Positions 1 through 64,000 of a stretch of DNA of 64,000 nt are shown here, one piece after another (within the stretch, counting starts at the first letter, position 1; the number at the start of each line of letters is the position of its first letter). Under the pieces are notes generated by a model that worked only from the letters and a program-made list of their open reading frames with translations, was not told where the DNA came from and ran no database searches. The stretch comes from Leifsonia aquatica H1aii. Lineage in GTDB: Bacteria; Actinomycetota; Actinomycetes; Actinomycetales; Microbacteriaceae. The stretch lies in the NCBI RefSeq assembly GCF_000633535.1, contig NZ_AYMR01000007.1:62001-126000 (forward strand), written 5' to 3'. Both the position numbers and the translations under genes were made by a program.

Positions 1-2
1 TC

Positions 3-2126
3 CACACGACCGCGCTGTGCTCGCCCACCCGTGCTTCACTTCTGACGGGCCGAAACGCGCAGTCCAACGGCATGGGGACGATCGGCGAGCTCTCGGACGG
101 GTTCCCCGGACTCAGCTGCCTCATCCCGCCGGAGAACGCGTTCCTGCCGGAGATCCTGCGCGAGAACGGGTACAACACCTTCGCCGTCGGGAAATGGCAC
201 CTGAGCCCCGCGTCGGAGATGAGCATGGGGGCGTCGAAGCGCACCTGGCCGTTGTCGCGCGGGTTCGACCGGTTCTACGGGTTCCTCGGCGGCCTGACGG
301 ATCAGTGGTACCCCGATCTCACCTACGACAACCACCCTGTCGATCCTCCGGCGTCCCCCGCCGACGGCTATCACCTCTCCAAAGACCTCGCCGACCGCGC
401 CATCGAGTTCCTGCGCGACTCGATGTCGACGGCGCCGGCCAAACCCTGGTTCACCTACCTGGCGCCCGGGGCGACCCACGCGCCTCACCACGTCTTCCCG
501 GAGTGGGCCGACCAGTACGCCGGCACCTTCTCGATGGGCTATGAGAAGTACCGGGAGGTCGTGCTCGCGAACCAGATCCGGCTCGGCCTCGTTCCCGAGG
601 CGACGACGCTGCCGCCCCTGAATCCGTATGCGGATGCGACGAGCGCGTCGGGTCAGCCCTGGACCGAGGCGGACGGCGTCCGGCCCTGGAGCTCGCTCTC
701 GGACGACGAGAGGCGGTTGTTCGAACGGCAGGCCGAGGTCTACGCGGGGTATGCGACCTACACCGACGATCAGATCGGTCGTGTGCTCGACTTCCTGGAG
801 GAGACGGGTCAGCTCGACGACACCCTGATCGTCGTGCTCTCCGACAACGGAGCGAGCGCCGAAGGCGGCCCGTACGGTTCGGTGAACGAGAACCGCTGGT
901 ACAACGGCATCCCGGAGGACCTCGACCAGAACCTGGCGCTCCTGCCCGAGTTGGGGGCCGAGTCGACACACCCGCACTACTCCGCCGGATGGGCGATGGC
1001 GTTCGACACTCCGTTCAAGCAGTACAAGACGTACGCGAACTTCGAGGGCGGTACGGCGGACCCGCTCCTCCTGTCCTGGCCGGCCCGCGTCTCCGCCCGG
1101 GGCGAGCTGCGGAGTCAGTACCTGCACGTCTCCGACATCGTCCCGACCGTTCTCGACTGCCTCGGCATCGCGACGCCGGCGGAGGTGGCCGGCAGACCCC
1201 TCGCCGATTTCGACGGGGTCAGCGTGCGGGCGGTCATCGACGACGGGGAGGCGCCGACGCCGAAACGCGAACAGTTCTACTCGATGCTCGGCACCCGTGG
1301 GATCTGGGTGGACGGCTGGCACGCGAGCACGGTGCATCCGCCCATGCCGACCGGATGGGGACGCTTCGACGACGACACCTGGGAGCTCTTCCACCTGGCG
1401 GACGACCGGAACCAACTCGTCGACCTGGCGGATGCCGAGCCGGAGCGGCTGGAGGCGCTCAAGCGGCGGTGGGACGAGCTCGCCGAGCGCTACAACGGCT
1501 TCCCGCTGGACGACCGCACCGCGCTGGAGATCATGACCGTGCACCGACCCGACGTCTCCGGCGATCGCACGACCTCCACGCTGTACCCGGACAGTGCGCC
1601 GGTGCCCGAGCACTCCGGTGTGCAGATCATCGGCAAACCCTTCGTCATCCAGGCCGATCTCGTCGTCGACGATCCCGCCGCCGTCGAGGGGGTGGTCTAT
1701 TCGCTCGGCGCCCGCTTCGGCGGACACGCGCTCTTCGCGCAGGACCGTCGGATCCGATACGTCTACAACTACCTCGGTGAGCGCGAGCAGACCTTGAACG
1801 GGGCCGCCCTCTCCGCCGGGCCGCATCGCATCCGGGTCGAGTACACGATCGAGGGCCGCGAGGGCAGTTCCCCGACCGGCACCGCCCGGCTCCTCGTCGA
1901 CGACGCCGTCCAGGACTCCGCGACGATCATCACCCAGCCGGCGTTCTTCTCGCTCTCCGGCGAGGGGGCCACCGTCGGGCGCGAGGTCGGCCAGCCGGTG
2001 TCGACCTCCTACCGCCCACCGTTCGCGTTCCGCGGGGGATCGATCGCGGCGGTGACGATCTCGGTGCCCGATCCACAACCCGCCGAGCACGAACTGCGGA
2101 CTCGGGCGGCGCACGGACGGGACTGA
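3..2126 (+). CDS. Arylsulfatase family hydrolase, 5'-truncated by window edge
   Basis: Sulfatase that would hydrolyse sulfate esters. The reading frame is open to the left edge, and its first visible residues hold the sulfatase signature C-S-P-T-R followed by A-S-L-L-T-G-R. The Cys (codon 18-20) is the one matured to formylglycine, so the real start lies left of the window and the ATG at 72 is internal. Other family marks are GKWHL (about 40 residues on) and the metal-binding L-S-D-N-G motif near base 840. About 707 residues remain, with a beta-rich C-terminal extension as in the large actinobacterial arylsulfatases. No maturase (FGE) is visible nearby. The substrate cannot be inferred. Confidence 0.93.
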   Translation, partial: HTTALCSPTRASLLTGRNAQSNGMGTIGELSDGFPGLSCLIPPENAFLPEILRENGYNTFAVGKWHLSPASEMSMGASKRTWPLSRGFDRFYGFLGGLTDQWYPDLTYDNHPVDPPASPADGYHLSKDLADRAIEFLRDSMSTAPAKPWFTYLAPGATHAPHHVFPEWADQYAGTFSMGYEKYREVVLANQIRLGLVPEATTLPPLNPYADATSASGQPWTEADGVRPWSSLSDDERRLFERQAEVYAGYATYTDDQIGRVLDFLEETGQLDDTLIVVLSDNGASAEGGPYGSVNENRWYNGIPEDLDQNLALLPELGAESTHPHYSAGWAMAFDTPFKQYKTYANFEGGTADPLLLSWPARVSARGELRSQYLHVSDIVPTVLDCLGIATPAEVAGRPLADFDGVSVRAVIDDGEAPTPKREQFYSMLGTRGIWVDGWHASTVHPPMPTGWGRFDDDTWELFHLADDRNQLVDLADAEPERLEALKRRWDELAERYNGFPLDDRTALEIMTVHRPDVSGDRTTSTLYPDSAPVPEHSGVQIIGKPFVIQADLVVDDPAAVEGVVYSLGARFGGHALFAQDRRIRYVYNYLGEREQTLNGAALSAGPHRIRVEYTIEGREGSSPTGTARLLVDDAVQDSATIITQPAFFSLSGEGATVGREVGQPVSTSYRPPFAFRGGSIAAVTISVPDPQPAEHELRTRAAHGRD

Positions 2127-2179
2127 CCGGGAGGTGGCGGCCCCCTCCGACGCGCGCGGAGGACGTCCGCGGTCTCACG

Positions 2180-2191
2180 TAGGCTTGCCGG
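2180..2191 (+). promoter_or_regulatory. Leaderless -10 element of the phytochrome gene
   Basis: TAGGCT at 2180-2185 is followed by exactly 6 bases and then the GTG start at 2192. No Shine-Dalgarno sequence is present, so transcription probably starts at or next to the start codon. No clear -35 is seen. Confidence 0.55.
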
Positions 2192-4111
2192 GTGGTTGTC
2201 GAGGATGCGGCTCTGTCGGAGGAACTCCGGAGGTTGCGGGAGTGCGTGCAGGAGCCCATCCGCACGCCAGGTCGCATCCAGTCCCACGGGATGTTGCTCG
2301 TGGTGGACCCGTCGTCGCAGCAGATCGTCGTCGCGAGCGAGAACGCCCGGCAGTGGTTGGGGCTCCGGATCACGGACCTGAAGAATCCGACGATCGCGTG
2401 GACGACGACCTCTACGCTGCGGGGCGACCCGGTGCGGGTGGAGCTCGACGGTGACTCGTACGACGCCGTGACACACGCCGTCGGTGACCGGATCGTGCTC
2501 GAGCTCGAGCCCCTCACCGATTCGACGAGCCAGCCGGCGTCGACGGTCGCCGCTGCGATCAGGCACCTGGGGACGATCCGCAGCACGGACGGGCTGTACC
2601 TCGCGATCGCGGCCGAGGTGAAGCGGATGACCGGCTTCGACCGGGTGATGACGTACCGGTTCTTCGAGGACGGCCACGGTGAGGTGGCCGGGGAGTCGGC
2701 CGAGCCGGACATGGAGTCGTACCAGGGTCTGCGGTTCCCGGCGTCCGACATCCCGGAGCAGGCCCGCGCGCTCTATCTGACCAAGCTCTCGCGGGCGATC
2801 GTCAGTACCGAGGACGCGGGATCGGCGCTGCTCGCGCTCGACCCCGATGGGCCGCCTCTGGATCTCAGCCAGGCCGAGCTGCGCGCCGTGTCCCCGCATC
2901 ATCTCCAGTTCATGAGGAACATGGGGCAGGCATCGACCGTCTCGTTCTCGCTGATCCACGACGGACGCCTGATCGGCATGATCACCTGCGCCCACCGCAC
3001 GCCGAAGCGGATGCCGCTGCTGCTGCGGAAGGCGATCGAAGTCCTCGCCGCGCATGCGACCCTTCAGCTGCTCGCGCTGGAGTCGATCGCGACACTCCGT
3101 CGCGAGCTCTCCCTGCAGACCCGGCGCACCGCGCTGACGGCAGACCTCCCGTCCGCGACCGACCCGCTTCTCAGCCTCGTCGCTCAGGAGGAGGCGCTCC
3201 TGTCTCTCGCGGAGGCGGATGGCGCCATCCTCTCCATCGAAGGTGCCAGCCGCAGCATCGGACACGTGCCGCACACCGACCGTGCCCGGCTGCTGAGCGC
3301 GATCGGGACCGACCCCCTCGTGACCAGCGAAGTCGCCCGCACCCACCCCGGGCTGGCGGACCTCGTGACCGGGTTCGCGGGACTGCTGGTCGTCCCGTTG
3401 GCCGGCCACGGCGTCCTCGTCCTCTTCCGGGTGGAGGCGACCCGGGTCATCCGCTGGCTCGGCGACCAGAGCGCGAGCAACCGGGACACACCGCTGTCCC
3501 CGCGCCGTTCGTTCTCGGAGTGGCAGCAGAGCGTGGAGGGGACCTCCCTCGACTGGGGCGGCACCGCGGCGGAGGCCGGGGAGCTGGCGCGGGAGATCGG
3601 GGCCGCCCTGGACCGACGTGGGGAGGCGCGCCTCGCGCAGCTCGCGCTGATCGACTCCCTCACCGGACTGCACAACCGGCGCTCGCTGATCGCCCGCATG
3701 GAGGCCGCGCTCGCGGCTGGGGAGAGCGGTTCCGTCTTCTTCATCGACTTGGACGGCTTCAAGCAGATCAAAGACACCCGCGGGCACGAGACCGGCGACC
3801 ATGTGCTCCGGGTCGTGGCCGAGCGCCTGATCGCGGCCTGCCGTGATGCCGACCTGGTGGCGCGGCTGGCGGGGGACGAGTTCGTCGTCTTCAGCGCGCA
3901 GATCACCAGCGACGACAGCGATCGCCTCGCCCGTCGGTTCGTCGACCGGATCGATCGGCCCATCGACACCGAGCACGGTCGCGTGCGGGTCTCCGGTTCG
4001 TGCGGGTTCGTCGAGCTCCAGAGCGCGCACACGGCGAAACAGGCCATCGAGGAGGCCGACGCGGCGATGTATCGGGCCAAGCGCGCCGGAAGGAACGGCG
4101 TCTCGCGATAG
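2192..4111 (+). CDS. Bacteriophytochrome with GGDEF output (red-light-regulated diguanylate cyclase)
   Basis: A 639-residue PAS-GAF-PHY-GGDEF photoreceptor. Cys18, in E-C-V-Q-E-P-I before the P-G-R-I-Q-S-H-G motif, matches the biliverdin-binding Cys of bacteriophytochromes. The GAF domain (about 125-290) has P-A-S-D-I-P, H-H-L-Q-F-M-R-N-M-G and a later C-A-H-R-T-P with the chromophore-contacting His. The PHY tongue S-P-R-R-S-F-S-E-W is intact. The cyclase domain (about 470-639) reads A-G-D-E-F, a tolerated variant of GGDEF, and R-D-A-D five residues upstream fits the c-di-GMP inhibitory RxxD site. The GTG start is set by a leaderless -10 element. No heme oxygenase or c-di-GMP phosphodiesterase is visible nearby. 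Confidence 0.93.
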   Translation: MVVEDAALSEELRRLRECVQEPIRTPGRIQSHGMLLVVDPSSQQIVVASENARQWLGLRITDLKNPTIAWTTTSTLRGDPVRVELDGDSYDAVTHAVGDRIVLELEPLTDSTSQPASTVAAAIRHLGTIRSTDGLYLAIAAEVKRMTGFDRVMTYRFFEDGHGEVAGESAEPDMESYQGLRFPASDIPEQARALYLTKLSRAIVSTEDAGSALLALDPDGPPLDLSQAELRAVSPHHLQFMRNMGQASTVSFSLIHDGRLIGMITCAHRTPKRMPLLLRKAIEVLAAHATLQLLALESIATLRRELSLQTRRTALTADLPSATDPLLSLVAQEEALLSLAEADGAILSIEGASRSIGHVPHTDRARLLSAIGTDPLVTSEVARTHPGLADLVTGFAGLLVVPLAGHGVLVLFRVEATRVIRWLGDQSASNRDTPLSPRRSFSEWQQSVEGTSLDWGGTAAEAGELAREIGAALDRRGEARLAQLALIDSLTGLHNRRSLIARMEAALAAGESGSVFFIDLDGFKQIKDTRGHETGDHVLRVVAERLIAACRDADLVARLAGDEFVVFSAQITSDDSDRLARRFVDRIDRPIDTEHGRVRVSGSCGFVELQSAHTAKQAIEEADAAMYRAKRAGRNGVSR

Positions 4112-4235
4112 CGGTCGGCGATGCGCGGACCCGACGGTCGGCGACACAGGCCGGGAATTTCCTTGACGCTCCGTTAACACCGGCTCGGATGGGATAGCTT
4201 CTGTACGCGCACTCGGTCAGAAGGGGGTCTCCGTC

Positions 4236-4982
4236 GTGGCATCGAATCGTGCACTGCGCCGGATCGGAGGGTGGGGTGCCGTCGCACTCGCCGGCGTGCT
4301 CTCCCTGCTGCTCGCCGCCGGTCTCGTCGGCGTGATCGTCCACGCGGACGCGGATGCCGACTACCAGGTGGCCCGGCACCGCGCGATGGTCGGCCACGAC
4401 GCGGTCGAGGCGGCGCAGAGGCGGCTCGCCTCCAGTCGCGGTCGCGGCGCCGAGCTGCGGACGCGTCTGCGCCGGATCCACGACACCGCCCAGCGCGACG
4501 GTTCGCTCCTCCCGCCGAAGGTCGCCGATGTGGCCGGCGGACTGGAACTGCTCGATCGGGTGCTCGTCCGCCGGTTCACCGTCCCCGCTCCGCGCCCGCG
4601 CCCGCACGGCACCGACCGGTCCTCCACCGAGGAGCTGCAGGCGGAGACCAAGCGCCTGTTCGCCCTCGCCGGATCGTCGGAGGCCACGGCCCGGCTGCTC
4701 GGACAGGGCGCCGACAGCGTCGACGGAGAGCTCGCGACCGTGCGCGGGACGCTGGAGCGGATCGTCCTCGGCGGTCGCCCGGATCGCGACGGGACGGCCG
4801 TCCCCGATCTGCGCGGGGACGCCGGCGCGGTCGCGCACAGCGCCCGGGTCGCACCGGGGGCCGCCCGCGACGAGGTGCTCGCTGCGGCGGAGAAGGCGCG
4901 GCACGACGTCGCCGGCGGAGCGGACCCGTCGTTCGCGCTGCTCCACTACCTGGCCCGGGTCCGGATGCAGCAGCGGCGCTAG
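4236..4982 (+). CDS. Membrane-anchored protein of unknown function
   Basis: A 248-residue protein with a basic N-terminus, one hydrophobic segment at about 13-36 and a long charged, helix-prone Arg/Glu/Ala-rich exported or cytosolic region. I recognise no family motif. GTG is chosen because an AG-rich ribosome site (agaaggggg) lies about 8 bases upstream. It is followed by a nucleoside hydrolase that has its own leaderless promoter, so the two need not be one operon. It could be a structural or signalling partner of the phytochrome before it, but nothing in the sequence shows that. Confidence 0.7.
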   Translation: MASNRALRRIGGWGAVALAGVLSLLLAAGLVGVIVHADADADYQVARHRAMVGHDAVEAAQRRLASSRGRGAELRTRLRRIHDTAQRDGSLLPPKVADVAGGLELLDRVLVRRFTVPAPRPRPHGTDRSSTEELQAETKRLFALAGSSEATARLLGQGADSVDGELATVRGTLERIVLGGRPDRDGTAVPDLRGDAGAVAHSARVAPGAARDEVLAAAEKARHDVAGGADPSFALLHYLARVRMQQRR

Positions 4983-4989
4983 GCGCCGC

Positions 4990-5002
4990 TAGAGTGTCAG
5001 CC
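4990..5002 (+). promoter_or_regulatory. Leaderless -10 element of the nucleoside hydrolase
   Basis: TAGAGT at 4990-4995 lies 7 bases before GTG at 5003. It overlaps the end of the preceding gene's stop region. This fixes the start at 5003 rather than the in-frame GTG at 4994, which lies inside the hexamer. Confidence 0.5.
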
Positions 5003-5944
5003 GTGCCCCAGACCCAGTACCTCCACCTCGACTGCGACACCGGCATCGATGACGCGCTGACCATCGCCCACCTGCTGTCCCGCCCGCACGTGCGACTCGT
5101 CGGCGTGAGCACGGTCAGCGGCAACACCAGCGCCGCGCAGGCCGCGGAGAACACCCTCGGGCTGCTCGCGCTGGCCGGCGTCGACGACATCCCGGTGGCG
5201 GTGGGCGAGCACCACCCGCGTGCCGGGGAGTTCCGCGGCGGTGCGGTGCACGTGCACGGCGGCAACGGTGTCGGCGATGTCGTGCTCCCGGTGAGCGCGT
5301 CAGGGGCCGACTCCCTCTCCGGACCGGAGCTCCTGGTCGCATCGGCGCGCGAACGGCCCGGCCAGGTCGACGTGCTCGCCATCGGTCCGCTCACCAACCT
5401 CGCGCGGGCGCTGGAGCTCGAGCCCGAGCTGCCGCGCCTGGTCAAGAGCCTCACCGTGATGGGAGGGGCGGTCTGGGTTCCCGGCAACATCACCGCCGCC
5501 GCCGAGGCGAACATCCACAACGACGCGGAGGCCGCCGCGGTGGTCTTCGCGGCCGACTGGCGCGTCACGCTCGTCCCCCTCGACGTGACCCTGCAGCACG
5601 GCTTCGATCAGGAGGCGCAGCGCGCACTGGCAGCGGCGGGCACGGCGTACCACTCGGCGCTGGCCGCGATGCTCGACCGCTACATCGACTTCTACGCCAC
5701 GGTGACGGGGGAGCGTCGCGCGGCTCTCCACGACCCGCTCGCGTCGATGATCGCCACCGGCGACAGCATCCCGAGCACCGTGCGCACGACCGCCCTCGCC
5801 GTCGATGTGTCCGATGGACCGACCCGCGGGCAGACCCGCGCCGACGAGAGCCGCCCGGGCACCGTCGACGTCGTCACCGCCGTCACGGCCGACGCCGCCC
5901 CGCTCCTCCTGCAGCAGCTGCTCGGTCACCGGCCGCACGCCTGA
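5003..5944 (+). CDS. Inosine-uridine-preferring nucleoside hydrolase
   Basis: Cleaves ribonucleosides to base and ribose in salvage. The 313-residue protein opens with the calcium-binding D-C-D-T-G-I-D-D-A motif of the nucleoside N-ribohydrolase fold, has the family V-M-G-G-A strand near residue 155 and the catalytic H-D-P-L-A late in the chain. No signal peptide, so cytoplasmic. Length is usual for the family (about 310-340). The start is set by the -10 element at 4990. Substrate range within purine/pyrimidine nucleosides cannot be told from sequence. Confidence 0.93.
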   Translation: MPQTQYLHLDCDTGIDDALTIAHLLSRPHVRLVGVSTVSGNTSAAQAAENTLGLLALAGVDDIPVAVGEHHPRAGEFRGGAVHVHGGNGVGDVVLPVSASGADSLSGPELLVASARERPGQVDVLAIGPLTNLARALELEPELPRLVKSLTVMGGAVWVPGNITAAAEANIHNDAEAAAVVFAADWRVTLVPLDVTLQHGFDQEAQRALAAAGTAYHSALAAMLDRYIDFYATVTGERRAALHDPLASMIATGDSIPSTVRTTALAVDVSDGPTRGQTRADESRPGTVDVVTAVTADAAPLLLQQLLGHRPHA

Positions 5945-6027
5945 GCCGTTCGCCGGACGGGCGCAGCGGCTCGACGCGGTCCGAATCGCGCGGTTCCATC
6001 CCGTTCGCGCGGAGTTCATCGAACGCG

Positions 6028-6063
6028 TTGAAAGGATCCAACCCCGTCGCCTAGGCTCCGGTC
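6028..6063 (+). promoter_or_regulatory. Strong housekeeping promoter, leaderless
   Basis: TTGAAA (6028-6033), an 18-base spacer and TAGGCT (6052-6057), followed by 6 bases and ATG at 6064. This is a near-consensus sigma-70-type promoter placed so that the transcript begins at about the start codon. Confidence 0.65.
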
Positions 6064-6255
6064 ATGGAGGGCCCACGAACCATACGCACCCTGCTCGTCC
6101 CGGGATTCGGACTGGTCACCTGCGTGACGGTCGCGACGGTGACCGCCAGTGGAGACTCCCTCTACACCACCCTGTTGTCGGCCGTCGACGAGTACGAGCG
6201 TCCGGTCGATCCCCGGGTGCGGGCACGGGTGGAGCGCGTGCTCGGCGCGGGCTAG
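6064..6255 (+). CDS. Small hypothetical protein (63 aa)
   Basis: A 63-residue ORF with a hydrophobic stretch at about 9-28 (LLVPGFGLVTCVTVATVTA) and a charged Arg-rich end. It has no recognisable family. It is supported mainly by the strong leaderless promoter placed exactly before its ATG and by the absence of any other gene in this interval. It may be a single-pass membrane microprotein. Confidence 0.5.
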   Translation: MEGPRTIRTLLVPGFGLVTCVTVATVTASGDSLYTTLLSAVDEYERPVDPRVRARVERVLGAG

Positions 6256-6412
6256 ACGGTCTCCGTGCCCGGTCGGCGCGAGAGGTATGCGCGAATCACC
6301 CCTTCGGGCGCTGCGCGTCGTCGTGTTTGAATGCTCTCACCTGCTTGCGGCAGCAGTTCTCTGATCCATCGCGGCGGGCCTGGACTATCGACGCTCACCA
6401 CCAGGAGGAGCC

Positions 6413-7084
6413 GTGCCCGTCCCGACCGATGCCGAGCCGCTGAGGCCCAGGCGTGTTCTCCTGAAGGACATGGTGCACGACCAACTCCGCGATGCGATCC
6501 TCGACCGCACGCTCCGGCACGGCGAAGTGCTCAGCGACGACGAATTGGCCCGCTGGCTCGGGGCATCGCGCAACCCGATCCGAGCGGCGATCCACGAACT
6601 CGCCCAGGAAGGGCTCATCGAGACGTGGCCGAATCGGTACACCAGAGTCGCGGTTCCCTCTCAAGCCGCCGTGATCAGTGCTACTCATGCGTTGGGAGCA
6701 CTGTATGCGGGGGCGATGCGCTTCACCGTGCCCACGCTGCCGGATCGGGTCGTGAAGCAATCCGTGGAACGTTGTGCCGACGTGTTGGATGCGCTAGCGA
6801 GCGGCGATGTGGCCGACATCCGACGAAGCTTCATTCCCCTGTTCGACGACCTGCTGGCGAATTGCGCCAATGACCTCTATCGGGAGCGGGTCCAGAGCAG
6901 CCTCGGCGGTCTCCTGTTCATCGCTCAGGCTGAATCGGTCCTGCGTGCAATGGGCGGTGAACCCGGCCTGCGGCGACTCGAGGATTCAATCGAGGCGCTT
7001 GGGCGGGCCCTGTCCATGCGCGACACCGCCGCCGCGCGTGCGGCCGTCGAGGATGCCTTCCTCGGGTGGATCCCCGACGTCTGA
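6413..7084 (+). CDS. GntR-family transcriptional regulator (paralog 1)
   Basis: A 223-residue regulator with an N-terminal winged helix (about 16-78: L-L-K-D-M-V-H-D-Q-L-R-D-A-I-L, then L-G-A-S-R-N-P-I-R-A-A-I, then G-L-I-E-T-W-P-N-R-Y-T) and a helical FCD-like C-terminal domain. It is a clear paralog of the regulator at 11273: both share T-W-P-N-R-Y-T-R-V-A after the wing. The pair brackets the exosortase-like protein and the repeat surface protein, which suggests it controls them. GTG start is chosen for the aggagg ribosome site at 6403-6408. Codon use is slightly less GC-biased than in neighbours, a possible sign of transfer. Confidence 0.85.
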   Translation: MPVPTDAEPLRPRRVLLKDMVHDQLRDAILDRTLRHGEVLSDDELARWLGASRNPIRAAIHELAQEGLIETWPNRYTRVAVPSQAAVISATHALGALYAGAMRFTVPTLPDRVVKQSVERCADVLDALASGDVADIRRSFIPLFDDLLANCANDLYRERVQSSLGGLLFIAQAESVLRAMGGEPGLRRLEDSIEALGRALSMRDTAAARAAVEDAFLGWIPDV

Positions 7085-7567
7085 CAGCCTCGGCAGGAAT
7101 GTGGCATTCCGGTCACCTACCTCACTTGAAGCACCTAGGTGAACTACTTAACCAAGTTCCACTGTGTGATATGGGTGGCATCTGGCTATGACCGCTGAAA
7201 AACCTGCTGATTCTCACGGGCGAAGGTGTGTTAGCACATCGGGTAGTGCTTCATCGACTGCGTAGGCAACGCAGCCAGATTACTGAAGCACAGCGATCAG
7301 TTCCGCAGGCGGGATCGATAGGAGTACCTGATCTTTTTCCGCGGCGCCGAGCGGACATGAACACCCGCCTAGCGTGATCTCTGTATCCGCAACTCCGGCA
7401 GGATCGCCCTCGCCGGCCCCAGGGGAGTCCACTGCGGCGAACGTGCCGAGCGTGTGCCCCCGGTGTCGCCGCCCCCTCCGCTCACCCCCGTGAGGCATGT
7501 CATCCGCGAGCGCTCAGCGCCTGGTCGGAGCCCGCCCACAGCTGTCCGAACCCGAAAGTAGACCCAC
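7085..7567. other. 483-base intergenic region with recurring 8-mers and dyads
   Basis: I see no convincing gene here; base composition is more AT-rich than the surroundings. It contains a dyad GGAATG-tgg-CATTCC (7096-7110), the perfect palindrome CACCTAGGTG (7132-7141), and a nested hairpin at 7246-7291 with outer arms GTGCTTCA/TGAAGCAC and inner arms CTGCGT/ACGCAG. The 8-mer TGAAGCAC also occurs at 7127-7134. The most likely role is promoter and operator DNA for the genes at 7568 and 8240. Confidence 0.5.
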
Positions 7568-8170
7568 ATGACCACCATGCTCACCGGACCTCGACCGGCC
7601 TCGGACGATTCCGCGCCCCACTCGCGACCACGCCGTCGACGTGTGGCGGGTCGGTCGGACGTGCTGCGCTGGGTAGTCGGGGTCGTCATGGTCGCGGCCG
7701 GCTTGGCGTTCGTCCTCTCCGAACACTCTGTCCGTGTTCAGGAAGCGCAGTTGGCGACCTTCGTCGTTCGGCATTCGTTCGCGACGGATGCGATGTTCGC
7801 GACACTCGGGTCGGATCCGGTGATCGGGTTCACGGTGGGTCACGGCTGGTTCGCGGCGCAGGCGACGATTCTGTCCGGGTCCGCGTTCTTCGCGGGTGCG
7901 GTCGCTCTCATCGGCGGCACGCTGCTCCTGACCGGTCGGCTGTCGTGGTCGCACGGCCTGGCGATCACAGCCATCGGCGTGGTCGCGCTGGCGATCACCG
8001 GCCAACTCCGTCTGGTGCTGTCCGCCCTCGTGATGGGTTCGAACGCCCAGCCGGGCGTGCACCGTCTCGAGAATCCCTTCGGCGTCGCGGCGCTCGTCGT
8101 CGTCACCGCAGGTGTTGTCACCCTCTTCTTCTTCGCCGCCCGCTCCGCCCGACGGAGCCGGACGGCGTAG
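7568..8170 (+). CDS. Exosortase-like multi-pass membrane protein lacking the catalytic Cys
   Basis: A 200-residue protein with about five membrane segments. Its C-terminal half resembles the exosortase/archaeosortase core: I-L-S-G-S-A-F at the place of the C-S-G motif, then T-G-Q-L-R-L-V-L 46 residues on at the place of N-x-x-R, and V-H-R-L-E-N-P-F-G at the place of the final His. Known members use Cys, Arg and Arg/His; this protein has no cysteine at all, so the nucleophile position is Leu. It lies directly upstream of a surface protein with a short motif-helix-Arg tail. Either a degenerate or mechanistically altered transpeptidase-like partner, or a coincidental look-alike; family assignment is uncertain. 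Confidence 0.45.
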   Translation: MTTMLTGPRPASDDSAPHSRPRRRRVAGRSDVLRWVVGVVMVAAGLAFVLSEHSVRVQEAQLATFVVRHSFATDAMFATLGSDPVIGFTVGHGWFAAQATILSGSAFFAGAVALIGGTLLLTGRLSWSHGLAITAIGVVALAITGQLRLVLSALVMGSNAQPGVHRLENPFGVAALVVVTAGVVTLFFFAARSARRSRTA

Positions 8171-8239
8171 AAGCCCCTGCCGCAGTCCCTGCGGCGCCCT
8201 CAGCCGGAACAACCGGCACTCCCGATGAAAGGCAAGAAA

Positions 8240-10996
8240 GTGAAGAAGTCCAGAAAGCTCGGACGCGGCCTCGCCGCGGCCGGGGCCATTGCGGCGCTGA
8301 GCGCGGGCGCGTTCACCGCCGCGGCACCCGCGTCGGCGGCGACCGCGATGCAAGGTGACCGGCTGGTCGGCCCCCTGATCACAAACGGCGGCGCCTACGT
8401 CTTCAACCAGCCGGTCGCGGCCAACTACAAGGTCGCGCCGTCCAGTCCGTCGGCCGCCTTGGACTGGTGGGACTCCGCAACGACCAAGGCCACCTTCTCG
8501 CGCCCGGCCGCCGGCACGACCGGGCCATTCATCCTGGAGAACACCGGGAAATGTCTCCAGGCCAACGGGGCGACGAGCGTGTCATGGGCGGTCTGCAACG
8601 GATCGCTGGCGCAAGACTTCACAGCCAACAGGGTGTCGGACAGCTACGACACCTTTGGCAACAAGAGGTACTCGACGTCGTACATCACCCACCCCATCGA
8701 CATGGGGACGTCAACTGGGCTTGCGCTGCAGGTCACACCGGCAAATCTCGCACAGTGGGACATCGGCGGCCTCATGGAGCTTCCGGTCGAACGGGACGTG
8801 CTCGTGACCTCGCCGGCCCCGAGCGACGTGGTGGGAACCTCGGGTGTCACCTACACGGGCACCGCCACGGCGAACGCGACCGTCGCGGTGACGGACGAAT
8901 CCGGGCGAGAGATCGGTTCGACGACCAGCGACGACAACGGCGACTGGACATTCGACACCGTGCTGCCCGAGGGACCTGCGACTCTCACCTTCAGCACCGC
9001 GACCAAGTCGACGACCGTCACGGTGATGGTGATCGATGACTCGGCCTTCCTGGTCGTCACGGCCCCGGCGGACGGGTCGAAGGTGAGCACGAAGGGTGTC
9101 GTCTTCGCCGGGACAGGTCAGCCCGGCGAGACGATCACGCTGACAGACGGTGACGGCTCTCGGATCGGTTCTCCGGTCCTGATCGACGGCACGGGTGCGT
9201 GGAGCATCACGACGGACCTGGCCGAGGGGACGCACGCGTTGGTCTTCACTGCAGGCACCCGAAGCACGAGTGTCTCCGTCGAGGCGGTCGCCCTGACGCT
9301 GTCCTCCCCGACGGCGGGCACCACGATGGATGCCTCCGGCACGGTCTTCGAGGGCACCGGACTCCCTGGTGAGACGGTTCAGATCACAGACGCCGGTGGT
9401 GCCGTGGTCGCCGAGACCACCATTGCTGCGGATGGTTCGTGGACAGCCGTTGTGACGGTACCGGCCGGTTCTGCGGAGCTGACGATCACCGCTGGCAATC
9501 AGGAGGTGACCTTCGGAGCGGCTGTTGCCGATTACACTCGCAGCTTGGCCACCCCCGCGGACCGCGCGACGATCACTCCTGACACCGTGTTCTCCGGAAC
9601 GGGCGCCGAGGGCGAGAAGGTCACGATCAAGGACAAGGACGGCACCATCCTCGGTTCGGCGACGATCGGCGCGGACGGCACCTGGTCGACCACCCTGTCC
9701 CCGGCACCCGCGAACGGCTCCATCGACCTCGTGATCGAGTTCACCGACTCCGACGGCAAGACCGACGTCTTCGCCGAGAACAACTACGAGATGACCGGCT
9801 CCGACGAGGCACGCGCCTTCGCCGGCCCGGCCGCCGGCACCGACATCACCCCGGACACCGCCTTCACTGGTACCGGCAGGGACGGCGACGTCGTCACCAT
9901 TACCGATAGCGCGGGGACCGTTCTCGGCACCGCCACGGTCGGCGCGGACGGCCAGTGGTCGACCACGCTGAACCCGGCACCGGTCAACGGCGCGACCGAT
10001 CTGGTCATCACCATCACCGGCGCCGACAACGTCACCGACCAGCTCGCCACCGGCAGCTACACGATGACCGGTTCGGAGGAGCCCAGCTCCTACACCGGCC
10101 CGACCAGCGGTAACGTCACCCCGGACACCGCCTACACCGGTACCGGTGCCAAGGGTGAGACCGTCACCCTCACCGACAAGGCCGGCAACGTTCTCGGCAC
10201 CACCACCATCGGTGAAGACGGCAAGTGGTCCACCACCCTGGACCCGGCCCCGAACAACGGCCCCCTCGACCTGACCGTCACCATCGGTGACCTGAAGGTT
10301 GCGGACGTCACCGTCACGATGACCGGTTCGAACGAGGCGCGGGCTCTGACCAGCCCGGAGCCCGGTTCGAAGATCACCCCGGACACGGAGTTCTCCGGCA
10401 CCGGCAACATCGGTGACACGGTGAAGGTCAAGGACAAGGACGGCAACGTCCTGGGTGAGACCACCGTCGGTAACGACGGAAAGTGGTCCACGACCCTGTC
10501 CCCGGCTCCGGACAACGGGAACATCGACCTGGTGATCGAGATCACTGGGAAGGACAACAAGACCGAGGAGCTCGCCAACGGTTCCTACGAGATGACCGAC
10601 CTGACCACGAAGTTTCAGGTCCTGACCCCGAACCTGGAAGAGACGAACAACATCCCGAACGGGACCGTGTTCACCGGCACGGGCGAGCCCGGCACCACCG
10701 TCGTCATCACGGACAAGGACGGCAACGCCGTCGGCGACGCCGTCGTCGACAGCGAAGGCAACTGGTCCACCCCGATCACCGGTCTGGAAGAGGGCGACAA
10801 CAGCCTGAAGCTGACCTACATCGCCCCCGGTGAAGAGCAGGTCACCATCGACCTCGGACCGATCGTCGTCGTCACCGACGACGCCGGTATCCCGGTCATG
10901 GACCCCGCCCTCGCCGGCGGGTTCGGCATGATCCTCCTGGCCGCCGTGGGCGCCTACGCCGGCCTCCGCCGCCGCCGGGTCGCCACCCAGCAGTAA
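8240..10996 (+). CDS. Secreted Ig-like repeat surface protein with tripartite C-terminal tail
   Basis: A roughly 918-residue cell-surface protein. It has a signal peptide ending A-P-A-S-A, a short ricin-like segment (E-N-T-G-K-C-L-Q...W-A-V-C-N-G) and eight tandem bacterial Ig-like repeats of about 85-90 residues, each with the pattern F-x-G-T-G, I-T-D-x-x-G and G-x-W-S-T. The end is G-I-P-V-M-D-P-A-L, a hydrophobic helix and L-R-R-R-R, resembling an exosortase-type (IPTL/PEP-CTERM-like) sorting signal rather than LAxTG. GTG at 8240 is preferred because aaagg lies 8 bases upstream; ATG at 8225 is possible but lacks a ribosome site. Probably an adhesin. Confidence 0.8.
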   Translation: MKKSRKLGRGLAAAGAIAALSAGAFTAAAPASAATAMQGDRLVGPLITNGGAYVFNQPVAANYKVAPSSPSAALDWWDSATTKATFSRPAAGTTGPFILENTGKCLQANGATSVSWAVCNGSLAQDFTANRVSDSYDTFGNKRYSTSYITHPIDMGTSTGLALQVTPANLAQWDIGGLMELPVERDVLVTSPAPSDVVGTSGVTYTGTATANATVAVTDESGREIGSTTSDDNGDWTFDTVLPEGPATLTFSTATKSTTVTVMVIDDSAFLVVTAPADGSKVSTKGVVFAGTGQPGETITLTDGDGSRIGSPVLIDGTGAWSITTDLAEGTHALVFTAGTRSTSVSVEAVALTLSSPTAGTTMDASGTVFEGTGLPGETVQITDAGGAVVAETTIAADGSWTAVVTVPAGSAELTITAGNQEVTFGAAVADYTRSLATPADRATITPDTVFSGTGAEGEKVTIKDKDGTILGSATIGADGTWSTTLSPAPANGSIDLVIEFTDSDGKTDVFAENNYEMTGSDEARAFAGPAAGTDITPDTAFTGTGRDGDVVTITDSAGTVLGTATVGADGQWSTTLNPAPVNGATDLVITITGADNVTDQLATGSYTMTGSEEPSSYTGPTSGNVTPDTAYTGTGAKGETVTLTDKAGNVLGTTTIGEDGKWSTTLDPAPNNGPLDLTVTIGDLKVADVTVTMTGSNEARALTSPEPGSKITPDTEFSGTGNIGDTVKVKDKDGNVLGETTVGNDGKWSTTLSPAPDNGNIDLVIEITGKDNKTEELANGSYEMTDLTTKFQVLTPNLEETNNIPNGTVFTGTGEPGTTVVITDKDGNAVGDAVVDSEGNWSTPITGLEEGDNSLKLTYIAPGEEQVTIDLGPIVVVTDDAGIPVMDPALAGGFGMILLAAVGAYAGLRRRRVATQQ

Positions 10997-10997
10997 C

Positions 10998-11025
10998 CAG
11001 CACCACCAGCACCACCAGCACCACC
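10998..11025. repeat. CAGCACCAC tandem repeat after the surface-protein stop codon
   Basis: Three copies of a 9-base unit (cagcaccac) start 2 bases after the TAA at 10994-10996. It is outside the coding region; it may be left over from repeat expansion or act as an unstructured RNA linker before the terminator. Confidence 0.6.
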
Positions 11026-11043
11026 GACCCTGACGGGTAACCC

Positions 11044-11077
11044 GGTGGGCGGACACACCACGGTGCGTCCGCCCACC
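11044..11077 (+). terminator. Strong GC-rich hairpin terminator of the surface protein
   Basis: GGTGGGCGGAC (11044-11054) and GTCCGCCCACC (11067-11077) form a perfect 11-bp stem with a 12-base loop. No U-tract follows, as is usual in high-GC actinobacteria. Confidence 0.75.
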
Positions 11078-11139
11078 CCCCACACACACTTCACACACCC
11101 GCGGGCGCCGTTCAGTTCTTCCGGCACCCGCACCGCCGA

Positions 11140-11157
11140 CGAGTGAGCGGTCACTCG
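11140..11157. promoter_or_regulatory. Inverted repeat upstream of the second GntR gene
   Basis: CGAGTGA-gcgg-TCACTCG, 7-bp perfect arms, lies 115 bases before the GntR start. A candidate operator, possibly for one of the two GntR proteins of this locus; no binding evidence. Confidence 0.4.
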
Positions 11158-11272
11158 CCGGCACGGAGCGCCTTGTAGGAATGGGCAGGCTCCACCCGAT
11201 GGCCGCACCCGCACCACCGCGAGTGCGGCCATCTTCACCACCCCCAACACGCACAGATCGACGGAGGAATCC

Positions 11273-11971
11273 ATGGAGACGTCCCGCGCACTGCGCAGGT
11301 TCGCCGTCGAACGGCCCCTTCTCAAGGACATCGTGCGCGAGCAGATCCGGGACGCCATCCTGGACGGTACGTTCCAACCCGGAGAGACGCTTCATGACTC
11401 CGAACTCACCGAGTGGCTCGAGGTCTCCCGCACTCCGCTCCGGGCGGCCATCAACGACCTCGCTCGAGTCGGCCTCATCGATACCTGGCCGAATCGCTAC
11501 ACCCGCGTTGCCGCACGCACGGCGAGCAGCCTCGAGCCGTCGCTCCGCGCCTTGGCGATTCTGAACGGCGGCGCCGTCCTTCTCTCCGTCCCGAAGCTCT
11601 CACCCCGCGCGCGCAGAGAGCTAGGCCGGTTCTGCGACGACCTCATCGCGGCCATCGATGCGCGAGCGCACACAGCTGTGCGAAACACCTTCATGGCCCT
11701 CTTTCGCGAGGCCCTCGCGCACACCGACAACCCTGTCTACCGCAGGGGAATGACCAGCGACCTGGATGGGCTCTACTTCCAGGCCCCGATCGATGCGATC
11801 GTGCGCGCCGTCCCGACGGCGCAGCTCACCGCCATGACCGAAGCCACCGACGCGCTCAAGAGAGCCATCTCCGCCAATGAACCGTCCCACGCCCGCGACG
11901 CGGCCGAGGCGATGCACGTCGTTCTTCTGCGTCCGTCGGTGGAGCTGCCGGAGGGTGCGATCGGCGGGTGA
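11273..11971 (+). CDS. GntR-family transcriptional regulator (paralog 2)
   Basis: A 232-residue paralog of the regulator at 6413, with the same architecture: winged helix (L-L-K-D-I-V-R-E-Q-I-R-D-A-I-L, S-R-T-P-L-R-A-A-I-N-D-L, T-W-P-N-R-Y-T-R-V-A) and a helical FCD-like domain. ATG at 11273 follows a ggagg ribosome site at about 11262-11266. It closes the module made of GntR, exosortase-like protein, surface protein and GntR. The duplicated regulators might bind each other's sites or different ligands. It ends 22 bases before the convergent Lrp-family gene. Confidence 0.85.
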   Translation: METSRALRRFAVERPLLKDIVREQIRDAILDGTFQPGETLHDSELTEWLEVSRTPLRAAINDLARVGLIDTWPNRYTRVAARTASSLEPSLRALAILNGGAVLLSVPKLSPRARRELGRFCDDLIAAIDARAHTAVRNTFMALFREALAHTDNPVYRRGMTSDLDGLYFQAPIDAIVRAVPTAQLTAMTEATDALKRAISANEPSHARDAAEAMHVVLLRPSVELPEGAIGG

Positions 11972-11993
11972 CCCGCCTGGATCGGCCCTGCCG

Positions 11994-12485
11994 TCACCGA
12001 CCGGACGGACGGTTCCGTTCGCCGGACGGGCGCAGCGGCAGCGACCGGCCGGAGACGACGTTCTTCATCACGAGGGTCGTCTCGAGACGGCCGACGCCGG
12101 GGATGTTCGAGATGGTCTCGTCGTACAGTTCCTGGAACGCGGTGAGGTCCCGGCAGACGACACGCAGCAGGTAGTCGGGATCGCCGAACAGGCGCTGCGC
12201 CTGCAGCACTTCCGGTACCGCCTTCACGGCCTCCTCGAACGCTTCGATCGTCGGCTTGTCGGTCACCCGCATGGTCACGAAGAGCAGGCTCTCGAACCCG
12301 AACCCCAGCAGCCCGAGGTCGACCTCCGCGTGGTAGCCGGAGATGACGCCGGCGCTCTCCAGTGCGCGCAGGCGGCGATGCGCTGGAGAGGTGCTGAGGG
12401 TGACCCGCTCGGCGAGATCCGTGATGCTGAGCCGGCCGTCCTGCTGGAGTTCGGCAAGAATTTTCCAGTCGATCGCGTCGATCAC
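11994..12485 (-). CDS. Lrp/AsnC-family regulator of the adjacent amino-acid exporter
   Basis: A 163-residue regulator: AsnC helix-turn-helix (D-A-I-D-W-K-I-L-A-E-L-Q-Q-D-G-R-L-S-I-T-D-L-A, then S-P-A-H-R-R-L-R-A-L-E) and a RAM ligand-binding domain (about 68-150). It is divergent from a LysE-type exporter, the arrangement in which Lrp regulators sense an amino acid and switch on its export. GTG at 12485 gives the usual family length; the ORF extends further upstream but that part is not Lrp-like and would cover the operator region. Confidence 0.92.
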   Translation of the reverse strand: MIDAIDWKILAELQQDGRLSITDLAERVTLSTSPAHRRLRALESAGVISGYHAEVDLGLLGFGFESLLFVTMRVTDKPTIEAFEEAVKAVPEVLQAQRLFGDPDYLLRVVCRDLTAFQELYDETISNIPGVGRLETTLVMKNVVSGRSLPLRPSGERNRPSGR

Positions 12486-12512
12486 GAGATTCCTTCCACT
12501 GACCCGGGGTAT

Positions 12513-12526
12513 CGGAAGTATTTCCG
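12513..12526. promoter_or_regulatory. Candidate Lrp operator between the divergent genes
   Basis: CGGAA-gtat-TTCCG is a 5-bp-arm dyad in the divergent Lrp/LysE intergenic region, extended by GGT/ACC on the outside. A TAATCT -10-like hexamer for the exporter is at 12552-12557. Confidence 0.4.
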
Positions 12527-12592
12527 GGACCATGTTCTGCCCGTTTCCTTCTAATCTTCCCTCGAAGCCGTAGTCCGAGGGAAGGAGTGCTC

Positions 12593-13231
12593 ATGCCGGG
12601 ATCCGCGATCGTCGCGTTCTGGGGCGTCTCGCTGCTCTTCATCGTCACCCCCGGAGCGGATTGGGCGTATGCGATCTCGGGCGGTCTGCGGCGCCGCGTC
12701 GTCCCGGCCGTCAGCGGACTCCTGCTCGGGCACATCGTCGTCATCGCGATCGTCGCGGCAGGGGTGGGGGCCGTGATCTCGCGGTTCCCGGTGGCACTGA
12801 CCGGTCTGACGCTGGCCGGGGCCTTCTACCTGCTCTGGCTGGGCTGGGGAGTGCTGCGGCGTGCGACCGCGCCGCGTGCTGCGGAGGGCGCGGACGAGGG
12901 AGGCGCGTGGCGGTGGATCGTGCGCGGTTTCGGCGTCAGCGGACTGAACCCGAAGCTGCTGCTGCTGACGCTGGCGGTGCTCCCGCAGTTCACCTCGGTG
13001 GCCGGGCCCTGGCCGATCGGGGCGCAGATCGCGGTGCTCGGCGGGTTCCACGTCGTCAATTGCGCCGTCGTGTACTTCGCCGTCGGCGCCGCCGCCACGC
13101 GGGTGCTGTCCGCCCGCCCGGTCGCGGCGCGCATCGTCACCCGCGTGTCCGGATTCGCGATGATCGCGATCGGCGCGTTCCTCGTCGTCGAGCAGGTGAT
13201 GCACGCGATGGTGCCGGCGGCCGTCGCCTGA
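12593..13231 (+). CDS. LysE/RhtB-family amino-acid exporter
   Basis: A 212-residue membrane protein with six predicted helices that exports amino acids or related metabolites. Family marks: V-T-P-G-A-D-W in the first helix-loop and G-V-S-G-L-N-P-K-L in the middle loop. ATG at 12593 is preferred over GTG at 12587 because the ribosome site ggaagga (12580-12586) is then 6 bases away. Divergent from the Lrp regulator, which probably controls it. Substrate unknown. Confidence 0.92.
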   Translation: MPGSAIVAFWGVSLLFIVTPGADWAYAISGGLRRRVVPAVSGLLLGHIVVIAIVAAGVGAVISRFPVALTGLTLAGAFYLLWLGWGVLRRATAPRAAEGADEGGAWRWIVRGFGVSGLNPKLLLLTLAVLPQFTSVAGPWPIGAQIAVLGGFHVVNCAVVYFAVGAAATRVLSARPVAARIVTRVSGFAMIAIGAFLVVEQVMHAMVPAAVA

Positions 13232-13275
13232 GGACGCGCGTCGGCGCCCGGATGATTCCGTATGGCGGCGAGCGG

Positions 13276-14025
13276 TCAGACCACCGCGGCCAGGTACGCG
13301 CTCCAGGTGCCCGTCCCGCGGTCGGCGCCTGCTCCGGCGAGATTCGCCTCACTGCGGTAGGCGCGGCCCATCGCACCGGGTAGTGCGAAGCGCAGGTGCG
13401 GGTGGTGGCGGCCGGGGAGGGTGTCGATGAGCTCCTCCACCGTGCACACGTCGGGGCCGGCCAGGTCGGCGACCCGACCCTGCGGCGGCGCGACCGCCAG
13501 CTCTGCGAGACGTGCGGCGACGTCCTGCACCGCGACCGGTTCCAGTCGCACATCCTTCAGCACCGGGACGACCGGCAGGCGGGCCAGACCGCCGACCATG
13601 GTGTGCGCGAACTCGTGGAACTGAGCCGCCCGCAGCACCGTCCACGGCACACCGGAGGCGGCGAGGACGCGTTCCGATTCCGCCTTGCGGCGGAAGTAGC
13701 CGATCGGCATCGCGTCGGCTCCGATCACCGAGATGAGCACGATGTGGCCGACCCCGGCGGCGCGTGCGGCCTCGGCCACGTGCCGGGTGGCCACGTCGTC
13801 TCCGGTGGGTCCGCCGGCGAGGTGCAGGACCACATCGGCGCCGTCGACGGCCGCCGCCACACCGGCACCCGCGACGGTGTCGCCGACGACGTACTCGACG
13901 CCGTCGGCCGTCGGACGGCCGTGCCGGGTCAGCACCCGGATGCGCAGATCGTGCGCCGCGAGCAGCGGGAGGACGTGACGGCCGAGGTTCCCGGTGCCTC
14001 CGGTCACGAGGATGGTGCTGGTCAT
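13276..14025 (-). CDS. NmrA/SDR-type NAD(P)-binding oxidoreductase linked to ECF41
   Basis: A 249-residue atypical short-chain dehydrogenase with an N-terminal Rossmann motif T-G-G-T-G-N-L-G and the segment Y-F-R-R-K-A-E-S-E-R-V-L around the usual Y-x-x-x-K position. It resembles NmrA-like proteins that bind rather than turn over NAD(P). It faces an ECF41 sigma gene; oxidoreductases/epimerases of this kind are the known genomic partners of ECF41 factors. An AAGGAG ribosome site lies 6 bases before the ATG. Confidence 0.85.
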   Translation of the reverse strand: MTSTILVTGGTGNLGRHVLPLLAAHDLRIRVLTRHGRPTADGVEYVVGDTVAGAGVAAAVDGADVVLHLAGGPTGDDVATRHVAEAARAAGVGHIVLISVIGADAMPIGYFRRKAESERVLAASGVPWTVLRAAQFHEFAHTMVGGLARLPVVPVLKDVRLEPVAVQDVAARLAELAVAPPQGRVADLAGPDVCTVEELIDTLPGRHHPHLRFALPGAMGRAYRSEANLAGAGADRGTGTWSAYLAAVV

Positions 14026-14035
14026 GATCGCTCCT

Positions 14036-14062
14036 TGTCACATCGGGGCCGGATGCCCCGTC
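14036..14062 (+). promoter_or_regulatory. ECF41-type promoter driving the sigma gene
   Basis: TGTCACA (14036-14042), 16 bases, CGTC (14059-14062). As I recall the ECF41 literature, this is the target consensus of that group, here pointing into the sigma gene and so predicting positive autoregulation. It lies in the 73-base divergent intergenic region. Confidence 0.75.
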
Positions 14063-14098
14063 TATCCAGAGGACGGACGAGCGAAGGAGAATGTGACG

Positions 14099-14980
14099 AT
14101 GCCGATCGAACCCGACGCCCTGGCCGCGGCATTCGAGCGGCGGCGCCCGCGTCTGCGTGCCGTCGCGATCCGCCTGCTGGGGTCGCCGGCCGAGGCCGAC
14201 GATGTGCTCCAGGACGCGTGGCTGAAGCTCGCCCTCGCCGACACCGACGGGATCGAGAACCTGGACGCCTGGCTGACGACGGTGGTCTCCCGGCTCAGCC
14301 TCGACGTGCTGCGCTCCGCCCGGGTCGTGAAGACGGACCGCTGGGCGGTGGAGGCGTGGGAGGACCTGCCCTCGGCGGCCGCCGATCCGGCGGCGGTGGC
14401 GGCCGGCAACGAGCGGGTCGCGGTGGCCCTGATCACCGTCCTCGACCTCCTGGCGCCGACGGAGCGCCTCGCCTTCCTGCTGCACGACGTGTTCGGGCAC
14501 CCCTTCGACGAGATCGCAGCGATCGTCGGGCGCTCCCCGGCCGCGACCCGCCAGCTGGTCTCCCGGGCGCGACGCCGGGTGCAGGCGTCCGAGCCGTCCT
14601 CCCGAGCCGACGGCTCCCGCGGGCGCGCCGTCGTGGACGCGTGGCTGCGCGCCGTCCAGGAGGGCGACCTCTCGAGCCTGGTGGCCCTCCTGGACGGTGC
14701 CGCCGTGCTGGACGCCGACTACGGGTCGTCGACCGTGCGGCTGACCGGCCGCGACGAGATCGCGGCGTCGGCGCGCACAGCCGCGCACCTCGCGACGCAC
14801 TCGGTCCCGGTGCTCATCGGGGGCCGGCCCGGTGTCGCCGCCGTACTGCACGGCCGGGTCGTCTCCCTGCTGGCGTTCGAGCTCGACGCGGACGACCGCA
14901 TCGTGGCCCTCGACGTGCTCGCCGACCCGGTGCGACTCGCCGGCCTCGACGGCGCGACGCTCGGACTCGACGGCTCCTGA
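14099..14980 (+). CDS. ECF41-type RNA polymerase sigma factor (SigJ-like)
   Basis: A 293-residue extracytoplasmic-function sigma factor with sigma-2 (about 9-75, A-D-D-V-L-Q-D-A-W-L), sigma-4 (about 105-160, L-H-D-V-F-G-H-P-F-D-E-I-A) and a fused SnoaL-like C-terminal domain (about 175-285). In this group the SnoaL-like domain acts as an in-built regulator, so no separate anti-sigma factor is expected and none is present. ATG at 14099 is chosen because gaaggaga sits 8 bases upstream; the GTG 6 bases earlier would be too close. Confidence 0.92.
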   Translation: MPIEPDALAAAFERRRPRLRAVAIRLLGSPAEADDVLQDAWLKLALADTDGIENLDAWLTTVVSRLSLDVLRSARVVKTDRWAVEAWEDLPSAAADPAAVAAGNERVAVALITVLDLLAPTERLAFLLHDVFGHPFDEIAAIVGRSPAATRQLVSRARRRVQASEPSSRADGSRGRAVVDAWLRAVQEGDLSSLVALLDGAAVLDADYGSSTVRLTGRDEIAASARTAAHLATHSVPVLIGGRPGVAAVLHGRVVSLLAFELDADDRIVALDVLADPVRLAGLDGATLGLDGS

Positions 14981-14987
14981 GGAGCGA

Positions 14988-17222
14988 CTACCCGGCCTCG
15001 CCCATCGGCGCGCGGAAGAACGCGTCTTCGAGCTCGGCGGAGGCACGGAAGGCGTCCCAGGCGCGCGCACGCGTGGCGGGGCCGGCGGCGGCCGACGCCG
15101 CCGTCACGTAGCCGATCGCGTTCCGGGTGCTCTCGTGGAAGTTATCTGCGGAGTACGCCTGCAGCCACTCGCGGTACGGGTGGTCCTCGGCCGCCCCCGC
15201 TCCGCGCGCCCCGACGTCGGCGTAGATCCAGAAGCACGGCAGGACCGCGGCGATCAGCACGGCGTGGTCGGCGTGGGCGGCGGAGGCCCGCAGATGTCCG
15301 AGGTAGGCGGCGGTGACCGGGGCGAGGGTGTGCACCTCGTCGCCCAACTCGTCGCGGTGCAGTCGCAGCTCCTCGTCGCGGCACGCCCGTGCGGAGGCGG
15401 CCCAGAACGCGGACTCCTCCGGAGTGGGGGCGGACGCCGACGCGCGGTCGAGCAGTTCGGCGTAGCCCGCCAGGTACAGGGCGTCCTGTCCGAGGTACCA
15501 GCGGTACGCCGGGCGCCCGAGGTCGCCCTCCAGCAGCCCCCGGACGAACGGCGATCCGTGGATGCGCTCGCGGACGTCGGCGATCCCCTCCCACCAGCGG
15601 GCATCGAGCGGATCCTCCGGTCCTGCCGGTCCGCCCGCGGCGGCCCGCCGCCAGAGCCCCGAGAGGTGATGGATCGGCCCGGCACCCTCTCCCACCTGCA
15701 GGCGGTCCGCAGCGAGCAGACTCTCGGTCAGCCACGCCTTGGCGTCGGTGATCGGCTCGGCCCACGATCCGGCCTCGCGGCGACCGGGTACGCCGTCGTC
15801 GGGTGTGCCCGCGAGGCGGGTGGCGAGGGCGGAGGAGAGGGAGCAGCCGGTGCCGTGGGTGTTCGCCGTCTCGACCCGAGCGGACCGGAACTCGCGCACC
15901 AGCACCGCGCGATGGCCGTCGTCGGCAGCGGTTCCGGGAGCCGTTGCGCGCGCGTCGACGAGTGCGTCCACCGCTTCGAGGCCGGCCAGGTGGCCGCCCG
16001 TGGCGAGGACGCGCACGTCCAGCTCCCGAGACACCCGCTCGGCCTGCGCCAGGGCATCCGGCCAGTCGGCTGCGAGCGGCGACCCGGCGAGAATGGCCAG
16101 CTCGGGCAGGTTGGGGGTGATCAGGTCGACGTGGTGGGCGAGCCGGCGCACGGCGTCGACGGCGTCCTGCTCCAGCAGCCGGTCCCCGCTGGTCGCGACC
16201 ATGACCGGGTCGAGCACCACCAGCGGCGGCCGGACCAGACGGACCCACTCCTCGACGACGCCGGCGAGTTCGGCGGTCGCCAGCATGCCGATCTTGACCG
16301 CATCGATCGCGACGTCGTCGGACACCGCATCGAGCTGCTCGCGCAGGAACGACGCGGGAGTCACGTGCACCGAGCGCACCCCGCGAGTGTTCTGCGCGAC
16401 CAGAGCGGTCACGACGGCCATGCCGTACCCGCCGTTCGCGGCGATCGACTTGAGGTCGGCCTGGATGCCCGCGCCTCCGGTCGGGTCGGTGCCCGCGATC
16501 GAGAGCACACGCGGCGGGACGGGGGAGAACGGGACGCGTCGCGCCGCGGACCCGGAGCGCCTGCGGGACGGCGCGGCCGCCGCCCAGCCGGCGGCGAGCT
16601 CGGCGGCGGCGGCGCGCGGGTCCGGATCGGCGCACACGGCGGAGACGATCGCGGCCCCGGCGGCTCCGGCCGCGCGCAGCGCGGGCAGGTCGGCAGCCGT
16701 CACGCCGCCGATCGCGACGGCGGGGAGCGGGCTCGCCGCGCACAGAGCGGCGAAGCGCTCATGCCCGAGCGGGTCAGGAGCGTCCCGCTTGGTGGCCGTC
16801 GGATGCAGGGCGCCGATGCCGACGTAGGCGACGCCGGCGGGATCGGCCGCGGCGGCCTTCAGCTGCGCCGGCGTGGACGCGCTCAATCCGATCACGGCAT
16901 CGGGCCCGGCGATCGCGCGGACGGTCGAGACGGGCAGATCGGACTGGCCCACGTGGACGCCGGTGACCCGGACCCCGCGGGAACGGGCGGCCGCATAGAC
17001 GTCCACGCGGTCGTTGACGAACAGGGCGACGCCCTCGGGCAGCACGGCGGAGACCGCGGTGACCAGTCGCAGGAACGCTCGGGCGGAGGAGTCCTTCTCG
17101 CGCAGCTGGACGGCGGTCGCACCTCCGGCGACCGCGGCGGCGACCGTCTCGACCACCGAGCGTCCCGCGCTGCGGCAGGCCTCGGCGTCGGTCACGAGGT
17201 AGACGGAGAGATCGAGAGTCAT
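14988..17222 (-). CDS. thiED: Trifunctional thiamine enzyme ThiE-ThiD-TenA
   Basis: A single 744-residue chain with three enzymes of thiamine synthesis and salvage. Residues 1-200: thiamine-phosphate synthase ([17 protein letters not shown]). About 230-500: HMP/HMP-P kinase ([21 protein letters not shown]). About 520-744: TenA/thiaminase II ([10 protein letters not shown]; nucleophile-position Cys in L-P-C-F-W-I-Y). No stop or frameshift separates the domains. The start overlaps the thiM stop (ATGA), so translation is coupled and the gene lies under the same TPP riboswitch. It would couple salvaged pyrimidine phosphorylation to joining with the ThiM product. Confidence 0.93.
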
Positions 17223-18052
17223 CGCGCGGCCTCCTCCGCCCGCACCGAGCCGCCCGGGCGTTCCGGCGCGGTCGGCTCGGTCGGCTCGCCCAGCGCGTCC
17301 ACGAAGGCGACCGCGAACCCGCCCGGCCCCTGCGCTCGCGCCGCCGCGCGCTCCGCGGCGGACGAGTACACCGCGTGCGCGGCGGCCACCGCGCTCAGAT
17401 CGGACGCCGCGACGCCGCGGCCGGCGGCGACGAAGGCGGCGATGACGGCCCCCAGAGCGCAGCCTCCACCGGTCACGCGGGTCAGCAGCGCGTCGCCGCC
17501 CGCTACGCGGATCGTCTCGACACCGTCGGTGACGAGGTCGACGGCGCCCGAGACCGCGACGACACCGCCGATGCGCGTTGCAAGGGCGGAGGCGGCGTCC
17601 GCGGCGGACTCGACGTCGTCGACCGCGTCCACACCTCGGCCACCCGCGCCCGCGCCCGCCAACGCGCGGATCTCGCTCGCATTGCCGCGGATCACCGACG
17701 GCCGCAGCGCGACCAGCTCGTGCGCGAGCGCGGTGCGCACGCTCAGACCTCCGACCGCGACCGGATCGAGCACCCACGGCACGCCGGCATCGGACGCGGC
17801 CGACGCCGCCTCGCGCATCGCGACGCGCTGCTCCTCGCGCGGGGTCCCGAGGTTGACGAGCACCGCACCGGCGATGCGGGCGAACTCGCCGGCCTCGACC
17901 GGGATGTCGACCATGGCCGGGGCGGCGCCGAGGGCGAGCAGGACGTTGGCGGTGACGTTGGACACCACCGCATTGGTGAGGCACTGCACGAGCGGAGCGT
18001 CGGCGCGGACGGCCGTGTGCAGGCGTGGAGGATCGACAATGGTGCGCGGCAT
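17219..18052 (-). CDS. thiM: Hydroxyethylthiazole kinase
   Basis: A 277-residue ribokinase-like enzyme that phosphorylates the thiazole alcohol THZ for thiamine salvage. Marks: [14 protein letters not shown] near the start, R-G-N-A-S-E-I, and [10 protein letters not shown] for anion hole and catalysis (usual T-G-T-G-C; the first Thr position differs). It is the first gene of a two-gene operon, 7 bases after the conserved 3' end of a TPP riboswitch, and overlaps the next gene by 4 bases. No de novo thiC or thiG is seen here, so the operon looks like salvage plus coupling. Confidence 0.94.
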
Positions 18053-18058
18053 GGCGCG

Positions 18059-18130
18059 ACATCCCTTCGCTAGTCCGAACTAGATCAGGTTCGACGGGTG
18101 TGATCTCAGCCCTGGCGGGCACCCCGTGTC
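18059..18130 (-). ncRNA. TPP riboswitch (THI element)
   Basis: On the minus strand, CGGGGTGCC, then GGGCTGAGAT, then the conserved ACCTGATCTAGTTCGG block and CTAGCGAAGGGATG, the order of the TPP aptamer. The 3' closing strand (GAAGGGA) is itself the only ribosome-site-like sequence, about 9 bases before the thiM ATG. Ligand binding would therefore hide the ribosome site directly. A -10-like TACGCT lies just upstream (18145-18150). Confidence 0.95.
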
Positions 18131-18144
18131 ACGTGTGTGGAGTC

Positions 18145-18150
18145 AGCGTA
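18145..18150 (-). promoter_or_regulatory. -10 element of the thi operon
   Basis: TACGCT on the minus strand, about 15-20 bases before the first riboswitch nucleotides. No clear -35. Confidence 0.4.
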
Positions 18151-18165
18151 GCAAACGCCCCGCCG

Positions 18166-18630
18166 TCAGGATGCTGCCGGACGGCTCCCCGCGACGAGCA
18201 CCGTCGCCGTGCCGTCGGCGCGATGCACCTCCACGTCCACGGTGAACGTGCGGTCGAGGGTTCCCTCGGCGGACTGCTCCCAGACGCTGCCCCACGCGGC
18301 GATGAGCGACTGCGGCATCACGCCGGCCGCTTCGAAGGCGACCCGCGGCTCGTCGCCGAGGCGCACGATCGCCAGGCCGGCGGGAGCCTCGCGCGGGGCG
18401 TCGATCCCGATGCCGACGATCTGCGAGTAGGCACCGTCCTGGTCGGATTCATAGTCGGACAGGACCGCGTAGAGGGCGTCGTCGCTGCGCCCGGCGAGAT
18501 CGAGGAGGGCGGCGTCGGCCACCGCACGCTGCCACAGGGCGGGGATCAGCCCGGTCCCGTCGGCCTCGGCGGCGTTCGTGGTTCGGATGGCGTGGCCCGC
18601 GACGAAGGCGGGAAGCGGCGGGAGGGTCAC
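18166..18630 (-). CDS. GyrI-like small-molecule-binding domain protein
   Basis: A stand-alone 154-residue effector-binding (GyrI/AraC-type) domain protein. Typical elements: V-A-G-H-A-I-R-T-T-N near the N-terminus, L-W-Q-R-A, a central Y-A-V-L-S-D-Y-E-S-D, and D-V-E-V-H near the end. Such proteins bind hydrophobic or cationic ligands, or hydrolyse cyclopropanoid toxins; ligand unknown. GTG at 18630 is chosen because TATGCT lies exactly 7 bases upstream on the minus strand (leaderless); the ATG at 18642 is part of that hexamer. Confidence 0.8.
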   Translation of the reverse strand: MTLPPLPAFVAGHAIRTTNAAEADGTGLIPALWQRAVADAALLDLAGRSDDALYAVLSDYESDQDGAYSQIVGIGIDAPREAPAGLAIVRLGDEPRVAFEAAGVMPQSLIAAWGSVWEQSAEGTLDRTFTVDVEVHRADGTATVLVAGSRPAAS

Positions 18631-18643
18631 GGTGGCCAGCATA
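18631..18643 (-). promoter_or_regulatory. Leaderless -10 element of the GyrI-like gene
   Basis: TATGCT (18643-18638, minus strand), 7 bases, GTG start at 18630. Confidence 0.5.
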
Positions 18644-18706
18644 CGGAGTCGGAGGGAGTGCGCGGTGAACCGGGCCCCGGTGTTCCGTGCCGCCGCGCGG
18701 GTTCGC

Positions 18707-18718
18707 TACCCTCGGGTC
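18707..18718 (+). promoter_or_regulatory. Leaderless -10 element
   Basis: TACCCT (18707-18712), 6 bases, ATG at 18719; no ribosome site present. Confidence 0.5.
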
Positions 18719-19171
18719 ATGCAGCCCGCACGCGTCCCGCGCCCGCTCCGCATCACGCTCGCCGTCGTCGCCTGGTTCAACCTGGCGTCCGCGCTCGTCG
18801 GGATGGTCGGTCTCACGGTGGGCGGCGGGATGGGCATCCCGCTCGAGTGGATCGAGGGCACGGTCTTCACCTCGTACGTCTGGCCGGGCGTCATCCTCGG
18901 GGTGGTCGTCGGCGGCGTCCAAGCGCTGGCCCTGGTCGCCCAATACACCCGGGCGCGCCTGGCATGGGGCCTGCACGCGGCCGCGGGCCTGATCATGATG
19001 ATCTGGATCTTCGTCGAGATCGCGGTCATGCTCGTCTGGTCGCCGCTCCACGGCATCTACTTCGTCGCCGGCCTCGCGCAGACCGTGCTGGCCGTGCTGG
19101 CGCTCGGCGCCTGGCCGCGCCCGTTCCTCGGACGCGACGACGCCATCCGACCCGGCGATGCCACGCCGTAG
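18719..19171 (+). CDS. Small four-helix integral membrane protein
   Basis: A 150-residue hydrophobic protein with about four transmembrane helices (around 11-33, 55-75, 82-104, 110-132) and a short polar tail. I do not recognise a characterised family; its layout is like small actinobacterial membrane proteins of unknown role. The start is supported by a leaderless -10 exactly 6 bases upstream. Divergent from the GyrI-like gene, whose promoter lies back to back with it. Confidence 0.75.
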   Translation: MQPARVPRPLRITLAVVAWFNLASALVGMVGLTVGGGMGIPLEWIEGTVFTSYVWPGVILGVVVGGVQALALVAQYTRARLAWGLHAAAGLIMMIWIFVEIAVMLVWSPLHGIYFVAGLAQTVLAVLALGAWPRPFLGRDDAIRPGDATP

Positions 19172-19274
19172 CGTCGCCGGCATCCGCAGTCCCGGCATCG
19201 GCAGTCCCGGCCACCGCGTCCCGGGCGACCGCGACGCTCGCCGCCCCGACGCCCGGACGACCGGACGACTGACC

Positions 19275-19949
19275 TCACCCGAGGTGCAGGACGATCCCCG
19301 TCAACCCGTGGAGCACGCTCGCCACGCCTGCTGAGACCGCGTCGCTCGCGCGCGCCGGGGTGACGGCGGCGGGGACGCTGTCGTCGTCGCTGCTGATGCC
19401 GGTGCCGCGGAAGCTCGCGCCGGCCCACACCACCGAGGTGGCGTTGCCGGTCGGCTCGGGCAGCTCGGCGCCGATCACCAGGAACTGCTGGTGGAGGCTC
19501 TGAGCGGTGATCAGCGAGAACACGTCGACCACGCCCGCGCCGGCGCCGACGATCAGATCGGGCGCCTTCTCGATGGCGCGCAGGAGCTGAGCCTGCACGT
19601 CGTCGTCGCCGGTCGCGGCCAGCGTCGTCAACGACACCGCACGTTGGCCGGCCCAGCGGGTCACCCCGCTCGCGAGGGTGGTGGTCGCTGCGTCGTCGCC
19701 CGCGGTGATCAGGACGACCCGGTAGCCGGCCGGCGGCTCCACGCCGTCCCAGGACCCGGGCGCCGGGTCGATCGTCGCCTCCGGGGTCGGCGTGGTGACG
19801 CTGCCGAGGAATCCGGCACCGAGAGGGTGGAGGGCCGTGCCGTCGGTCGAGACGGGGGTCGGCGCCGGGGCGGCGCAGCCCGTGAGGGCCAGCCCGGCCG
19901 CGACGCTCACGGCGGAGACGAGCAGGGCGAGGGATCGGGTCGACAGCAC
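19275..19949 (-). CDS. Putative lipoprotein, BMP-like fold possible
   Basis: A 224-residue secreted protein with a lipobox (A-L-T-G-C at about residue 22-26) so that Cys26 would be lipidated. The mature part (Y-R-V-V-L-I-T-A-G-D-D, A-I-E-K-A-P-D-L-I-V-G-A-G, Q-F-L-V-I-G-A-E) has alternating beta-alpha strands reminiscent of BMP/PnrA-type substrate-binding proteins, but shorter and without ABC transporter genes nearby. A family assignment is therefore tentative. GTG at 19949 gives a standard lipoprotein signal; no strong ribosome site. Confidence 0.65.
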   Translation of the reverse strand: MLSTRSLALLVSAVSVAAGLALTGCAAPAPTPVSTDGTALHPLGAGFLGSVTTPTPEATIDPAPGSWDGVEPPAGYRVVLITAGDDAATTTLASGVTRWAGQRAVSLTTLAATGDDDVQAQLLRAIEKAPDLIVGAGAGVVDVFSLITAQSLHQQFLVIGAELPEPTGNATSVVWAGASFRGTGISSDDDSVPAAVTPARASDAVSAGVASVLHGLTGIVLHLG

Positions 19950-20115
19950 CTCTCGACGCTCCCGGACCCGCGGGGCGCCGCGATGACTCCGGACCGCCGC
20001 GCAGGTGAACGGGCGGGAAACAGTCGGTCCTCCCGAATCGCGCCGCGTCGATCGCGTTCCATGCCGTTCCCGTCCCGGCCGCGTCGTGTTCACCCGTCTC
20101 GGACACGTTGACGAG

Positions 20116-21438
20116 GTGATCCACAGCCTCCTCCGCCGACGTCGCCGCCGTCCCCTGAGCACCTCCTCCCCTCACCCGACGCCTGCCCGCGCGGCCGGAC
20201 GGCGAGGCCGAGCGACCGCCCGCCTCGTCGGCTCCGCCGCGCTCGCCGCCGCCGTCGCGGGGGTGCTGCTCCCGGCCGGCGCCGCCGGGGCGCACGGCTT
20301 CTCGTCCGTCGTCTACGTCGACGCCACGGCGACGACGGCGGGCACGGTGCGCACCACGCTCGACCTCGAGTACGACCTCCTGGTCGTCTCCGCGGCCGAG
20401 AAGCAGAAGGACCAGGGCCTGTTCGACCAGGGGATGGACCTCTTCCAGACCGGGGAGGAGGCCACGGCGATGAACGAGCACGCCGACACCGTGGTCGCCT
20501 ACGTCACCGACCGGTTCTCGGTCAGCTCGGGCGGCACGGCGTGCACCCCCTCCCGGGTCGGCGACATCACGGTGCACGAGCGCGATTCGGTGCCGTACGC
20601 GACCCTCGTGCTGGACCACGCCTGCGCGGACGCCGGCCACGCCGCGGGCCACGAGCTCCGCAGCGGGCTCTTCCCCGACTCCGAGGACTACGTCAGAGAC
20701 ACCAAGACGATCGTGACGTACGACCTCGACGGTCGCGACGGCAGCGCGGCGCTCGACGCCGCCCATCCGTCGTTCTCGACCGAGCAGACCGGGGGCGAGC
20801 GGTTCGGGGAGTTCTTCCTGCTCGGGGCCGAGCACCTGCTGGGCGGCATCGACCACATCCTCTTCCTGCTGGCGCTGATCGTCGGCTCGCGGAGGCTGCG
20901 GGACGTCGTGCTCGCGGCGACGACCTTCACCGTCGCCCACTCGATCACGTTCCTGCTCGCCGCGCTCGGCTTCGTCACCGTCCCCGCCGCGGTGGTCGAG
21001 CCGGTGATCGCGCTGTCGATCGCGGTCGTCGCCGCCTGGTATCTCTGGTCGGTGCGGCGCCGGGTGACGATGTCGCCGGCCGAGCTCGCACTCGACGTGC
21101 GCCCGACCCCGTCCGGGCCGCTCGGGCTGGACCGTGCCGACTGGCTGCGCCTGGGAGTGGTGTTCCTGTTCGGGCTCGTGCACGGCCTCGGTTTCGCCAG
21201 CGCGCTCGGCATCGACGAGCCCTGGTCCTGGACACTGCTCTGGTCGCTGCTGATCTTCAACGTCGGGATCGAGGCGGTGCAGCTGGGGATCATCGCCGTG
21301 GTGTTCCCGCTGCTCGTCCTGCTGCGCCGGCGCGCGCCGCGGGTCGGTCTCTGGGTGGGGATCGTGGTGGCCGCCGTCGTCACCGCTGTCGCGTTGTTCT
21401 GGTTCGTGGGGCGGGTCCTGGGCCTCGAATGGGGGTGA
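20116..21438 (+). CDS. HupE/UreJ-like membrane protein with extracellular domain
   Basis: About 440 residues: an Arg-rich start and signal/anchor helix ending G-A-A-G-A-H-G, an extracellular domain of about 200 residues, then six membrane helices. The membrane part carries the HupE-type marks G-A-E-H-L-L-G-G-I-D-H-I-L-F and H-G-L-G-F-A-S-A. His-rich helices of this family are proposed to move nickel or another metal; direct proof for this subgroup is lacking. Start at GTG 20116 is a judgement: earlier in-frame codons exist but lie in promoter-like sequence. Confidence 0.82.
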   Translation: MIHSLLRRRRRRPLSTSSPHPTPARAAGRRGRATARLVGSAALAAAVAGVLLPAGAAGAHGFSSVVYVDATATTAGTVRTTLDLEYDLLVVSAAEKQKDQGLFDQGMDLFQTGEEATAMNEHADTVVAYVTDRFSVSSGGTACTPSRVGDITVHERDSVPYATLVLDHACADAGHAAGHELRSGLFPDSEDYVRDTKTIVTYDLDGRDGSAALDAAHPSFSTEQTGGERFGEFFLLGAEHLLGGIDHILFLLALIVGSRRLRDVVLAATTFTVAHSITFLLAALGFVTVPAAVVEPVIALSIAVVAAWYLWSVRRRVTMSPAELALDVRPTPSGPLGLDRADWLRLGVVFLFGLVHGLGFASALGIDEPWSWTLLWSLLIFNVGIEAVQLGIIAVVFPLLVLLRRRAPRVGLWVGIVVAAVVTAVALFWFVGRVLGLEWG

Positions 21439-21472
21439 CCTTCTTCGGGCGTCCACCGCTTGAACCCTGTGA

Positions 21473-21490
21473 ATTCACTCACAATTCACA
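21473..21490 (+). promoter_or_regulatory. Tandem 11-bp direct repeat resembling an actinobacterial PHO box
   Basis: ATTCACT (21473-21479) and ATTCACA (21484-21490) lie one 11-base period apart, 70 bases before the phosphoesterase start. Streptomyces PhoP boxes are tandem 11-base repeats with a GTTCACC core, so this is a candidate PhoP site. A weaker unit (GAACCCT) sits one further period upstream. Confidence 0.45.
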
Positions 21491-21559
21491 GGCCGCCAGG
21501 ACGGTGGGATCCGCGTCCGCGCATCCGCGGACATCTCACTGAGAAAGGCATCGGACTCC

Positions 21560-23389
21560 ATGTCGAGTGACGACACCAGACGGGCTGCCAAGCCCGGTCA
21601 CCGCACCACCACACGCCTCGCCGCCGCAGCGGTCTGCGTCGGCGTGATGCTCGGAGGCGGCGCGCTCGCCGCCCCCGCCGCTTTCGCCGCCTCCACCAAC
21701 CAGACGGACATCGTCCTGGGTGTGGGCTCCAACGAATCGCAGCGCAACTTCTCCTGGTACTCCGCGGCCGACGTGGCCCAGGTCGTCCAGGTCGGCTACG
21801 CGTCCGACGTCGTCGGCGGTGCGTTCCCGCAGGTCGTGAAGAGCATCCCGGCGACGGGCGGCCTCACCACCAGCAACGAGTACAACCGCTTCGCCACCGT
21901 GACCGGGCTCAAGGAGAACACCTCCTACGTGTACCGCGTCGGCACCGAGGGCGACTGGTCGGCGACGTACACGTTCCGCACCCAGAAGTTCAGCGGCGAC
22001 TTCAACTTCCTGTTCTTCGGCGACCCGCAGATCGGCTCGTCCGGCAACGTCCCGAACGACTCGGCCGGCTGGGTCGACACGCTCAACGTCGCCACCTCCG
22101 CCTACCCGAACGCCGAACTGCTCTTCTCGGCCGGCGACCAGGTCGAGACGGCGAACAACGAGACGCAGTACGAGGCGTTCCTGGCCTCGGACAAGCTGCG
22201 CCAGATCCCGTTCGTCGCCACCAACGGAAACCACGACGTGGGCTCCAAGGCGTACGAGCAGCACTTCAACACCCCGAACGTCGACCGCACGGCCGGCGCG
22301 AACACGGGCACCGGCTCGGGCGGTGACTACTGGTTCATCTACAAGGACACGCTGTTCCTCGACATCAACTCGAACAGCCGCGACGCCTCCCACATCGCCT
22401 GGATGAAGAAGGTCGTCGCCGAGCAGGGCGCGAAGGCGAAGTGGAAGGTGCTCGCCTTCCACCACTCGATCTACTCGCCCGGCCCGCACGCGACCGACAG
22501 CGACGTGCTCGACCGCCGCAACGTGCTGCCCACCGCCATCTCGGACCTCGGCATCGACCTCGTCCTGCAGGGTCACGACCACAGCTACGCGCGCAGCTAC
22601 CTCATCCACAACGGTGAGAAGGCGAACGCGAACGAGCAGGCGGGCGCCGACCAGGTCGTCGCCGGCCCCGGCGGCGTGCTCTACGTGACGGCCAACTCCG
22701 CGTCCGGGTCGAAGTACTACGACCTGCAGAACAAGGGCTTCTGGTGGCTGTCGGTGCAGAACCAGGAGAAGGTCCGCAACTACAGCGCGATCGACATCAC
22801 CAGCAGCGCCATCACGGTGAAGACCCTCCGCAGTCAGGCCAACGGCACCGACAAGCCGGTGAACAGCATCGTCGACCAGGTCACGCTGACCCGCGCGGCG
22901 AAGCCCGACACCGATTCGCAGCAGCTGCAGGTCACCGTCCCGCAGGCGGCTCCCGGCGAGTTCGTCTGGAACGTCGACGGCACGAACGGCCTCGTCAACC
23001 TCGGCCAGGCCGTCGAGGCGGGCGACCACTACGCGGCGGTCGGCTCGATCAACCCGATCCGCGTGACCGACACCCGCACCGCCGGCCCGCAGTGGTCGAT
23101 CTCGGCGCAGGTGGGCGACTTCGCCTCCGGCGCCAAGACCTTCTCGGGCAAGTACCTCGGCTGGACGCCGTCTGTCACCGAGGCGGGCGGCGACGCCAAG
23201 GCGGGCGACCGCGTGCAGTCCGGCTTCGCCGGCGGCAACGGCCTCTCGACGTCGTCGACCCTCGGCTCCGCCGCGGGCGGCCACGCCAAGGGCTCGGCCA
23301 AACTGGGCGCCGCTCTGGACCTCAACATCCCGATCGACGTCACCGACGGCACCTACCAGGCGACCCTGACGCTCACCGCGCTCAGCTAG
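21560..23389 (+). CDS. Secreted purple-acid-phosphatase-type metallophosphoesterase with WxL-like tail
   Basis: A 609-residue exported enzyme. Signal peptide (about 1-44, A-A-F-A-A), N-terminal fibronectin-like phosphatase domain (to about 145), then the two-metal core: F-F-G-D-P-Q, S-A-G-D-Q-V-E, N-G-N-H-D, F-H-H-S and G-H-D-H-S-Y-A-R. The last 150 residues end W-S-I-S-A-Q-V-G-D-F, Y-L-G-W-T-P, Y-Q-A-T-L-T-L-T-A-L-S, a WxL-like cell-wall-binding domain. It probably releases phosphate outside the cell while held to the wall, with the DUF916 protein downstream as partner. aaagg upstream serves as ribosome site. Confidence 0.9.
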   Translation: MSSDDTRRAAKPGHRTTTRLAAAAVCVGVMLGGGALAAPAAFAASTNQTDIVLGVGSNESQRNFSWYSAADVAQVVQVGYASDVVGGAFPQVVKSIPATGGLTTSNEYNRFATVTGLKENTSYVYRVGTEGDWSATYTFRTQKFSGDFNFLFFGDPQIGSSGNVPNDSAGWVDTLNVATSAYPNAELLFSAGDQVETANNETQYEAFLASDKLRQIPFVATNGNHDVGSKAYEQHFNTPNVDRTAGANTGTGSGGDYWFIYKDTLFLDINSNSRDASHIAWMKKVVAEQGAKAKWKVLAFHHSIYSPGPHATDSDVLDRRNVLPTAISDLGIDLVLQGHDHSYARSYLIHNGEKANANEQAGADQVVAGPGGVLYVTANSASGSKYYDLQNKGFWWLSVQNQEKVRNYSAIDITSSAITVKTLRSQANGTDKPVNSIVDQVTLTRAAKPDTDSQQLQVTVPQAAPGEFVWNVDGTNGLVNLGQAVEAGDHYAAVGSINPIRVTDTRTAGPQWSISAQVGDFASGAKTFSGKYLGWTPSVTEAGGDAKAGDRVQSGFAGGNGLSTSSTLGSAAGGHAKGSAKLGAALDLNIPIDVTDGTYQATLTLTALS

Positions 23390-23485
23390 TCGTCGCACCG
23401 CTGCTCCACCGATTCACCGCCCGGGGCGGGCGCGCGTCAGCGGCCGCCCCGGGTCCCCTCGGCTCCCACCTCACCCAGGACGGTC

Positions 23486-24577
23486 ATGAACTCTCGATCC
23501 CCCCGCACCGCGCCCGGTCGCGCGCGGTTCCTCGCCGGCCTGCTGCCGGCCCTCCTCGTCGCCGCGGTCGCCGCGGTCGGCGGGGCGTCCGCACCCGCCT
23601 CCGCCGCCGACGGCGACGTCACCTGGGGTGTGCGCACCGCCGCCAACGACAACGGCGCGGACCGCCAGAACTTCGCCTACCGGATCGCGCCCGGCACGCA
23701 GGTCTCCGACGCCCTCGTGGTCAGCAACCACGCCGCCACCCCGATCGACCTCGACGTGTACGCCGCCGACGGCTTCACGACCTCCAGCGGGCAGCTCGAC
23801 CTCGTGACCCCGGACACGACGTCCGTCGCCGTCGGTGCGTGGACAGCGGTGCAGGAGGGGCGGGTCACCATCGCTCCCGGTGCCTCCGTCGAGGTGCCGT
23901 TCACGGTGAAGGTGCCGGCCGACGCCACCCCCGGCGACTACGCCGGCGGCCTGCTCACCTCCCTCCCGCATCCGGCCCAGGAGGACGGCATCAGCGTCGA
24001 CCGCCGGCTGGGCATCCGGATGCACGTGCGCGTCGACGGCGCGCTCGCCCCTGCGGTCGCGGTCGAGAAGATGCACGTCGACTACACCGGCACGGCGAAC
24101 CCGTTCGGCACGGGCTCGGCGACGGTCTCGTACACCGTCCACAACACCGGCAACGTGCGGCTCGCGGCCGGGCAGACGGTCACCCTGGCCGGTCCGTTCG
24201 GCTGGTTCCCGATCGACACGGCGAAGGTCGCGCCGGTGCCGGAGCTGCTCCCCGGCGAGTCGTGGACGGTCCGGGTGCCCGTCGACGGCGTGGTTCCGGC
24301 CTTCTGGCTGACGGCGAAGGCGGCACTCAGCCCGACCCTCCCGGCCGTCGCCGGGTCCACCCCGGGTGTCGACGGCGTCGCGGCGGAGGTCGGCGCGCTC
24401 GCCGTTCCGTGGGCGCTACTGGTGCTCGTGCTGGTCGTCGCGGCCGCGGTCGTGGCCGCCGTGCTCGTGCTGCGCCGCCGGCGGAGTGCCCGCGCAGCCC
24501 GCGAGGACGCCCGGGTCGCGAAGGCGGTCGAAGACGCCCTCCGCGACGCCGAGTCGGAGCCGGCTCCCACCGCCTGA
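23486..24577 (+). CDS. DUF916/WxL-partner peptidoglycan-binding membrane protein
   Basis: A 363-residue protein with a signal peptide, a WxL-protein peptidoglycan-binding domain (about 42-165, V-T-W-G-V-R-T-A, F-A-Y-R-I-A-P-G), a second beta domain (about 170-290), one C-terminal membrane helix (about 305-332) and a basic cytosolic tail. In Firmicutes this family is encoded with WxL proteins and holds them at the wall. Here it is the next gene after a WxL-like phosphoesterase, 97 bases apart and in the same direction, which supports a two-gene wall-display unit. Confidence 0.85.
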   Translation: MNSRSPRTAPGRARFLAGLLPALLVAAVAAVGGASAPASAADGDVTWGVRTAANDNGADRQNFAYRIAPGTQVSDALVVSNHAATPIDLDVYAADGFTTSSGQLDLVTPDTTSVAVGAWTAVQEGRVTIAPGASVEVPFTVKVPADATPGDYAGGLLTSLPHPAQEDGISVDRRLGIRMHVRVDGALAPAVAVEKMHVDYTGTANPFGTGSATVSYTVHNTGNVRLAAGQTVTLAGPFGWFPIDTAKVAPVPELLPGESWTVRVPVDGVVPAFWLTAKAALSPTLPAVAGSTPGVDGVAAEVGALAVPWALLVLVLVVAAAVVAAVLVLRRRRSARAAREDARVAKAVEDALRDAESEPAPTA

Positions 24578-24593
24578 CCGACCTGGTTGACGC

Positions 24594-24629
24594 GACACGC
24601 CGTCCCCACCGAGACGGGGACGGCGTGTC
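24594..24629. terminator. Bidirectional terminator between convergent genes
   Basis: GACACGCCGTCCCC (24594-24607) and GGGGACGGCGTGTC (24616-24629) form a perfect 14-bp stem with an 8-base loop between the DUF916 and MFS stop codons. Confidence 0.85.
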
Positions 24630-24641
24630 CTGCCAGCTGGA

Positions 24642-26177
24642 TCAGTGGGCGACGACGGGCTCGGGAGCGTCGGCCGGGGACGGCCCGGCGCCCGTGACGG
24701 CCGTCGGCTGCTGCGCGAGGGCGCTGCGGCGGCGGTACAGGAACGCGGTGAGCACGGCGCCGAAGGCGAAGAACCCGGCACCCCACCAGTACGCGGTCGC
24801 GTAGCTGTGCACGGCGGCCTCGGCCGCGACCGACGCGGACGGCGGGAGGTGCGCGGCGACGTAGTCCGTGGCCGCGGTGGCGGCGAGCGTGTTCAGGAGC
24901 GCCGTGCCGATCGAGCCGCCCACCTGCTGGCTCGTGTTCACCATCGCCGAGGCGACACCCGCGAAGCGCCGGTCGACGCCGAGGGTCGCGGTCTGGATCG
25001 CGGCGGGCATGATCGAGCCCATCCCGACGCCCAGGATCATCAGGGGCGGCAGCAGGTCGGCGGCGTAGTTCGCGGTCACGCCGAGGTGGGTCAGGTAGAC
25101 CATGCCGGTGGCGGCGATCGTCGTGCCGATCGGCACCATGATCTTCGGGCCGAACCGCGGCACGAAGATGTTCGTCGAGAGCTGTGCCGCCGTGACGAGC
25201 ATCACGATCATCGGCAGGAAGGCGAGGCCGGTCTGGATGGGCGTGAACTTCAGGGTGGCCTGGAGGTAGTACGTCACGAAGAGGAAGATGCCGAACATCC
25301 CGGCCCCGGCGATGAGGATGGCGCTGTACGACGCTCCGCGGTTGCGGTTCACGACGATCGACAGCGGCAGCAGCGGGTGCGTCGCCCGGCGCTGCCAGAG
25401 CACGAAGGCGATCAGTAGCACCCCGGCGGCGGTCAGGAAGCCCCAGGACAGCGGCGAGTCCCAGCCGTCCGACTCGGCGTTCGAGAACCCGTAGACGAGC
25501 GAGAACAGCGCGCCGGAGACGAGGATCGTTCCGGGGACGTCGAGCTTCGGGCGCGGGCCGGTGCGGTGGATCGAGGTGACGAAGATGGTCGCGCCGATCA
25601 CGGCGACGATGGCGATGACGACGTTGATGTACAGGTTCCAGCGCCAGTCGAACTGCTCGGTGAGCACTCCGCCGAGCAGGAGGCCGACGGCGCCGCCGGC
25701 GCCCGCGATCGCGCCGAAGATGCCGAACGCCCGCGCCCGCTCCTTCGGGATGGTGAAGGTGGTGGTCAGCACGGCGAGCGCCGTCGGGGCGAGGAGCGCG
25801 CCGAACGCCCCCTGCAGTGCGCGGGCGCCGACCAGCATGCCGAACGTGCCGGCCGCGCCGCCCAGCGCGGAGGCGCCGGCGAAGCCGATGAGGCCGATGA
25901 TGAAGGCGCGTTTGCGCCCGATGAGGTCGGAGAGCCGGCCGCCGAAGAGCAGGAGGCTGCCGAAGGCCAGCGAATAGGCGGTCACGATCCACTGGCGGTC
26001 GGCGTTCGAGAAGCCGAGGTCGGCCTGCGCGGAGGGGAGGGCGATGTTCACGACGGTCGAGTCGAGCACGACCATCAGCTGCGCGAGGGCGACGGTGACG
26101 AGCGTCCACCAGCGGCGCGAGGAGGGCGCCGCCGCGTCGGGTGCGGTGCTCGAAGGGGAAGGGGTTGTCTGCGACAT
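24642..26177 (-). CDS. DHA2-family drug efflux MFS transporter
   Basis: A 511-residue 14-helix major facilitator (EmrB/QacA type). Marks: V-V-L-D-S-T-V-V-N-I-A-L-P-S in helix 1, G-G-R-L-S-D-L-I-G-R-K in the 2-3 loop and a long tail ending in a charged region. It exports drugs or toxic compounds using the proton gradient. ATG at 26177 is chosen because TATGCT lies 7 bases upstream (leaderless); an in-frame ATG 12 bases earlier overlaps that hexamer. Divergent from a TetR regulator, its likely repressor. Confidence 0.93.
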   Translation of the reverse strand: MSQTTPSPSSTAPDAAAPSSRRWWTLVTVALAQLMVVLDSTVVNIALPSAQADLGFSNADRQWIVTAYSLAFGSLLLFGGRLSDLIGRKRAFIIGLIGFAGASALGGAAGTFGMLVGARALQGAFGALLAPTALAVLTTTFTIPKERARAFGIFGAIAGAGGAVGLLLGGVLTEQFDWRWNLYINVVIAIVAVIGATIFVTSIHRTGPRPKLDVPGTILVSGALFSLVYGFSNAESDGWDSPLSWGFLTAAGVLLIAFVLWQRRATHPLLPLSIVVNRNRGASYSAILIAGAGMFGIFLFVTYYLQATLKFTPIQTGLAFLPMIVMLVTAAQLSTNIFVPRFGPKIMVPIGTTIAATGMVYLTHLGVTANYAADLLPPLMILGVGMGSIMPAAIQTATLGVDRRFAGVASAMVNTSQQVGGSIGTALLNTLAATAATDYVAAHLPPSASVAAEAAVHSYATAYWWGAGFFAFGAVLTAFLYRRRSALAQQPTAVTGAGPSPADAPEPVVAH

Positions 26178-26248
26178 GCGGGTCAGCATATACGAAACTC
26201 GGCAGTTCCGGATCTAATCTGTTCAGAAATTCATCTACACTGGAGGAG
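26178..26248. promoter_or_regulatory. Divergent leaderless promoters of the MFS and TetR genes
   Basis: Minus strand: TATGCT (26190-26185), 7 bases, ATG at 26177. Plus strand: TACACT (26236-26241), 7 bases (a GGAGGAG run that could also act as a ribosome site), ATG at 26249. The 71-base gap must hold the TetR operator; I see no perfect long palindrome. Confidence 0.5.
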
Positions 26249-26878
26249 ATGGACATCTCAGCACCCGCCCCCGCGACGAAGCTCGGGCGCAAACGGGACC
26301 ACACGAGGGACCCCGAGATCCTCGACGCCGCCCTCGACGTGCTCGCCGAGACCGGGTACGACCGCATGACGATCGACCTGGTCGCCGCGCGGGCGAAGGC
26401 AGGCAAGGCGACCGTCTACCGCCGGTGGGCCTCGAAGGCCGACCTCGTGATCGACGCCGTCGCCTGCATGAAGAAGGGCGACATCGACTTCGACGCCCTT
26501 CCCGACACGGGCACGCTGCGCGGCGATCTCGTCGCCATGATGAAGCCGCACACGATCGTCGACGCCGAGAAGAAGCTGCAGATCATGGCCGGGCTGGTCT
26601 CGATGCTGGCGAACGATCCGGGTCTCGCCGACGCCGTGAACGAGGCGATCGTCGAACCACGCGCCTCCGTCAACCGCATCTTCCTGCGCCGCGCCGTCGA
26701 GCGCGGCGAGATCCCGGCCGACGCCGACATCGAGAAGCTGGCGCTCATCGCGCCCGCGATGGCGTCCTACCGGGTGCTCATCCTGCGCAAGCCGGTGGAC
26801 CGGGAGTTCCTGCTCTCGGTGATGGACGACGTCCTGCTCCCGGCCGTCGGGATCAGGCGCACGTCCACGCCACGATGA
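26249..26878 (+). CDS. TetR-family repressor of the efflux pump
   Basis: A 209-residue TetR regulator with N-terminal helix-turn-helix (I-L-D-A-A-L-D-V-L-A-E-T-G-Y-D; K-A-G-K-A-T-V-Y-R-R-W-A-S-K-A-D-L-V) and a TetR_C-type ligand domain. Divergent from the DHA2 pump, so it most likely represses it until a substrate binds. Its 3' end overlaps by 26 bases the convergent exported-protein gene at 26853. Confidence 0.92.
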   Translation: MDISAPAPATKLGRKRDHTRDPEILDAALDVLAETGYDRMTIDLVAARAKAGKATVYRRWASKADLVIDAVACMKKGDIDFDALPDTGTLRGDLVAMMKPHTIVDAEKKLQIMAGLVSMLANDPGLADAVNEAIVEPRASVNRIFLRRAVERGEIPADADIEKLALIAPAMASYRVLILRKPVDREFLLSVMDDVLLPAVGIRRTSTPR

Positions 26879-27332
26879 GGCTGAGGGCTCCGAGGACGGT
26901 CGTGATCGTCCGGGTCTGCAGCGAGACGGGCGATGTCCAGGTCCCGTAGTTCGCGGTGACGGTGACCGTGCTGGTGCCCAGCAGCGTCAGAGTCGCTCCG
27001 GTGACGTTGCCCGAGGTCGCCGGGGCCGCGACCGTCGTGCTGCCGGAGCCGGCGGTGCCGCTCCAGGCGATCGTGTAGCTCTGCGGGGCGAGCGCGTTGC
27101 CGCCGGTCGGGGCGGCCGTCCAGGTGATGGGGATGTTCGCGGCGAGCAGTCCGCCCGACGAGCCGCAGGCCACGGTGGGCACCGCCCCCAGCACTCCGGC
27201 CGTGGCCGTGGCGGTGACGTAGGTCGACCGGGACCACCCGGCCTGCGCCGGGGCGCCTCCGGAGACGCCGATCAGGCCGGCAGCGGCGAGCACGACGGCT
27301 GCCAGGGCCACGAGGCGGAGGGCTCGTCTCAC
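26853..27332 (-). CDS. Small exported beta-rich protein, last gene of the SipW surface operon
   Basis: A 159-residue protein with a signal peptide (V-L-A-A-A-G-L-I-G...A-P-A-Q-A-G) and a Thr/Ser/Gly-rich beta domain. Two Cys (about 68 and the penultimate residue) could form a disulfide. I recognise no family. The GTG start overlaps the stop of the SipW-type gene (GTGA), so the two are translationally coupled; it is probably a surface or pilus-like component of this operon. Confidence 0.72.
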   Translation of the reverse strand: MRRALRLVALAAVVLAAAGLIGVSGGAPAQAGWSRSTYVTATATAGVLGAVPTVACGSSGGLLAANIPITWTAAPTGGNALAPQSYTIAWSGTAGSGSTTVAAPATSGNVTGATLTLLGTSTVTVTANYGTWTSPVSLQTRTITTVLGALSLIVAWTCA

Positions 27333-28660
27333 GACGGCTCCTCGGCGGTCGGCGGCGTGCGCTGCGTCCGGTGGCGTCGCGCGCCCGCTGCCGTCGCGAT
27401 CGCCGCGCCGGCGGCCACCGCTCCACCGGCGAGCAGCGGCGGCAGAAGCGGGGGAGCCGAACCGGTGGGGGCGAGCGCCACGGGCGGCGCGGCCGCGCGG
27501 GCGTCGTCGGCGGAGGTCCACGCCCACACCTCGAGATCGGCGGAGCCGGACGACGTGCCGGACTCCAGGGTGACGTCGACGGCGAGCCAGCGCTGCTCGC
27601 TCGACGGCATGGCTCCGACGGCGATCACGCCCGCGGGCGCCGCGGGTGCGTCGGTGGACGCTCCGGTCCCGGCGAGCAGGACGGGGAGCGGAGTGGTCCC
27701 GAGCAGCGTCTGCAGCGTGCCCGGGCAGGCGGTTCCCGCCCAGCGCACCGAGCAGGAGCGCACGGAGACGTCGAGCGCCGCGGTGAGCGGTCCGGTCGAG
27801 GACAGGCCGAGGCCGACGGTGGCGGGAGCGGGCGGTGCGGCCGCGACGCCGACCTCCCACGGTACGGCGACGCCCGGGCGGAGGTCGGCGAAGGCGGCGG
27901 GATCGGCGATGGACGTGAGCGTCAGGTAGCGGCTCGAGGACACGGACTCGTCCGCTCGTGCCGGGGCGGGCGAGGCGAGCACGAGCGCGGAGGAGGCGCC
28001 GGCGACCACGAGCAGCAGCAGCGCGCCGCCGACTCCGCCCGGGCCGCGGCCGGCAGCGCGGGACCGCCGACGGCGTTCCGAGCGCCTCGGGTCGTCGTCG
28101 CCGCGTGGCCAGAAGGCCCAGGCGACCAGGACGGTGGCCGCCAGTGTCGCGCTCCCGAGGAAGAACGGGTTGGAGAAGAAGGCGATCACCTGGGCTCCGC
28201 CGGGGACGCTGGCGATCACGAGCCGCACGTGCGAGACATCGTACGGAGCCGGGTCGTTCTCGGCGTTCGCGTCGCCGCGCAGCACGAGTTCGACGCGCCC
28301 GCCGCTCCGCGGCTGAGCGGATACCACCCGGTGCGTGATCGGCAGCGCGCCGCGCCGATCGACGGTCACGACGTCTCCGACGCGTGCCTCGCCCGCCGGG
28401 ATCTCGCGGACCAGGGCGACGGCTCCGGCCGGGATGGTGGGGCTCATGGACCCCGTGCTGAACAGGATGAGGGTGATGTGGAAGACGGCTGCGGCGATCG
28501 CGCCGAGGATGCAGAGGGCTCCGGCGATGGAGGCGACCGTGAGCAGCACGTCACCGGCCCGGGACGCCGCCCGTCGGGCGGTGCGTCCGCCGGACGGGGC
28601 GGCGGCGTGGGCGATCGGCGCCTCGCCTGCGCGCTGCTCGGTCCCCTCGCGGATGCTCAC
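27329..28660 (-). CDS. SipW-type signal peptidase fused to a LAPTG surface domain
   Basis: A 443-residue fusion. Residues about 38-195: S26B signal peptidase of the archaeal/ER (SipW) type with catalytic Ser71 (S-T-G-S-M-S-P-T) and His110 (I-T-H-R-V-V) and R-G-D-A-N-A-E-N-D-P. It would process the alternate-type signal peptides of its neighbours. Then an Arg cluster, a second signal-like helix (about 215-240), an extracellular beta domain, and L-A-P-T-G-S plus helix plus A-R-R-H-R, a class-E sortase signal. Usual SipW proteins are about 190 residues; the extra half is a surface protein in the same frame, with no stop between. GTG start after aggggagg-like ribosome sequence. Confidence 0.85.
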   Translation of the reverse strand: MSIREGTEQRAGEAPIAHAAAPSGGRTARRAASRAGDVLLTVASIAGALCILGAIAAAVFHITLILFSTGSMSPTIPAGAVALVREIPAGEARVGDVVTVDRRGALPITHRVVSAQPRSGGRVELVLRGDANAENDPAPYDVSHVRLVIASVPGGAQVIAFFSNPFFLGSATLAATVLVAWAFWPRGDDDPRRSERRRRSRAAGRGPGGVGGALLLLVVAGASSALVLASPAPARADESVSSSRYLTLTSIADPAAFADLRPGVAVPWEVGVAAAPPAPATVGLGLSSTGPLTAALDVSVRSCSVRWAGTACPGTLQTLLGTTPLPVLLAGTGASTDAPAAPAGVIAVGAMPSSEQRWLAVDVTLESGTSSGSADLEVWAWTSADDARAAAPPVALAPTGSAPPLLPPLLAGGAVAAGAAIATAAGARRHRTQRTPPTAEEPS

Positions 28661-28679
28661 CTCGCCTCCCTTCCCGTCC

Positions 28680-29318
28680 TCAGTTCGATGTGGCGACGAA
28701 CTGCCAGGTGGCCGTCGTCGTCTTGCCCTGGAGGCTGTTGGGGGCGCCCGCGGGCAGGGTGACCTCGAAGCAGAATCCTGTCGCGGCGCCCGGCGCCGAG
28801 CTCGTCGCGGCGGCGAGGGCGTTGGTGACGCCGGCCTCCTGCCCCGCCGTCAGCGCCCGTGTGGTGGCCGCCGCCCCGACCACGAAGGTCGGCGTGCCGG
28901 TGAAGGCGGCGGCGTTGCAGGTCGCCGTGGTGCGCACCACACGGTAGACGAGCGCGGCGCCCAGTGTGGCCGCGTCCGTGCCGCCGAGGACCGCCCCGTT
29001 CAGCACCGCGGTGCCGGCGACCGAGTTGGCCGTCGTCTGGATCAGCACGGGGAAGTACTGGGAGAGTCCCGGGGCGAACGGTCCGGCGAACGTGACCGAC
29101 GCTCCCGGCGAGACCGAGTTGTCGGCGTATGCGCCGCCGTTGACACTCGACTGGGTGTTGAACACCGACGAGGTGAACGACCCGGTCGCGTACTCCTGAT
29201 CGGTCCAGCTGGCGAGAGTCACGGCCGCGCCCACCCCGAGCGCGAGGCCCGCGGCGAGCACCGCCCGCAGCCGGAGGGCCCGAACACTCCGGCTGCGGTA
29301 CGGCCGCCCCTCACGCAT
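28680..29318 (-). CDS. Alternate-signal-peptide (TasA/camelysin-like) surface protein A
   Basis: A 212-residue exported protein. Its leader, L-R-A-V-L-A-A-G-L-A-L-G-V-G-A-A-V-T-L-A followed by S-W-T-D-Q-E-Y-A-T-G-S-F, is the SipW-dependent type known from TasA-like proteins, where cleavage occurs just before or in the W-x-D segment. The mature part is a beta-rich Thr/Ala/Gly protein with two Cys. The signal-peptidase gene is next downstream and a paralog lies 3 bases upstream. Possibly a fibre-forming or matrix protein; function is inferred from context only. Confidence 0.8.
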   Translation of the reverse strand: MREGRPYRSRSVRALRLRAVLAAGLALGVGAAVTLASWTDQEYATGSFTSSVFNTQSSVNGGAYADNSVSPGASVTFAGPFAPGLSQYFPVLIQTTANSVAGTAVLNGAVLGGTDAATLGAALVYRVVRTTATCNAAAFTGTPTFVVGAAATTRALTAGQEAGVTNALAAATSSAPGAATGFCFEVTLPAGAPNSLQGKTTTATWQFVATSN

Positions 29319-29321
29319 GGA

Positions 29322-29930
29322 CTACTGGCTCGCCGCCTGGAACTGCCAGGTGGCCGTGCCGGTCTGCCCTTGCGCGAGACCCGCCCCGCCCGTGACCTTG
29401 AAGCACAGGAAGACCGGCGCCCCCGCCGCTCCTCCCGTCCCCTGGGTCAGGGGGAACGTGGTCGATCCGGGCACCGTGCTCAGGGCCGTCCCTGCGGGGA
29501 CGAGGTCGGTGCCTGTGGTGCTGGCCGTGCAGCCGAACGTCGCCGTCTGCATCAGTTCGTAGGTGAGGTTGGTCACGGTTCCCGTCGTGGCCGCGCTCGA
29601 GATCGTGACCACGGCCGGGTTGGTGGTGTTCGCCGCCAGCTCGACCGCGAACGGCGCCGCGGTGACGGCCCCCGGAGAGAGCGTCGCGGCGTTGACGGTG
29701 AACCCGAGGGTCGCGGGCGAGCCCACCGTCGCGTGATCGGTGTAGGTGGTCCCGTCGATGCTGCCGACGAGGTTGAAGGTGCCCGCCGTGAAGGTTCCCC
29801 GGGCGAACTCGGAGTCGTTCCAGGCGGCGAGCGTCACGGCGGCGCCGGCGCCGAGCACGAGCCCGGCGGCCAGCACGGCCTTCAGTTTGCGTCCTCGCCG
29901 GGGGGCGGGGGTCGCGTGTGTCTCAGTCAT
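29322..29930 (-). CDS. Alternate-signal-peptide (TasA/camelysin-like) surface protein B
   Basis: A 202-residue paralog of the next gene. Leader L-K-A-V-L-A-A-G-L-V-L-G-A-G-A-A-V-T-L-A, then A-W-N-D-S-E-F-A-R-G-T-F, and end T-G-T-A-T-W-Q-F-Q-A-A-S-Q, parallel to T-T-T-A-T-W-Q-F-V-A-T-S-N in protein A. Two Cys in the same relative place. The genes are separated by 3 bases and come from a tandem duplication. It lies 27 bases after the giant TIG-repeat gene, so all belong to one operon. Confidence 0.8.
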   Translation of the reverse strand: MTETHATPAPRRGRKLKAVLAAGLVLGAGAAVTLAAWNDSEFARGTFTAGTFNLVGSIDGTTYTDHATVGSPATLGFTVNAATLSPGAVTAAPFAVELAANTTNPAVVTISSAATTGTVTNLTYELMQTATFGCTASTTGTDLVPAGTALSTVPGSTTFPLTQGTGGAAGAPVFLCFKVTGGAGLAQGQTGTATWQFQAASQ

Positions 29931-29957
29931 CGACTTCTCCTTTCTCAGGCCGGGCGG

Positions 29958-32900
29958 TCAGGCTCGGCGAGTGCGTCGAATCAGGACCAGGGCGCCGCAC
30001 GCGATCAGAAGGACCGCGAGACCGCCGAGGAGTGCAGCCCCACCGGAGGTGGAGCCGGTGTCGGCGAGACCGCTGCCGGTGCTCGTCGAGCCGGTGGTGC
30101 CGGTTCCGGGATCGACCGGCAGCGGCACGTCGTAGCGGTAGCCGCCGGGGAGCACGCCGTTGCCGCACTCGCCGTTCCCGACGACGGTGACATCCACGGT
30201 CCCGGTGCCCGCCGGGGCGACGGCCGTGATGGTCGCGTCGTCCACCACCGTGAACGAGGTCGCCGGGGTCGTGCCGAAGAGCACTCCGGTCGCTCCGGTG
30301 AAGCAGCCGCCCGTGATCGTCACGGTCGTCCCGCCGGCCTGCGGCCCGTGGCCCGGGTCGACGCCGTCGATGGTGGTGCCCGGGTCGTAGGTGAACGTCG
30401 CGGCCGGCGACGGTCCGACCGGGGTCGTCACCACGACCGGGACCGCGCCGGCGGGGTGCGCCGGGGTCGTGACGGTGATGGTGGTGTCGTTCACCACGGT
30501 GAAGGGCACATCCACCCCGCCGATCGTCACGCTCGTGGTCCCGGTGAAGCCGGAGCCCGAGATCGTGACGACGGTTCCTCCGAGGAACGGCCCGTGATCC
30601 GGGTCGAGTCCGGTGATGACGGGGGCGTTCGGGACCGGGTCGAAGGTGAAGTCGCCCGGCTGCGAGTCGCCGTTCGGGTGCTGGACGATCACGTCGACAC
30701 CGCCGGGCGTGTGCGCGGGGGTGGTGACGGTGATGGTGGTGTCGTTCACCACGGTGAACCCGGTGCCCGGGGTGCCGCCGAACGTGACACCCGTGGCGCC
30801 GGTGAACCCGGTGCCGGTGATCGTCACGGCCGTGCCGCCGGTCTGCGGCCCGTTGGCCGGGGCCACCGAGGTGATGGCCGGGACCGGCAGGAAGGTGAAG
30901 TCGCCCGGCTGGGAGTCGCCGTTCGGGTGCTGCACGACCACCTCGACGCCGCCCGGCGCGTGCGCCGGCGTGGTCACCGTGATCGTCGTCGCGTTCACCA
31001 CCGTGAACGCCGTACCCGCGGTGCCGCCGAAGGTGACGCCGGTCGCTCCGGTGAATCCGGTGCCGGTGATCGTCACCGCGGTGCCGCCGGTCTCCGGACC
31101 GCTCGTGGGAGCGAGGGAGGTGATGGCCGGCACGGCGAGGAAGGTGAAGTCACCGGGCTGCGAGTCGCCGTTCGGGTGCTGCACGATCACGTCGACACCG
31201 CCCGGCGCGTGCGCCGGGGTGGTCACCGTGATGGCGGTGTCGTTCACCACGGTGAACGACGTCCCGGCGGTGCCGCCGAAGGTGACGCCGGTGGCTCCGG
31301 TGAACCCGGTGCCCGTGATGGTGACGGCGGTGCCGCCGGTCTCCGGTCCGTCGGCGGGGGCCACCGAGGTGATGGCCGGCACCGCGTCGAACGTGAAGTC
31401 ACCCGGCTCCGAGGGGCCGGCCGGCGTGGTGACGACCACGTCGACGCCGCCCGGCGCGTGCGCCGGGGTGGTGGCGGTGATAGTGGTGTCGTTCACGACG
31501 GTCACGTTCGTGGCGGGAGTGCCGCCGAAGGTGACCCCGGTCGCTCCGGTGAACCCGGTGCCGGTGATGGTGACGGCCGTGCCGCCGGTCTCCGGTCCGT
31601 TGCCCGGCGCGACTCCCGTGATCACGGGCAGGGGCACGTAGGTGAACGTGGCCGGGGCCGAGTCGCCGACCGGGGCCTGCACGACCACGTCGACCGGTCC
31701 GGCCGCGTGGGCGGGGCTGGCGACGGTGATCGTGGTGTCGTTCACGACGCTGAAGCCGACCCCGGGGGTGCCGTCGAAGGTCACGCCCGTGGCGCCGGTG
31801 AAGCCGGTGCCGGTGATCGTGACGGGTGTGCCGCCGGTCACCGGTCCGCTGCTCGGCGCGAGGGAGCCGATCGCCGGGAGGGCCACGAAGGTGAACGTCC
31901 CCGGTGCGGAGTTCCCGTTCGGGCTCTGCACGACCACGTCCACGGCCCCGGGCGCGTGGGCCGGAGTCGTGACGGTGATGGTGGTGTCGTTCACGACGGT
32001 GAAGGCCGTGCCGGCGGTGCCGCCGAAGGTGACGCCGGTGGCTCCGGTGAACCCGGTTCCGGTGACGGTGACGGCGGTGCCGCCCGTCTCGGGCCCGCTG
32101 GTCGGGGCGAGCGAGGTGATCGTCGCGGCGGCCAGGTAGGTGAAGTCACCCGGCTCGGACGATCCTCCGGGCGTCGTCACGACGACTCCCACCGTTCCGG
32201 GCACGTGGGCCGGGCTCGTCGCGGTGATGGTGGTGTCGTTCACGACGGTCACGTTCGTCGCGGGGACGCCGTCGAAGGTGACCCCGGTCGCTCCGGTGAA
32301 GCCGGTGCCGCTGATGGTGACCGGCGTGCCGCCGGCCGCCGGACCGCTGCCCGGATCCACTCCGGTGATCACCGGCTGCGGCACGTAGGTGAAGGTGGCC
32401 GGGGCCGAGACGCCGACCGGGGTCTGCACCACCACATCGACCGGTCCGGCCGCGTGGGCAGGACTGATGGCGGTGATCGTGGTGTCGTTCAGGACGGTGA
32501 AGCCGGCGGCCGGAGCCCCGTCGAAGGTCACGCTCGTGGTCCCGGTGAAGCCGGTGCCGGTGATCGTGACGGTCGTCCCGCCGGCGACCGGTCCGCTGTC
32601 CGGTGCGAGGGAGGTGATCGCCGGGAGGGCGAGGAACGTGAACGTGCCGGGTCCGGACGCTCCGTTCGGGCTCTGCACGATCACATCGGTCGCGCCCGGG
32701 GCGTGCGCCGGGCTGGTGACGGTGATCGTCGTGTCGTTCACCACGGTGAACGCGGTGCCCGCGGTCCCGTCGAACGTCACCCCGGTGGCGCCGGTGAAGC
32801 CGGTGCCGGTGATGGCGACGACGGTGCCGCCCGTCTCCGGCCCGCTCGTGGGTGCGAGGGAGAGGATGGCCGGCGCCGGCAGGAAGGTGAAGTCACCGGG

Positions 32901-35900
32901 CTGCGAGTCGCCGTTGGGGTGCTGCACGATCACGTCGACCGCGCCGGGGACGTGCGCCGGCGTGGTGACGGTGATGGTGGTGTCGTTCACCACGGTGAAC
33001 GCCGTGCCGGCGGTGCCGCCGAAGGTGACGCCGGTGGCTCCGGTGAACCCGGTGCCGGTGACGGTGACGGCCGTGCCGCCCGCCGCCGGTCCGCTGGTCG
33101 GCGTCAGCGAGCTGATCGCCGGCAGCTGCAGGAACGTGAAGTCGCCTGGCTGGGAGTCGCCGTTGGGGTGCTGCACGATCACGTCCACCGCTCCCGGTGC
33201 GTGCGCCGGGGTGGTGACGGTGATGGTGGTGTCGTTCACGACGGTGAAGGCCGTGCCGGCGTCTCCGCCGAAGGTGACACCGGTCGCACCGGTGAACCCG
33301 GTGCCGCTGATGGTGACGGCGGTGCCGCCGGTCTCCGGTCCGCTGGTCGGGGTGAGCGAGCTGATCGCCGGGACCTGCAGGAACGTGAAGTCGCCTGGCT
33401 GGGATTCGCCGTTGGGGTGCTGCACGATCACGTCCACGGCCCCGGGCGCGTGCGCCGGGGTGGTGACGGTGATGGTGGTGTCGTTCACCACGGTGAAGGC
33501 CGTGCCGGCGTCCCCGCCGAAGGTGACACCGGTCGCACCGGTGAAGTTGGTCCCGGTGATGGTGACGGCGGTGCCGCCGGTCTCCGGTCCGCTGGTCGGG
33601 GCGACCGAGCTGATCGTCGGGATCGGGTCGAAGGTGAAGGCGCCGGGAGCGGAGTCGCCGTCCGGGCTCTGCACGACGACCGCCACCGGACCGGGCGCGT
33701 GCGCCGGGGTGGTGACCGTGATCGTGTTGGCGTCCACGACCGTGAACGCGGTGCCGGCCGTGCCGTCGAAGGTGACACCGGTCGAGCCCGTGAAGCCGCT
33801 GCCGGTGATGGTCACCGCCGTGCCGCCGGTCTCCGGTCCGTGGTCAGGGGCGATGGTACCGATCGCCGGTGGTCCGACCACCGGGTCGAAGGTGAAGTCG
33901 CCCGGCGCCGAGGGGCCGGCCGGCGTCGTCACGACGACATCGACCGTGCCCGGCGCGTGACCGGGGCTCGTCACCGTGATCGTCGTGTCGTTCACGACCG
34001 TGACGCCGGCACCCGGGGTGCCGCCGAAGGTGACCCCCGTGGCTCCGGTGAACCCGCTGCCGGTGATCGTCACCGCGGTGCCGCCGGTCTCCGGTCCGTT
34101 GCCCGGGGTGACGCCGGTGATGACCGGAAGCGGGAGGTAGGTGAACGTGGCCGGGGCGGAGTTCCCGACCGGGGCCTGCACGACGACGTCGACCGGTCCC
34201 GCCGCGTGGGCGGGGCTGGCGACCGTGATGGTGGTGTCGTTCGTGACGCTGAATCCCACGCCCGCGATCCCGTCGAACGTCACTCCGGTGGCCCCGGTGA
34301 AGCCGGTGCCGGTGATCGTGACGGGGGTGCCGCCGGTGACCGGTCCGCTGGGCGGCGTCAGGGAGCTGATCGCCGGGAGGGCGACGAAGGTGAAGGTGCC
34401 CGGTCCCGAGTTCCCGTTCGGGCTCTGGACCACCACGTTCGTCGCGCCGGGCGCGTGCGCCGGCGTGGTCACGGTGATCGTGGTGTCGTTGACGACCGTG
34501 AACCCGGTGCCGGCGGTGCCGCCGAAGGTGACGCCCGTGGCTCCGGTGAAGCCGGTGCCGGTGATGGTGACGGCGGTGCCGCCGGTCTCGGGTCCGCTGG
34601 TCGGGGTGAGGGAGCCGATGGTCGGGGCGGCCAGGAAGGTGAAGGTGCCGGGCCCCGAGTTCCCGTTCGGGCCCTGCACCACCACGTTCGTCGCGCCCGG
34701 GGCGTGCGCCGGGGTGGTGACCGTGATGGTCGTGTCGTTCACGACGGTGAAGTTCGTTCCGGCGGTGCCGCCGAACGTGACGCCCGTGGTGCCGGTGAAG
34801 CCGGAACCCGTGATCGTCACCGGGGTCCCGCCGGTCGCCGGTCCGCTGGTCGGGGTGAGCGAGCCGAGGACCGGTGGGACGGCGAGCGCGTTCGGCCCGA
34901 CGGAGGCGGACGCGACGTTCAGGACGAGGGCCTGCGTTCCGGGCAGGACGGACGCCCGCAGAGCGGTCTCGGTGAAGACGCCGCCCGCGGTCGCCTGGTT
35001 GTTGACGGTGAGCGCTACGACCTGACTGAGGACCGGGTTCAGCGCCGGAACGAGCGTGTTCGCCACCGGGGCGAGGACCGCCGGGCCCAGAGCGGTGATC
35101 GCGGTGCCGATCCCGTTCAGCGGGGTGAGCAGGGCCGAGAGCACGGTGGTGAGCGGGATGCCGACGGCGAGACCCGCGACGGTGATGCCGCTGGTGTTGC
35201 CGGCGAGCAGCTGGCCGATCGTCTCGTTGACCGTGATCACGGGCAGGCCGAGCACGCTCGCCGAGAGGTTGACCGTGAGCGCGTTGGTGGTGGCCGTGAG
35301 CACGTTCTGGACCTGGGTGACCAGGCCGCCGAGGATCCCGGTGATCCGGTTGCCGATCTCGCTGATGACCGCGGCACTCAGGATGTTGGTGTTGGGAGCC
35401 TGGCTCTCCAGGCCGGTGATCTGGGAGAGGTCGACCGTGACCGTGCCGGTGCCCAGGTTGATGGTGACGCCGGGGTAGGCGGCGTTGGTGATATCGCCCG
35501 TCAGCAGCGGGGCGACCGCCCCCTGGAGGTTGGAGGCGGTGACGGTCGCCGTCGTGTTGAGCACGCCGGGGATGTTCAGGATGCTCAGAGCGCTCGCCAG
35601 CGTCCCGGTCGGTCCGGCGAGGCCGTTGACCAGGTTCTGCACCGTGGTCACCTGGCCGTTGATCGCGCTGGTCAGCCCGGCGACGGTGGCGCTGTGGAAG
35701 GAGAGGCCCGCTCCGGCGATGGAGTACGAGCCGGCCGGTGCACCGGGGGCGGTCTGCGCGGCCCGCGCTCCGGTGACGCCGACCTGCAGGTCGAGCTGGG
35801 CGAGCTCGTTCAGGGTCGCGGTCGGGAGGCCGAGGGAGGTGACGGCCTGCGCGAGGTTCACGTGCAACGGTCCGGGGGCGATCCCGGGCTTGGGGGTGAT

Positions 35901-36362
35901 CCCGGTGCCGATGTCACCGGAGGACGAGGTGAGACCGGACGCGCCGACCGACGATCCGTTCTGCAGGGCCGAGGCGTACTGCGAGACCACGCCGGCTCCG
36001 CCGAGGTCGAGTGGGATCTGGATGCCGCCGGGTGCCGCGATGTTCACGACTCCCAGGACGCCGACGTTCAGGTTGTTCGCGTTGGTCTGGTCGGCCGATC
36101 CGGTGGAGGCGGCCGTCTCGCCGCCGAGCGAGGCGACCAGGGCCGCGTTCAGTCCGATCAGCGAACCGCTGAGATACTGGCCGGTCGCGTTGGAGGTGTC
36201 TCCCGGGGCCGCTTGAGCGGGCAACGCCCACAGTCCTGCGCCCGCGAGGGTCAGCGCGATGGTGGCGCCGGCCGCCGCGGAACCGAGCAGGCCGCGCCGT
36301 CCTCCCCTTCTCTTCTCGTGCGCTCTCCGCGCTCCAGTGCCGACGTCGAGACCCGTTACCAC
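29958..36362 (-). CDS. Giant LADTG-anchored surface protein: choice-of-anchor G domain plus 19 TIG repeats
   Basis: A 2,134-residue wall protein. Signal peptide (about 22-51, L-P-A-Q-A-A), an N-terminal choice-of-anchor-G-like domain rich in L-x-V and N (to about 500), then 19 IPT/TIG Ig-like repeats of about 80 residues, each with P-x-S-G-P-x-x-G-G and V-x-N-D-T-T-I-T-V. It ends L-A-D-T-G, a hydrophobic helix and R-R-T-R-R, a class-E sortase tail. DNA repeats are near-identical between copies, so the region may vary in length and is easy to misassemble. A GTG start follows a ggggg ribosome-like run. Likely an adhesin, first gene of the SipW operon. Confidence 0.88.
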   Translation of the reverse strand: MVTGLDVGTGARRAHEKRRGGRRGLLGSAAAGATIALTLAGAGLWALPAQAAPGDTSNATGQYLSGSLIGLNAALVASLGGETAASTGSADQTNANNLNVGVLGVVNIAAPGGIQIPLDLGGAGVVSQYASALQNGSSVGASGLTSSSGDIGTGITPKPGIAPGPLHVNLAQAVTSLGLPTATLNELAQLDLQVGVTGARAAQTAPGAPAGSYSIAGAGLSFHSATVAGLTSAINGQVTTVQNLVNGLAGPTGTLASALSILNIPGVLNTTATVTASNLQGAVAPLLTGDITNAAYPGVTINLGTGTVTVDLSQITGLESQAPNTNILSAAVISEIGNRITGILGGLVTQVQNVLTATTNALTVNLSASVLGLPVITVNETIGQLLAGNTSGITVAGLAVGIPLTTVLSALLTPLNGIGTAITALGPAVLAPVANTLVPALNPVLSQVVALTVNNQATAGGVFTETALRASVLPGTQALVLNVASASVGPNALAVPPVLGSLTPTSGPATGGTPVTITGSGFTGTTGVTFGGTAGTNFTVVNDTTITVTTPAHAPGATNVVVQGPNGNSGPGTFTFLAAPTIGSLTPTSGPETGGTAVTITGTGFTGATGVTFGGTAGTGFTVVNDTTITVTTPAHAPGATNVVVQSPNGNSGPGTFTFVALPAISSLTPPSGPVTGGTPVTITGTGFTGATGVTFDGIAGVGFSVTNDTTITVASPAHAAGPVDVVVQAPVGNSAPATFTYLPLPVITGVTPGNGPETGGTAVTITGSGFTGATGVTFGGTPGAGVTVVNDTTITVTSPGHAPGTVDVVVTTPAGPSAPGDFTFDPVVGPPAIGTIAPDHGPETGGTAVTITGSGFTGSTGVTFDGTAGTAFTVVDANTITVTTPAHAPGPVAVVVQSPDGDSAPGAFTFDPIPTISSVAPTSGPETGGTAVTITGTNFTGATGVTFGGDAGTAFTVVNDTTITVTTPAHAPGAVDVIVQHPNGESQPGDFTFLQVPAISSLTPTSGPETGGTAVTISGTGFTGATGVTFGGDAGTAFTVVNDTTITVTTPAHAPGAVDVIVQHPNGDSQPGDFTFLQLPAISSLTPTSGPAAGGTAVTVTGTGFTGATGVTFGGTAGTAFTVVNDTTITVTTPAHVPGAVDVIVQHPNGDSQPGDFTFLPAPAILSLAPTSGPETGGTVVAITGTGFTGATGVTFDGTAGTAFTVVNDTTITVTSPAHAPGATDVIVQSPNGASGPGTFTFLALPAITSLAPDSGPVAGGTTVTITGTGFTGTTSVTFDGAPAAGFTVLNDTTITAISPAHAAGPVDVVVQTPVGVSAPATFTYVPQPVITGVDPGSGPAAGGTPVTISGTGFTGATGVTFDGVPATNVTVVNDTTITATSPAHVPGTVGVVVTTPGGSSEPGDFTYLAAATITSLAPTSGPETGGTAVTVTGTGFTGATGVTFGGTAGTAFTVVNDTTITVTTPAHAPGAVDVVVQSPNGNSAPGTFTFVALPAIGSLAPSSGPVTGGTPVTITGTGFTGATGVTFDGTPGVGFSVVNDTTITVASPAHAAGPVDVVVQAPVGDSAPATFTYVPLPVITGVAPGNGPETGGTAVTITGTGFTGATGVTFGGTPATNVTVVNDTTITATTPAHAPGGVDVVVTTPAGPSEPGDFTFDAVPAITSVAPADGPETGGTAVTITGTGFTGATGVTFGGTAGTSFTVVNDTAITVTTPAHAPGGVDVIVQHPNGDSQPGDFTFLAVPAITSLAPTSGPETGGTAVTITGTGFTGATGVTFGGTAGTAFTVVNATTITVTTPAHAPGGVEVVVQHPNGDSQPGDFTFLPVPAITSVAPANGPQTGGTAVTITGTGFTGATGVTFGGTPGTGFTVVNDTTITVTTPAHTPGGVDVIVQHPNGDSQPGDFTFDPVPNAPVITGLDPDHGPFLGGTVVTISGSGFTGTTSVTIGGVDVPFTVVNDTTITVTTPAHPAGAVPVVVTTPVGPSPAATFTYDPGTTIDGVDPGHGPQAGGTTVTITGGCFTGATGVLFGTTPATSFTVVDDATITAVAPAGTGTVDVTVVGNGECGNGVLPGGYRYDVPLPVDPGTGTTGSTSTGSGLADTGSTSGGAALLGGLAVLLIACGALVLIRRTRRA
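30100..34880 (-). repeat. 19-unit TIG repeat array inside the giant surface gene
   Basis: About 4.8 kb of tandem ~240-base units. Units fall into classes by their ends: A (S-P-N-G-N/D), B (Q-A-P-V-G-N-S/D, A-A-G-P-V-D), C (T-T-P-A/G) and H (Q-H-P-N-G). The order contains three A-B-C triplets and two H-H-H triplets, evidence of block duplication rather than unit-by-unit growth. Boundaries approximate. Confidence 0.8.
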
Positions 36363-36579
36363 GATGTTTACCCCCAGCGAGATTGAGAGACCTTGTTCGG
36401 ATGCTCGCCGGGGGGACGGGGCGTCTCAATCGCCCGGTCCGGGTGATTTCGGGGTACGTCGTCGTGGTCGGGGGAGGACGTGCGCGGATGCGCACGCGCG
36501 TCGCCGGCGCCGCCGCCGTGGCGGCGGTCGCGGCTGCGGACCGGGAGGCGCCGGATGCCGGGATCGCCCGGCCGACGGA
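36363..36579. other. Intergenic region upstream of the giant surface gene
   Basis: 217 bases between the LuxR-type gene stop and the giant gene start, both on the minus strand. It must hold the promoter of the surface operon. I see no clear -35/-10 pair; a ggggg run sits before the GTG. No gene recognised. Confidence 0.4.
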
Positions 36580-39093
36580 TCAGAGCAGGCCGAGGGTGCG
36601 CGCGTTGTCGACGGCGTGGGCGCGGTCGCGGGCGTCGAGCTTGCCGTAGATCGAGCGCAGGTGGGTCTTCACGGTGTTGGCGCTGACGCTGTGCTTCGCC
36701 GCGATCTGGCCGATGCTCTGGTGGAGCGGCAGCTCGCGGAGCAGTTCGCGCTCCTTCGCGGTGAGGATGGGCGAGTTCTCCGGGTTCTCGGCCCGTTCCC
36801 CGACCTGCTCGGTGACAGCGAGGACCGAACGCGCGAACGGTTCGCGATCGCCGAAACCGCCGATCCGATCGGAGACCAGCCGCGCGAAGGCCCCGCCGCG
36901 CGCGAGGAACGGGCGGCGCGTGTCCGTGCGGGCGGCCGTGTCGAGCGCCTCCAGCAGCCGGGCCTGGACGAGGTCTTCCCGGCCGTGCTCAGCGGCGTGC
37001 GCCGCCAGCAGCAGCCAGCCGAAGACGATGTTGCTGCCGTGCCACGCGGGAGCGCCGGCGAGCAGCAGCGCTTCGAGGGTGGCGTCGTCGGCGTCCTGCG
37101 TGACGGTGCCCTCGCGCACGATCGACCCGCCGAGCGCGGCCTCGATCGAACGCGGCCCGAGCATGTCCTCCAGCACCTGGACCAGTTGCCGGACCTCGGG
37201 ACGGCCGCGGTAGTGCATCGTCAGGTCGAGGAAGCGGAACGAGCCGACCGCGATCGTCCGCGGATTGCGGCGCAGGGCGACGGCGAAGAGGTGCTCCATC
37301 TGCTCGAAGATCGCGCGGGTGTCGTCCTCCTCGTCGAGGCGGAACAGCAGGTGCAGCGCACGCGGGGCGATCACGTCGCCGGTGTCCAGCCCCCGCCAGC
37401 GGGCCTGGACGATGTCGGCGACGTGGGAGGAGCGGAACGGCTCGCAGGATTGGTACGCGGCGGCGGCGGAACGCAGCAGAGCGCTCGCCGCCACGATGCT
37501 GTCGGTGCGCTGCTCGGCGCCGGCGAGGCCGGCGATACGACGCTCGAACAGGTGCACCATCGGCCAGGAACGCTGGGCGGCCGCCGCGGCCGCGGCCAGC
37601 TCGAGGCCGAGCATCTGCAGCCAGGGCAGCCCGGTCTCCTCGGCGCTCGCCGCCGCTCCCTCCGCCACCATGAGCGCCTCGGCGACGCGGCCGGACCGCA
37701 GGAGCAGCGAGGCGCGCGCGGCCTCGGCGAAGATGCGGGCGTCGAGCACGGCGAGGGGGCCGCCCTCGCCCGAGGGCCGGCGCAACGACATCCGCACGGC
37801 GTTCTCGAGCCGGGTGAGGGCGCGGTCGCGCTCGGGCTGCTCGTCCCCGTCGGAGCGCAAGGCGAGGATGCTCGCCAGCACGAGTTCGGACTCGGGGGAG
37901 CGCGACGCCTCCTCTTCCGCAAGCGCGAGGAAGTGGTCGATCCGGACCGACTCGAATCGGGTGGGGGAGGTGATGAGCGCGGAGAGCAGACCGGTCGTCC
38001 CCGACATCACCCCGCGGTCCTCCAGCGTCCCCAGCGCCTCGCGGACGGGGGCGGTGTCGCCGGAGAAGACCATCCCGAGCCCGTGCCGTCGCAGGATCTC
38101 CTCGACCAGGTCGGTCGAGTGCGAGGCCACGGCGTGGGCGAGACCGTCGTGCACGGCACCGCCGGCGAGGTACCACCGCGCGGCTGCACGGCGCAGCTCA
38201 TCCAGCCGCCGCGCGTCGCGGCGGGTCAGCTCGGTGAGGAGGGTGCGGCGCAGCGACTCGTCGAAGCGGTACTCGCTTCCCTCCTCGCCTCCGTCGACCC
38301 GCTGGAAGAGGTCGTTGCCCTCGCGGAGCCGCTCGATCGTCGCGCCGGCATCGGCACAGCCGGTGAGCTCGGCGGCCAGGCCGACGCCGAACGACGGCAC
38401 GGCGGCCAGCGCGAGGAGGGTGTCGGCATCGCCGTCGGGCAGCGTGGCGAGCAGTGCCCGGACGAAGTACTCCTCCGGGCCGAAGGAGGAGTGCACGAGG
38501 CGGCGCACCGCATCGCTCGGATCGCCCATCCGCGCCAGGGCGGCGACGGCGAGCGTGAGGGTGAGTGCCCGGCCGCCCGTGCGGTCGAGGAGCTCGAACA
38601 CGTCGTGCGGCGGCAGGAGCACGCCGGAGGCCCGCAGCAGTTCGTCGGCTTCACGCTGGCCGAAGGCCAGATCGGCGACGCCGACCGTGATGAGGGCACG
38701 CTGCGGATCGATCGTGTCCAGCAGGACCGGCTGACTGCGCCCGCTGAGCACGATCGCGCTCCCGCTGGCGGAGACGGCCTCCTGCAGCAGCTCGCGGTCG
38801 CTATGGCTGCTGATGCGCTCGATCCCGTCGATCACCGTCGTCGTCCGTCGGTGCTGAGCGCTCAGAGCATCGAGGGTGCGACGCCAATCCGTCCCCCCGC
38901 CGGCACGGGCAGGATCGCCGGCGACCTCGACGAGCACCCGTTCCCCGGGCTCGAGACCGCACCACGATCGCAGGAACGCGGTCTTCCCGGTGCCGCCGGA
39001 GGCGACGATCGACACGACGGCCGAGCGGCCTTCGCCCTCGTCGAGGACCCGCCGCAGACCGCGACGCTCCACCACGACAGCTCCGCTAGGCAT
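36580..39093 (-). CDS. LuxR-family ATP-binding (LAL-type) transcriptional regulator
   Basis: An 837-residue regulator: N-terminal P-loop NTPase (A-S-G-G-T-G-K-T-A at about 31-39, followed by a T-V-I-D-G-I-E-R Walker-B-like strand), a long helical TPR-like middle and a C-terminal LuxR helix-turn-helix (L-T-A-K-E-R-E-L-L, V-S-A-N-T-V-K-T-H-L-R-S-I-Y-G-K-L). Such STAND proteins switch on ligand and ATP binding. It lies immediately upstream of the surface operon on the same strand and divergently from the siderophore-interacting gene; the surface operon is the most likely target. Confidence 0.88.
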   Translation of the reverse strand: MPSGAVVVERRGLRRVLDEGEGRSAVVSIVASGGTGKTAFLRSWCGLEPGERVLVEVAGDPARAGGGTDWRRTLDALSAQHRRTTTVIDGIERISSHSDRELLQEAVSASGSAIVLSGRSQPVLLDTIDPQRALITVGVADLAFGQREADELLRASGVLLPPHDVFELLDRTGGRALTLTLAVAALARMGDPSDAVRRLVHSSFGPEEYFVRALLATLPDGDADTLLALAAVPSFGVGLAAELTGCADAGATIERLREGNDLFQRVDGGEEGSEYRFDESLRRTLLTELTRRDARRLDELRRAAARWYLAGGAVHDGLAHAVASHSTDLVEEILRRHGLGMVFSGDTAPVREALGTLEDRGVMSGTTGLLSALITSPTRFESVRIDHFLALAEEEASRSPESELVLASILALRSDGDEQPERDRALTRLENAVRMSLRRPSGEGGPLAVLDARIFAEAARASLLLRSGRVAEALMVAEGAAASAEETGLPWLQMLGLELAAAAAAAQRSWPMVHLFERRIAGLAGAEQRTDSIVAASALLRSAAAAYQSCEPFRSSHVADIVQARWRGLDTGDVIAPRALHLLFRLDEEDDTRAIFEQMEHLFAVALRRNPRTIAVGSFRFLDLTMHYRGRPEVRQLVQVLEDMLGPRSIEAALGGSIVREGTVTQDADDATLEALLLAGAPAWHGSNIVFGWLLLAAHAAEHGREDLVQARLLEALDTAARTDTRRPFLARGGAFARLVSDRIGGFGDREPFARSVLAVTEQVGERAENPENSPILTAKERELLRELPLHQSIGQIAAKHSVSANTVKTHLRSIYGKLDARDRAHAVDNARTLGLL

Positions 39094-39239
39094 CAGTGCG
39101 CATCCCGAATCCGATCATCCGCATCCCCCGACGAGTGAACGCCATGCAAATCCGACCTCGTGGTATGGATGCTAAGCGCGCAGATCGGATGAAGCCATCA
39201 CCCGCTTCGGGTGACATGGCGAATGTGCCTTTGGATGTA

Positions 39240-39258
39240 TTAGGTTAGCCTTACCTAA
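39240..39258. promoter_or_regulatory. IdeR/DtxR iron box
   Basis: TTAGGTTAGCCTTACCTAA differs at one position from the 19-base palindromic IdeR/DtxR consensus. A TAGGCT -10-like hexamer follows at 39263-39268, so iron-loaded repressor would cover the core promoter of the siderophore-interacting protein. Confidence 0.92.
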
Positions 39259-39300
39259 TTAATAGGCTCGCCCTGTACCCCGTCTTGGAGGGACACCGCC

Positions 39301-40137
39301 ATGGCCCGCACCAACATGCAGTCGACCCGCGTCAAGCCCGAGCGCTCGGAATTGCTGGTCTTGCACGTGATCCGGCGTGAACGGATCTCCACCGGATTCG
39401 TCCGCGTGACGCTCGGCGGCGGAGACATCGCGCGATTCGTCCCCCTGGGCTTCGACCAATGGTTCCGGCTCTTCCTCCCGGTGGGCGGAGAGGAAGGAGC
39501 GCTCAGCCGCCTCCCAGCCAAACTGGACACCCTCGCCTTCGCGCGCTATCTGACCATGTCGAAGGCCGTCCGGCCGGTGCTGCGCAACTACTCCGTCCGC
39601 GCCTATCGTGACGACGGAGCCGAGGGTCCCGAGCTCGATGTGGACTTCGTCCTGCACGGGTCGGCCGCAGACGGCACCAGCGGTCCGGCGGCCGCCTGGG
39701 CGGAGACCTGCGCGATCGGCGACGCCGTCGCCATCATCGACGAGGGCATCTCGTTCACCCCCGCGGCCGGCCTCGGCCAGGTGCGCCTCGTCGCCGACGA
39801 GACGGGGGTCCCGGCCGCGGCGAACATCCTCGCCAGCCTGGCTCACGACGTGCGCGGGACGGCCGTGCTGGAGATCCCGCACGCCGACGACGCGCAGCAC
39901 GTGGCCGCGCCGGTCGGCGTGGACGTCCAGTGGGTCGTGCGGGAGGACCCCCACGCGGTTCCCGGCGTCCTGGCGGGCACGCGGGCGCGCCTCCTCCCTC
40001 CGCCCGGCGAACGTTTCTACGGCTGGTCCGCCGGCGAGTCGGCCCTCCCGATCGCGATGCGCCGCCACTGGATCGCCGGGGGCGTCGCCAAGGACGACAT
40101 CCTCTTCTGCGGCTACTGGAAGGCCTCCCGCCGCTGA
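39301..40137 (+). CDS. Siderophore-interacting protein (FAD-dependent ferric-siderophore reductase)
   Basis: A 278-residue SIP-family flavoprotein, releasing iron from siderophores by NAD(P)H-dependent reduction. FAD domain with R-N-Y-S-V-R-A-Y (the R-x-Y-S/T motif), followed by the SIP domain with L-V-A-D-E-T-G-V-P-A and a C-terminal W-x-x-G-x-x-K-D-D-I-L-F-C-G-Y-W. ggaggg lies 9 bases before the ATG. The IdeR box upstream predicts induction under iron starvation. No siderophore transport genes are in the window. Confidence 0.93.
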   Translation: MARTNMQSTRVKPERSELLVLHVIRRERISTGFVRVTLGGGDIARFVPLGFDQWFRLFLPVGGEEGALSRLPAKLDTLAFARYLTMSKAVRPVLRNYSVRAYRDDGAEGPELDVDFVLHGSAADGTSGPAAAWAETCAIGDAVAIIDEGISFTPAAGLGQVRLVADETGVPAAANILASLAHDVRGTAVLEIPHADDAQHVAAPVGVDVQWVVREDPHAVPGVLAGTRARLLPPPGERFYGWSAGESALPIAMRRHWIAGGVAKDDILFCGYWKASRR

Positions 40138-40437
40138 CGCCGCCCGCCGATGCGCCCACCTGTGAGGATGGCGGCGCGCCTTCTCGACAGGTGGTCCACC
40201 TGCCGCCGTCCCATTCTGTTTAACGTCTCAGAAACACGAGCGCGCGCTGCCGGAAACAGTCGTTCCGTAACGTCGCTCGTGTCGATGGAGCCGCTTCTCA
40301 GCCGCTGGCCCACCCCCGGAGCCGGCCCTGGACCGTTCGCAGGCCGTGCTCCCCGACGCCTTCGAGTCTCCCCTTCCTCCCGCTGACGGCGGACGCATCG
40401 GCGTCCCCTTTCGCCCCCAGAGGAAGGCACCACCCGA
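40138..40437. other. 300-base intergenic region before the cohesin operon
   Basis: Contains a short hairpin CAGGTGG-t-CCACCTG (40188-40202) that may end the SIP transcript, then nested inverted repeats: ACACGAGCG (40234-40242) with CGCTCGTGT (40274-40282), enclosing CGGAA...TTCCG and a TAACGT -10-like hexamer. The dyad around a promoter suggests a regulator. A 150-base leader follows; no gene seen. Confidence 0.5.
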
Positions 40438-41175
40438 ATGCACCAGAAACCCAGGCGACACGTGCGCCTCCTCGCCGCGGCGGCGGCCGCGCTCGCCGGA
40501 CTCGGCCTCGCGGCCGGAGCCGCGGCTCCGGCGCTCGCCGCCCCCACCGTCGCCGCCGTCTCGGTCTCCGCTCCCACGACCGCGACCGCGGGCGACACGT
40601 TCGACGTGACGGTGACGCTCACCGGCGCGGTGGACGTGTTCGGCTACGAAGCCGAGCTCGCGTTCGATCCGTCCCTCGTCTCCTATGTCGACGGCAGCGC
40701 GGTCGTGACCGCGGGCGGCTTCGACGCGGTCCGCACCGCGAGCGGGACGGTCGGACTCGTCTACACCAGGCTCGGCACCTCCCCGGCGCTGTCGGGCGAC
40801 ATCGCCTACACCCTGACGTTCACGGCGACCGCCGCGGGCTCCACGGCGTTCACGGTCAGCTCGCTCTCGCTGGTCGACCCGGCCTCCGCCGTCGTCGCCT
40901 CGACGAACGCGGCGACGAGCCCCGCGATCACCATCGCACCGGCCGCCGTCGGCTCGCCGACCCCGACGCCGAGCCCGACGTCGTCCACCGGAGGCTCGGG
41001 TGACGCCGGCACCGGCACCAGCGGGACCGGCGGCTCCTCCGCGATCGACGGCGGCCTCGCCTCCACCGGCTCCACCGTCGCCCCGTACGTGATCGGTGCG
41101 CTCGCCCTGCTCATCGCGGGCGCCGCCGCCGGACTGTTCACCGTCCGCCGCCGCCGCGCGGGAGACGCCCGATGA
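40438..41175 (+). CDS. Cell-wall-anchored cohesin-domain protein (LASTG)
   Basis: A 245-residue exported protein. Signal peptide (A-P-A-L-A-A, cleaved near residue 35), one cohesin domain (about 38-165: T-A-T-A-G-D-T-F-D-V-T-V-T-L, F-G-Y-E-A-E-L-A-F-D-P-S-L-V, L-T-F-T-A-T-A-A-G-S-T), a Pro/Thr/Ser/Gly linker, then L-A-S-T-G, a hydrophobic helix and R-R-R-R, a class-E sortase tail. It would be fixed to peptidoglycan and present one cohesin. The next gene, which overlaps by 4 bases, encodes a dockerin. aggaagg lies 10 bases before the ATG. The X2/cohesin fold is shared by other bacterial Ig-like domains, so binding is a prediction. Confidence 0.85.
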   Translation: MHQKPRRHVRLLAAAAAALAGLGLAAGAAAPALAAPTVAAVSVSAPTTATAGDTFDVTVTLTGAVDVFGYEAELAFDPSLVSYVDGSAVVTAGGFDAVRTASGTVGLVYTRLGTSPALSGDIAYTLTFTATAAGSTAFTVSSLSLVDPASAVVASTNAATSPAITIAPAAVGSPTPTPSPTSSTGGSGDAGTGTSGTGGSSAIDGGLASTGSTVAPYVIGALALLIAGAAAGLFTVRRRRAGDAR

Positions 41176-43067
41176 CCGCCCGCCGCTCGACCCCGAGGAG
41201 CACCACCGCCATGCAGCCCCGCACGAAGGCCCGTCGCATCGCGGCGGCGACCGGTACCGCCGCGGCGCTCGCCGCCCTCGTCGCCACCGGCGTCGTCGTC
41301 GCCCCGGCCGCAAGCGCAGAACCGGCGCCGGCCGCCGCCACGGGTGTGTTCCTCGCGCCGTTCTACACGGCCCACGACCTGACGGGTGACGACCAGGTCA
41401 CGACCGCCGATCTCGGCGTGCTCGCGAAGCACCTCGGGGACGACTCCTCCTCGCCCGACTGGGCCGGCACGAAGAAGGCCGATGTCGACGGGGACGGCAC
41501 CATCACCGTCCGCGACCTCGTCGCCCTGTCGCAGCGGATGATCTACGACGACGGCCCCTTCCAGCTGGTGGAGGCCTCCGCCCTCGACATGCAGGCGGCG
41601 ATGAACGCCGGGGTGACGACGTCGGTGAAGATCACGCAGGAGTACCTGGACCGGATCGCCGCGCTCGACCGCACGGTCGTCGACCCCGCCACCGGCGGTC
41701 GCGCGCTCAACTCGATCATCTCGAAGAACCCGCAGGCGCTCACCATCGCCGCCGCGGCCGACGCGACGCGTGCGCAGCGGGGGATGACGAGCATGCTCCT
41801 CGGCGTCCCGATCGCGGTGAAGGACAACTACGACACGGTCGACATGCCGACCACCGGCGGTTGCGGCTGCTGGGACGGCAACCAGACCAGCGACGACGCC
41901 ACGATGGTGAAGGGCCTGCGTGCCGCGGGCGCCGTCATCCTCGCCAAGGCCAGCCTGGACGAGTTCGCGTACGGCTTCGTCTCGGAGTTCTCGTCGTTCC
42001 AGGACGCCGGGAAGACCCTCCTGGTCGCCAGCCCGCTCAACACGACGAAGACCGCGGGTGGTTCCAGCGGTGGCACGGGCGCCGCGATCGCGGCCAACCT
42101 CGCCGGCATCGGCTTCGGCACCGACACGGGCGGCTCCATCCGCGTCCCGTCGACGTACAACTCGCTGGTGGGCATCCGCCCGACGGTCGGCCTGACCAGC
42201 CGCGACGGCATCATCCCGCTCGCGCTCAGCCAGGACACCGGCGGCCCGATCGCCCGCAGCGTCACCGACGCCGCGGTCGCGCTCGACGCCGTCACCGGGG
42301 TCGACGCCGCCGACCCGATCACCGCCGAGCAGGCCGGCAAGGTGCCCGCCTCCTACACCGCCGCCCTCGACCCCGCGGCGCTGAAGGGCAAGCGGATCGG
42401 CATCGTCACCTCGATGCTCGGCAGCAACGCCACCGTGACGCGGCTCTGGGCAAGCGCGAAGGCGACGCTGGAGGCGCAGGGCGCGACCGTCGTCGAGATC
42501 ACCACGGTGCCGACCGCGTTCACCGCGACCCTCAACGAGGGCAGTGGGAGCACGAACGAGTTCAAGCACGACCTGGACATCTACATCCAGAACCACCTCG
42601 CCCCGACCGTGACCGCCCGCTCGATCGCCGACATCCTGGCGACCGGCCGCAACGTCACGACCCGCAACAGCATCTACACGTCGCGCAACAACGTGACGGA
42701 GGCGCAGTACCAGGCGTGGGCGGGTCCGGCCGGTTCGCACACGGCGGCGATCGCCACCGGGCAGGCCACGGTCACCCGGCTCATGGACGACAACACGCTG
42801 GACTCGCTGGTGTACCCGAGCGGTTCGCCCTACAGCACCATCAGCACGAACATGCGCCTCAGCCCCAACACGGGCATGCCGGCCATCACCGTGCCGATGG
42901 GGCAGGCCATCGCCTCCGACGGCACCAATCCGGTGGTCGGCGCCAACGTCAACCTCGAGTTCCTCGGGCGCGACTACGACGAGAGCCGCATCATCGGTCT
43001 GGCCTACGCCTTCGAGCAGGCGACCCACGCCCGCGCGACGGCCCCGCTCTACGGCCCCCTGAAGTAA
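41172..43067 (+). CDS. Secreted dockerin-amidase
   Basis: A 631-residue exported enzyme. Signal peptide ends A-A-S-A at residue 49. A dockerin type-I-like module (about 66-125) has two calcium loops: D69-T71-D73-Q75-D80 and D104-D106-D108-T110-D115, each followed by L-x-x-L-x-x-x-L/M. The rest is an amidase-signature hydrolase with Lys217 (A-V-K-D-N), Ser298/299 (G-G-S-S-G-G-T-G) and nucleophile Ser322 (T-D-T-G-G-S-I-R-V-P-S). The substrate amide is unknown; gatA-type and peptide amidases share this fold. Start overlaps the cohesin gene (ATGA); an ATG at 41211 with gaggag upstream is a second option. Confidence 0.9.
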   Translation: MTARRSTPRSTTAMQPRTKARRIAAATGTAAALAALVATGVVVAPAASAEPAPAAATGVFLAPFYTAHDLTGDDQVTTADLGVLAKHLGDDSSSPDWAGTKKADVDGDGTITVRDLVALSQRMIYDDGPFQLVEASALDMQAAMNAGVTTSVKITQEYLDRIAALDRTVVDPATGGRALNSIISKNPQALTIAAAADATRAQRGMTSMLLGVPIAVKDNYDTVDMPTTGGCGCWDGNQTSDDATMVKGLRAAGAVILAKASLDEFAYGFVSEFSSFQDAGKTLLVASPLNTTKTAGGSSGGTGAAIAANLAGIGFGTDTGGSIRVPSTYNSLVGIRPTVGLTSRDGIIPLALSQDTGGPIARSVTDAAVALDAVTGVDAADPITAEQAGKVPASYTAALDPAALKGKRIGIVTSMLGSNATVTRLWASAKATLEAQGATVVEITTVPTAFTATLNEGSGSTNEFKHDLDIYIQNHLAPTVTARSIADILATGRNVTTRNSIYTSRNNVTEAQYQAWAGPAGSHTAAIATGQATVTRLMDDNTLDSLVYPSGSPYSTISTNMRLSPNTGMPAITVPMGQAIASDGTNPVVGANVNLEFLGRDYDESRIIGLAYAFEQATHARATAPLYGPLK

Positions 43068-43078
43068 CGACACCCCGC

Positions 43079-43137
43079 GCGATTTGGACCAAATGAAGGA
43101 AAAGCGCGCCGCTTTCCCAGCATTCGGTCCAAATCGC
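43079..43137. repeat. 59-bp long inverted repeat after the dockerin-amidase gene
   Basis: Arms GCGATTTGGACCAAATG and CATTCGGTCCAAATCGC pair at 16 of 17 positions; inside, ggaaaagcg and cgctttcc pair further, so the whole element folds into one hairpin. It starts 11 bases after the stop codon. AT-richer than its surroundings. It may be a terminator or a MITE-like dispersed repeat; only one copy is in the window. Confidence 0.75.
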
Positions 43138-43196
43138 CGGGGTGGAATTCGGGAGGTCGGCGTAGCGTTCGTGCTGGCGGAGAGCGAGGAGACGTC

Positions 43197-43670
43197 ATGG
43201 GCAGCACGACCACCGAGCGCGGCGCGTTCTACGAGGAGATCGCGGCGGAGTTCCGGCAGCACTACAGCCGTGGACCGCGCTTCGTCGCGGTGACCGGCGT
43301 GCCGGAGGCTGATACGGCCGGCGCTGCAGACGCGCTGGCGGAGGCGCTCCGCGCGGCGGGCGATCTGGTCGAGCGCGGGAGCGTCGCGACCGACACCACG
43401 GCAGACGCGTTCCGCGCGGAGGTCGTCATGCCCTTCCGAGCGCGGGAGGGCGTCCTCGTCGTCGACGGTCCCGACCTGCTCGCGCCTGGCTTCCGCGGGT
43501 TCTGGAACTTCTCGCTCTGGGTCGAGCACGACCCGGAGCGCAGCCCGGACTGGTCGTTCGTCGCCACCGGGCGCAAGGATCCGCTCGGGGCGCCGCGCGA
43601 GGTCGCGTCCGTCCTGCTGGACGACGCGGACCCCGCACGGCCCCGGCGGCTGTTCGCCGACTCCTGCTGA
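43197..43670 (+). CDS. Uridine-kinase-like protein with degenerate P-loop
   Basis: A 157-residue cytoplasmic protein related to the short uridine-kinase-like proteins of actinobacteria: V-A-V-T-G-V strand, later F-R-A-E-V-V-M-P-F, V-L-V-V-D-G-P-D-L-L and F-W-N-F-S-L-W-V-E-H. The usual Walker A (G-x-x-G-x-G-K-T) is replaced by G-V-P-E-A-D-T-A, without the Lys, so nucleotide phosphorylation is unlikely. It may be a pseudo-enzyme. gaggag lies 6 bases before the ATG; a TAGCGT -10 is at 43163-43168. Confidence 0.65.
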   Translation: MGSTTTERGAFYEEIAAEFRQHYSRGPRFVAVTGVPEADTAGAADALAEALRAAGDLVERGSVATDTTADAFRAEVVMPFRAREGVLVVDGPDLLAPGFRGFWNFSLWVEHDPERSPDWSFVATGRKDPLGAPREVASVLLDDADPARPRRLFADSC

Positions 43671-43709
43671 GTCGGCGCTCGCTCGGCGAGCCTCGCCGAG
43701 CCGTTCCCG

Positions 43710-44204
43710 CTAGGCGCGGGGACGGTCGAAGCGGGCGCCCTCCGGATTGGAGGGCAGCAGGGTGAAGATGAAGACGAGGATCGCCCCGACGAACGGGATG
43801 AGCACCAAGAAGTAGAACGGGCCGGCGAAGTTCGCGTCGTGCAAGCGACGCCAGACGAGGGCGAGCCACGGCACGACTGTTGCGACGAACCAGATCAGCG
43901 AGATCACGGTCGACACCCAGAAGCCGGCGCCGAACGAGACGTTGCCCGATGAGTCGATGTTCGCGGCCGAGCCGCCGAACACGAGCCCGATGATCTGGAT
44001 GACCGCGTTCACGATCACGAAGAACAGGTACGCCCACCAGAACTCGCTGCGGCTGGCGCGCCCGCTGAAGTCGGCGTACTTGCTGAAGAAACGCTTGACC
44101 GCCGCGCCGAAGGACGCTCCATAGAGCGGCGCCCAGAGCGGGACGGCGTCGGCGGCGGGAGTGGGGACGGGCGGTGCGGGCTGTGCAGGGTTCTCGTAGC
44201 TCAT
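43710..44204 (-). CDS. DUF805 membrane protein
   Basis: A 164-residue protein: a Pro/Ala-rich N-terminus, then the DUF805 module with R-A-S-R-S-E-F-W-W-A-Y-L-F, four membrane helices and R-R-L-H-D at the third-helix end. Role unknown in general for DUF805. ATG at 44204 is preceded by gagagg 6 bases upstream. The tail ends in a short basic segment. Confidence 0.88.
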   Translation of the reverse strand: MSYENPAQPAPPVPTPAADAVPLWAPLYGASFGAAVKRFFSKYADFSGRASRSEFWWAYLFFVIVNAVIQIIGLVFGGSAANIDSSGNVSFGAGFWVSTVISLIWFVATVVPWLALVWRRLHDANFAGPFYFLVLIPFVGAILVFIFTLLPSNPEGARFDRPRA

Positions 44205-44422
44205 GACGATTCCTCTCTGGATGCAGCGCTCGGGAGGGATGCCGACATCCCCCTCGCCGCGCGGCCGGCGGGTCGGTGCCGGGCGCGCATAGTCAAGCGC
44301 ATCCCCGCCCCGATTCGAGGGATCTGTGACGCGGCGTGTCCGTCGTGGCCCCCGTTCCGGGGAGGTACAGTTGCCGCCGGGGGCCGTGCTGTTCGTCTCG
44401 CTCACAGGAGGACCCCCACCGC

Positions 44423-45016
44423 ATGCCACGCCAGGAGCGCGCCGAGCGAAGCCGCGCCGAGATCCTCGACGCCGCGGCCCTCGAGTTCGATGCCCACGGG
44501 TACGCCGGCGCCCGACTCGACCGCATCATCGACCGCACCCAGCTGACCAAGGGTGCCGTCTACTTCCACTTCCGGTCCAAGCGCGATCTCGCCGAGGCGC
44601 TGGTGTCGGAGAAGCTCGGCGCCTGGCCGGTGATCGTCCAGGAGGTCGCTGACGCCGGGCTGAGCGGCGTCGCCGCCGCGCGCGAGACGACACGTCGCGT
44701 CGCCGAGGTGCTCGCCACCGACGCCCGGGTCCGTGCGGCGATGAAGCTGACCCAGACCGTGCTGCCGCCCGCGGCGGACGACGACCCGTACGTGCGCTGG
44801 GCGGTACTGATCGGCGACGTCCTCGCCCGGGCGGCCGAGGCCGGCGACATGCCGGAGGGGTCCGACCCGCAGGCGGTGGCGACGGTCGCCGTGCAGGCGT
44901 TCTTCGGCGCCTACATGATCGCGGACGAGCGCGGGAGGCTCGACGGCCTCGTCGCGGACGCCGACCGCATCTGGGACGTCCTCATGGGGTCCACGACAGG
45001 AGAGACCGGGAACTGA
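44423..45016 (+). CDS. TetR-family regulator of the gamma-butyrolactone-receptor type
   Basis: A 197-residue TetR regulator. The helix-turn-helix L-T-K-G-A-V-Y-F-H-F-R-S-K-R-D-L-A-E-A-L is the form found in the ScbR/ArpA receptor group. The C-terminal domain is of matching length. Neighbours do not include a butyrolactone synthase (AfsA), so the true ligand is open. aggagga lies 10 bases before the ATG; a TACAGT -10-like hexamer lies about 65 bases upstream, giving a normal leader. Confidence 0.85.
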   Translation: MPRQERAERSRAEILDAAALEFDAHGYAGARLDRIIDRTQLTKGAVYFHFRSKRDLAEALVSEKLGAWPVIVQEVADAGLSGVAAARETTRRVAEVLATDARVRAAMKLTQTVLPPAADDDPYVRWAVLIGDVLARAAEAGDMPEGSDPQAVATVAVQAFFGAYMIADERGRLDGLVADADRIWDVLMGSTTGETGN

Positions 45017-45028
45017 GGTCCCGGACGC

Positions 45029-45904
45029 TCACTCCAGCGGGCCGAGCTCCTCGCGCACGAACCGGGCGAACTGCGCCGCCGCCGCCGACTCCGAGCGCGT
45101 GCGGTTGCGGGCCAGTCCGATCACCCGCGTCGCCTCATCGGTGAGCGGGACCGCGACGATGCCCGCCTCGGCGGGGGTGTCGGGGATGAGCGCGATGCCG
45201 ACGCCGTCGCGCACCAGCGCCCGGAGCGTCGCGAGCTCGGTCACCTCGATCACCGGTGCCATCACGACGCCGTGGGCGGAGAAGTAGGCGTCGGCGATGT
45301 GGCGCAGGCCGGAGCCCGGTCGCAGTGAGACCAGCTCGTACGGGGTGAGGTCGTCGACCGTGACCTGCTCCTGCTCGGCGAGAGGATGGCCGAGCGGCAC
45401 TCCCACCACCAGACGCTCCGCGGTCAGCGGGTGCCATTCGATCTCCGGGTCGCGCGGGTCGGGGCTGAGGAAGGCGACGTCGGACGACCCTTCCCGCAGC
45501 GCGTCGAGCACGGTGTCGGCCGTACCGCCGCGCAGGACGAACCGGATGTCGGGGAACAGCGCCCGGTAGTCGCTCACGATCCGGGGGATGAGCCAGCCGC
45601 CGAAGGAGGAGACGTACGCGATCGAGACGATCCCCGCGGCGGGATCGCGCAGCGCCGCGATACGGGCACGGGCGTTCTCGAGCTCCATCTCGGCGCGCGC
45701 CGCGTGGGCGAGCAGGATCTCGCCGTACTGGTTCAGCTCGAGGTGGCCGCGGCGGCGATCCAGAAGCTCGACGCCGGCCTCGGCCTCCAGTCGCGCCAGC
45801 GAGCGCGAGAGCGTCGACTGCGAGACGCCGAGCGACTCCGCCGCGAGCGCCAGATGTCCCTCGGCCGCCAGCGCCCGGAAGTGGGCGATCTCGTCGATCC
45901 GCAT
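45029..45904 (-). CDS. LysR-family transcriptional regulator
   Basis: A 291-residue LysR regulator: helix-turn-helix (A-E-G-H-L-A-L-A-A-E-S-L-G-V-S-Q-S-T-L-S-R-S-L), linker helix and a two-lobed periplasmic-binding-like effector domain. ATG at 45904 is chosen by family alignment; upstream CATGAT 7 bases before could be a leaderless -10, so the ATG codons further out are less likely. It is divergent from the nuclease/nucleotidase gene and may control it or itself; targets are unknown. It ends 13 bases from the TetR stop, convergent. Confidence 0.9.
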   Translation of the reverse strand: MRIDEIAHFRALAAEGHLALAAESLGVSQSTLSRSLARLEAEAGVELLDRRRGHLELNQYGEILLAHAARAEMELENARARIAALRDPAAGIVSIAYVSSFGGWLIPRIVSDYRALFPDIRFVLRGGTADTVLDALREGSSDVAFLSPDPRDPEIEWHPLTAERLVVGVPLGHPLAEQEQVTVDDLTPYELVSLRPGSGLRHIADAYFSAHGVVMAPVIEVTELATLRALVRDGVGIALIPDTPAEAGIVAVPLTDEATRVIGLARNRTRSESAAAAQFARFVREELGPLE

Positions 45905-45961
45905 GTGACCCATCATGGCGCACACCCGGCCCGGGCGGCCGGTCCGGCAAACGACGAACGC

Positions 45962-46030
45962 CACCCGTGCACGGGTGATCGAACCCGACCACCCCCGAAC
46001 ACTGCTCAAATGAGCGGTCTACCCCCGAAC
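45962..46030. promoter_or_regulatory. Operator-like cluster between LysR and the nuclease gene
   Basis: Within the 224-base divergent gap: perfect 16-bp palindrome CACCCGTGCACGGGTG (45962-45977); 12-bp palindrome GCTCAAATGAGC (46004-46015); and direct repeats ACCCCCGAAC at 45991-46000 and 46021-46030, exactly 30 bases apart and flanking the second palindrome. LysR proteins commonly bind such paired sites. Confidence 0.55.
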
Positions 46031-46128
46031 GAGTTTTCTGTACGTTCACACAAGAGACAGAGTCCCGACGATCGTGGTTCCTACTCTGACCGTCGGATCC
46101 ATCCCACTTCCACCGACCAGGGAGAACA

Positions 46129-49100
46129 ATGTCAATCAGGAATGGCAGGGTGTGGCGCGCCGCCACGGCTGCGATCGTGGGGGCCGGGCTCGCAGCCGGC
46201 GCCCTCGTCGCGACGCCGGCGTTCGCCAGCACCGACGGCACGGGTGTCGTCATCAACGAGGCGTACCTCTCCGGCGGCAGCGCCGGCGCGGCCTACACGA
46301 ACAAGTTCGTGGAGCTGTACAACCCGGGCGACGCCGCCGTCAGCCTCAGCGGCTGGAGCGTGCAGTACCGCTCCGCGACCAGCACCGGCGCCGCGAACGG
46401 CGTCGTGCCGCTGACCGGCTCCATCGCCGCCAGGGGCTACTACCTCGTCGCGGGAGGCTCGAACGGCACCACCGGCGCCGCCCTCCCGACGCCCGACGTC
46501 GCCAGCAACGCGCTGAACCCCAGCGGCACCACCGGCACCCTGATCCTCTCCAACGCCTCCTCCGCACTCACCCTCCCGGCGGGCTCCGTCACGGGCGCGT
46601 CCGGCGTGGTCGACCTGCTCGGCTACGGCACCTCGAACACGTTCGAGAAGGCCAAGGCTCCCGCGCCCTCCGCCAACACCGACGTCAAGTCGTTGAACCG
46701 CACCGCGTTCACCGACACCGACGACAACAGCGCCGACTTCACCCTGAGCGCGACCATCACGCCGCAGAACTCGGCGACCACCCCGGGAGGCGGCACGACC
46801 GATCCCGGCGAGGGCACCGACCCCGGCACCGGGACCGACCCCGGGCCTCCGGGCGATGCGATCGCCATCTCCGAGATCCAGGGAACCGGTGACACCAGCC
46901 CGAAGGCGGGCCAGACCGTCACCACCGTCGGCGTCGTCACCGCGCAGTACGCGACCGGCGGCTTCAACGGGTTCTACATCCAGACCCCCGGCACGGGCGG
47001 CGCCGTCGACCTCGCCACCCACACCGCCTCCGACGCGGTCTTCGTCTACGGCTCCTCCTACGCCGCCTCGGTCGCCGCCGGCGATTACGTGCAGGTGACC
47101 GGAGCCGTCAGCGAGTTCAACGGCCTCACCGAGATCACCGCCTCGAAGGTCGACAAGCTCGACGCGAGCACCGTCACCGCCCCGACCCCCGCCACGGTCG
47201 GCCTCCCGGCCACCGACGCGCAGCGCGAGAGCCTCGAGGGCATGCTGATCGCCCCGCAGGGCGCCTTCACCGTCACCGACACGTACTCGACGAACCAGTA
47301 CGGCGAGATCGGCCTGGCCGCCGGCGAGACCGCGCTGCTGCAGCCGACCGACGTCGCACGCCCCGGCACCGCGGAGTACACCGCCGCCGTCGCCGACGTG
47401 AAGGCCCGCGGCGTCATCCTCGACGACGGAGCCTCCACCAACTTCCTCAGCGCGGCCAACAAGTCCAAGCCGTTGCCGTACCTGTCGCTGACCGCCCCGG
47501 TCCGCGTCGGCGCCCCGGTCACGTTCACGAAGCCGGTGGTCCTCGACTACCGCAACAACGCGTGGAAGTTCCAGCCGACCGCCGAGCTGACCCCGGCGAA
47601 CGCCGCCACCGTCCAGCCGGCCACCTTCGCCAATACCCGCACCGCGGCACCGGAGAACGTGGGCGGCGACCTCAAGCTCGCCACCTTCAACGTGCTGAAT
47701 TACTTCACCACGACGGGCGACCAGCTGAGCGGCTGCACCTTCTACACCGACCGCGACGGCAACAAGATCACGGTCAACAGCGGATGCGACGCCCGCGGCG
47801 CCGCCGACGCGACCAACCTCAAGCGCCAGCAGGACAAGATCGTCGCCGCGATCAACGGACTGACCGCCGACGTCGTCTCCCTCGAGGAGATCGAGAACTC
47901 GGCACGCTTCGGCCAGGACCGCGACGATGCGCTGAAGACCCTCGTCGCCGCGCTCAACGCCGCGGCGGGCAGCGAGGTCTGGGCGTACGTGAAGTCGCCG
48001 TCGACCGTGCCGTCCTCCGAAGACGTCATCCGCACCGCCTTCATCTACAAGAAGGCCGTCGCCGAGCCCGTCGGCGCCTCCCGCATCCTGGACGACGCGG
48101 CGTTCTCGAACGCCCGCCAGCCGCTCGCGCAGGCCTTCAAGAAGGTCGGGGCGAAGGACGCGAACGCCTTCATCGCCATCGTGAACCACTTCAAGTCGAA
48201 GGGGTCCGGCACGGGCGCCGACGCGGACCAGGGTGACGGCCAGGGCGCCTCCAACGCCTCCCGCGTCAAGCAGGCGAAGGCGCTGGTCGCGTTCGCCGAC
48301 GAGCGCAAGGCCACCCTCGGCCTCGACAAGGTACTCCTGATCGGCGACTTCAACGCGTACCTGCAGGAGGACCCGATCAGGGTCCTCACCGACGCCGGCT
48401 ACGTGGACCAGGTCAGCACCCGCACGAGCAAGCACACGTACTCGTTCGGCGGCACGGTCGGCTCCCTCGACCACGTGTTCGCGTCTCCTGCGGCCAACGC
48501 CGCGATCACGGGCGCGGACGTGTGGAACATCAACTCGGGCGAGTCCATCGCACTGGAGTACAGCCGGTACAACTACAACGTCACGAACTTCTACGCCGCC
48601 GACCCGTACCGGTCGAGCGACCACGACCCGATCGTGGTGGGCCTCGGCCTCGCCGCGAAGCCGGTGACGCTGAACCTGCTGAACATCAACGACTTCCACG
48701 GGCGCATCGACGCCAACACCGTGAAGTTCGCCGGCACGATCGAGAAGCTCCGCGCGGAGGGCGGCGAGGGCAACACCCTCTTCCTCTCCGACGGTGACAA
48801 CATCGGCGCCTCCCTGTTCGCCTCGGCCTCGGCCGGCGACATCCCGACCATCGACGTGCTGAACGCGCTCGGCCTCAAGACCAGCGCGGTGGGCAACCAC
48901 GAGTTCGACAAGGGCTTCTCCGACCTGACCGGCCGGGTGAAGGACGCGGCGGACTTCAGCTACCTCGGCGCCAACGTCTACAAGAAGGGCACCAAGGACC
49001 CGGCTCTGCCCGAGTACGCGGTGTTCGACGTGAACGGCATCAAGGTCGGCGTCATCGGCGCCGTCACGCAGGAGACCCCGACCCTCGTCTCGCCGGGCGG

Positions 49101-50922
49101 CATCTCGACGCTCGACTTCGGCGACCCGGTGGAGGCCGTCAACCGCGTGGCGAACCAGCTCACCGACGGTGACGCCTCCAACGGCGAGGCCGACGTGATC
49201 GTGGCCGAGTACCACGAGGGTGCCGGAGCGGGAACGCCGGACGGTGCGACGCTCGAGCAGGAGGTCGCCGCCGGCGGTGCGTTCGCCGACATCGTCACCA
49301 AGACGAGCGCGAAGGTCTCGGCGATCTTCACGGGCCACACGCACAAGCAGTACGCGTGGGACGCCCCGGTCCCGGGTGTCGAGGGCGCGACGCGTCCCGT
49401 CGTCCAGACCGGCAGCTACGGCGAGAACATCGGCCAGGTCACGCTGACCGTCGACCCAGAGACCGACACGGTCACCGCCCACACCCTCCGCAACGTCGCC
49501 CGCACCACGGACGCCGACGCGGACCTGGTGGCGGCGTACCCGCGGGTCGCGCAGGTCAAGACGATCGTCGACAAGGCGCTCGCCGACGCGGCGGTCATCG
49601 GCAACCAGAAGATCGGCTCCGTCACGAAGGACATCACGACGGCGTACGCCGGCGGCCTCCGCGACGACCGCGCGAGCGAATCCACGCTGGGCAACCTCGT
49701 CGCCGACTCGCTGCTGTCGACCCTCTCGCCCGCGGAACTCGGCGGCGCCGAGATCGGCGTGGTGAACCCGGGCGGCCTGCGCGCCGACCTGCTGTACGGC
49801 ACCGACGGCTCCATCACCTACGCGCAGGCGAACGCCGTGCTGCCGTTCGTGAACAACCTCTGGACGACGACCCTCACGGGCGCGCAGTTCAAGCAGGCGC
49901 TGGAGCAGCAGTGGCAGACGAACGCCGACGGCACCGTGCCGAGCCGGCCGTTCCTCAACCTCGGCCTGTCGAAGAACGTCAGCTACACGTACGACGCCTC
50001 TCGAGCCGCCGGCGACCGCGTCACGAGCATCCTCGTGAACGGCGCGCCGATCGACCCGGCGAAGTCGTACCGGATCGGCTCGTTCTCGTTCCTGATCCAG
50101 GGCGGTGACAACTTCCGCGCCTTCGCGGCCGGGAAGGACACCAAGGACTCCGGTCTCATCGACCGGGACGCCTGGATCAGCTACCTGCAGAACACCAGCC
50201 CGGTGTCGCCGAGCTTCGCCCGCCGCGGCGTGGCCGTCAGCGGCGCGCCGACCGACACCCTGCAGCGCGGCCAGCAGGTCTCCTTCACCGTCTCGAAGCT
50301 GAACCTGACCTCCCTCGGCAGCCCGGCGAACACCTCGCTGAAGCTCTCGTGGACGGGCAGCGGTACCGACCTGGGCAGCGTCCCGGTCGACGCCAACGGC
50401 AGCGCGACCGTCACGTTCACCGTCCCGGCCGACGCCGCGGGCGCCGGCACCCTGGTGCTGACCGCACCGGAGTCGGGCACCACCGTCACGGTGGCGCTGA
50501 AGGTCGCGGACAAGCCGGTGGAGAACCCGAAGCCGACGAAGGACCCGAAGGCCGCCAAGGAGTCGGCTCTCACGAAGGCGCTCTTCGGCACGATCACCCT
50601 CGACAAGACCAGCTACAAAGCGGGCGACCCGGTCCAGGTGACCGTGGACAAGAAGCTCGCCGGCCAGTGGGTCTCCGTCTGGGTGTACTCCTCGCCGAAG
50701 AACATCTCGAGCGGCTGGGTGCAGGTGCCGGCGAACGGCGTCCTGAAGCTGACCCTGCCGACCAAGCTCGACAAGGGCGACCACAAGCTCTCCGTGCAGA
50801 ACGCGTCGAACGACGTGGTCGGCTGGAGCGCCTTCCAGGTGAAGTCCTCCGGCGGCGGTTGGTGGGACTGGATCTGCGACCTCGCCTGGCTGTGGAACTG
50901 GTTCCACAAGCTGTTCGGCTGA
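46129..50922 (+). CDS. Secreted multidomain endonuclease / 5'-nucleotidase
   Basis: A 1,597-residue exported enzyme: signal peptide (P-A-F-A-S, about 33), lamin-tail domain (about 36-170), Gly/Thr/Pro linker, OB-fold (about 245-345), an ExeM/NucH-type nuclease core (about 518-845; L-A-T-F-N-V-L-N-Y, G-D-F-N-A-Y, S-S-D-H-D-P), then a UshA-like 5'-nucleotidase (metal core about 847-1140, N-I-N-D-F-H-G-R, S-D-G-D-N-I-G, G-N-H-E-F-D; substrate domain about 1165-1365, N-P-G-G-L-R-A-D). It ends in Ig-like domains and a Trp-rich tail. It would degrade DNA and release phosphate from nucleotides. agggagaa precedes the ATG. Confidence 0.93.
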   Translation: MSIRNGRVWRAATAAIVGAGLAAGALVATPAFASTDGTGVVINEAYLSGGSAGAAYTNKFVELYNPGDAAVSLSGWSVQYRSATSTGAANGVVPLTGSIAARGYYLVAGGSNGTTGAALPTPDVASNALNPSGTTGTLILSNASSALTLPAGSVTGASGVVDLLGYGTSNTFEKAKAPAPSANTDVKSLNRTAFTDTDDNSADFTLSATITPQNSATTPGGGTTDPGEGTDPGTGTDPGPPGDAIAISEIQGTGDTSPKAGQTVTTVGVVTAQYATGGFNGFYIQTPGTGGAVDLATHTASDAVFVYGSSYAASVAAGDYVQVTGAVSEFNGLTEITASKVDKLDASTVTAPTPATVGLPATDAQRESLEGMLIAPQGAFTVTDTYSTNQYGEIGLAAGETALLQPTDVARPGTAEYTAAVADVKARGVILDDGASTNFLSAANKSKPLPYLSLTAPVRVGAPVTFTKPVVLDYRNNAWKFQPTAELTPANAATVQPATFANTRTAAPENVGGDLKLATFNVLNYFTTTGDQLSGCTFYTDRDGNKITVNSGCDARGAADATNLKRQQDKIVAAINGLTADVVSLEEIENSARFGQDRDDALKTLVAALNAAAGSEVWAYVKSPSTVPSSEDVIRTAFIYKKAVAEPVGASRILDDAAFSNARQPLAQAFKKVGAKDANAFIAIVNHFKSKGSGTGADADQGDGQGASNASRVKQAKALVAFADERKATLGLDKVLLIGDFNAYLQEDPIRVLTDAGYVDQVSTRTSKHTYSFGGTVGSLDHVFASPAANAAITGADVWNINSGESIALEYSRYNYNVTNFYAADPYRSSDHDPIVVGLGLAAKPVTLNLLNINDFHGRIDANTVKFAGTIEKLRAEGGEGNTLFLSDGDNIGASLFASASAGDIPTIDVLNALGLKTSAVGNHEFDKGFSDLTGRVKDAADFSYLGANVYKKGTKDPALPEYAVFDVNGIKVGVIGAVTQETPTLVSPGGISTLDFGDPVEAVNRVANQLTDGDASNGEADVIVAEYHEGAGAGTPDGATLEQEVAAGGAFADIVTKTSAKVSAIFTGHTHKQYAWDAPVPGVEGATRPVVQTGSYGENIGQVTLTVDPETDTVTAHTLRNVARTTDADADLVAAYPRVAQVKTIVDKALADAAVIGNQKIGSVTKDITTAYAGGLRDDRASESTLGNLVADSLLSTLSPAELGGAEIGVVNPGGLRADLLYGTDGSITYAQANAVLPFVNNLWTTTLTGAQFKQALEQQWQTNADGTVPSRPFLNLGLSKNVSYTYDASRAAGDRVTSILVNGAPIDPAKSYRIGSFSFLIQGGDNFRAFAAGKDTKDSGLIDRDAWISYLQNTSPVSPSFARRGVAVSGAPTDTLQRGQQVSFTVSKLNLTSLGSPANTSLKLSWTGSGTDLGSVPVDANGSATVTFTVPADAAGAGTLVLTAPESGTTVTVALKVADKPVENPKPTKDPKAAKESALTKALFGTITLDKTSYKAGDPVQVTVDKKLAGQWVSVWVYSSPKNISSGWVQVPANGVLKLTLPTKLDKGDHKLSVQNASNDVVGWSAFQVKSSGGGWWDWICDLAWLWNWFHKLFG

Positions 50923-50976
50923 TCCGCTGATCCTGTTCGGCTGATCCGCTGATGCGCTGATCCGCTGATCCGCTGA
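50911..50976. repeat. Tandem duplication across the stop codon of the nuclease gene
   Basis: CTGTTCGGCTGATCCGCTGAT occurs twice in a row (50911-50931 and 50933-50953), the first copy holding the last codons and TGA. It is followed by more copies of GCTGATCC up to about 50976. Slippage here would add a second stop but not lengthen the protein. Confidence 0.75.
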
Positions 50977-51011
50977 CGACGGCCGCCCGGCATCCCGCCG
51001 GGCGGCCGTCG
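50977..51011 (+). terminator. Strong terminator after the nuclease gene
   Basis: CGACGGCCGCCCGGC (50977-50991), 5-base loop, GCCGGGCGGCCGTCG (50997-51011): a perfect 15-bp GC-rich stem. Confidence 0.9.
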
Positions 51012-51105
51012 CTGCGTGCCCGCGCCCCTCCCTCGGCGATCGAGGCGGCGAGAAGTGCACGGAAAACCACCGAGGCGGCGAACTATCCGCCGCCTCGCCG
51101 CGGGG

Positions 51106-51411
51106 TCAGTGCGGGCGCGGCTCCACGCCCAGGCGGCGGCAGGACTCGTCGTAGAGCGCGACCACTTCGCGGCGCACCTCGGGACGCTCGCTGATCGGGC
51201 CGCCGGGCCACGGCACGCGCACCGCGGCGGTCGAGCCGTCGGCCAGCTCCACGCGCCAGTCGCCGCCATCTCCGTCGAATCCGGTCATCTCCGCGGCGAC
51301 CGCCTCCGGCCGCCCGAAGGCCCGCACGATCAGGAGGTTGTCCCCTGTGTGGTCGGCGTTCATGTGCCCGAGCACGCCCGCCAGGGCCGCCTCGTCAAAC
51401 CGGTGCGTCAT
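51106..51411 (-). CDS. DUF2470 domain protein
   Basis: A 101-residue protein consisting only of DUF2470: V-L-G-H-M-N-A-D-H-T-G-D-N-L near the start, then beta strands with V-R-V-P-W-P-G-G and a C-terminal helix. The domain occurs at the C-terminus of heme-utilisation (HugZ-like) and flavin-type oxidase proteins, where its His contacts heme; alone it may bind heme or assist such a protein. No partner is adjacent. Starts with ATG; a terminator-like repeat lies upstream. Confidence 0.85.
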   Translation of the reverse strand: MTHRFDEAALAGVLGHMNADHTGDNLLIVRAFGRPEAVAAEMTGFDGDGGDWRVELADGSTAAVRVPWPGGPISERPEVRREVVALYDESCRRLGVEPRPH

Positions 51412-51439
51412 TCCTCCACCCTAGATGCACCCTCCCGCC

Positions 51440-51501
51440 ACCGCCGAGTCCGCAGAAAATGGGGTCGAAACCGCCGAGTCCGCAGAGAATCCGTGGACTC
51501 G
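51440..51501 (-). repeat. Dispersed 62-bp element, copy 1
   Basis: About 87% identical to copy 2 at 53188-53249. Built from two copies of CCGCCGAGTnCGCAGArA plus GTGGACTCG. It lies 14 bases after the stop of the minus-strand oxidoreductase. On that strand CGAGTCC and GGACTCG can pair, so it may work as a 3' hairpin. Confidence 0.75.
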
Positions 51502-51514
51502 AGGGCCGCGTGAC

Positions 51515-52462
51515 TCAGAGCCGGACGACCACTTTGCCGCGGGCGCGGCCGGCACCGACGCGGGCGACGGCGGCGCCGGTCTCGTCGAGGTCGTGGACCG
51601 CGTCGAGGGTCGGGCGCAGCGTGCCGGCCGCCGCCAGCCGGGCCACCTCGGTGAGGTCGGCCGCGGTGTCGCGGGAGAGCAGCCCCACGAGCCGCTGCCG
51701 CGCGAACGCGTTGCGCAGCGCGGCGGCGGCGACGCGGTCCGTCCCGCCCAGGAGGCGGCCGCCCGTCCCGCCGACCAGCACGAGCGCGCCGGCCGGCGAG
51801 AGGATGCGCCGCAGCGCGGCCAGCGGGCGGTCCCCGGCGGTGTCGATGATCGCATCCCACACGCGCGGGAGCGCGAGCACGTCCGTCGTCGTGTAGTCGA
51901 CGGTCTCGGCCGCGCCGAGCCCGCGGACGAACGCCGTCTTCGGTCCGCTGCACACTCCGGTGACGTGTGCGCCCGCGGCCACCGCGAGCTGCACCGCGTA
52001 GTGGCCGACGCCGCCGGCCGCGCCGAGGACCAGCACGCCGTCTCCCGGTCGCAGCCCTGCCGCGCGCACGGCCTGCAGGGCGGTGACGGCCGACACCGGC
52101 AGGGCAGCGGCCTCCTCGAACCCGAGCGCGTCCGGGAGCGGCACGAGAGCCGACCGCGGCACGGCGGCGTATTCGGCCAGCGTCCCCGGTGCCGCGCCGA
52201 ACACGCGCTCTCCCGTCTCCGCGATCTCGCCGGCGAAGGCGAGCCCGCGCACGCGCGCCTTCGGGCCGCGGAACCCCATCCCGATCACCCGCATCAGGAG
52301 CGGCTCACCGGTCGTCAGATGCCAGGTGCCCGCGTCGATGCCGGCGGCGCGCACCCGCACCAGGGCCTCGTCCGGGCCGGGCGTCGGCACCGGGATGGTC
52401 GAGACACGCAGCGCCTCCGGTGGGCCGTAGGCGCTCTGCACGATTGCTCGCATGGTGTCCAC
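51515..52462 (-). CDS. Zinc-independent MDR-family NAD(P)-dependent oxidoreductase
   Basis: A 315-residue quinone-reductase-like medium-chain dehydrogenase: catalytic N-terminal domain (D-A-G-T-W-H-L-T-T-G), NADPH-binding L-G-A-A-G-G-V-G-H-Y-A (about 140), no zinc-ligand Cys cluster. It reduces activated C=C bonds or quinones; substrate unknown. GTG at 52462 is preferred for the gaggagcg ribosome site 6 bases upstream; an in-frame ATG is 9 bases further in. It follows the XRE gene by 11 bases, third gene of that operon. Confidence 0.86.
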   Translation of the reverse strand: MDTMRAIVQSAYGPPEALRVSTIPVPTPGPDEALVRVRAAGIDAGTWHLTTGEPLLMRVIGMGFRGPKARVRGLAFAGEIAETGERVFGAAPGTLAEYAAVPRSALVPLPDALGFEEAAALPVSAVTALQAVRAAGLRPGDGVLVLGAAGGVGHYAVQLAVAAGAHVTGVCSGPKTAFVRGLGAAETVDYTTTDVLALPRVWDAIIDTAGDRPLAALRRILSPAGALVLVGGTGGRLLGGTDRVAAAALRNAFARQRLVGLLSRDTAADLTEVARLAAAGTLRPTLDAVHDLDETGAAVARVGAGRARGKVVVRL

Positions 52463-52473
52463 GCTCGCTCCTC

Positions 52474-52692
52474 TCATGACTCGGGGTACTGGAAGACGTC
52501 GTCGAGCGGGACCCCGAAGACCCGCGCGATCTGGAAAGCCAGCTCGAGCGACGGCGAGTAGCGGCCCTGCTCGATGGCGATGACGGTCTGCCGCGTGACG
52601 CCGATCCGGTCGGCGAGGGCGGCCTGGGTCATCTCGTCCGCCGCGAAGCGCAGCACGCGGATGCGGTTGGTCACACGCGTGGGCTTCACCAT
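52474..52692 (-). CDS. Small XRE-family repressor
   Basis: A 72-residue helix-turn-helix protein: M-T-Q-A-A-L-A-D-R-I-G-V-T-R-Q-T-V-I-A-I-E-Q-G-R-Y-S-P-S, then a short C-terminal helix with D-D-V-F-Q-Y, as in small YozG/HipB-like repressors. Its ATG overlaps the end of the membrane-protein gene, so the two are coupled, an arrangement common for a regulator paired with a membrane sensor or effector. The palindrome at 53156 in the operon promoter is its probable operator. Confidence 0.88.
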   Translation of the reverse strand: MVKPTRVTNRIRVLRFAADEMTQAALADRIGVTRQTVIAIEQGRYSPSLELAFQIARVFGVPLDDVFQYPES

Positions 52693-53099
52693 GCGGGCAG
52701 CCCCGTCCGGTAGGCGACGAGGGAGGCGGCGGACCCGACGACCGCGGAGAGCACGAAGCCGAGGTAGACGGCGTTCGCGATCCAGAACCACGGGGCCTCC
52801 AGGAGCGCCAGCACCAGGGCGGCGACGGCGCCGAGCACGACGAACGCCTGTCCGACGCGATCCCCGAACGCCTTGACCTCGCGGTCGCGCTGGTCCCGCT
52901 CCCTCGACTCCCGCGGGCGGGCGATCGAGAGGCCGATGCGCGCCAGGATGTTGACGACGATCGCGCCGCCCACCGTCCAGAGGAGCAGTGCTCCGTACGG
53001 GCCCGCTCCGAACGCCGCCAGCAGCACCACGTACGTTCCGTACCCGAGCACGGCCGTGGTGAGGAACACCCACGCGTTCTTCTCGTCGAAGGACATCAT
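52686..53099 (-). CDS. Four-helix membrane protein coupled to an XRE regulator
   Basis: A 137-residue protein with four hydrophobic helices (about 11-30, 35-56, 84-104, 108-130) and a charged loop R-P-R-E-S-R-E-R-D-Q-R-D between the pairs. This resembles DUF2178-type membrane proteins that are commonly encoded with small XRE regulators, but no function is known. gaggtgg lies before the double ATG (53099/53096). First gene of the operon. Confidence 0.75.
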   Translation of the reverse strand: MMSFDEKNAWVFLTTAVLGYGTYVVLLAAFGAGPYGALLLWTVGGAIVVNILARIGLSIARPRESRERDQRDREVKAFGDRVGQAFVVLGAVAALVLALLEAPWFWIANAVYLGFVLSAVVGSAASLVAYRTGLPAW

Positions 53100-53132
53100 C
53101 CACCTCGCATGTCAACAAAACTAGACATCCCC

Positions 53133-53173
53133 AAGCTACCCACCCCTCCCCTCCATGTCAAGAATTCTTGACA
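53133..53173 (-). promoter_or_regulatory. Operator-promoter of the membrane protein/XRE/oxidoreductase operon
   Basis: A perfect 18-bp palindrome TGTCAAGAATTCTTGACA (53156-53173) whose minus-strand end is the -35 TTGACA, followed by exactly 17 bases and TAGCTT. This is a near-consensus promoter with its -35 inside the operator, so the XRE protein of the operon probably represses itself. A further TTGACA lies nearer the gene (about 53108-53115). Confidence 0.8.
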
Positions 53174-53187
53174 CCCATAGTTCTCAA

Positions 53188-53249
53188 ACCGCCGAGTACG
53201 CAGAAAGTGGGGCCCGAATCGCCGAGTACGCAGAGAATTCGTGGACTCG
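53188..53249 (-). repeat. Dispersed 62-bp element, copy 2
   Basis: Second copy of the element at 51440, with eight mismatches over 62 bases. It lies 5 bases after the stop of the CHY zinc-finger gene, the same relative place as copy 1: just 3' of the end of a minus-strand operon. Confidence 0.75.
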
Positions 53250-53253
53250 GCCG

Positions 53254-53619
53254 TCAGGCGAAGTAGAGGGAGCGGTGGAGTTTGCAGCCGGGGTTGAAGG
53301 GGGCGCGGCAGGCGAGGCAGGAGTCGACGGCCAGGTACGCGCCCACGGTCAGCTCGGCGCCGCAGACGCCGCAGAGCACGGCGCGCTCGTCGTCGGAGCC
53401 GGCGGGCCACGGTCGCGCGGGATGGTCGGCCGTCTCCGCGTGGCACAGGTGGCACGGGTAGTACTCGCCGCAGCACGCGAATCGGATCGCGATCACGTCG
53501 AGCGCGGTGCGGTAGTGGATGCACCGGGTCTGGTCGTCCACGGTCGGACCGAGGACACGCGGCCGACCCCGGCCGGCGGACCTTGCCTCCCCGCCGCCCA
53601 CCGCCTCCCCGCCGCTCAC
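53254..53619 (-). CDS. CHY-type zinc-finger protein in the biotin operon
   Basis: A 121-residue protein with the CHY zinc-finger series: C-I-H-Y, F-A-C-C-G-E-Y-Y-P-C-H-L-C-H, C-G-V-C-G, C-L-A-C and H-R-S-L-Y-F, that is at least eight Cys and several His for three zinc sites. Members include yeast Hot13 of mitochondrial redox assembly; the bacterial function is unknown. The GTG overlaps the bioN stop (GTGA), making it the last gene of the six-gene operon. The N-terminal 25 residues are low-complexity Gly/Arg. Confidence 0.88.
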   Translation of the reverse strand: MSGGEAVGGGEARSAGRGRPRVLGPTVDDQTRCIHYRTALDVIAIRFACCGEYYPCHLCHAETADHPARPWPAGSDDERAVLCGVCGAELTVGAYLAVDSCLACRAPFNPGCKLHRSLYFA

Positions 53620-54212
53620 CGCACGCCCCGCGCGGTCAGCGCGTCACCGAGCTGGTCGGCGTGCTTGAGCGCGACGACGAGGAACGGCACCGCGAACAGG
53701 CGGAGGCTCGCCCGCCCGCCGCGGGCGCGCTGGGCCTCGCGCACATCGTGGGCGAGGCGGGCGAGGACCGGGAGCGTGCTGAGGGTGACCGTCAGCAGCA
53801 GGGCCGCCCGCTGCGGGTCGAGGCGCAGGCGGGCGAGGGGGGCGAGGCCGCGCTCGATGGCGTCGAGCAGGGCGGTGACCCGGGTGGTCAGCACCAGCAG
53901 GGACGCAAGTACGACCGCGGCCGTCACGCGCGCGGTGTTCGCCACGGCGGGTTCCACCCCGAGGAAGATCAGCTGCCCGACGATCGTCATGACGACCACC
54001 CAGCGCACCGCGACGACCTGCCGGCCCAGCTCCGGGAGGCCGAGCCCCGCCACGAGGTAGGCGACCACGCACACCGCGCTCGCCGCCGCGGCCGTCCACC
54101 ACACCGACGGCAGCAGGGAGACCGCCAGCACGAGCGCCAGCAGCACCAGTGCCTTCGGCCCGGCGGGCATGCGGTGCAGGAGGCCGTCGCCGGGCCGGTA
54201 GAGCGTCACCAT
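53616..54212 (-). CDS. bioN: Biotin ECF transporter T-component
   Basis: A 198-residue EcfT protein, the membrane coupling subunit between BioY and the ATPase. Five or so helices, and both EcfT signature A-R-G motifs: Q-R-A-R-G-G-R and L-T-A-R-G-V-R near the C-terminus. ATG overlaps the bioM stop by several bases. With bioM and bioY in the same operon this forms a complete biotin transporter. Confidence 0.93.
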   Translation of the reverse strand: MVTLYRPGDGLLHRMPAGPKALVLLALVLAVSLLPSVWWTAAAASAVCVVAYLVAGLGLPELGRQVVAVRWVVVMTIVGQLIFLGVEPAVANTARVTAAVVLASLLVLTTRVTALLDAIERGLAPLARLRLDPQRAALLLTVTLSTLPVLARLAHDVREAQRARGGRASLRLFAVPFLVVALKHADQLGDALTARGVR

Positions 54213-54891
54213 CGGATGCTCGCCTCGTACTCGGCCACGACCTCGGCGGGCGTCCCGACGCCGGCGATGCGGCCGTCCGCGAACAGCACGGCGGCGTCGC
54301 AGCGCTCCGCGAGGGCGAGGTCGTGCGTGACGAGCACCAGCCGGTGGCCGTGCTCCTCCGCGAACAGATGGTCGGCGACCCGGCGGGCATTGCGGGCGTC
54401 CAGGTAGGCGGTCGGCTCGTCGGCGATCACCAGGCCGGGGGTGCGGATGAACGCGCCGCAGAGGGCGAGCAACTGCTTCTGACCGCCGGAGAGGTCGTGC
54501 GACGAGTGCTCGGCGAGTGCGGTCAGTCCGAACCGGTCGAGCGCGCGCACGACCCGCTCGGCGGCCTCTGCGCGCGGCAGCTTCTGCGCGCGCAGCGAGA
54601 AGGCGACGTCCTCGGCGACGGTCGGCAGCACGATCTGGGCGTCCGGGTTGCTGAACACCACGGCGACACGTCGGCGCAGGTCGGCCGCCTGCGCGACCGG
54701 GTCGAGGCCGAGCACGCTCACCGATCCGGCTGTCGGGGGAGTGAGTCCGCCGAGGAGCCGGGCGAAGGTGGACTTGCCGGAGCCGTTCTCGCCGATCACC
54801 GCGATGGTGCGGGCGTCCAGGTCGAGTGTGACGTCGTGCAGGATGTCGGCGTCGCCGAGCCGGACCGAGACCGCGTCGAGCCGGATGCCGG

Positions 54892-54895
<4 letters not shown>
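54206..54895 (-). CDS. bioM: Biotin ECF transporter ATPase
   Basis: A 229-residue ABC ATPase: Walker A G-E-N-G-S-G-K-S-T, Q-loop N-P-D-A-Q-I-V-L-P-T, signature L-S-G-G-Q-K-Q, Walker B L-V-I-A-D-E-P-T-A and switch H in L-V-T-H-D. One ATPase gene is present, so a homodimer drives uptake with BioN and BioY, as in Rhizobium and actinobacterial BioMNY. ATG overlaps the thiolase stop (ATGA). Confidence 0.95.
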
Positions 54896-56053
<1,158 letters not shown>

Positions 56054-56061
<8 letters not shown>

Positions 56062-57262
56062 GACGGTCCACCTCCCCGGCGATGGCGCGGCGGGCGGTCT
56101 CGGCGCGCGCGGGCTTGCCCGAGGAGGTGCGCGGCAGCGACGCCGTGAACCACTGCCGCGGTCGATGGGCGGGGGCGAGCTGGTCCTGCGCGGCCGCGCG
56201 CAGCTCGCCGAGGCGGGGAGCGTGGTCCTCCTCGGGCTCGATCACGGCGGCGACGAGCGCGCCGACCCGCTCGCGCGGCAGAGCGAACACGACGGCGTCA
56301 CGGACGCCGGGAACGGTGCGCAGCACGGCCTCCACCTCCTCGGGGACCACGGTCGCCGACGCGCTCAGGATAGCGTCGTCGGCACGTCCGAGCAGTCGCA
56401 GCCGCCCGTCCACGAGCTCGGCGCGGTCGCCGACGGTCAGCCAGTCCCCGTCGCGGCGCAGTGGCCCGGCGACCGTGGCGGCAGGGTCGCCGCTCAGATA
56501 ACCGAGCGCACCGTACGGTGTCCGCACCCAGAGCTCGCCGTCGCGGATGCGCACCTCGACCCCGGGGAAGGCCCGCAGGCCGTCTCCGGTGTCGATCGCC
56601 ACGAAGGACAGCTCGGCGGCTCCGTAGTAGGAGGTGACGCGGATCCCGGCGCTCTCCGCGCGTGCACGCAGAGCGGGATCGAGGTGCGATCCGCCGACGA
56701 GTGCGGCGCGGAGGTGCGGAGGCGCCCCGGCATCCAGCATGGCGCGGAGCGCGTGCGGCGTGCCGTGGAAGCAGGTCGCCGCCGCGGCCTCGCCGCTGGT
56801 GAGAACGTGCTCACGGGGGAGGAGGGGGCGCGGGCCGCCGTCAAGGGCGTGGGCGAGGGAGAACAACGTCAAGGAAGACGCCGGAGGTGCGGGCAGTGCG
56901 ACGGCATCCGCTGTGGCGGTGCCGTCCGCGCCGGTTCCCAGCAGGTCGGCGATCGCGGCGAACGAGTCGGCCCACGAGGCGGCCGTGCGCTGCACGATGC
57001 GCGGAGTCCCGGCGCTGCCGGAGGTGAGCGTCGCCCAAGCCGCGTCGGGATGCGGCGTCGATGTCGCGACGGCCTCGAGCAGCGCCCGCCAGTGAGGCTC
57101 CGGGGTGCGGTCGTCGCCCACGAGCGGGATGTCGCCCCGGGCGCGGATCGCGCGCACCTCGTCGAACAGGGTGCGCGCCGGACCCCGCAGCGGGACGACC
57201 CGGCGGCCGGCGGCGGAACCGGTCGCGGGGTCCGCCGCGGGGTGAGCGCGGTCGTCCGTCAC
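56054..57262 (-). CDS. Short AMP-forming acyl-CoA ligase (YhfT/MenE-like)
   Basis: A 402-residue ANL-family ligase that activates a carboxylic acid to an acyl-adenylate and then a thioester. P-loop T-L-T-S-G-S-A-G-T-P-R, A5 motif Y-Y-G-A-A-E-L-S, hinge V-G-D...L-L-G-R-A-D-D-A-I-L-S, V-P-E-E-V-E, and the adenylation Lys in T-S-S-G-K-P-A-R. All key residues are present, so it should be active. It is about 100 residues shorter at the N-terminus than fatty-acid ligases. GTG overlaps the bioY stop (GTGA). Placement between bioY and a thiolase mirrors yhfU-yhfT-yhfS of Bacillus; substrate not known (pimelate or a fatty acid are guesses). Confidence 0.88.
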
Positions 57263-57981
57263 GGGGTCGGCTCGAGCGAGGTCTCCGTCGCAGGAGTCGC
57301 GGGACCGGCGGGAGCTGCGGGACCGGCGGGAGTCGCGGGACCGGCGGGAGCGGAGGGCGCGACCGCCCGGTCCGACCTCCACGTGCGCCGGAACGCGCGC
57401 GGGTACGCCCGCACCAGTGTGGTGACGATGATCGTCGCGAGTGCGGCCTTCACCAGGTCGCCCGGGACGAACACCAGGCTCGTGAGGGCGGTCTCCGCGA
57501 GAGGCAGGCGGGTCACGAGGCTCTGCACAGGGATGCCGACCGCGTAGATGACGAGGATGCCGCCGACGATCGTCCCGAGCAGGGTGCGCCACCACACCGG
57601 CTTGCGACCGGCCGCGTGGACGATCAGGCCGATCACCAGGGCGCCGACGATCCAGCCGAGCGCGTATCCCGCAGACGGGCCGAGGAAGACCCCGATCCCG
57701 CCGCGTCCGCCGGCGAGCAGCGGCAGTCCCGCGGCGACGAGCGCGAGCAGCACCGCCATCGAGAGCGCACCGAGCCACGGGCCCAGGATGGCGCCTGCCA
57801 GCATCACGCCCAGTGTCTGCGCGGTGATCGGCACTCCGGCGAAGAGGGTGAACCCGCCGGGCAGTCCGAGCACGGCCACGATCGCGGCGAAGACCGCGAC
57901 GCGCGCGAGGTCCGTCGCATCGAGGCGGCGGGTGCGGCGCGCGACGGGACCGCCGGGGGTGGAGACGGGGGAGTTGGTCAT
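57259..57981 (-). CDS. bioY: Biotin ECF transporter substrate-binding subunit
   Basis: A 240-residue S-component with six membrane helices that binds biotin. Typical sequence: V-P-I-T-A-Q-T-L-G-V-M-L-A-G-A-I-L-G, F-L-G-P-S-A-G-Y-A-L-G-W, V-F-V-P-G-D-L-V-K-A. The C-terminus is a Pro/Ala-rich tail of P-A-G-P-A-T repeats not needed by the family. First gene of the six-gene operon; gaggaa precedes the ATG. Expression is probably shut by BioQ at the twin operators upstream when biotin is plentiful. Confidence 0.95.
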   Translation of the reverse strand: MTNSPVSTPGGPVARRTRRLDATDLARVAVFAAIVAVLGLPGGFTLFAGVPITAQTLGVMLAGAILGPWLGALSMAVLLALVAAGLPLLAGGRGGIGVFLGPSAGYALGWIVGALVIGLIVHAAGRKPVWWRTLLGTIVGGILVIYAVGIPVQSLVTRLPLAETALTSLVFVPGDLVKAALATIIVTTLVRAYPRAFRRTWRSDRAVAPSAPAGPATPAGPAAPAGPATPATETSLEPTP

Positions 57982-57997
57982 GATCGGATTCCTCACC

Positions 57998-58032
57998 TGA
58001 ACACTGTTCACCTGAACAGCGTTCACTATAGT
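57998..58032. promoter_or_regulatory. Twin BioQ operators and overlapping divergent -10 boxes
   Basis: TGAACactGTTCA (57998-58010) and TGAACagcGTTCA (58013-58025), 15 bases apart, fit the TGAAC-N3-GTTAC-like BioQ consensus known from Corynebacterium. Next to them ACTATAGT (58025-58032) gives TATAGT on both strands: the plus-strand hexamer lies 6 bases before the bioQ GTG (leaderless), the minus-strand one serves bioY. Confidence 0.85.
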
Positions 58033-58038
58033 GGGATC

Positions 58039-58683
58039 GTGACGGGAATCGAAAGCGGACGCAGGCACACGCGCGACGACGTGGCGCGCACGGCGCTGCG
58101 CATCCTGGACGACCACGGCCTGCCCGACCTCACGATGCGCCGCCTCGCTGCCGCCCTCGAGGTGCAGCCGAGTGCGCTCTACTGGCACTTCCCGAACAAG
58201 CAGTCGCTGCTCGCCGACCTGTCCGACCGGATCGTCGCCGGTCCCGCCGGGGTCGTGACGGTGTCGGAGACCGAGTGGACGGACGGGGTCCGTGCGGAGG
58301 CCGCCGCCCTCCGCGACGCCCTCCTCGCCTATCGTGACGGTGCCGAGGTCGTCGCCAGCACCCTCGCGCTCGGTCTCGGCTCGCGCGGCGCCCTGGACCG
58401 CCTGGAGGCCGCGGTCATCCGCGGCGGCTTCGACCCGGAGACCGTACGGCGCGCCGCGACGGCGCTGCTCCACTTCGTGCTCGGCCACGTCTCGCACGAG
58501 CAGCAGCGCCTGCAGTACGACAGTCTCGGGGTGCTGGCGGAACCGGCGGATCCCGCGGCGGCAGCCGAACCCGGCTCGCGTGCCGCGGACGATCCCGCGG
58601 CGGATTTCGCCTTCGGCGTCGGCCTGCTCGTCGGCGGCCTGGAGCAGTTGCGCGCTGCGGAGGTCAGTCGCCGCCGAACGTGA
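58039..58683 (+). CDS. bioQ: TetR-family biotin repressor
   Basis: A 214-residue TetR regulator with helix-turn-helix L-P-D-L-T-M-R-R-L-A-A-A-L-E-V-Q-P-S-A-L-Y-W-H-F and a TetR_C-type domain. BioQ is the biotin-responsive repressor of actinobacteria; the match here rests on its divergence from bioY and on the two TGAAC-N3-GTTCA palindromes in between. GTG at 58039 is fixed by the leaderless -10. Its 3' end overlaps the convergent DUF3566 gene by 20 bases. Which signal it senses in this strain is not shown. Confidence 0.9.
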   Translation: MTGIESGRRHTRDDVARTALRILDDHGLPDLTMRRLAAALEVQPSALYWHFPNKQSLLADLSDRIVAGPAGVVTVSETEWTDGVRAEAAALRDALLAYRDGAEVVASTLALGLGSRGALDRLEAAVIRGGFDPETVRRAATALLHFVLGHVSHEQQRLQYDSLGVLAEPADPAAAAEPGSRAADDPAADFAFGVGLLVGGLEQLRAAEVSRRRT

Positions 58684-59041
58684 CCTTCCACCCGCCGACC
58701 ACGGTGGTCGCGAGGTTGAACAGTGCGGCGACGATCGCGCCGAGCGCGGAGACCACGATCAGCTCGAGCAGCGCCACCACCAGGGTGAAGGTCATGAAGT
58801 TCGGGAACGTGAGTCCCGAGACGAGCTGGGCGCCCTGTGCGCCGGCCACACTCTCCAGGAAGTCATGGGCCGCACCGACGGCGCCGAACTTGTCGAGCGC
58901 GGCCCAGAGCAGCAGGGCCAGCACGACGATGATGGCCGCGATGATCAGACTGACGAGGAACGAGATCTTCAGCGCCGACCAGAAATCGATGTAGACCAGG
59001 CGCATGACGGCGCGCTTCGACTGCTTCGTGCGTGCCGACAT
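58664..59041 (-). CDS. DUF3566 membrane protein
   Basis: A 125-residue protein with two membrane helices (about 20-45 and 75-108) and the family start R-A-V-M-R-L-V-Y-I-D-F-W-S-A-L-K-I-S-F. In most actinobacteria this family sits after gyrA; here it is elsewhere, so this may be a second copy or a moved gene. ATG at 59041 is chosen for the ggagg site 9 bases upstream. Function unknown. Confidence 0.9.
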   Translation of the reverse strand: MSARTKQSKRAVMRLVYIDFWSALKISFLVSLIIAAIIVVLALLLWAALDKFGAVGAAHDFLESVAGAQGAQLVSGLTFPNFMTFTLVVALLELIVVSALGAIVAALFNLATTVVGGWKVTFGGD

Positions 59042-59239
59042 CCCGGACACCTCCCCGTACTGCTGCCGACGCGCAACGCGAGCCGGTCCCCACGGGTCAG
59101 TCTAACCGTCGCGCCGAGCCGGGGCGCGCTGGTCGCCCGTGTGGTCGGCGGCGGCGCACCGGCGCCGTGACCCCTCGTCAGGGCCGGAACCGGGGGCGTA
59201 GCGTGGAGGCATCGCCCGCCGAACGTGAGGAGCCCCGTC

Positions 59240-60973
59240 ATGCCGACCGTCGCCGACACCATCGTGGAGATCATCCGGGACGCGGGGGTGAAGCGCGTCT
59301 ACGGCATCCCGGGCGACTCCCTCAACGGCTTCACCGACGCGCTCCGCCGGTCCGGTGATGTGGCGTGGGAGCACGTGCGGCATGAGGAGGCGGCCGCGTT
59401 CGCTGCGGCGGCCGAGGCGGCGCTCACCGGCGAACTGGCGGTCTGCGCCGGCAGTTGCGGGCCGGGCAATCTGCACCTCATCAACGGTCTCTTCGACGCG
59501 AACCGCAGCCGGGTCCCGGTGCTCGCGATCGCGGCGCAGATCCCCGGCCCCGAGATCGGGAGCACCTACTTCCAGGAGACGCACCCGCAGGACATGTTCC
59601 GCGAGGCGGCGGTCTACACCGAGCTCGTGTCCATCCCCGAGCAGCTGCCGCGCGTGCTCGAGATCGCCATGCGCACGGCGGTGGAGCGTCGCGGCGTCGC
59701 GGTCGTCGTGGTCCCCGGCGAGATCTTCCTGAAGGAGAGCGCGGGCCGTCGCAAGTCGGCGCCCATCCTCTACTCGCCGCGGGTCACCCGCCCGACGGAC
59801 GGGGAGCTGCGCGCCGCCGCCGACATCCTGAACGGGGCGAAGAAGGTCACCATCCTGGCCGGCGCCGGCGTCGAGGGCGGCCATCCCGAGCTGATCCGCC
59901 TGGCGGGCGCCCTCAAGGCCCCCGTGGTGCACGCGCTGCGCGGCAAGGAGTTCATCGAGTACGACAACCCGTACGACGTCGGCATGACCGGGCTGCTCGG
60001 CTTCTCGTCCGGCTACCGGGCGATGGAGTCGTGCGACGCCCTGCTGATGCTCGGCACCGACTTCCCCTACCAGCAGTTCTACCCGTCGAAGGCGACGATC
60101 ATCCAGGTGGACCTCCGCGGCGAGAACCTCGGCCGCCGCACCCCCGTCGACCTCGGCCTGGTCGGCAGCGTCAAGGACACCGCGGAGGCCCTGCTCCCGC
60201 TGCTGAAGGAGCGCACCGACACCAAGCACCTCGACTCCTCGACCGCGCACTACGCCAAGGCTCGCAAGAGCCTCGACGAGCTGGCGGTCAACGACCGCAA
60301 CCGCACGCCCATCCACCCTCAATACGTCGCCCGCCTGATCAGCGAGCTGGCCACCGACGACGCCGTCTTCATCCCCGACGTCGGCTCGCCCGTCGTGTGG
60401 GCAGCCCGCTACCTGCGGATGAACGGCAGGCGGCGGCTCATCGGCTCGTTCTCGCACGGCTCGATGGCCAACGCCCTCCCGCACGCGATCGGTGCGCAGG
60501 CCGCGTTCCCCGACCGGCAGGTGGTCGCGCTCGCCGGGGACGGCGGTCTCGCGATGCTCCTCGGCGAGCTGCTGACGCTGCGCCAGAACAGGCTCCCGGT
60601 CAAGATCGTCGTCTTCAACAACTCCTCCCTCAACTTCGTCGAGGTGGAGATGAAGGCGGCCGGCTTCGTCACCTTCGGCACCGGTCTCGACAACCCCGAC
60701 TTCGCCCAGGTGGCGCAGGCGATCGGCCTGCACGGTCAGCGGGTGGAGAAGCCCGACGAGCTGGAGAGCGCCCTGCGCACCGCGTTCGCGCACGACGGGC
60801 CCGCCCTGGTCGACGTGGTGACCGCCCGCCAGGAGCTCAGCATTCCGCCCGCGATCACTGCCGAGCAGGTGAAGGGGTTCACGCTCTACGCGCTGCGCAC
60901 CATCATGTCGGGTCGCGGGGACGAGCTGGTCGACCTCGCCGACACCAACATCTTCCGGCGGCTGTTCGACTGA
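59240..60973 (+). CDS. poxB: Pyruvate:quinone oxidoreductase (pyruvate dehydrogenase, quinone)
   Basis: A 577-residue TPP- and FAD-dependent enzyme converting pyruvate to acetate and CO2 and passing electrons to quinone at the membrane. N-terminal Y-G-I-P-G-D-S-L-N-G-F and E-E-A-A-A-F-A-A-A-A-E-A (TPP-activating Glu), central FAD domain, C-terminal TPP site G-D-G-G-L-A-M-L-L-G...N-N. ATG at 59240 is supported by gaggag 7 bases before; a TAGCGT -10 lies at 59199-59204. Closely related acetolactate synthases differ in the central region; PoxB is favoured by the G-P-G-N-L-H-L-I-N-G segment. Confidence 0.9.
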   Translation: MPTVADTIVEIIRDAGVKRVYGIPGDSLNGFTDALRRSGDVAWEHVRHEEAAAFAAAAEAALTGELAVCAGSCGPGNLHLINGLFDANRSRVPVLAIAAQIPGPEIGSTYFQETHPQDMFREAAVYTELVSIPEQLPRVLEIAMRTAVERRGVAVVVVPGEIFLKESAGRRKSAPILYSPRVTRPTDGELRAAADILNGAKKVTILAGAGVEGGHPELIRLAGALKAPVVHALRGKEFIEYDNPYDVGMTGLLGFSSGYRAMESCDALLMLGTDFPYQQFYPSKATIIQVDLRGENLGRRTPVDLGLVGSVKDTAEALLPLLKERTDTKHLDSSTAHYAKARKSLDELAVNDRNRTPIHPQYVARLISELATDDAVFIPDVGSPVVWAARYLRMNGRRRLIGSFSHGSMANALPHAIGAQAAFPDRQVVALAGDGGLAMLLGELLTLRQNRLPVKIVVFNNSSLNFVEVEMKAAGFVTFGTGLDNPDFAQVAQAIGLHGQRVEKPDELESALRTAFAHDGPALVDVVTARQELSIPPAITAEQVKGFTLYALRTIMSGRGDELVDLADTNIFRRLFD

Positions 60974-60991
60974 CGGGCGGCCGCGGCTCGC

Positions 60992-62773
60992 TCAGTTGAT
61001 GCAGACCGTGTCGCTGTAGGTCTTCGCCGGGCCGGACGGGGTCGGGGTCGAGGCGGGCGCCGAGCCCGAGCCGGACGACGAGCCCGAGGAGGCCCCTCCC
61101 GCGCCCGGCATGATGCCGTCGTCGCCGAGCACGACCGTGACGCCGGAGACACTGCCGGTCTCCTGCACGGAGGCGCCGGGCAGCAGGGCCGCGACCGCCT
61201 TCGCCTGCGCCTCCTGGCCGGACGGGTACTGGATGGTCGTCGTCGCCGTGGTGTCCGCGTCGCCCGGGGTCCCGGTCTTGAAGCCGGCGGCCGCGAACGC
61301 CTGCGTCGCAGTGGTGGCGGCGCCGTTCTGGCTCCCGCCGTTGAGCACGGTGACCGTGGTGTCGGCGGGCTTGGCGGCCGTCGCCTTCTCGTAGGCGCTC
61401 GGGGTGCCCATCAGGCTCTGGATGAAGGCGGGCATCGCCGCGGTGTCGACCTGGACGATCGAGAGGTCCTCGCCGTCGACGGTGATCGTGGGCGTGCCGG
61501 AGATCGGGATGGTCGCCGACTGGATCTTGCCGCCGGTGAGACCCTGCAGCTGGGTGGCCAGCTGCAGGAAGTTGAGGCCGGGATCCGTCTCGATGGAACC
61601 GCTGACGGCGTCGAGTACGTTCGTCAGCTTGCCGGGGTTGAGCAGGGTGCCGGCGGAGAGGAACTTGTGCGCCTCCACCGAGAGGAAGTACTGCTGGCGC
61701 ACCACGCGGTCCAGGTCGCTCCGGGGCAGACCGTGGCGCTGCCGCACGAACGAGAGGGACTGCTTGGCATCGAGGGTGGAGACTCCGGCCGGGAAGTTCG
61801 CGCCCGAATACGGGTCGTCCACCGCCTCGTTCAGGCAGACCTGTACCGGGCCGAGAGCCTGCGCGATGGTGTAGAAGCCGAGAAGGGACACGCGCACGTA
61901 GTGGTCGATCGACAGGCCGGTCAGGTTCTGCACGGTCTGGATCAGCAGCTTCGCGCCGCTCGTGGAGTCCGTGCCGCCGCCGCCGAGGGAGAACGCGGCG
62001 TTGAGCTTGTTCATGCCGTGGCCGGGCACATCCACCCAGGAATCGCGCGGCAGCGAGATCAGGGTCGCCGACTTCCCGTCCGCCGGGATGTGCAGGATCA
62101 TCATCGTGTCCGTGTTGGTGCCGCCGCCGTCGTCGGTGGTGCTCAGCTGCGCGAGCTCGGCGGCCGATGCGCCCTCCGGGCGGTGGTCGTCGCCGACGAG
62201 CAGGATGTTCTGCGCCGTGCCGTCGACATCCTTGCCGGACTTCGAGATGACGTCCACGTGGCTGACGCCGTTGACGAAGCGGAAGTAGCTGTAGGCCGCG
62301 TACCCGCCGAGGACGACGAGCAGCACCGCGAGGGTGCCGGCCGTCCAGGCGACGATCCGCTTGGTGCGACGCCGCTTGCCTGCCGGGCGACCGCGCCGGC
62401 CGGGGCGGTTGCCGCCGCCGTCGCCGCCCGAGCCGTCTCCGCCGCGCCCGTCTCCGCCGTGCCCATCCCCGCCGCGCCCATCCCCGCTGCGCCCGCCGCC
62501 GCGCCCGTCTGCGCCACGCCCCGGGCCGCGACCGCCGCCGGAGCGATCACCGACGGCCTGGCCGCTGCCGAAGGGGTCGAACCCGCTGCCGGACGCACCG
62601 GACGCGGCTCCCGCCCCTCCCGCACCCGAGCGCACCTGCGACGCGGGCCGGGTGGCCCGGACCGGCCGCCGGGGGTCGACCGCGGGCGCGCGTCCGAAGA
62701 CCTCGGTCGCCGGCTCGCGGGGTTCGTCGCGGCCGTCGGCGCCGGGGTTCTCGGGGAGGTTCGGTCGTCGCAC
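60992..62773 (-). CDS. LytR-CpsA-Psr (LCP) cell-wall ligase with LytR_C domain
   Basis: A 593-residue membrane enzyme that attaches glycopolymers to peptidoglycan. Basic Gly/Asp/Arg-rich cytosolic N-terminus of about 130 residues, one membrane helix (about 137-160), extracellular LCP domain (about 180-400; D-T-M-M-I-L-H, L-P-R-D-S-W-V, S-F-V-R-Q-R-H-G-L-P-R-S-D-L-D-R), then LytR_C domain (about 455-560). GTG at 62773 fixed by TAGCGT 6 bases upstream (leaderless). The Gly/Asp stretch is coded by near 15-base repeats at about 62400-62510. Confidence 0.93.
   Translation of the reverse strand: MRRPNLPENPGADGRDEPREPATEVFGRAPAVDPRRPVRATRPASQVRSGAGGAGAASGASGSGFDPFGSGQAVGDRSGGGRGPGRGADGRGGGRSGDGRGGDGHGGDGRGGDGSGGDGGGNRPGRRGRPAGKRRRTKRIVAWTAGTLAVLLVVLGGYAAYSYFRFVNGVSHVDVISKSGKDVDGTAQNILLVGDDHRPEGASAAELAQLSTTDDGGGTNTDTMMILHIPADGKSATLISLPRDSWVDVPGHGMNKLNAAFSLGGGGTDSTSGAKLLIQTVQNLTGLSIDHYVRVSLLGFYTIAQALGPVQVCLNEAVDDPYSGANFPAGVSTLDAKQSLSFVRQRHGLPRSDLDRVVRQQYFLSVEAHKFLSAGTLLNPGKLTNVLDAVSGSIETDPGLNFLQLATQLQGLTGGKIQSATIPISGTPTITVDGEDLSIVQVDTAAMPAFIQSLMGTPSAYEKATAAKPADTTVTVLNGGSQNGAATTATQAFAAAGFKTGTPGDADTTATTTIQYPSGQEAQAKAVAALLPGASVQETGSVSGVTVVLGDDGIMPGAGGASSGSSSGSGSAPASTPTPSGPAKTYSDTVCIN
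62400..62515. repeat. Low-complexity Gly/Asp repeat coding region
   Basis: Near-tandem 15-base units coding G-G-D-G-R/H/S in the cytosolic arm of the LCP protein. Probably variable in length; no known role. Confidence 0.6.
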
Positions 62774-62785
62774 ATCAGAACGCTA
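62774..62785 (-). promoter_or_regulatory. Leaderless -10 element of the LCP gene
   Basis: TAGCGT (62785-62780, minus strand), 6 bases, GTG start at 62773. Confidence 0.55.
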
Positions 62786-62901
62786 GAGGGCGCAGCCTGA
62801 AGAGCCCCTGGTTTCCGCGGCGTTCCCGACGAATCGCCAGGGTTTCCGGTCGTCGCTCCCAGGCGGACTCCAGCGAGGGCCGGCCCCCGCTGCGAGAACG
62901 C

Positions 62902-63411
62902 TCAGTCCCCGTCGTCTCCGGGGCAGGTCTCGTCGTCGGCTCCGGTCATCGCACGGGTCATCTGCTCGGAGATGGCGAGCAGGGCCTCCTGCTGCTCGGG
63001 GGTGAGCGCGTCGTACAGGATGCGCCGGATGGTGGCGGTGTGCTCGGGCAGCGCGCGCACGACCACGCGGCGGCCCTGCCCGGTGAGCTGGATCCAGCTG
63101 GCCCTGCGATCCTCGGAGCACTCCTGACGCTCGACCAGCCCCCGACCGGCCATCCGGGTCACCTGGTGCGAGACACGGCTCTTCTCCCAGCCGGTCACGG
63201 CGACGAGGTCGCGCACCCGCAGCCGGCGCCCGGGGGAGCGCACGAGCGCCATGAGCACCTCGAGCTCCGAGATCGAGATGCCGTCGTCGCGCTGGAGCTG
63301 CGCATCGAGCGTCCGGTCGAACCCGCGGCGCATCAGATAGAACGCGTGGAAGAGCTGCTCTTCGTCGGCGCTGAGCTTGCGCGGGTCCGGCTGCGTGCGC
63401 GCGGTGGGCAT
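62902..63411 (-). CDS. MarR-family transcriptional regulator
   Basis: A 169-residue MarR winged-helix regulator: L-S-A-D-E-E-Q-L-F-H-A-F-Y-L-M, D-G-I-S-I-S-E-L-E-V-L-M-A-L, recognition helix G-W-E-K-S-R-V-S-H-Q-V-T-R-M, and wing S-E-D-R-R-A-S-W-I-Q-L-T. ATG at 63411 follows aagga 5 bases upstream. No obvious operon partner; the gene downstream is the LCP gene, with its own promoter. Ligand and targets unknown. Confidence 0.92.
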   Translation of the reverse strand: MPTARTQPDPRKLSADEEQLFHAFYLMRRGFDRTLDAQLQRDDGISISELEVLMALVRSPGRRLRVRDLVAVTGWEKSRVSHQVTRMAGRGLVERQECSEDRRASWIQLTGQGRRVVVRALPEHTATIRRILYDALTPEQQEALLAISEQMTRAMTGADDETCPGDDGD

Positions 63412-63593
63412 ACGCCATCCTTGCACGCGGTCGCGCTGCCCGGGCCGGCTCTCCCCTTCAGCGCCCTCCCCGCCATCGCCCGCGCATTCCGCCGCCACCC
63501 GCGCATTCCAGAGATCCGCCGGGATCGGGTCGCGATCTCCGGCCGAGAACTCCGGATGAACGGAGGCAGCCCGCGCGGAGCACGTCCCTGCGA
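63412..63593. other. Intergenic region before the last gene
   Basis: 182 bases with the MarR promoter region and nothing else that I recognise; no ORF with convincing features. Confidence 0.4.
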
Positions 63594-64000
63594 TCAGTGC
63601 GCGAGCTGCTCCAGGAACACGACCAGCACACCGAGGGCGACGATCGCCACAAGGACGAGCAACTGCTTCCACCCGCCGAGGCCGGTGCGCGACACGGCGA
63701 TCCTGGCCACCACGGCGAGGGAGGCGATCAGCGCGACGATCGCGGTGATCATGGCGGCACGGATGCTGATCGTGCCCGTGATCGCGAGCAGGAGGGCCGC
63801 CACGGGCACCACCATCACGGCGAGGGCGCGCGACGCGACCGCAACCAGGTGGCGGAACTCGCGCGGGGTCGGCAGCGTGTTGTGGACGATCATGTGCGAC
63901 ACGAGATCGGACGCCAGTCCGGCCAGCAGCACGCCGACGACCGAGATCAGCAGCGTCCACAGCACGGTCGGCGGGTCGAGCGATTCGCCGTGCGCGTTCA
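63594..64000 (-). CDS. Four-helix membrane protein, 5' end beyond the window
   Basis: The C-terminal part (about 135 residues visible) of a membrane protein with four hydrophobic helices. The frame stays open to the right edge: N-A-H-G-E-S-L-D-P-P-T precedes the V-L-W-T-L-L first helix, so the GTG at 63965 is probably internal and the gene is partial. The H-G-x-S-...-W-T start resembles small actinobacterial membrane proteins that begin H-G-N-T-P-A-A-W-T. Function unknown. Confidence 0.7.
   Translation of the reverse strand, partial: NAHGESLDPPTVLWTLLISVVGVLLAGLASDLVSHMIVHNTLPTPREFRHLVAVASRALAVMVVPVAALLLAITGTISIRAAMITAIVALIASLAVVARIAVSRTGLGGWKQLLVLVAIVALGVLVVFLEQLAH

Follow-up and report, generated by a model that had tools for sequence, protein, structure and literature searches.

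A conserved pair of genes for a cohesin surface protein and a dockerin-bearing amidase in Leifsonia aquatica H1aii and other actinobacteria, probably forming a two-component surface complex

Non-cellulosomal cohesin- and dockerin-like modules were reportedly surveyed by Peer et al. 2009; single cohesins and dockerins outside cellulosomes are of the same general kind as the modules described here. The non-cellulosomal complexes of C. perfringens resemble the gene pair reported below in having a single cohesin per protein and in standing outside cellulosomes (Adams et al. 2008, as cited in passages of PMC12997984). They differ from it in number and in setting. Passages of PMC12997984 mention five cohesin proteins in one strain, whereas the pair has one cohesin, encoded in one operon with one amidase, and the solved C. 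perfringens cohesins come, by their entry titles, from glycoside hydrolases, whereas the cohesin described here sits in a short anchor protein. A further likeness is to the LPxTG-tailed anchoring scaffoldins of cellulosomes and mucinolysomes, in which, as would be the case here, a sortase-tailed cohesin protein fixes dockerin proteins to the wall (parts of PMC12997984 and PMC11557425).

The pair lies in the window, the 64,000-nucleotide stretch of contig NZ_AYMR01000007.1 that was analysed and that forms part of the 4.58-Mb genome of L. aquatica H1aii. The earlier note had claimed a cohesin gene and a dockerin-amidase gene that overlap by 4 bases, and this description held: both open reading frames are present on the + strand, at 40438–41175 (245 aa) and 41172–43067 (631 aa), together with the overlap ATGA (41172–41175) and all three Pfam domains. 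The first gene encodes a cohesin surface protein with a likely signal peptide (40438–40539, +; ending by eye at ALA, the putative cleavage site), one cohesin domain (residues 41–166; 40558–40935, +), a low-complexity linker rich in Gly, Ser, Thr and Pro, and a LASTG sorting motif followed by a hydrophobic stretch and an arginine-rich end (41056–41172, +). In the product of the second gene, a likely signal peptide region (41172–41318, +; assigned by eye) precedes a dockerin whose two calcium loops are of the EF-hand type (residues 68–122; 41373–41537, +) and an amidase-signature catalytic domain (residues 178–550; 41703–42821, +); translation of this gene could instead begin at another in-frame ATG, at 41211. 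A siderophore-interacting protein gene lies upstream of the pair, and a small gene of no clear family, followed by DUF805, TetR, and LysR genes, lies downstream. Two large proteins are also encoded in the window: a 2134-aa frame at 29958–36362 on the − strand, with many similar repeats (by eye IPT/TIG-like) and an LADTG sorting-like tail, and a 1597-aa protein at 46129–50922 on the + strand, with lamin-tail, exo/endonuclease-phosphatase, metallophosphatase, and 5′-nucleotidase domains.

The window domain is a cohesin by profile and, as modelled, by its beta-sandwich fold. It scores 37.9 bits against PF00963 (Pfam, cut-off 24.1), a family that 69 of 76 homologous domains match at E 0.01. An AlphaFold2 model based on an alignment of 76 sequences has a mean pLDDT of 93.7 (residues 31–165) and a pTM of 0.87. 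Foldseek searches with this model returned C. perfringens cohesin modules first and cellulosomal cohesins next, the first non-cohesin being YcnI at rank 30. In VIA-align, the best matches are the C. perfringens cohesins 2vo8 (Z 16.1, 124 residues, 1.9 A), 2jh2, and 2w1n (Z 15.8–16.1 for the three); the classical cohesin 1ohz_A reaches Z 14.2, and ranks 1–42 are all cohesin entries (Z 12.1–16.1), with the first non-cohesin at rank 43 (Z 12.1). Because cohesins head both lists, a plain Ig-like domain, the finding that the earlier note had said would undo its proposal, is rejected. By sequence, phmmer finds no cohesin in the PDB with the cohesin protein, its two matches being other proteins. This last result would suit a reading in which the two proteins serve the same process with no contact: the cohesin-like domain would be an Ig-like adhesin of the cell surface, and the dockerin would do no more than cap the amidase, stabilised by calcium. 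We consider that reading very unlikely, in part because cohesins outrank other Ig-like folds among the structural matches; distributional evidence against it is given below.

The N-terminal domain of the second protein has the type I dockerin profile and two calcium-loop motifs, and calcium binding is predicted. PF00404 (Dockerin_1) scores 33.7 bits (Pfam, cut-off 22.9), and all 25 members of alignment A1 match it at E 0.01. After removal of duplicates and short domains, 119 aligned rows left 99 distinct pairs, in which the calcium-ligand positions are kept in 98 of 99 cases for loop 1 and in 99 of 99 for loop 2. Type I dockerins have two near-identical faces and a dual binding mode. The two loops of the window dockerin differ in sequence, which suggests that it has one binding face only. 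In the loci read, the dockerin directly precedes the amidase domain.

The genome of L. aquatica H1aii contains one cohesin and one dockerin above cut-off, and they lie side by side. The search for additional dockerin genes that the earlier note had proposed yielded, besides this one, a partial 19.8-bit match on contig C6, which is below cut-off, covers profile positions 34–51 only, and was rejected as a second dockerin. It amounts to one EF-hand-like loop, not a full dockerin, in a 1667-aa frame (L081) that has its own LAATG sorting-like tail. These counts bear on the idea that the pair belongs to, or is left over from, a multi-enzyme complex resembling a cellulosome. The module families are indeed those of cellulosomes, and Leifsonia shinshuensis (G360) and a Herbiconiux genome (G321) each have one further dockerin match (E 0.001). 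However, the own genome has that single cohesin and that single dockerin, and by Pfam the cohesin protein has neither a carbohydrate-binding module nor another cohesin. With no multi-cohesin scaffoldin, no suite of dockerin enzymes, and a cargo of the amidase-signature type rather than a carbohydrate-active one, a cellulosome was rejected as extremely improbable.

Judged by its sequence, the window enzyme belongs to the amidase signature family. Its catalytic domain scores 255.8 bits against PF01425 (Pfam, residues 178–550), and the nearest solved protein found by phmmer is peptide amidase 1m21 (E 1.4e-73, residues 129–622), whose match starts only after the dockerin. We take 1m21 to be the Stenotrophomonas maltophilia peptide amidase that acts on C-terminal amides. 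K217, S298, and S322, encoded within 41820–42137 (+), are each invariant in 99 of the 99 distinct pairs and presumably correspond to the Lys/Ser/Ser triad of amidase-signature enzymes, a catalytic role assigned by analogy; C231 and C233 are kept in 95 of 99 pairs each. Amidase model NF006006 (PRK08137) gives 351.2 bits against a cut-off of 534, and the enzyme is thus related to that group without being a member. Three more amidase matches elsewhere in the own genome stop short of the dockerin part. As for substrate, peptide amides or amidated peptidoglycan stem peptides would be our guess.

Homologous loci were collected from a search for relatives, of which the best 80 of 401 confirmed were kept, a set that leans to close relatives, and from genomes of the family. 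Among those best 80 of 401, carriers were found in Leifsonia, Curtobacterium, Mycetocola, Microbacterium, Agreia, Herbiconiux, Frigoribacterium, Cellulosimicrobium, Isoptericola, Cellulomonas, Oerskovia, Georgenia, Oceanitalea, Demequina, Nocardioides, and a few other genera. Removal of 11 duplicates gave 96 distinct loci, with L063, L075, and L079–L081, which have no dockerin-amidase gene of this kind, left out; L063 is the cohesin half of a pair in genome G155 and lies at a contig end. The cohesin gene comes first at 83 of the 96 loci and the amidase gene at four, five loci have both in one frame, and four are without a cohesin, all of them at a contig edge with at most 451 bp of contig upstream. 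The pair's conservation in relatives, which the earlier note had proposed to examine, is therefore seen at 92 of 96 distinct loci. The exact 4-bp overlap recurs at 76 of the 83 cohesin-first loci, with start codons chosen by script.

A few records stand apart. In Microbacterium sp. Marseille-Q6648 (L159), one of the short-domain rows removed above, the second dockerin loop is lost and the anchor region of the cohesin protein reads frame-shifted into the amidase frame. This could be a decaying pair or a sequence error, and although the locus was scored as fused in the 96-locus count, the frame-shifted reading is why it was not taken as a true fusion. Locus L149 comes from a record named Sphaerisporangium cinnabarinum, which may be misnamed; by eye its pair resembles those of Cellulosimicrobium. 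L. shinshuensis (L079, genome G360) and Herbiconiux (L080, genome G321) each have a frame of about 1,250 aa, far from the pair, with a dockerin-like stretch in mid-protein that scores 26.0 bits in L079 (above cut-off) and 19.1 in L080 (below), the latter protein having its own LAATG tail. Each of these stretches may be a second partner for the cohesin, or may bind calcium independently of it.

The cohesin protein of the window has a sorting-like tail, with the LASTG motif, a hydrophobic stretch, and an arginine-rich end, and the sortase family is found above cut-off at two places in the own genome. An association of LAXTG motifs with class E sortases is noted in part of PMC5148588. The NCBIfam sorting-signal models fall just below their cut-offs (NF058582 25.4 of 27 bits; TIGR01167 13.9 of 15.9), which counts against a wall dock. 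An LxxTG-like motif with a hydrophobic tail occurs at 81 of the 83 cohesin-first loci, the variants including LASTG (22), LATTG (12), and LAWTG (7), plus others. The two loci with no scored tail are L060, where a hydrophobic tail is present and the motif is missing, and L113 (Demequina). In the latter (D. sediminis), the cohesin is split over two frames, with a sorting tail in the second, owing to a frameshift or a sequencing error. Versions from Nocardioides and Isoptericola have no sorting tail: the two-gene Nocardioides cohesin proteins L146 and L160 end in a long tail-less C-terminal region, with a weak Ig-like match in L146, and the Isoptericola cohesin protein L099 stops 8 residues past the cohesin match.

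The two genes occur together across genomes. In a family sample of 398 genomes searched with Pfam at E 0.001, a cohesin was found in 21, a dockerin in 26, and both in 19. Among the seven dockerin-only genomes, six carry, directly upstream, a sorting-tailed cohesin-like gene that Pfam missed; in the seventh (G264), the match is a short frame where a contig ends, not an amidase of this kind. G021 and G340, the two cohesin-only genomes, do carry a dockerin-amidase, and in G155 the halves of the pair lie at the ends of two contigs. Pfam searches and locus reading together place the pair in at least 27 family genomes, a lower bound because Pfam missed both halves in G328, which later profiles found. 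By Pfam, 3 of 10 listed genomes of the own genus have both parts and 7 of 10 have neither.

The order was sampled evenly, and the resulting 386 genomes were searched with profile A1 (dockerin plus amidase start) and profile A2 (cohesin). With A1, 19 dockerin-bearing genes scored at least 183 bits, and the other matches listed reached at most 77 bits and lacked most or all of the dockerin part. A2 found cohesins in 19 of the 386 genomes, identical to the 19 with a dockerin-amidase; for unrelated draws this would have a probability of about 1e-32, a figure that is too small because the genomes are related. All 17 of the 17 dockerin-bearing amidases compared have a cohesin next to them or in the same frame, whereas the roughly 12-kb stretches around 23 dockerin-less amidases contain none (Fisher 1e-11); these 23 were hand-picked from many listed, mostly among the best-scoring. 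Seventeen of the 19 dockerin-bearing loci were fetched for this comparison, the other two being already in the set, and at least six of the 17 are the same records as loci from the search for relatives, so that the samples are not additive. The cohesin thus tracks the dockerin and not the amidase, contrary to what an adhesin and an amidase cap with no contact would predict.

The cohesin and dockerin-amidase genes are a conserved, patchily distributed two-gene unit. Chance neighbourhood was rejected, as the pair recurs across the order with identical genome sets for both parts. Among frames of at least 120 aa outside the pair, no conserved third gene was found; the most widely shared of these frames matched 11 other loci of 81. 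In a phylum-wide sample of 396 genomes searched at E 1e-20, the own genome was the only hit, and the system therefore seems uncommon outside the order, its presence in Nocardioides notwithstanding. Nor is it limited to Microbacteriaceae, the family that the earlier note had named; Nocardioides and Isoptericola, for example, have the pair as well. Plasmid-borne spread was also rejected: the cohesin protein has no plasmid match, and in the 15 of 52 records shown, plasmid matches to the amidase start no earlier than query residue 95.

Partners joined in a single chain are a classic sign of joint function, and five single-chain forms were taken as true. In L070, a cohesin and a sorting-like tail are followed by a second signal-like stretch and the dockerin-amidase. 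Microbacterium sp. 2FI (L119) has the order cohesin-dockerin-amidase without an anchor, the Nocardioides forms L155 and L161 the order dockerin-amidase-cohesin without a sorting tail, and L215 the order dockerin-amidase-cohesin followed by an LAVTG tail. The calcium-ligand positions of both dockerin loops are kept in all five. Dockerin Pfam scores of the fused forms (cut-off 22.9) are 28.3 for L155, 26.5 for L215, 18.4 for L161, 13.9 for L119, and none for L070. Four two-gene controls score between 22.1 and 28.5 bits, two of them just below cut-off (22.1 and 22.6). That three of five fused dockerins are below cut-off would fit a possible relaxation after fusion.

Taken with the domain identities, the matching presence and absence, and the fusions, the most probable reading is that the wall-fixed cohesin docks the amidase through its dockerin in a dedicated two-component complex. 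The cohesin protein would be secreted, and a sortase would then attach it to peptidoglycan through LASTG, as the motif and the sortase genes suggest. The amidase, made from the overlapping second gene, would be secreted as well, and its calcium-loaded dockerin would hold it on the single cohesin, an expectation based on the domain families and the conserved pairing. A peptide-amidase-like enzyme would in this way be kept at the cell wall surface, one enzyme per anchor.

Two further kinds of computation had little to say on docking. A model of the natural cohesin-linker-dockerin chain of L119 (alignment A5; alignments A3 and A4, which placed halves of cohesin rows on the dockerin, were not used) has a pTM of 0.62, a good cohesin, and a dockerin with pLDDT of about 76–82 at residues 191–230 and lower at the ends. 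This pTM gives no confident docking, a result that would also suit proteins with no contact; the fold list for the model covers the cohesin half only and again has cohesins ahead of other Ig-like folds. In a mirror-tree comparison, the partial correlation between cohesin and dockerin is 0.29 (permutation maximum 0.14) and that between cohesin and amidase domain 0.33. The cohesin tree is thus no closer to that of the dockerin than to that of the amidase domain, and the comparison is uninformative, with no dockerin-specific coevolution.

The earlier note had proposed a minimal, non-cellulosomal display of an amidase on the wall, and this remains the best reading in view of the real domains, the dedicated and conserved pair, and the usual sorting-like tail. 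Wall display is not the whole story, however, because the tail is missing in Nocardioides and Isoptericola and covalent fusions exist. Docking may do more than tether, because the anchor is not universal and the fusions keep their dockerin calcium ligands even though tethering is redundant in a single chain. Cohesin-dockerin binding could instead fold, activate, or dimerise the amidase, or link fused chains head to tail, with the anchor as a lineage-specific extra. The tail-less lineages, the ligands kept in the fusions, and the position of the dockerin directly before the amidase domain all speak for such a role, but the near-universal sorting-like tails of cohesin-first loci, one of which even the fused L215 retains, and the low scores of fused dockerins make it unlikely. 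A further reading, rather unlikely, is that the pair is a calcium-switched surface module of two parts that is complete in itself, owes nothing to cellulosomes, and has spread through Actinomycetales and Nocardioides. Docking in such a module would control the amidase (its activity, its orientation, or the assembly of chains with one another) and not merely hold it. Such control would be the reason why single-chain versions keep a two-loop dockerin beside a complete cohesin.

Among the matches listed in titles and abstract starts of open-licence literature, a scope that most subscription journals fall outside, there was no such actinobacterial pair. Passages of PMC12915301, the one paper found with cohesin, dockerin, amidase, and Microbacteriaceae together, treat cohesin and dockerin in general terms only, and the main text of PMC11557425, a survey of cellulosome bacteria, does not contain "actinobacteria" or "actinomycet". 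The Cellulosimicrobium cellulans F16 genome is reported without cohesin or dockerin in passages of PMC4562250; other Cellulosimicrobium genomes carry the pair, which agrees with patchy presence or with weak detection.

If docking on the wall is true, the pair would represent one-to-one, operon-encoded wall placement of a single enzyme that is no glycosidase and belongs to no cellulosome. The 99 distinct matched pairs are a resource on specificity, on calcium dependence, and on the passage from a non-covalent bond to covalent fusion, and they provide a lead on function for proteins otherwise named by their domains alone in genome annotation. The carriers include some soil and plant-associated actinobacteria, in which cellulosome parts have apparently been reused for a quite different enzyme. 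Cellulosome and mucinolysome systems have many dockerin proteins, mostly carbohydrate-active and some of them peptidases (passages of PMC12997984), whereas this locus has one cohesin and one dockerin enzyme. The pair is a new form of non-cellulosomal cohesin-dockerin pairing.
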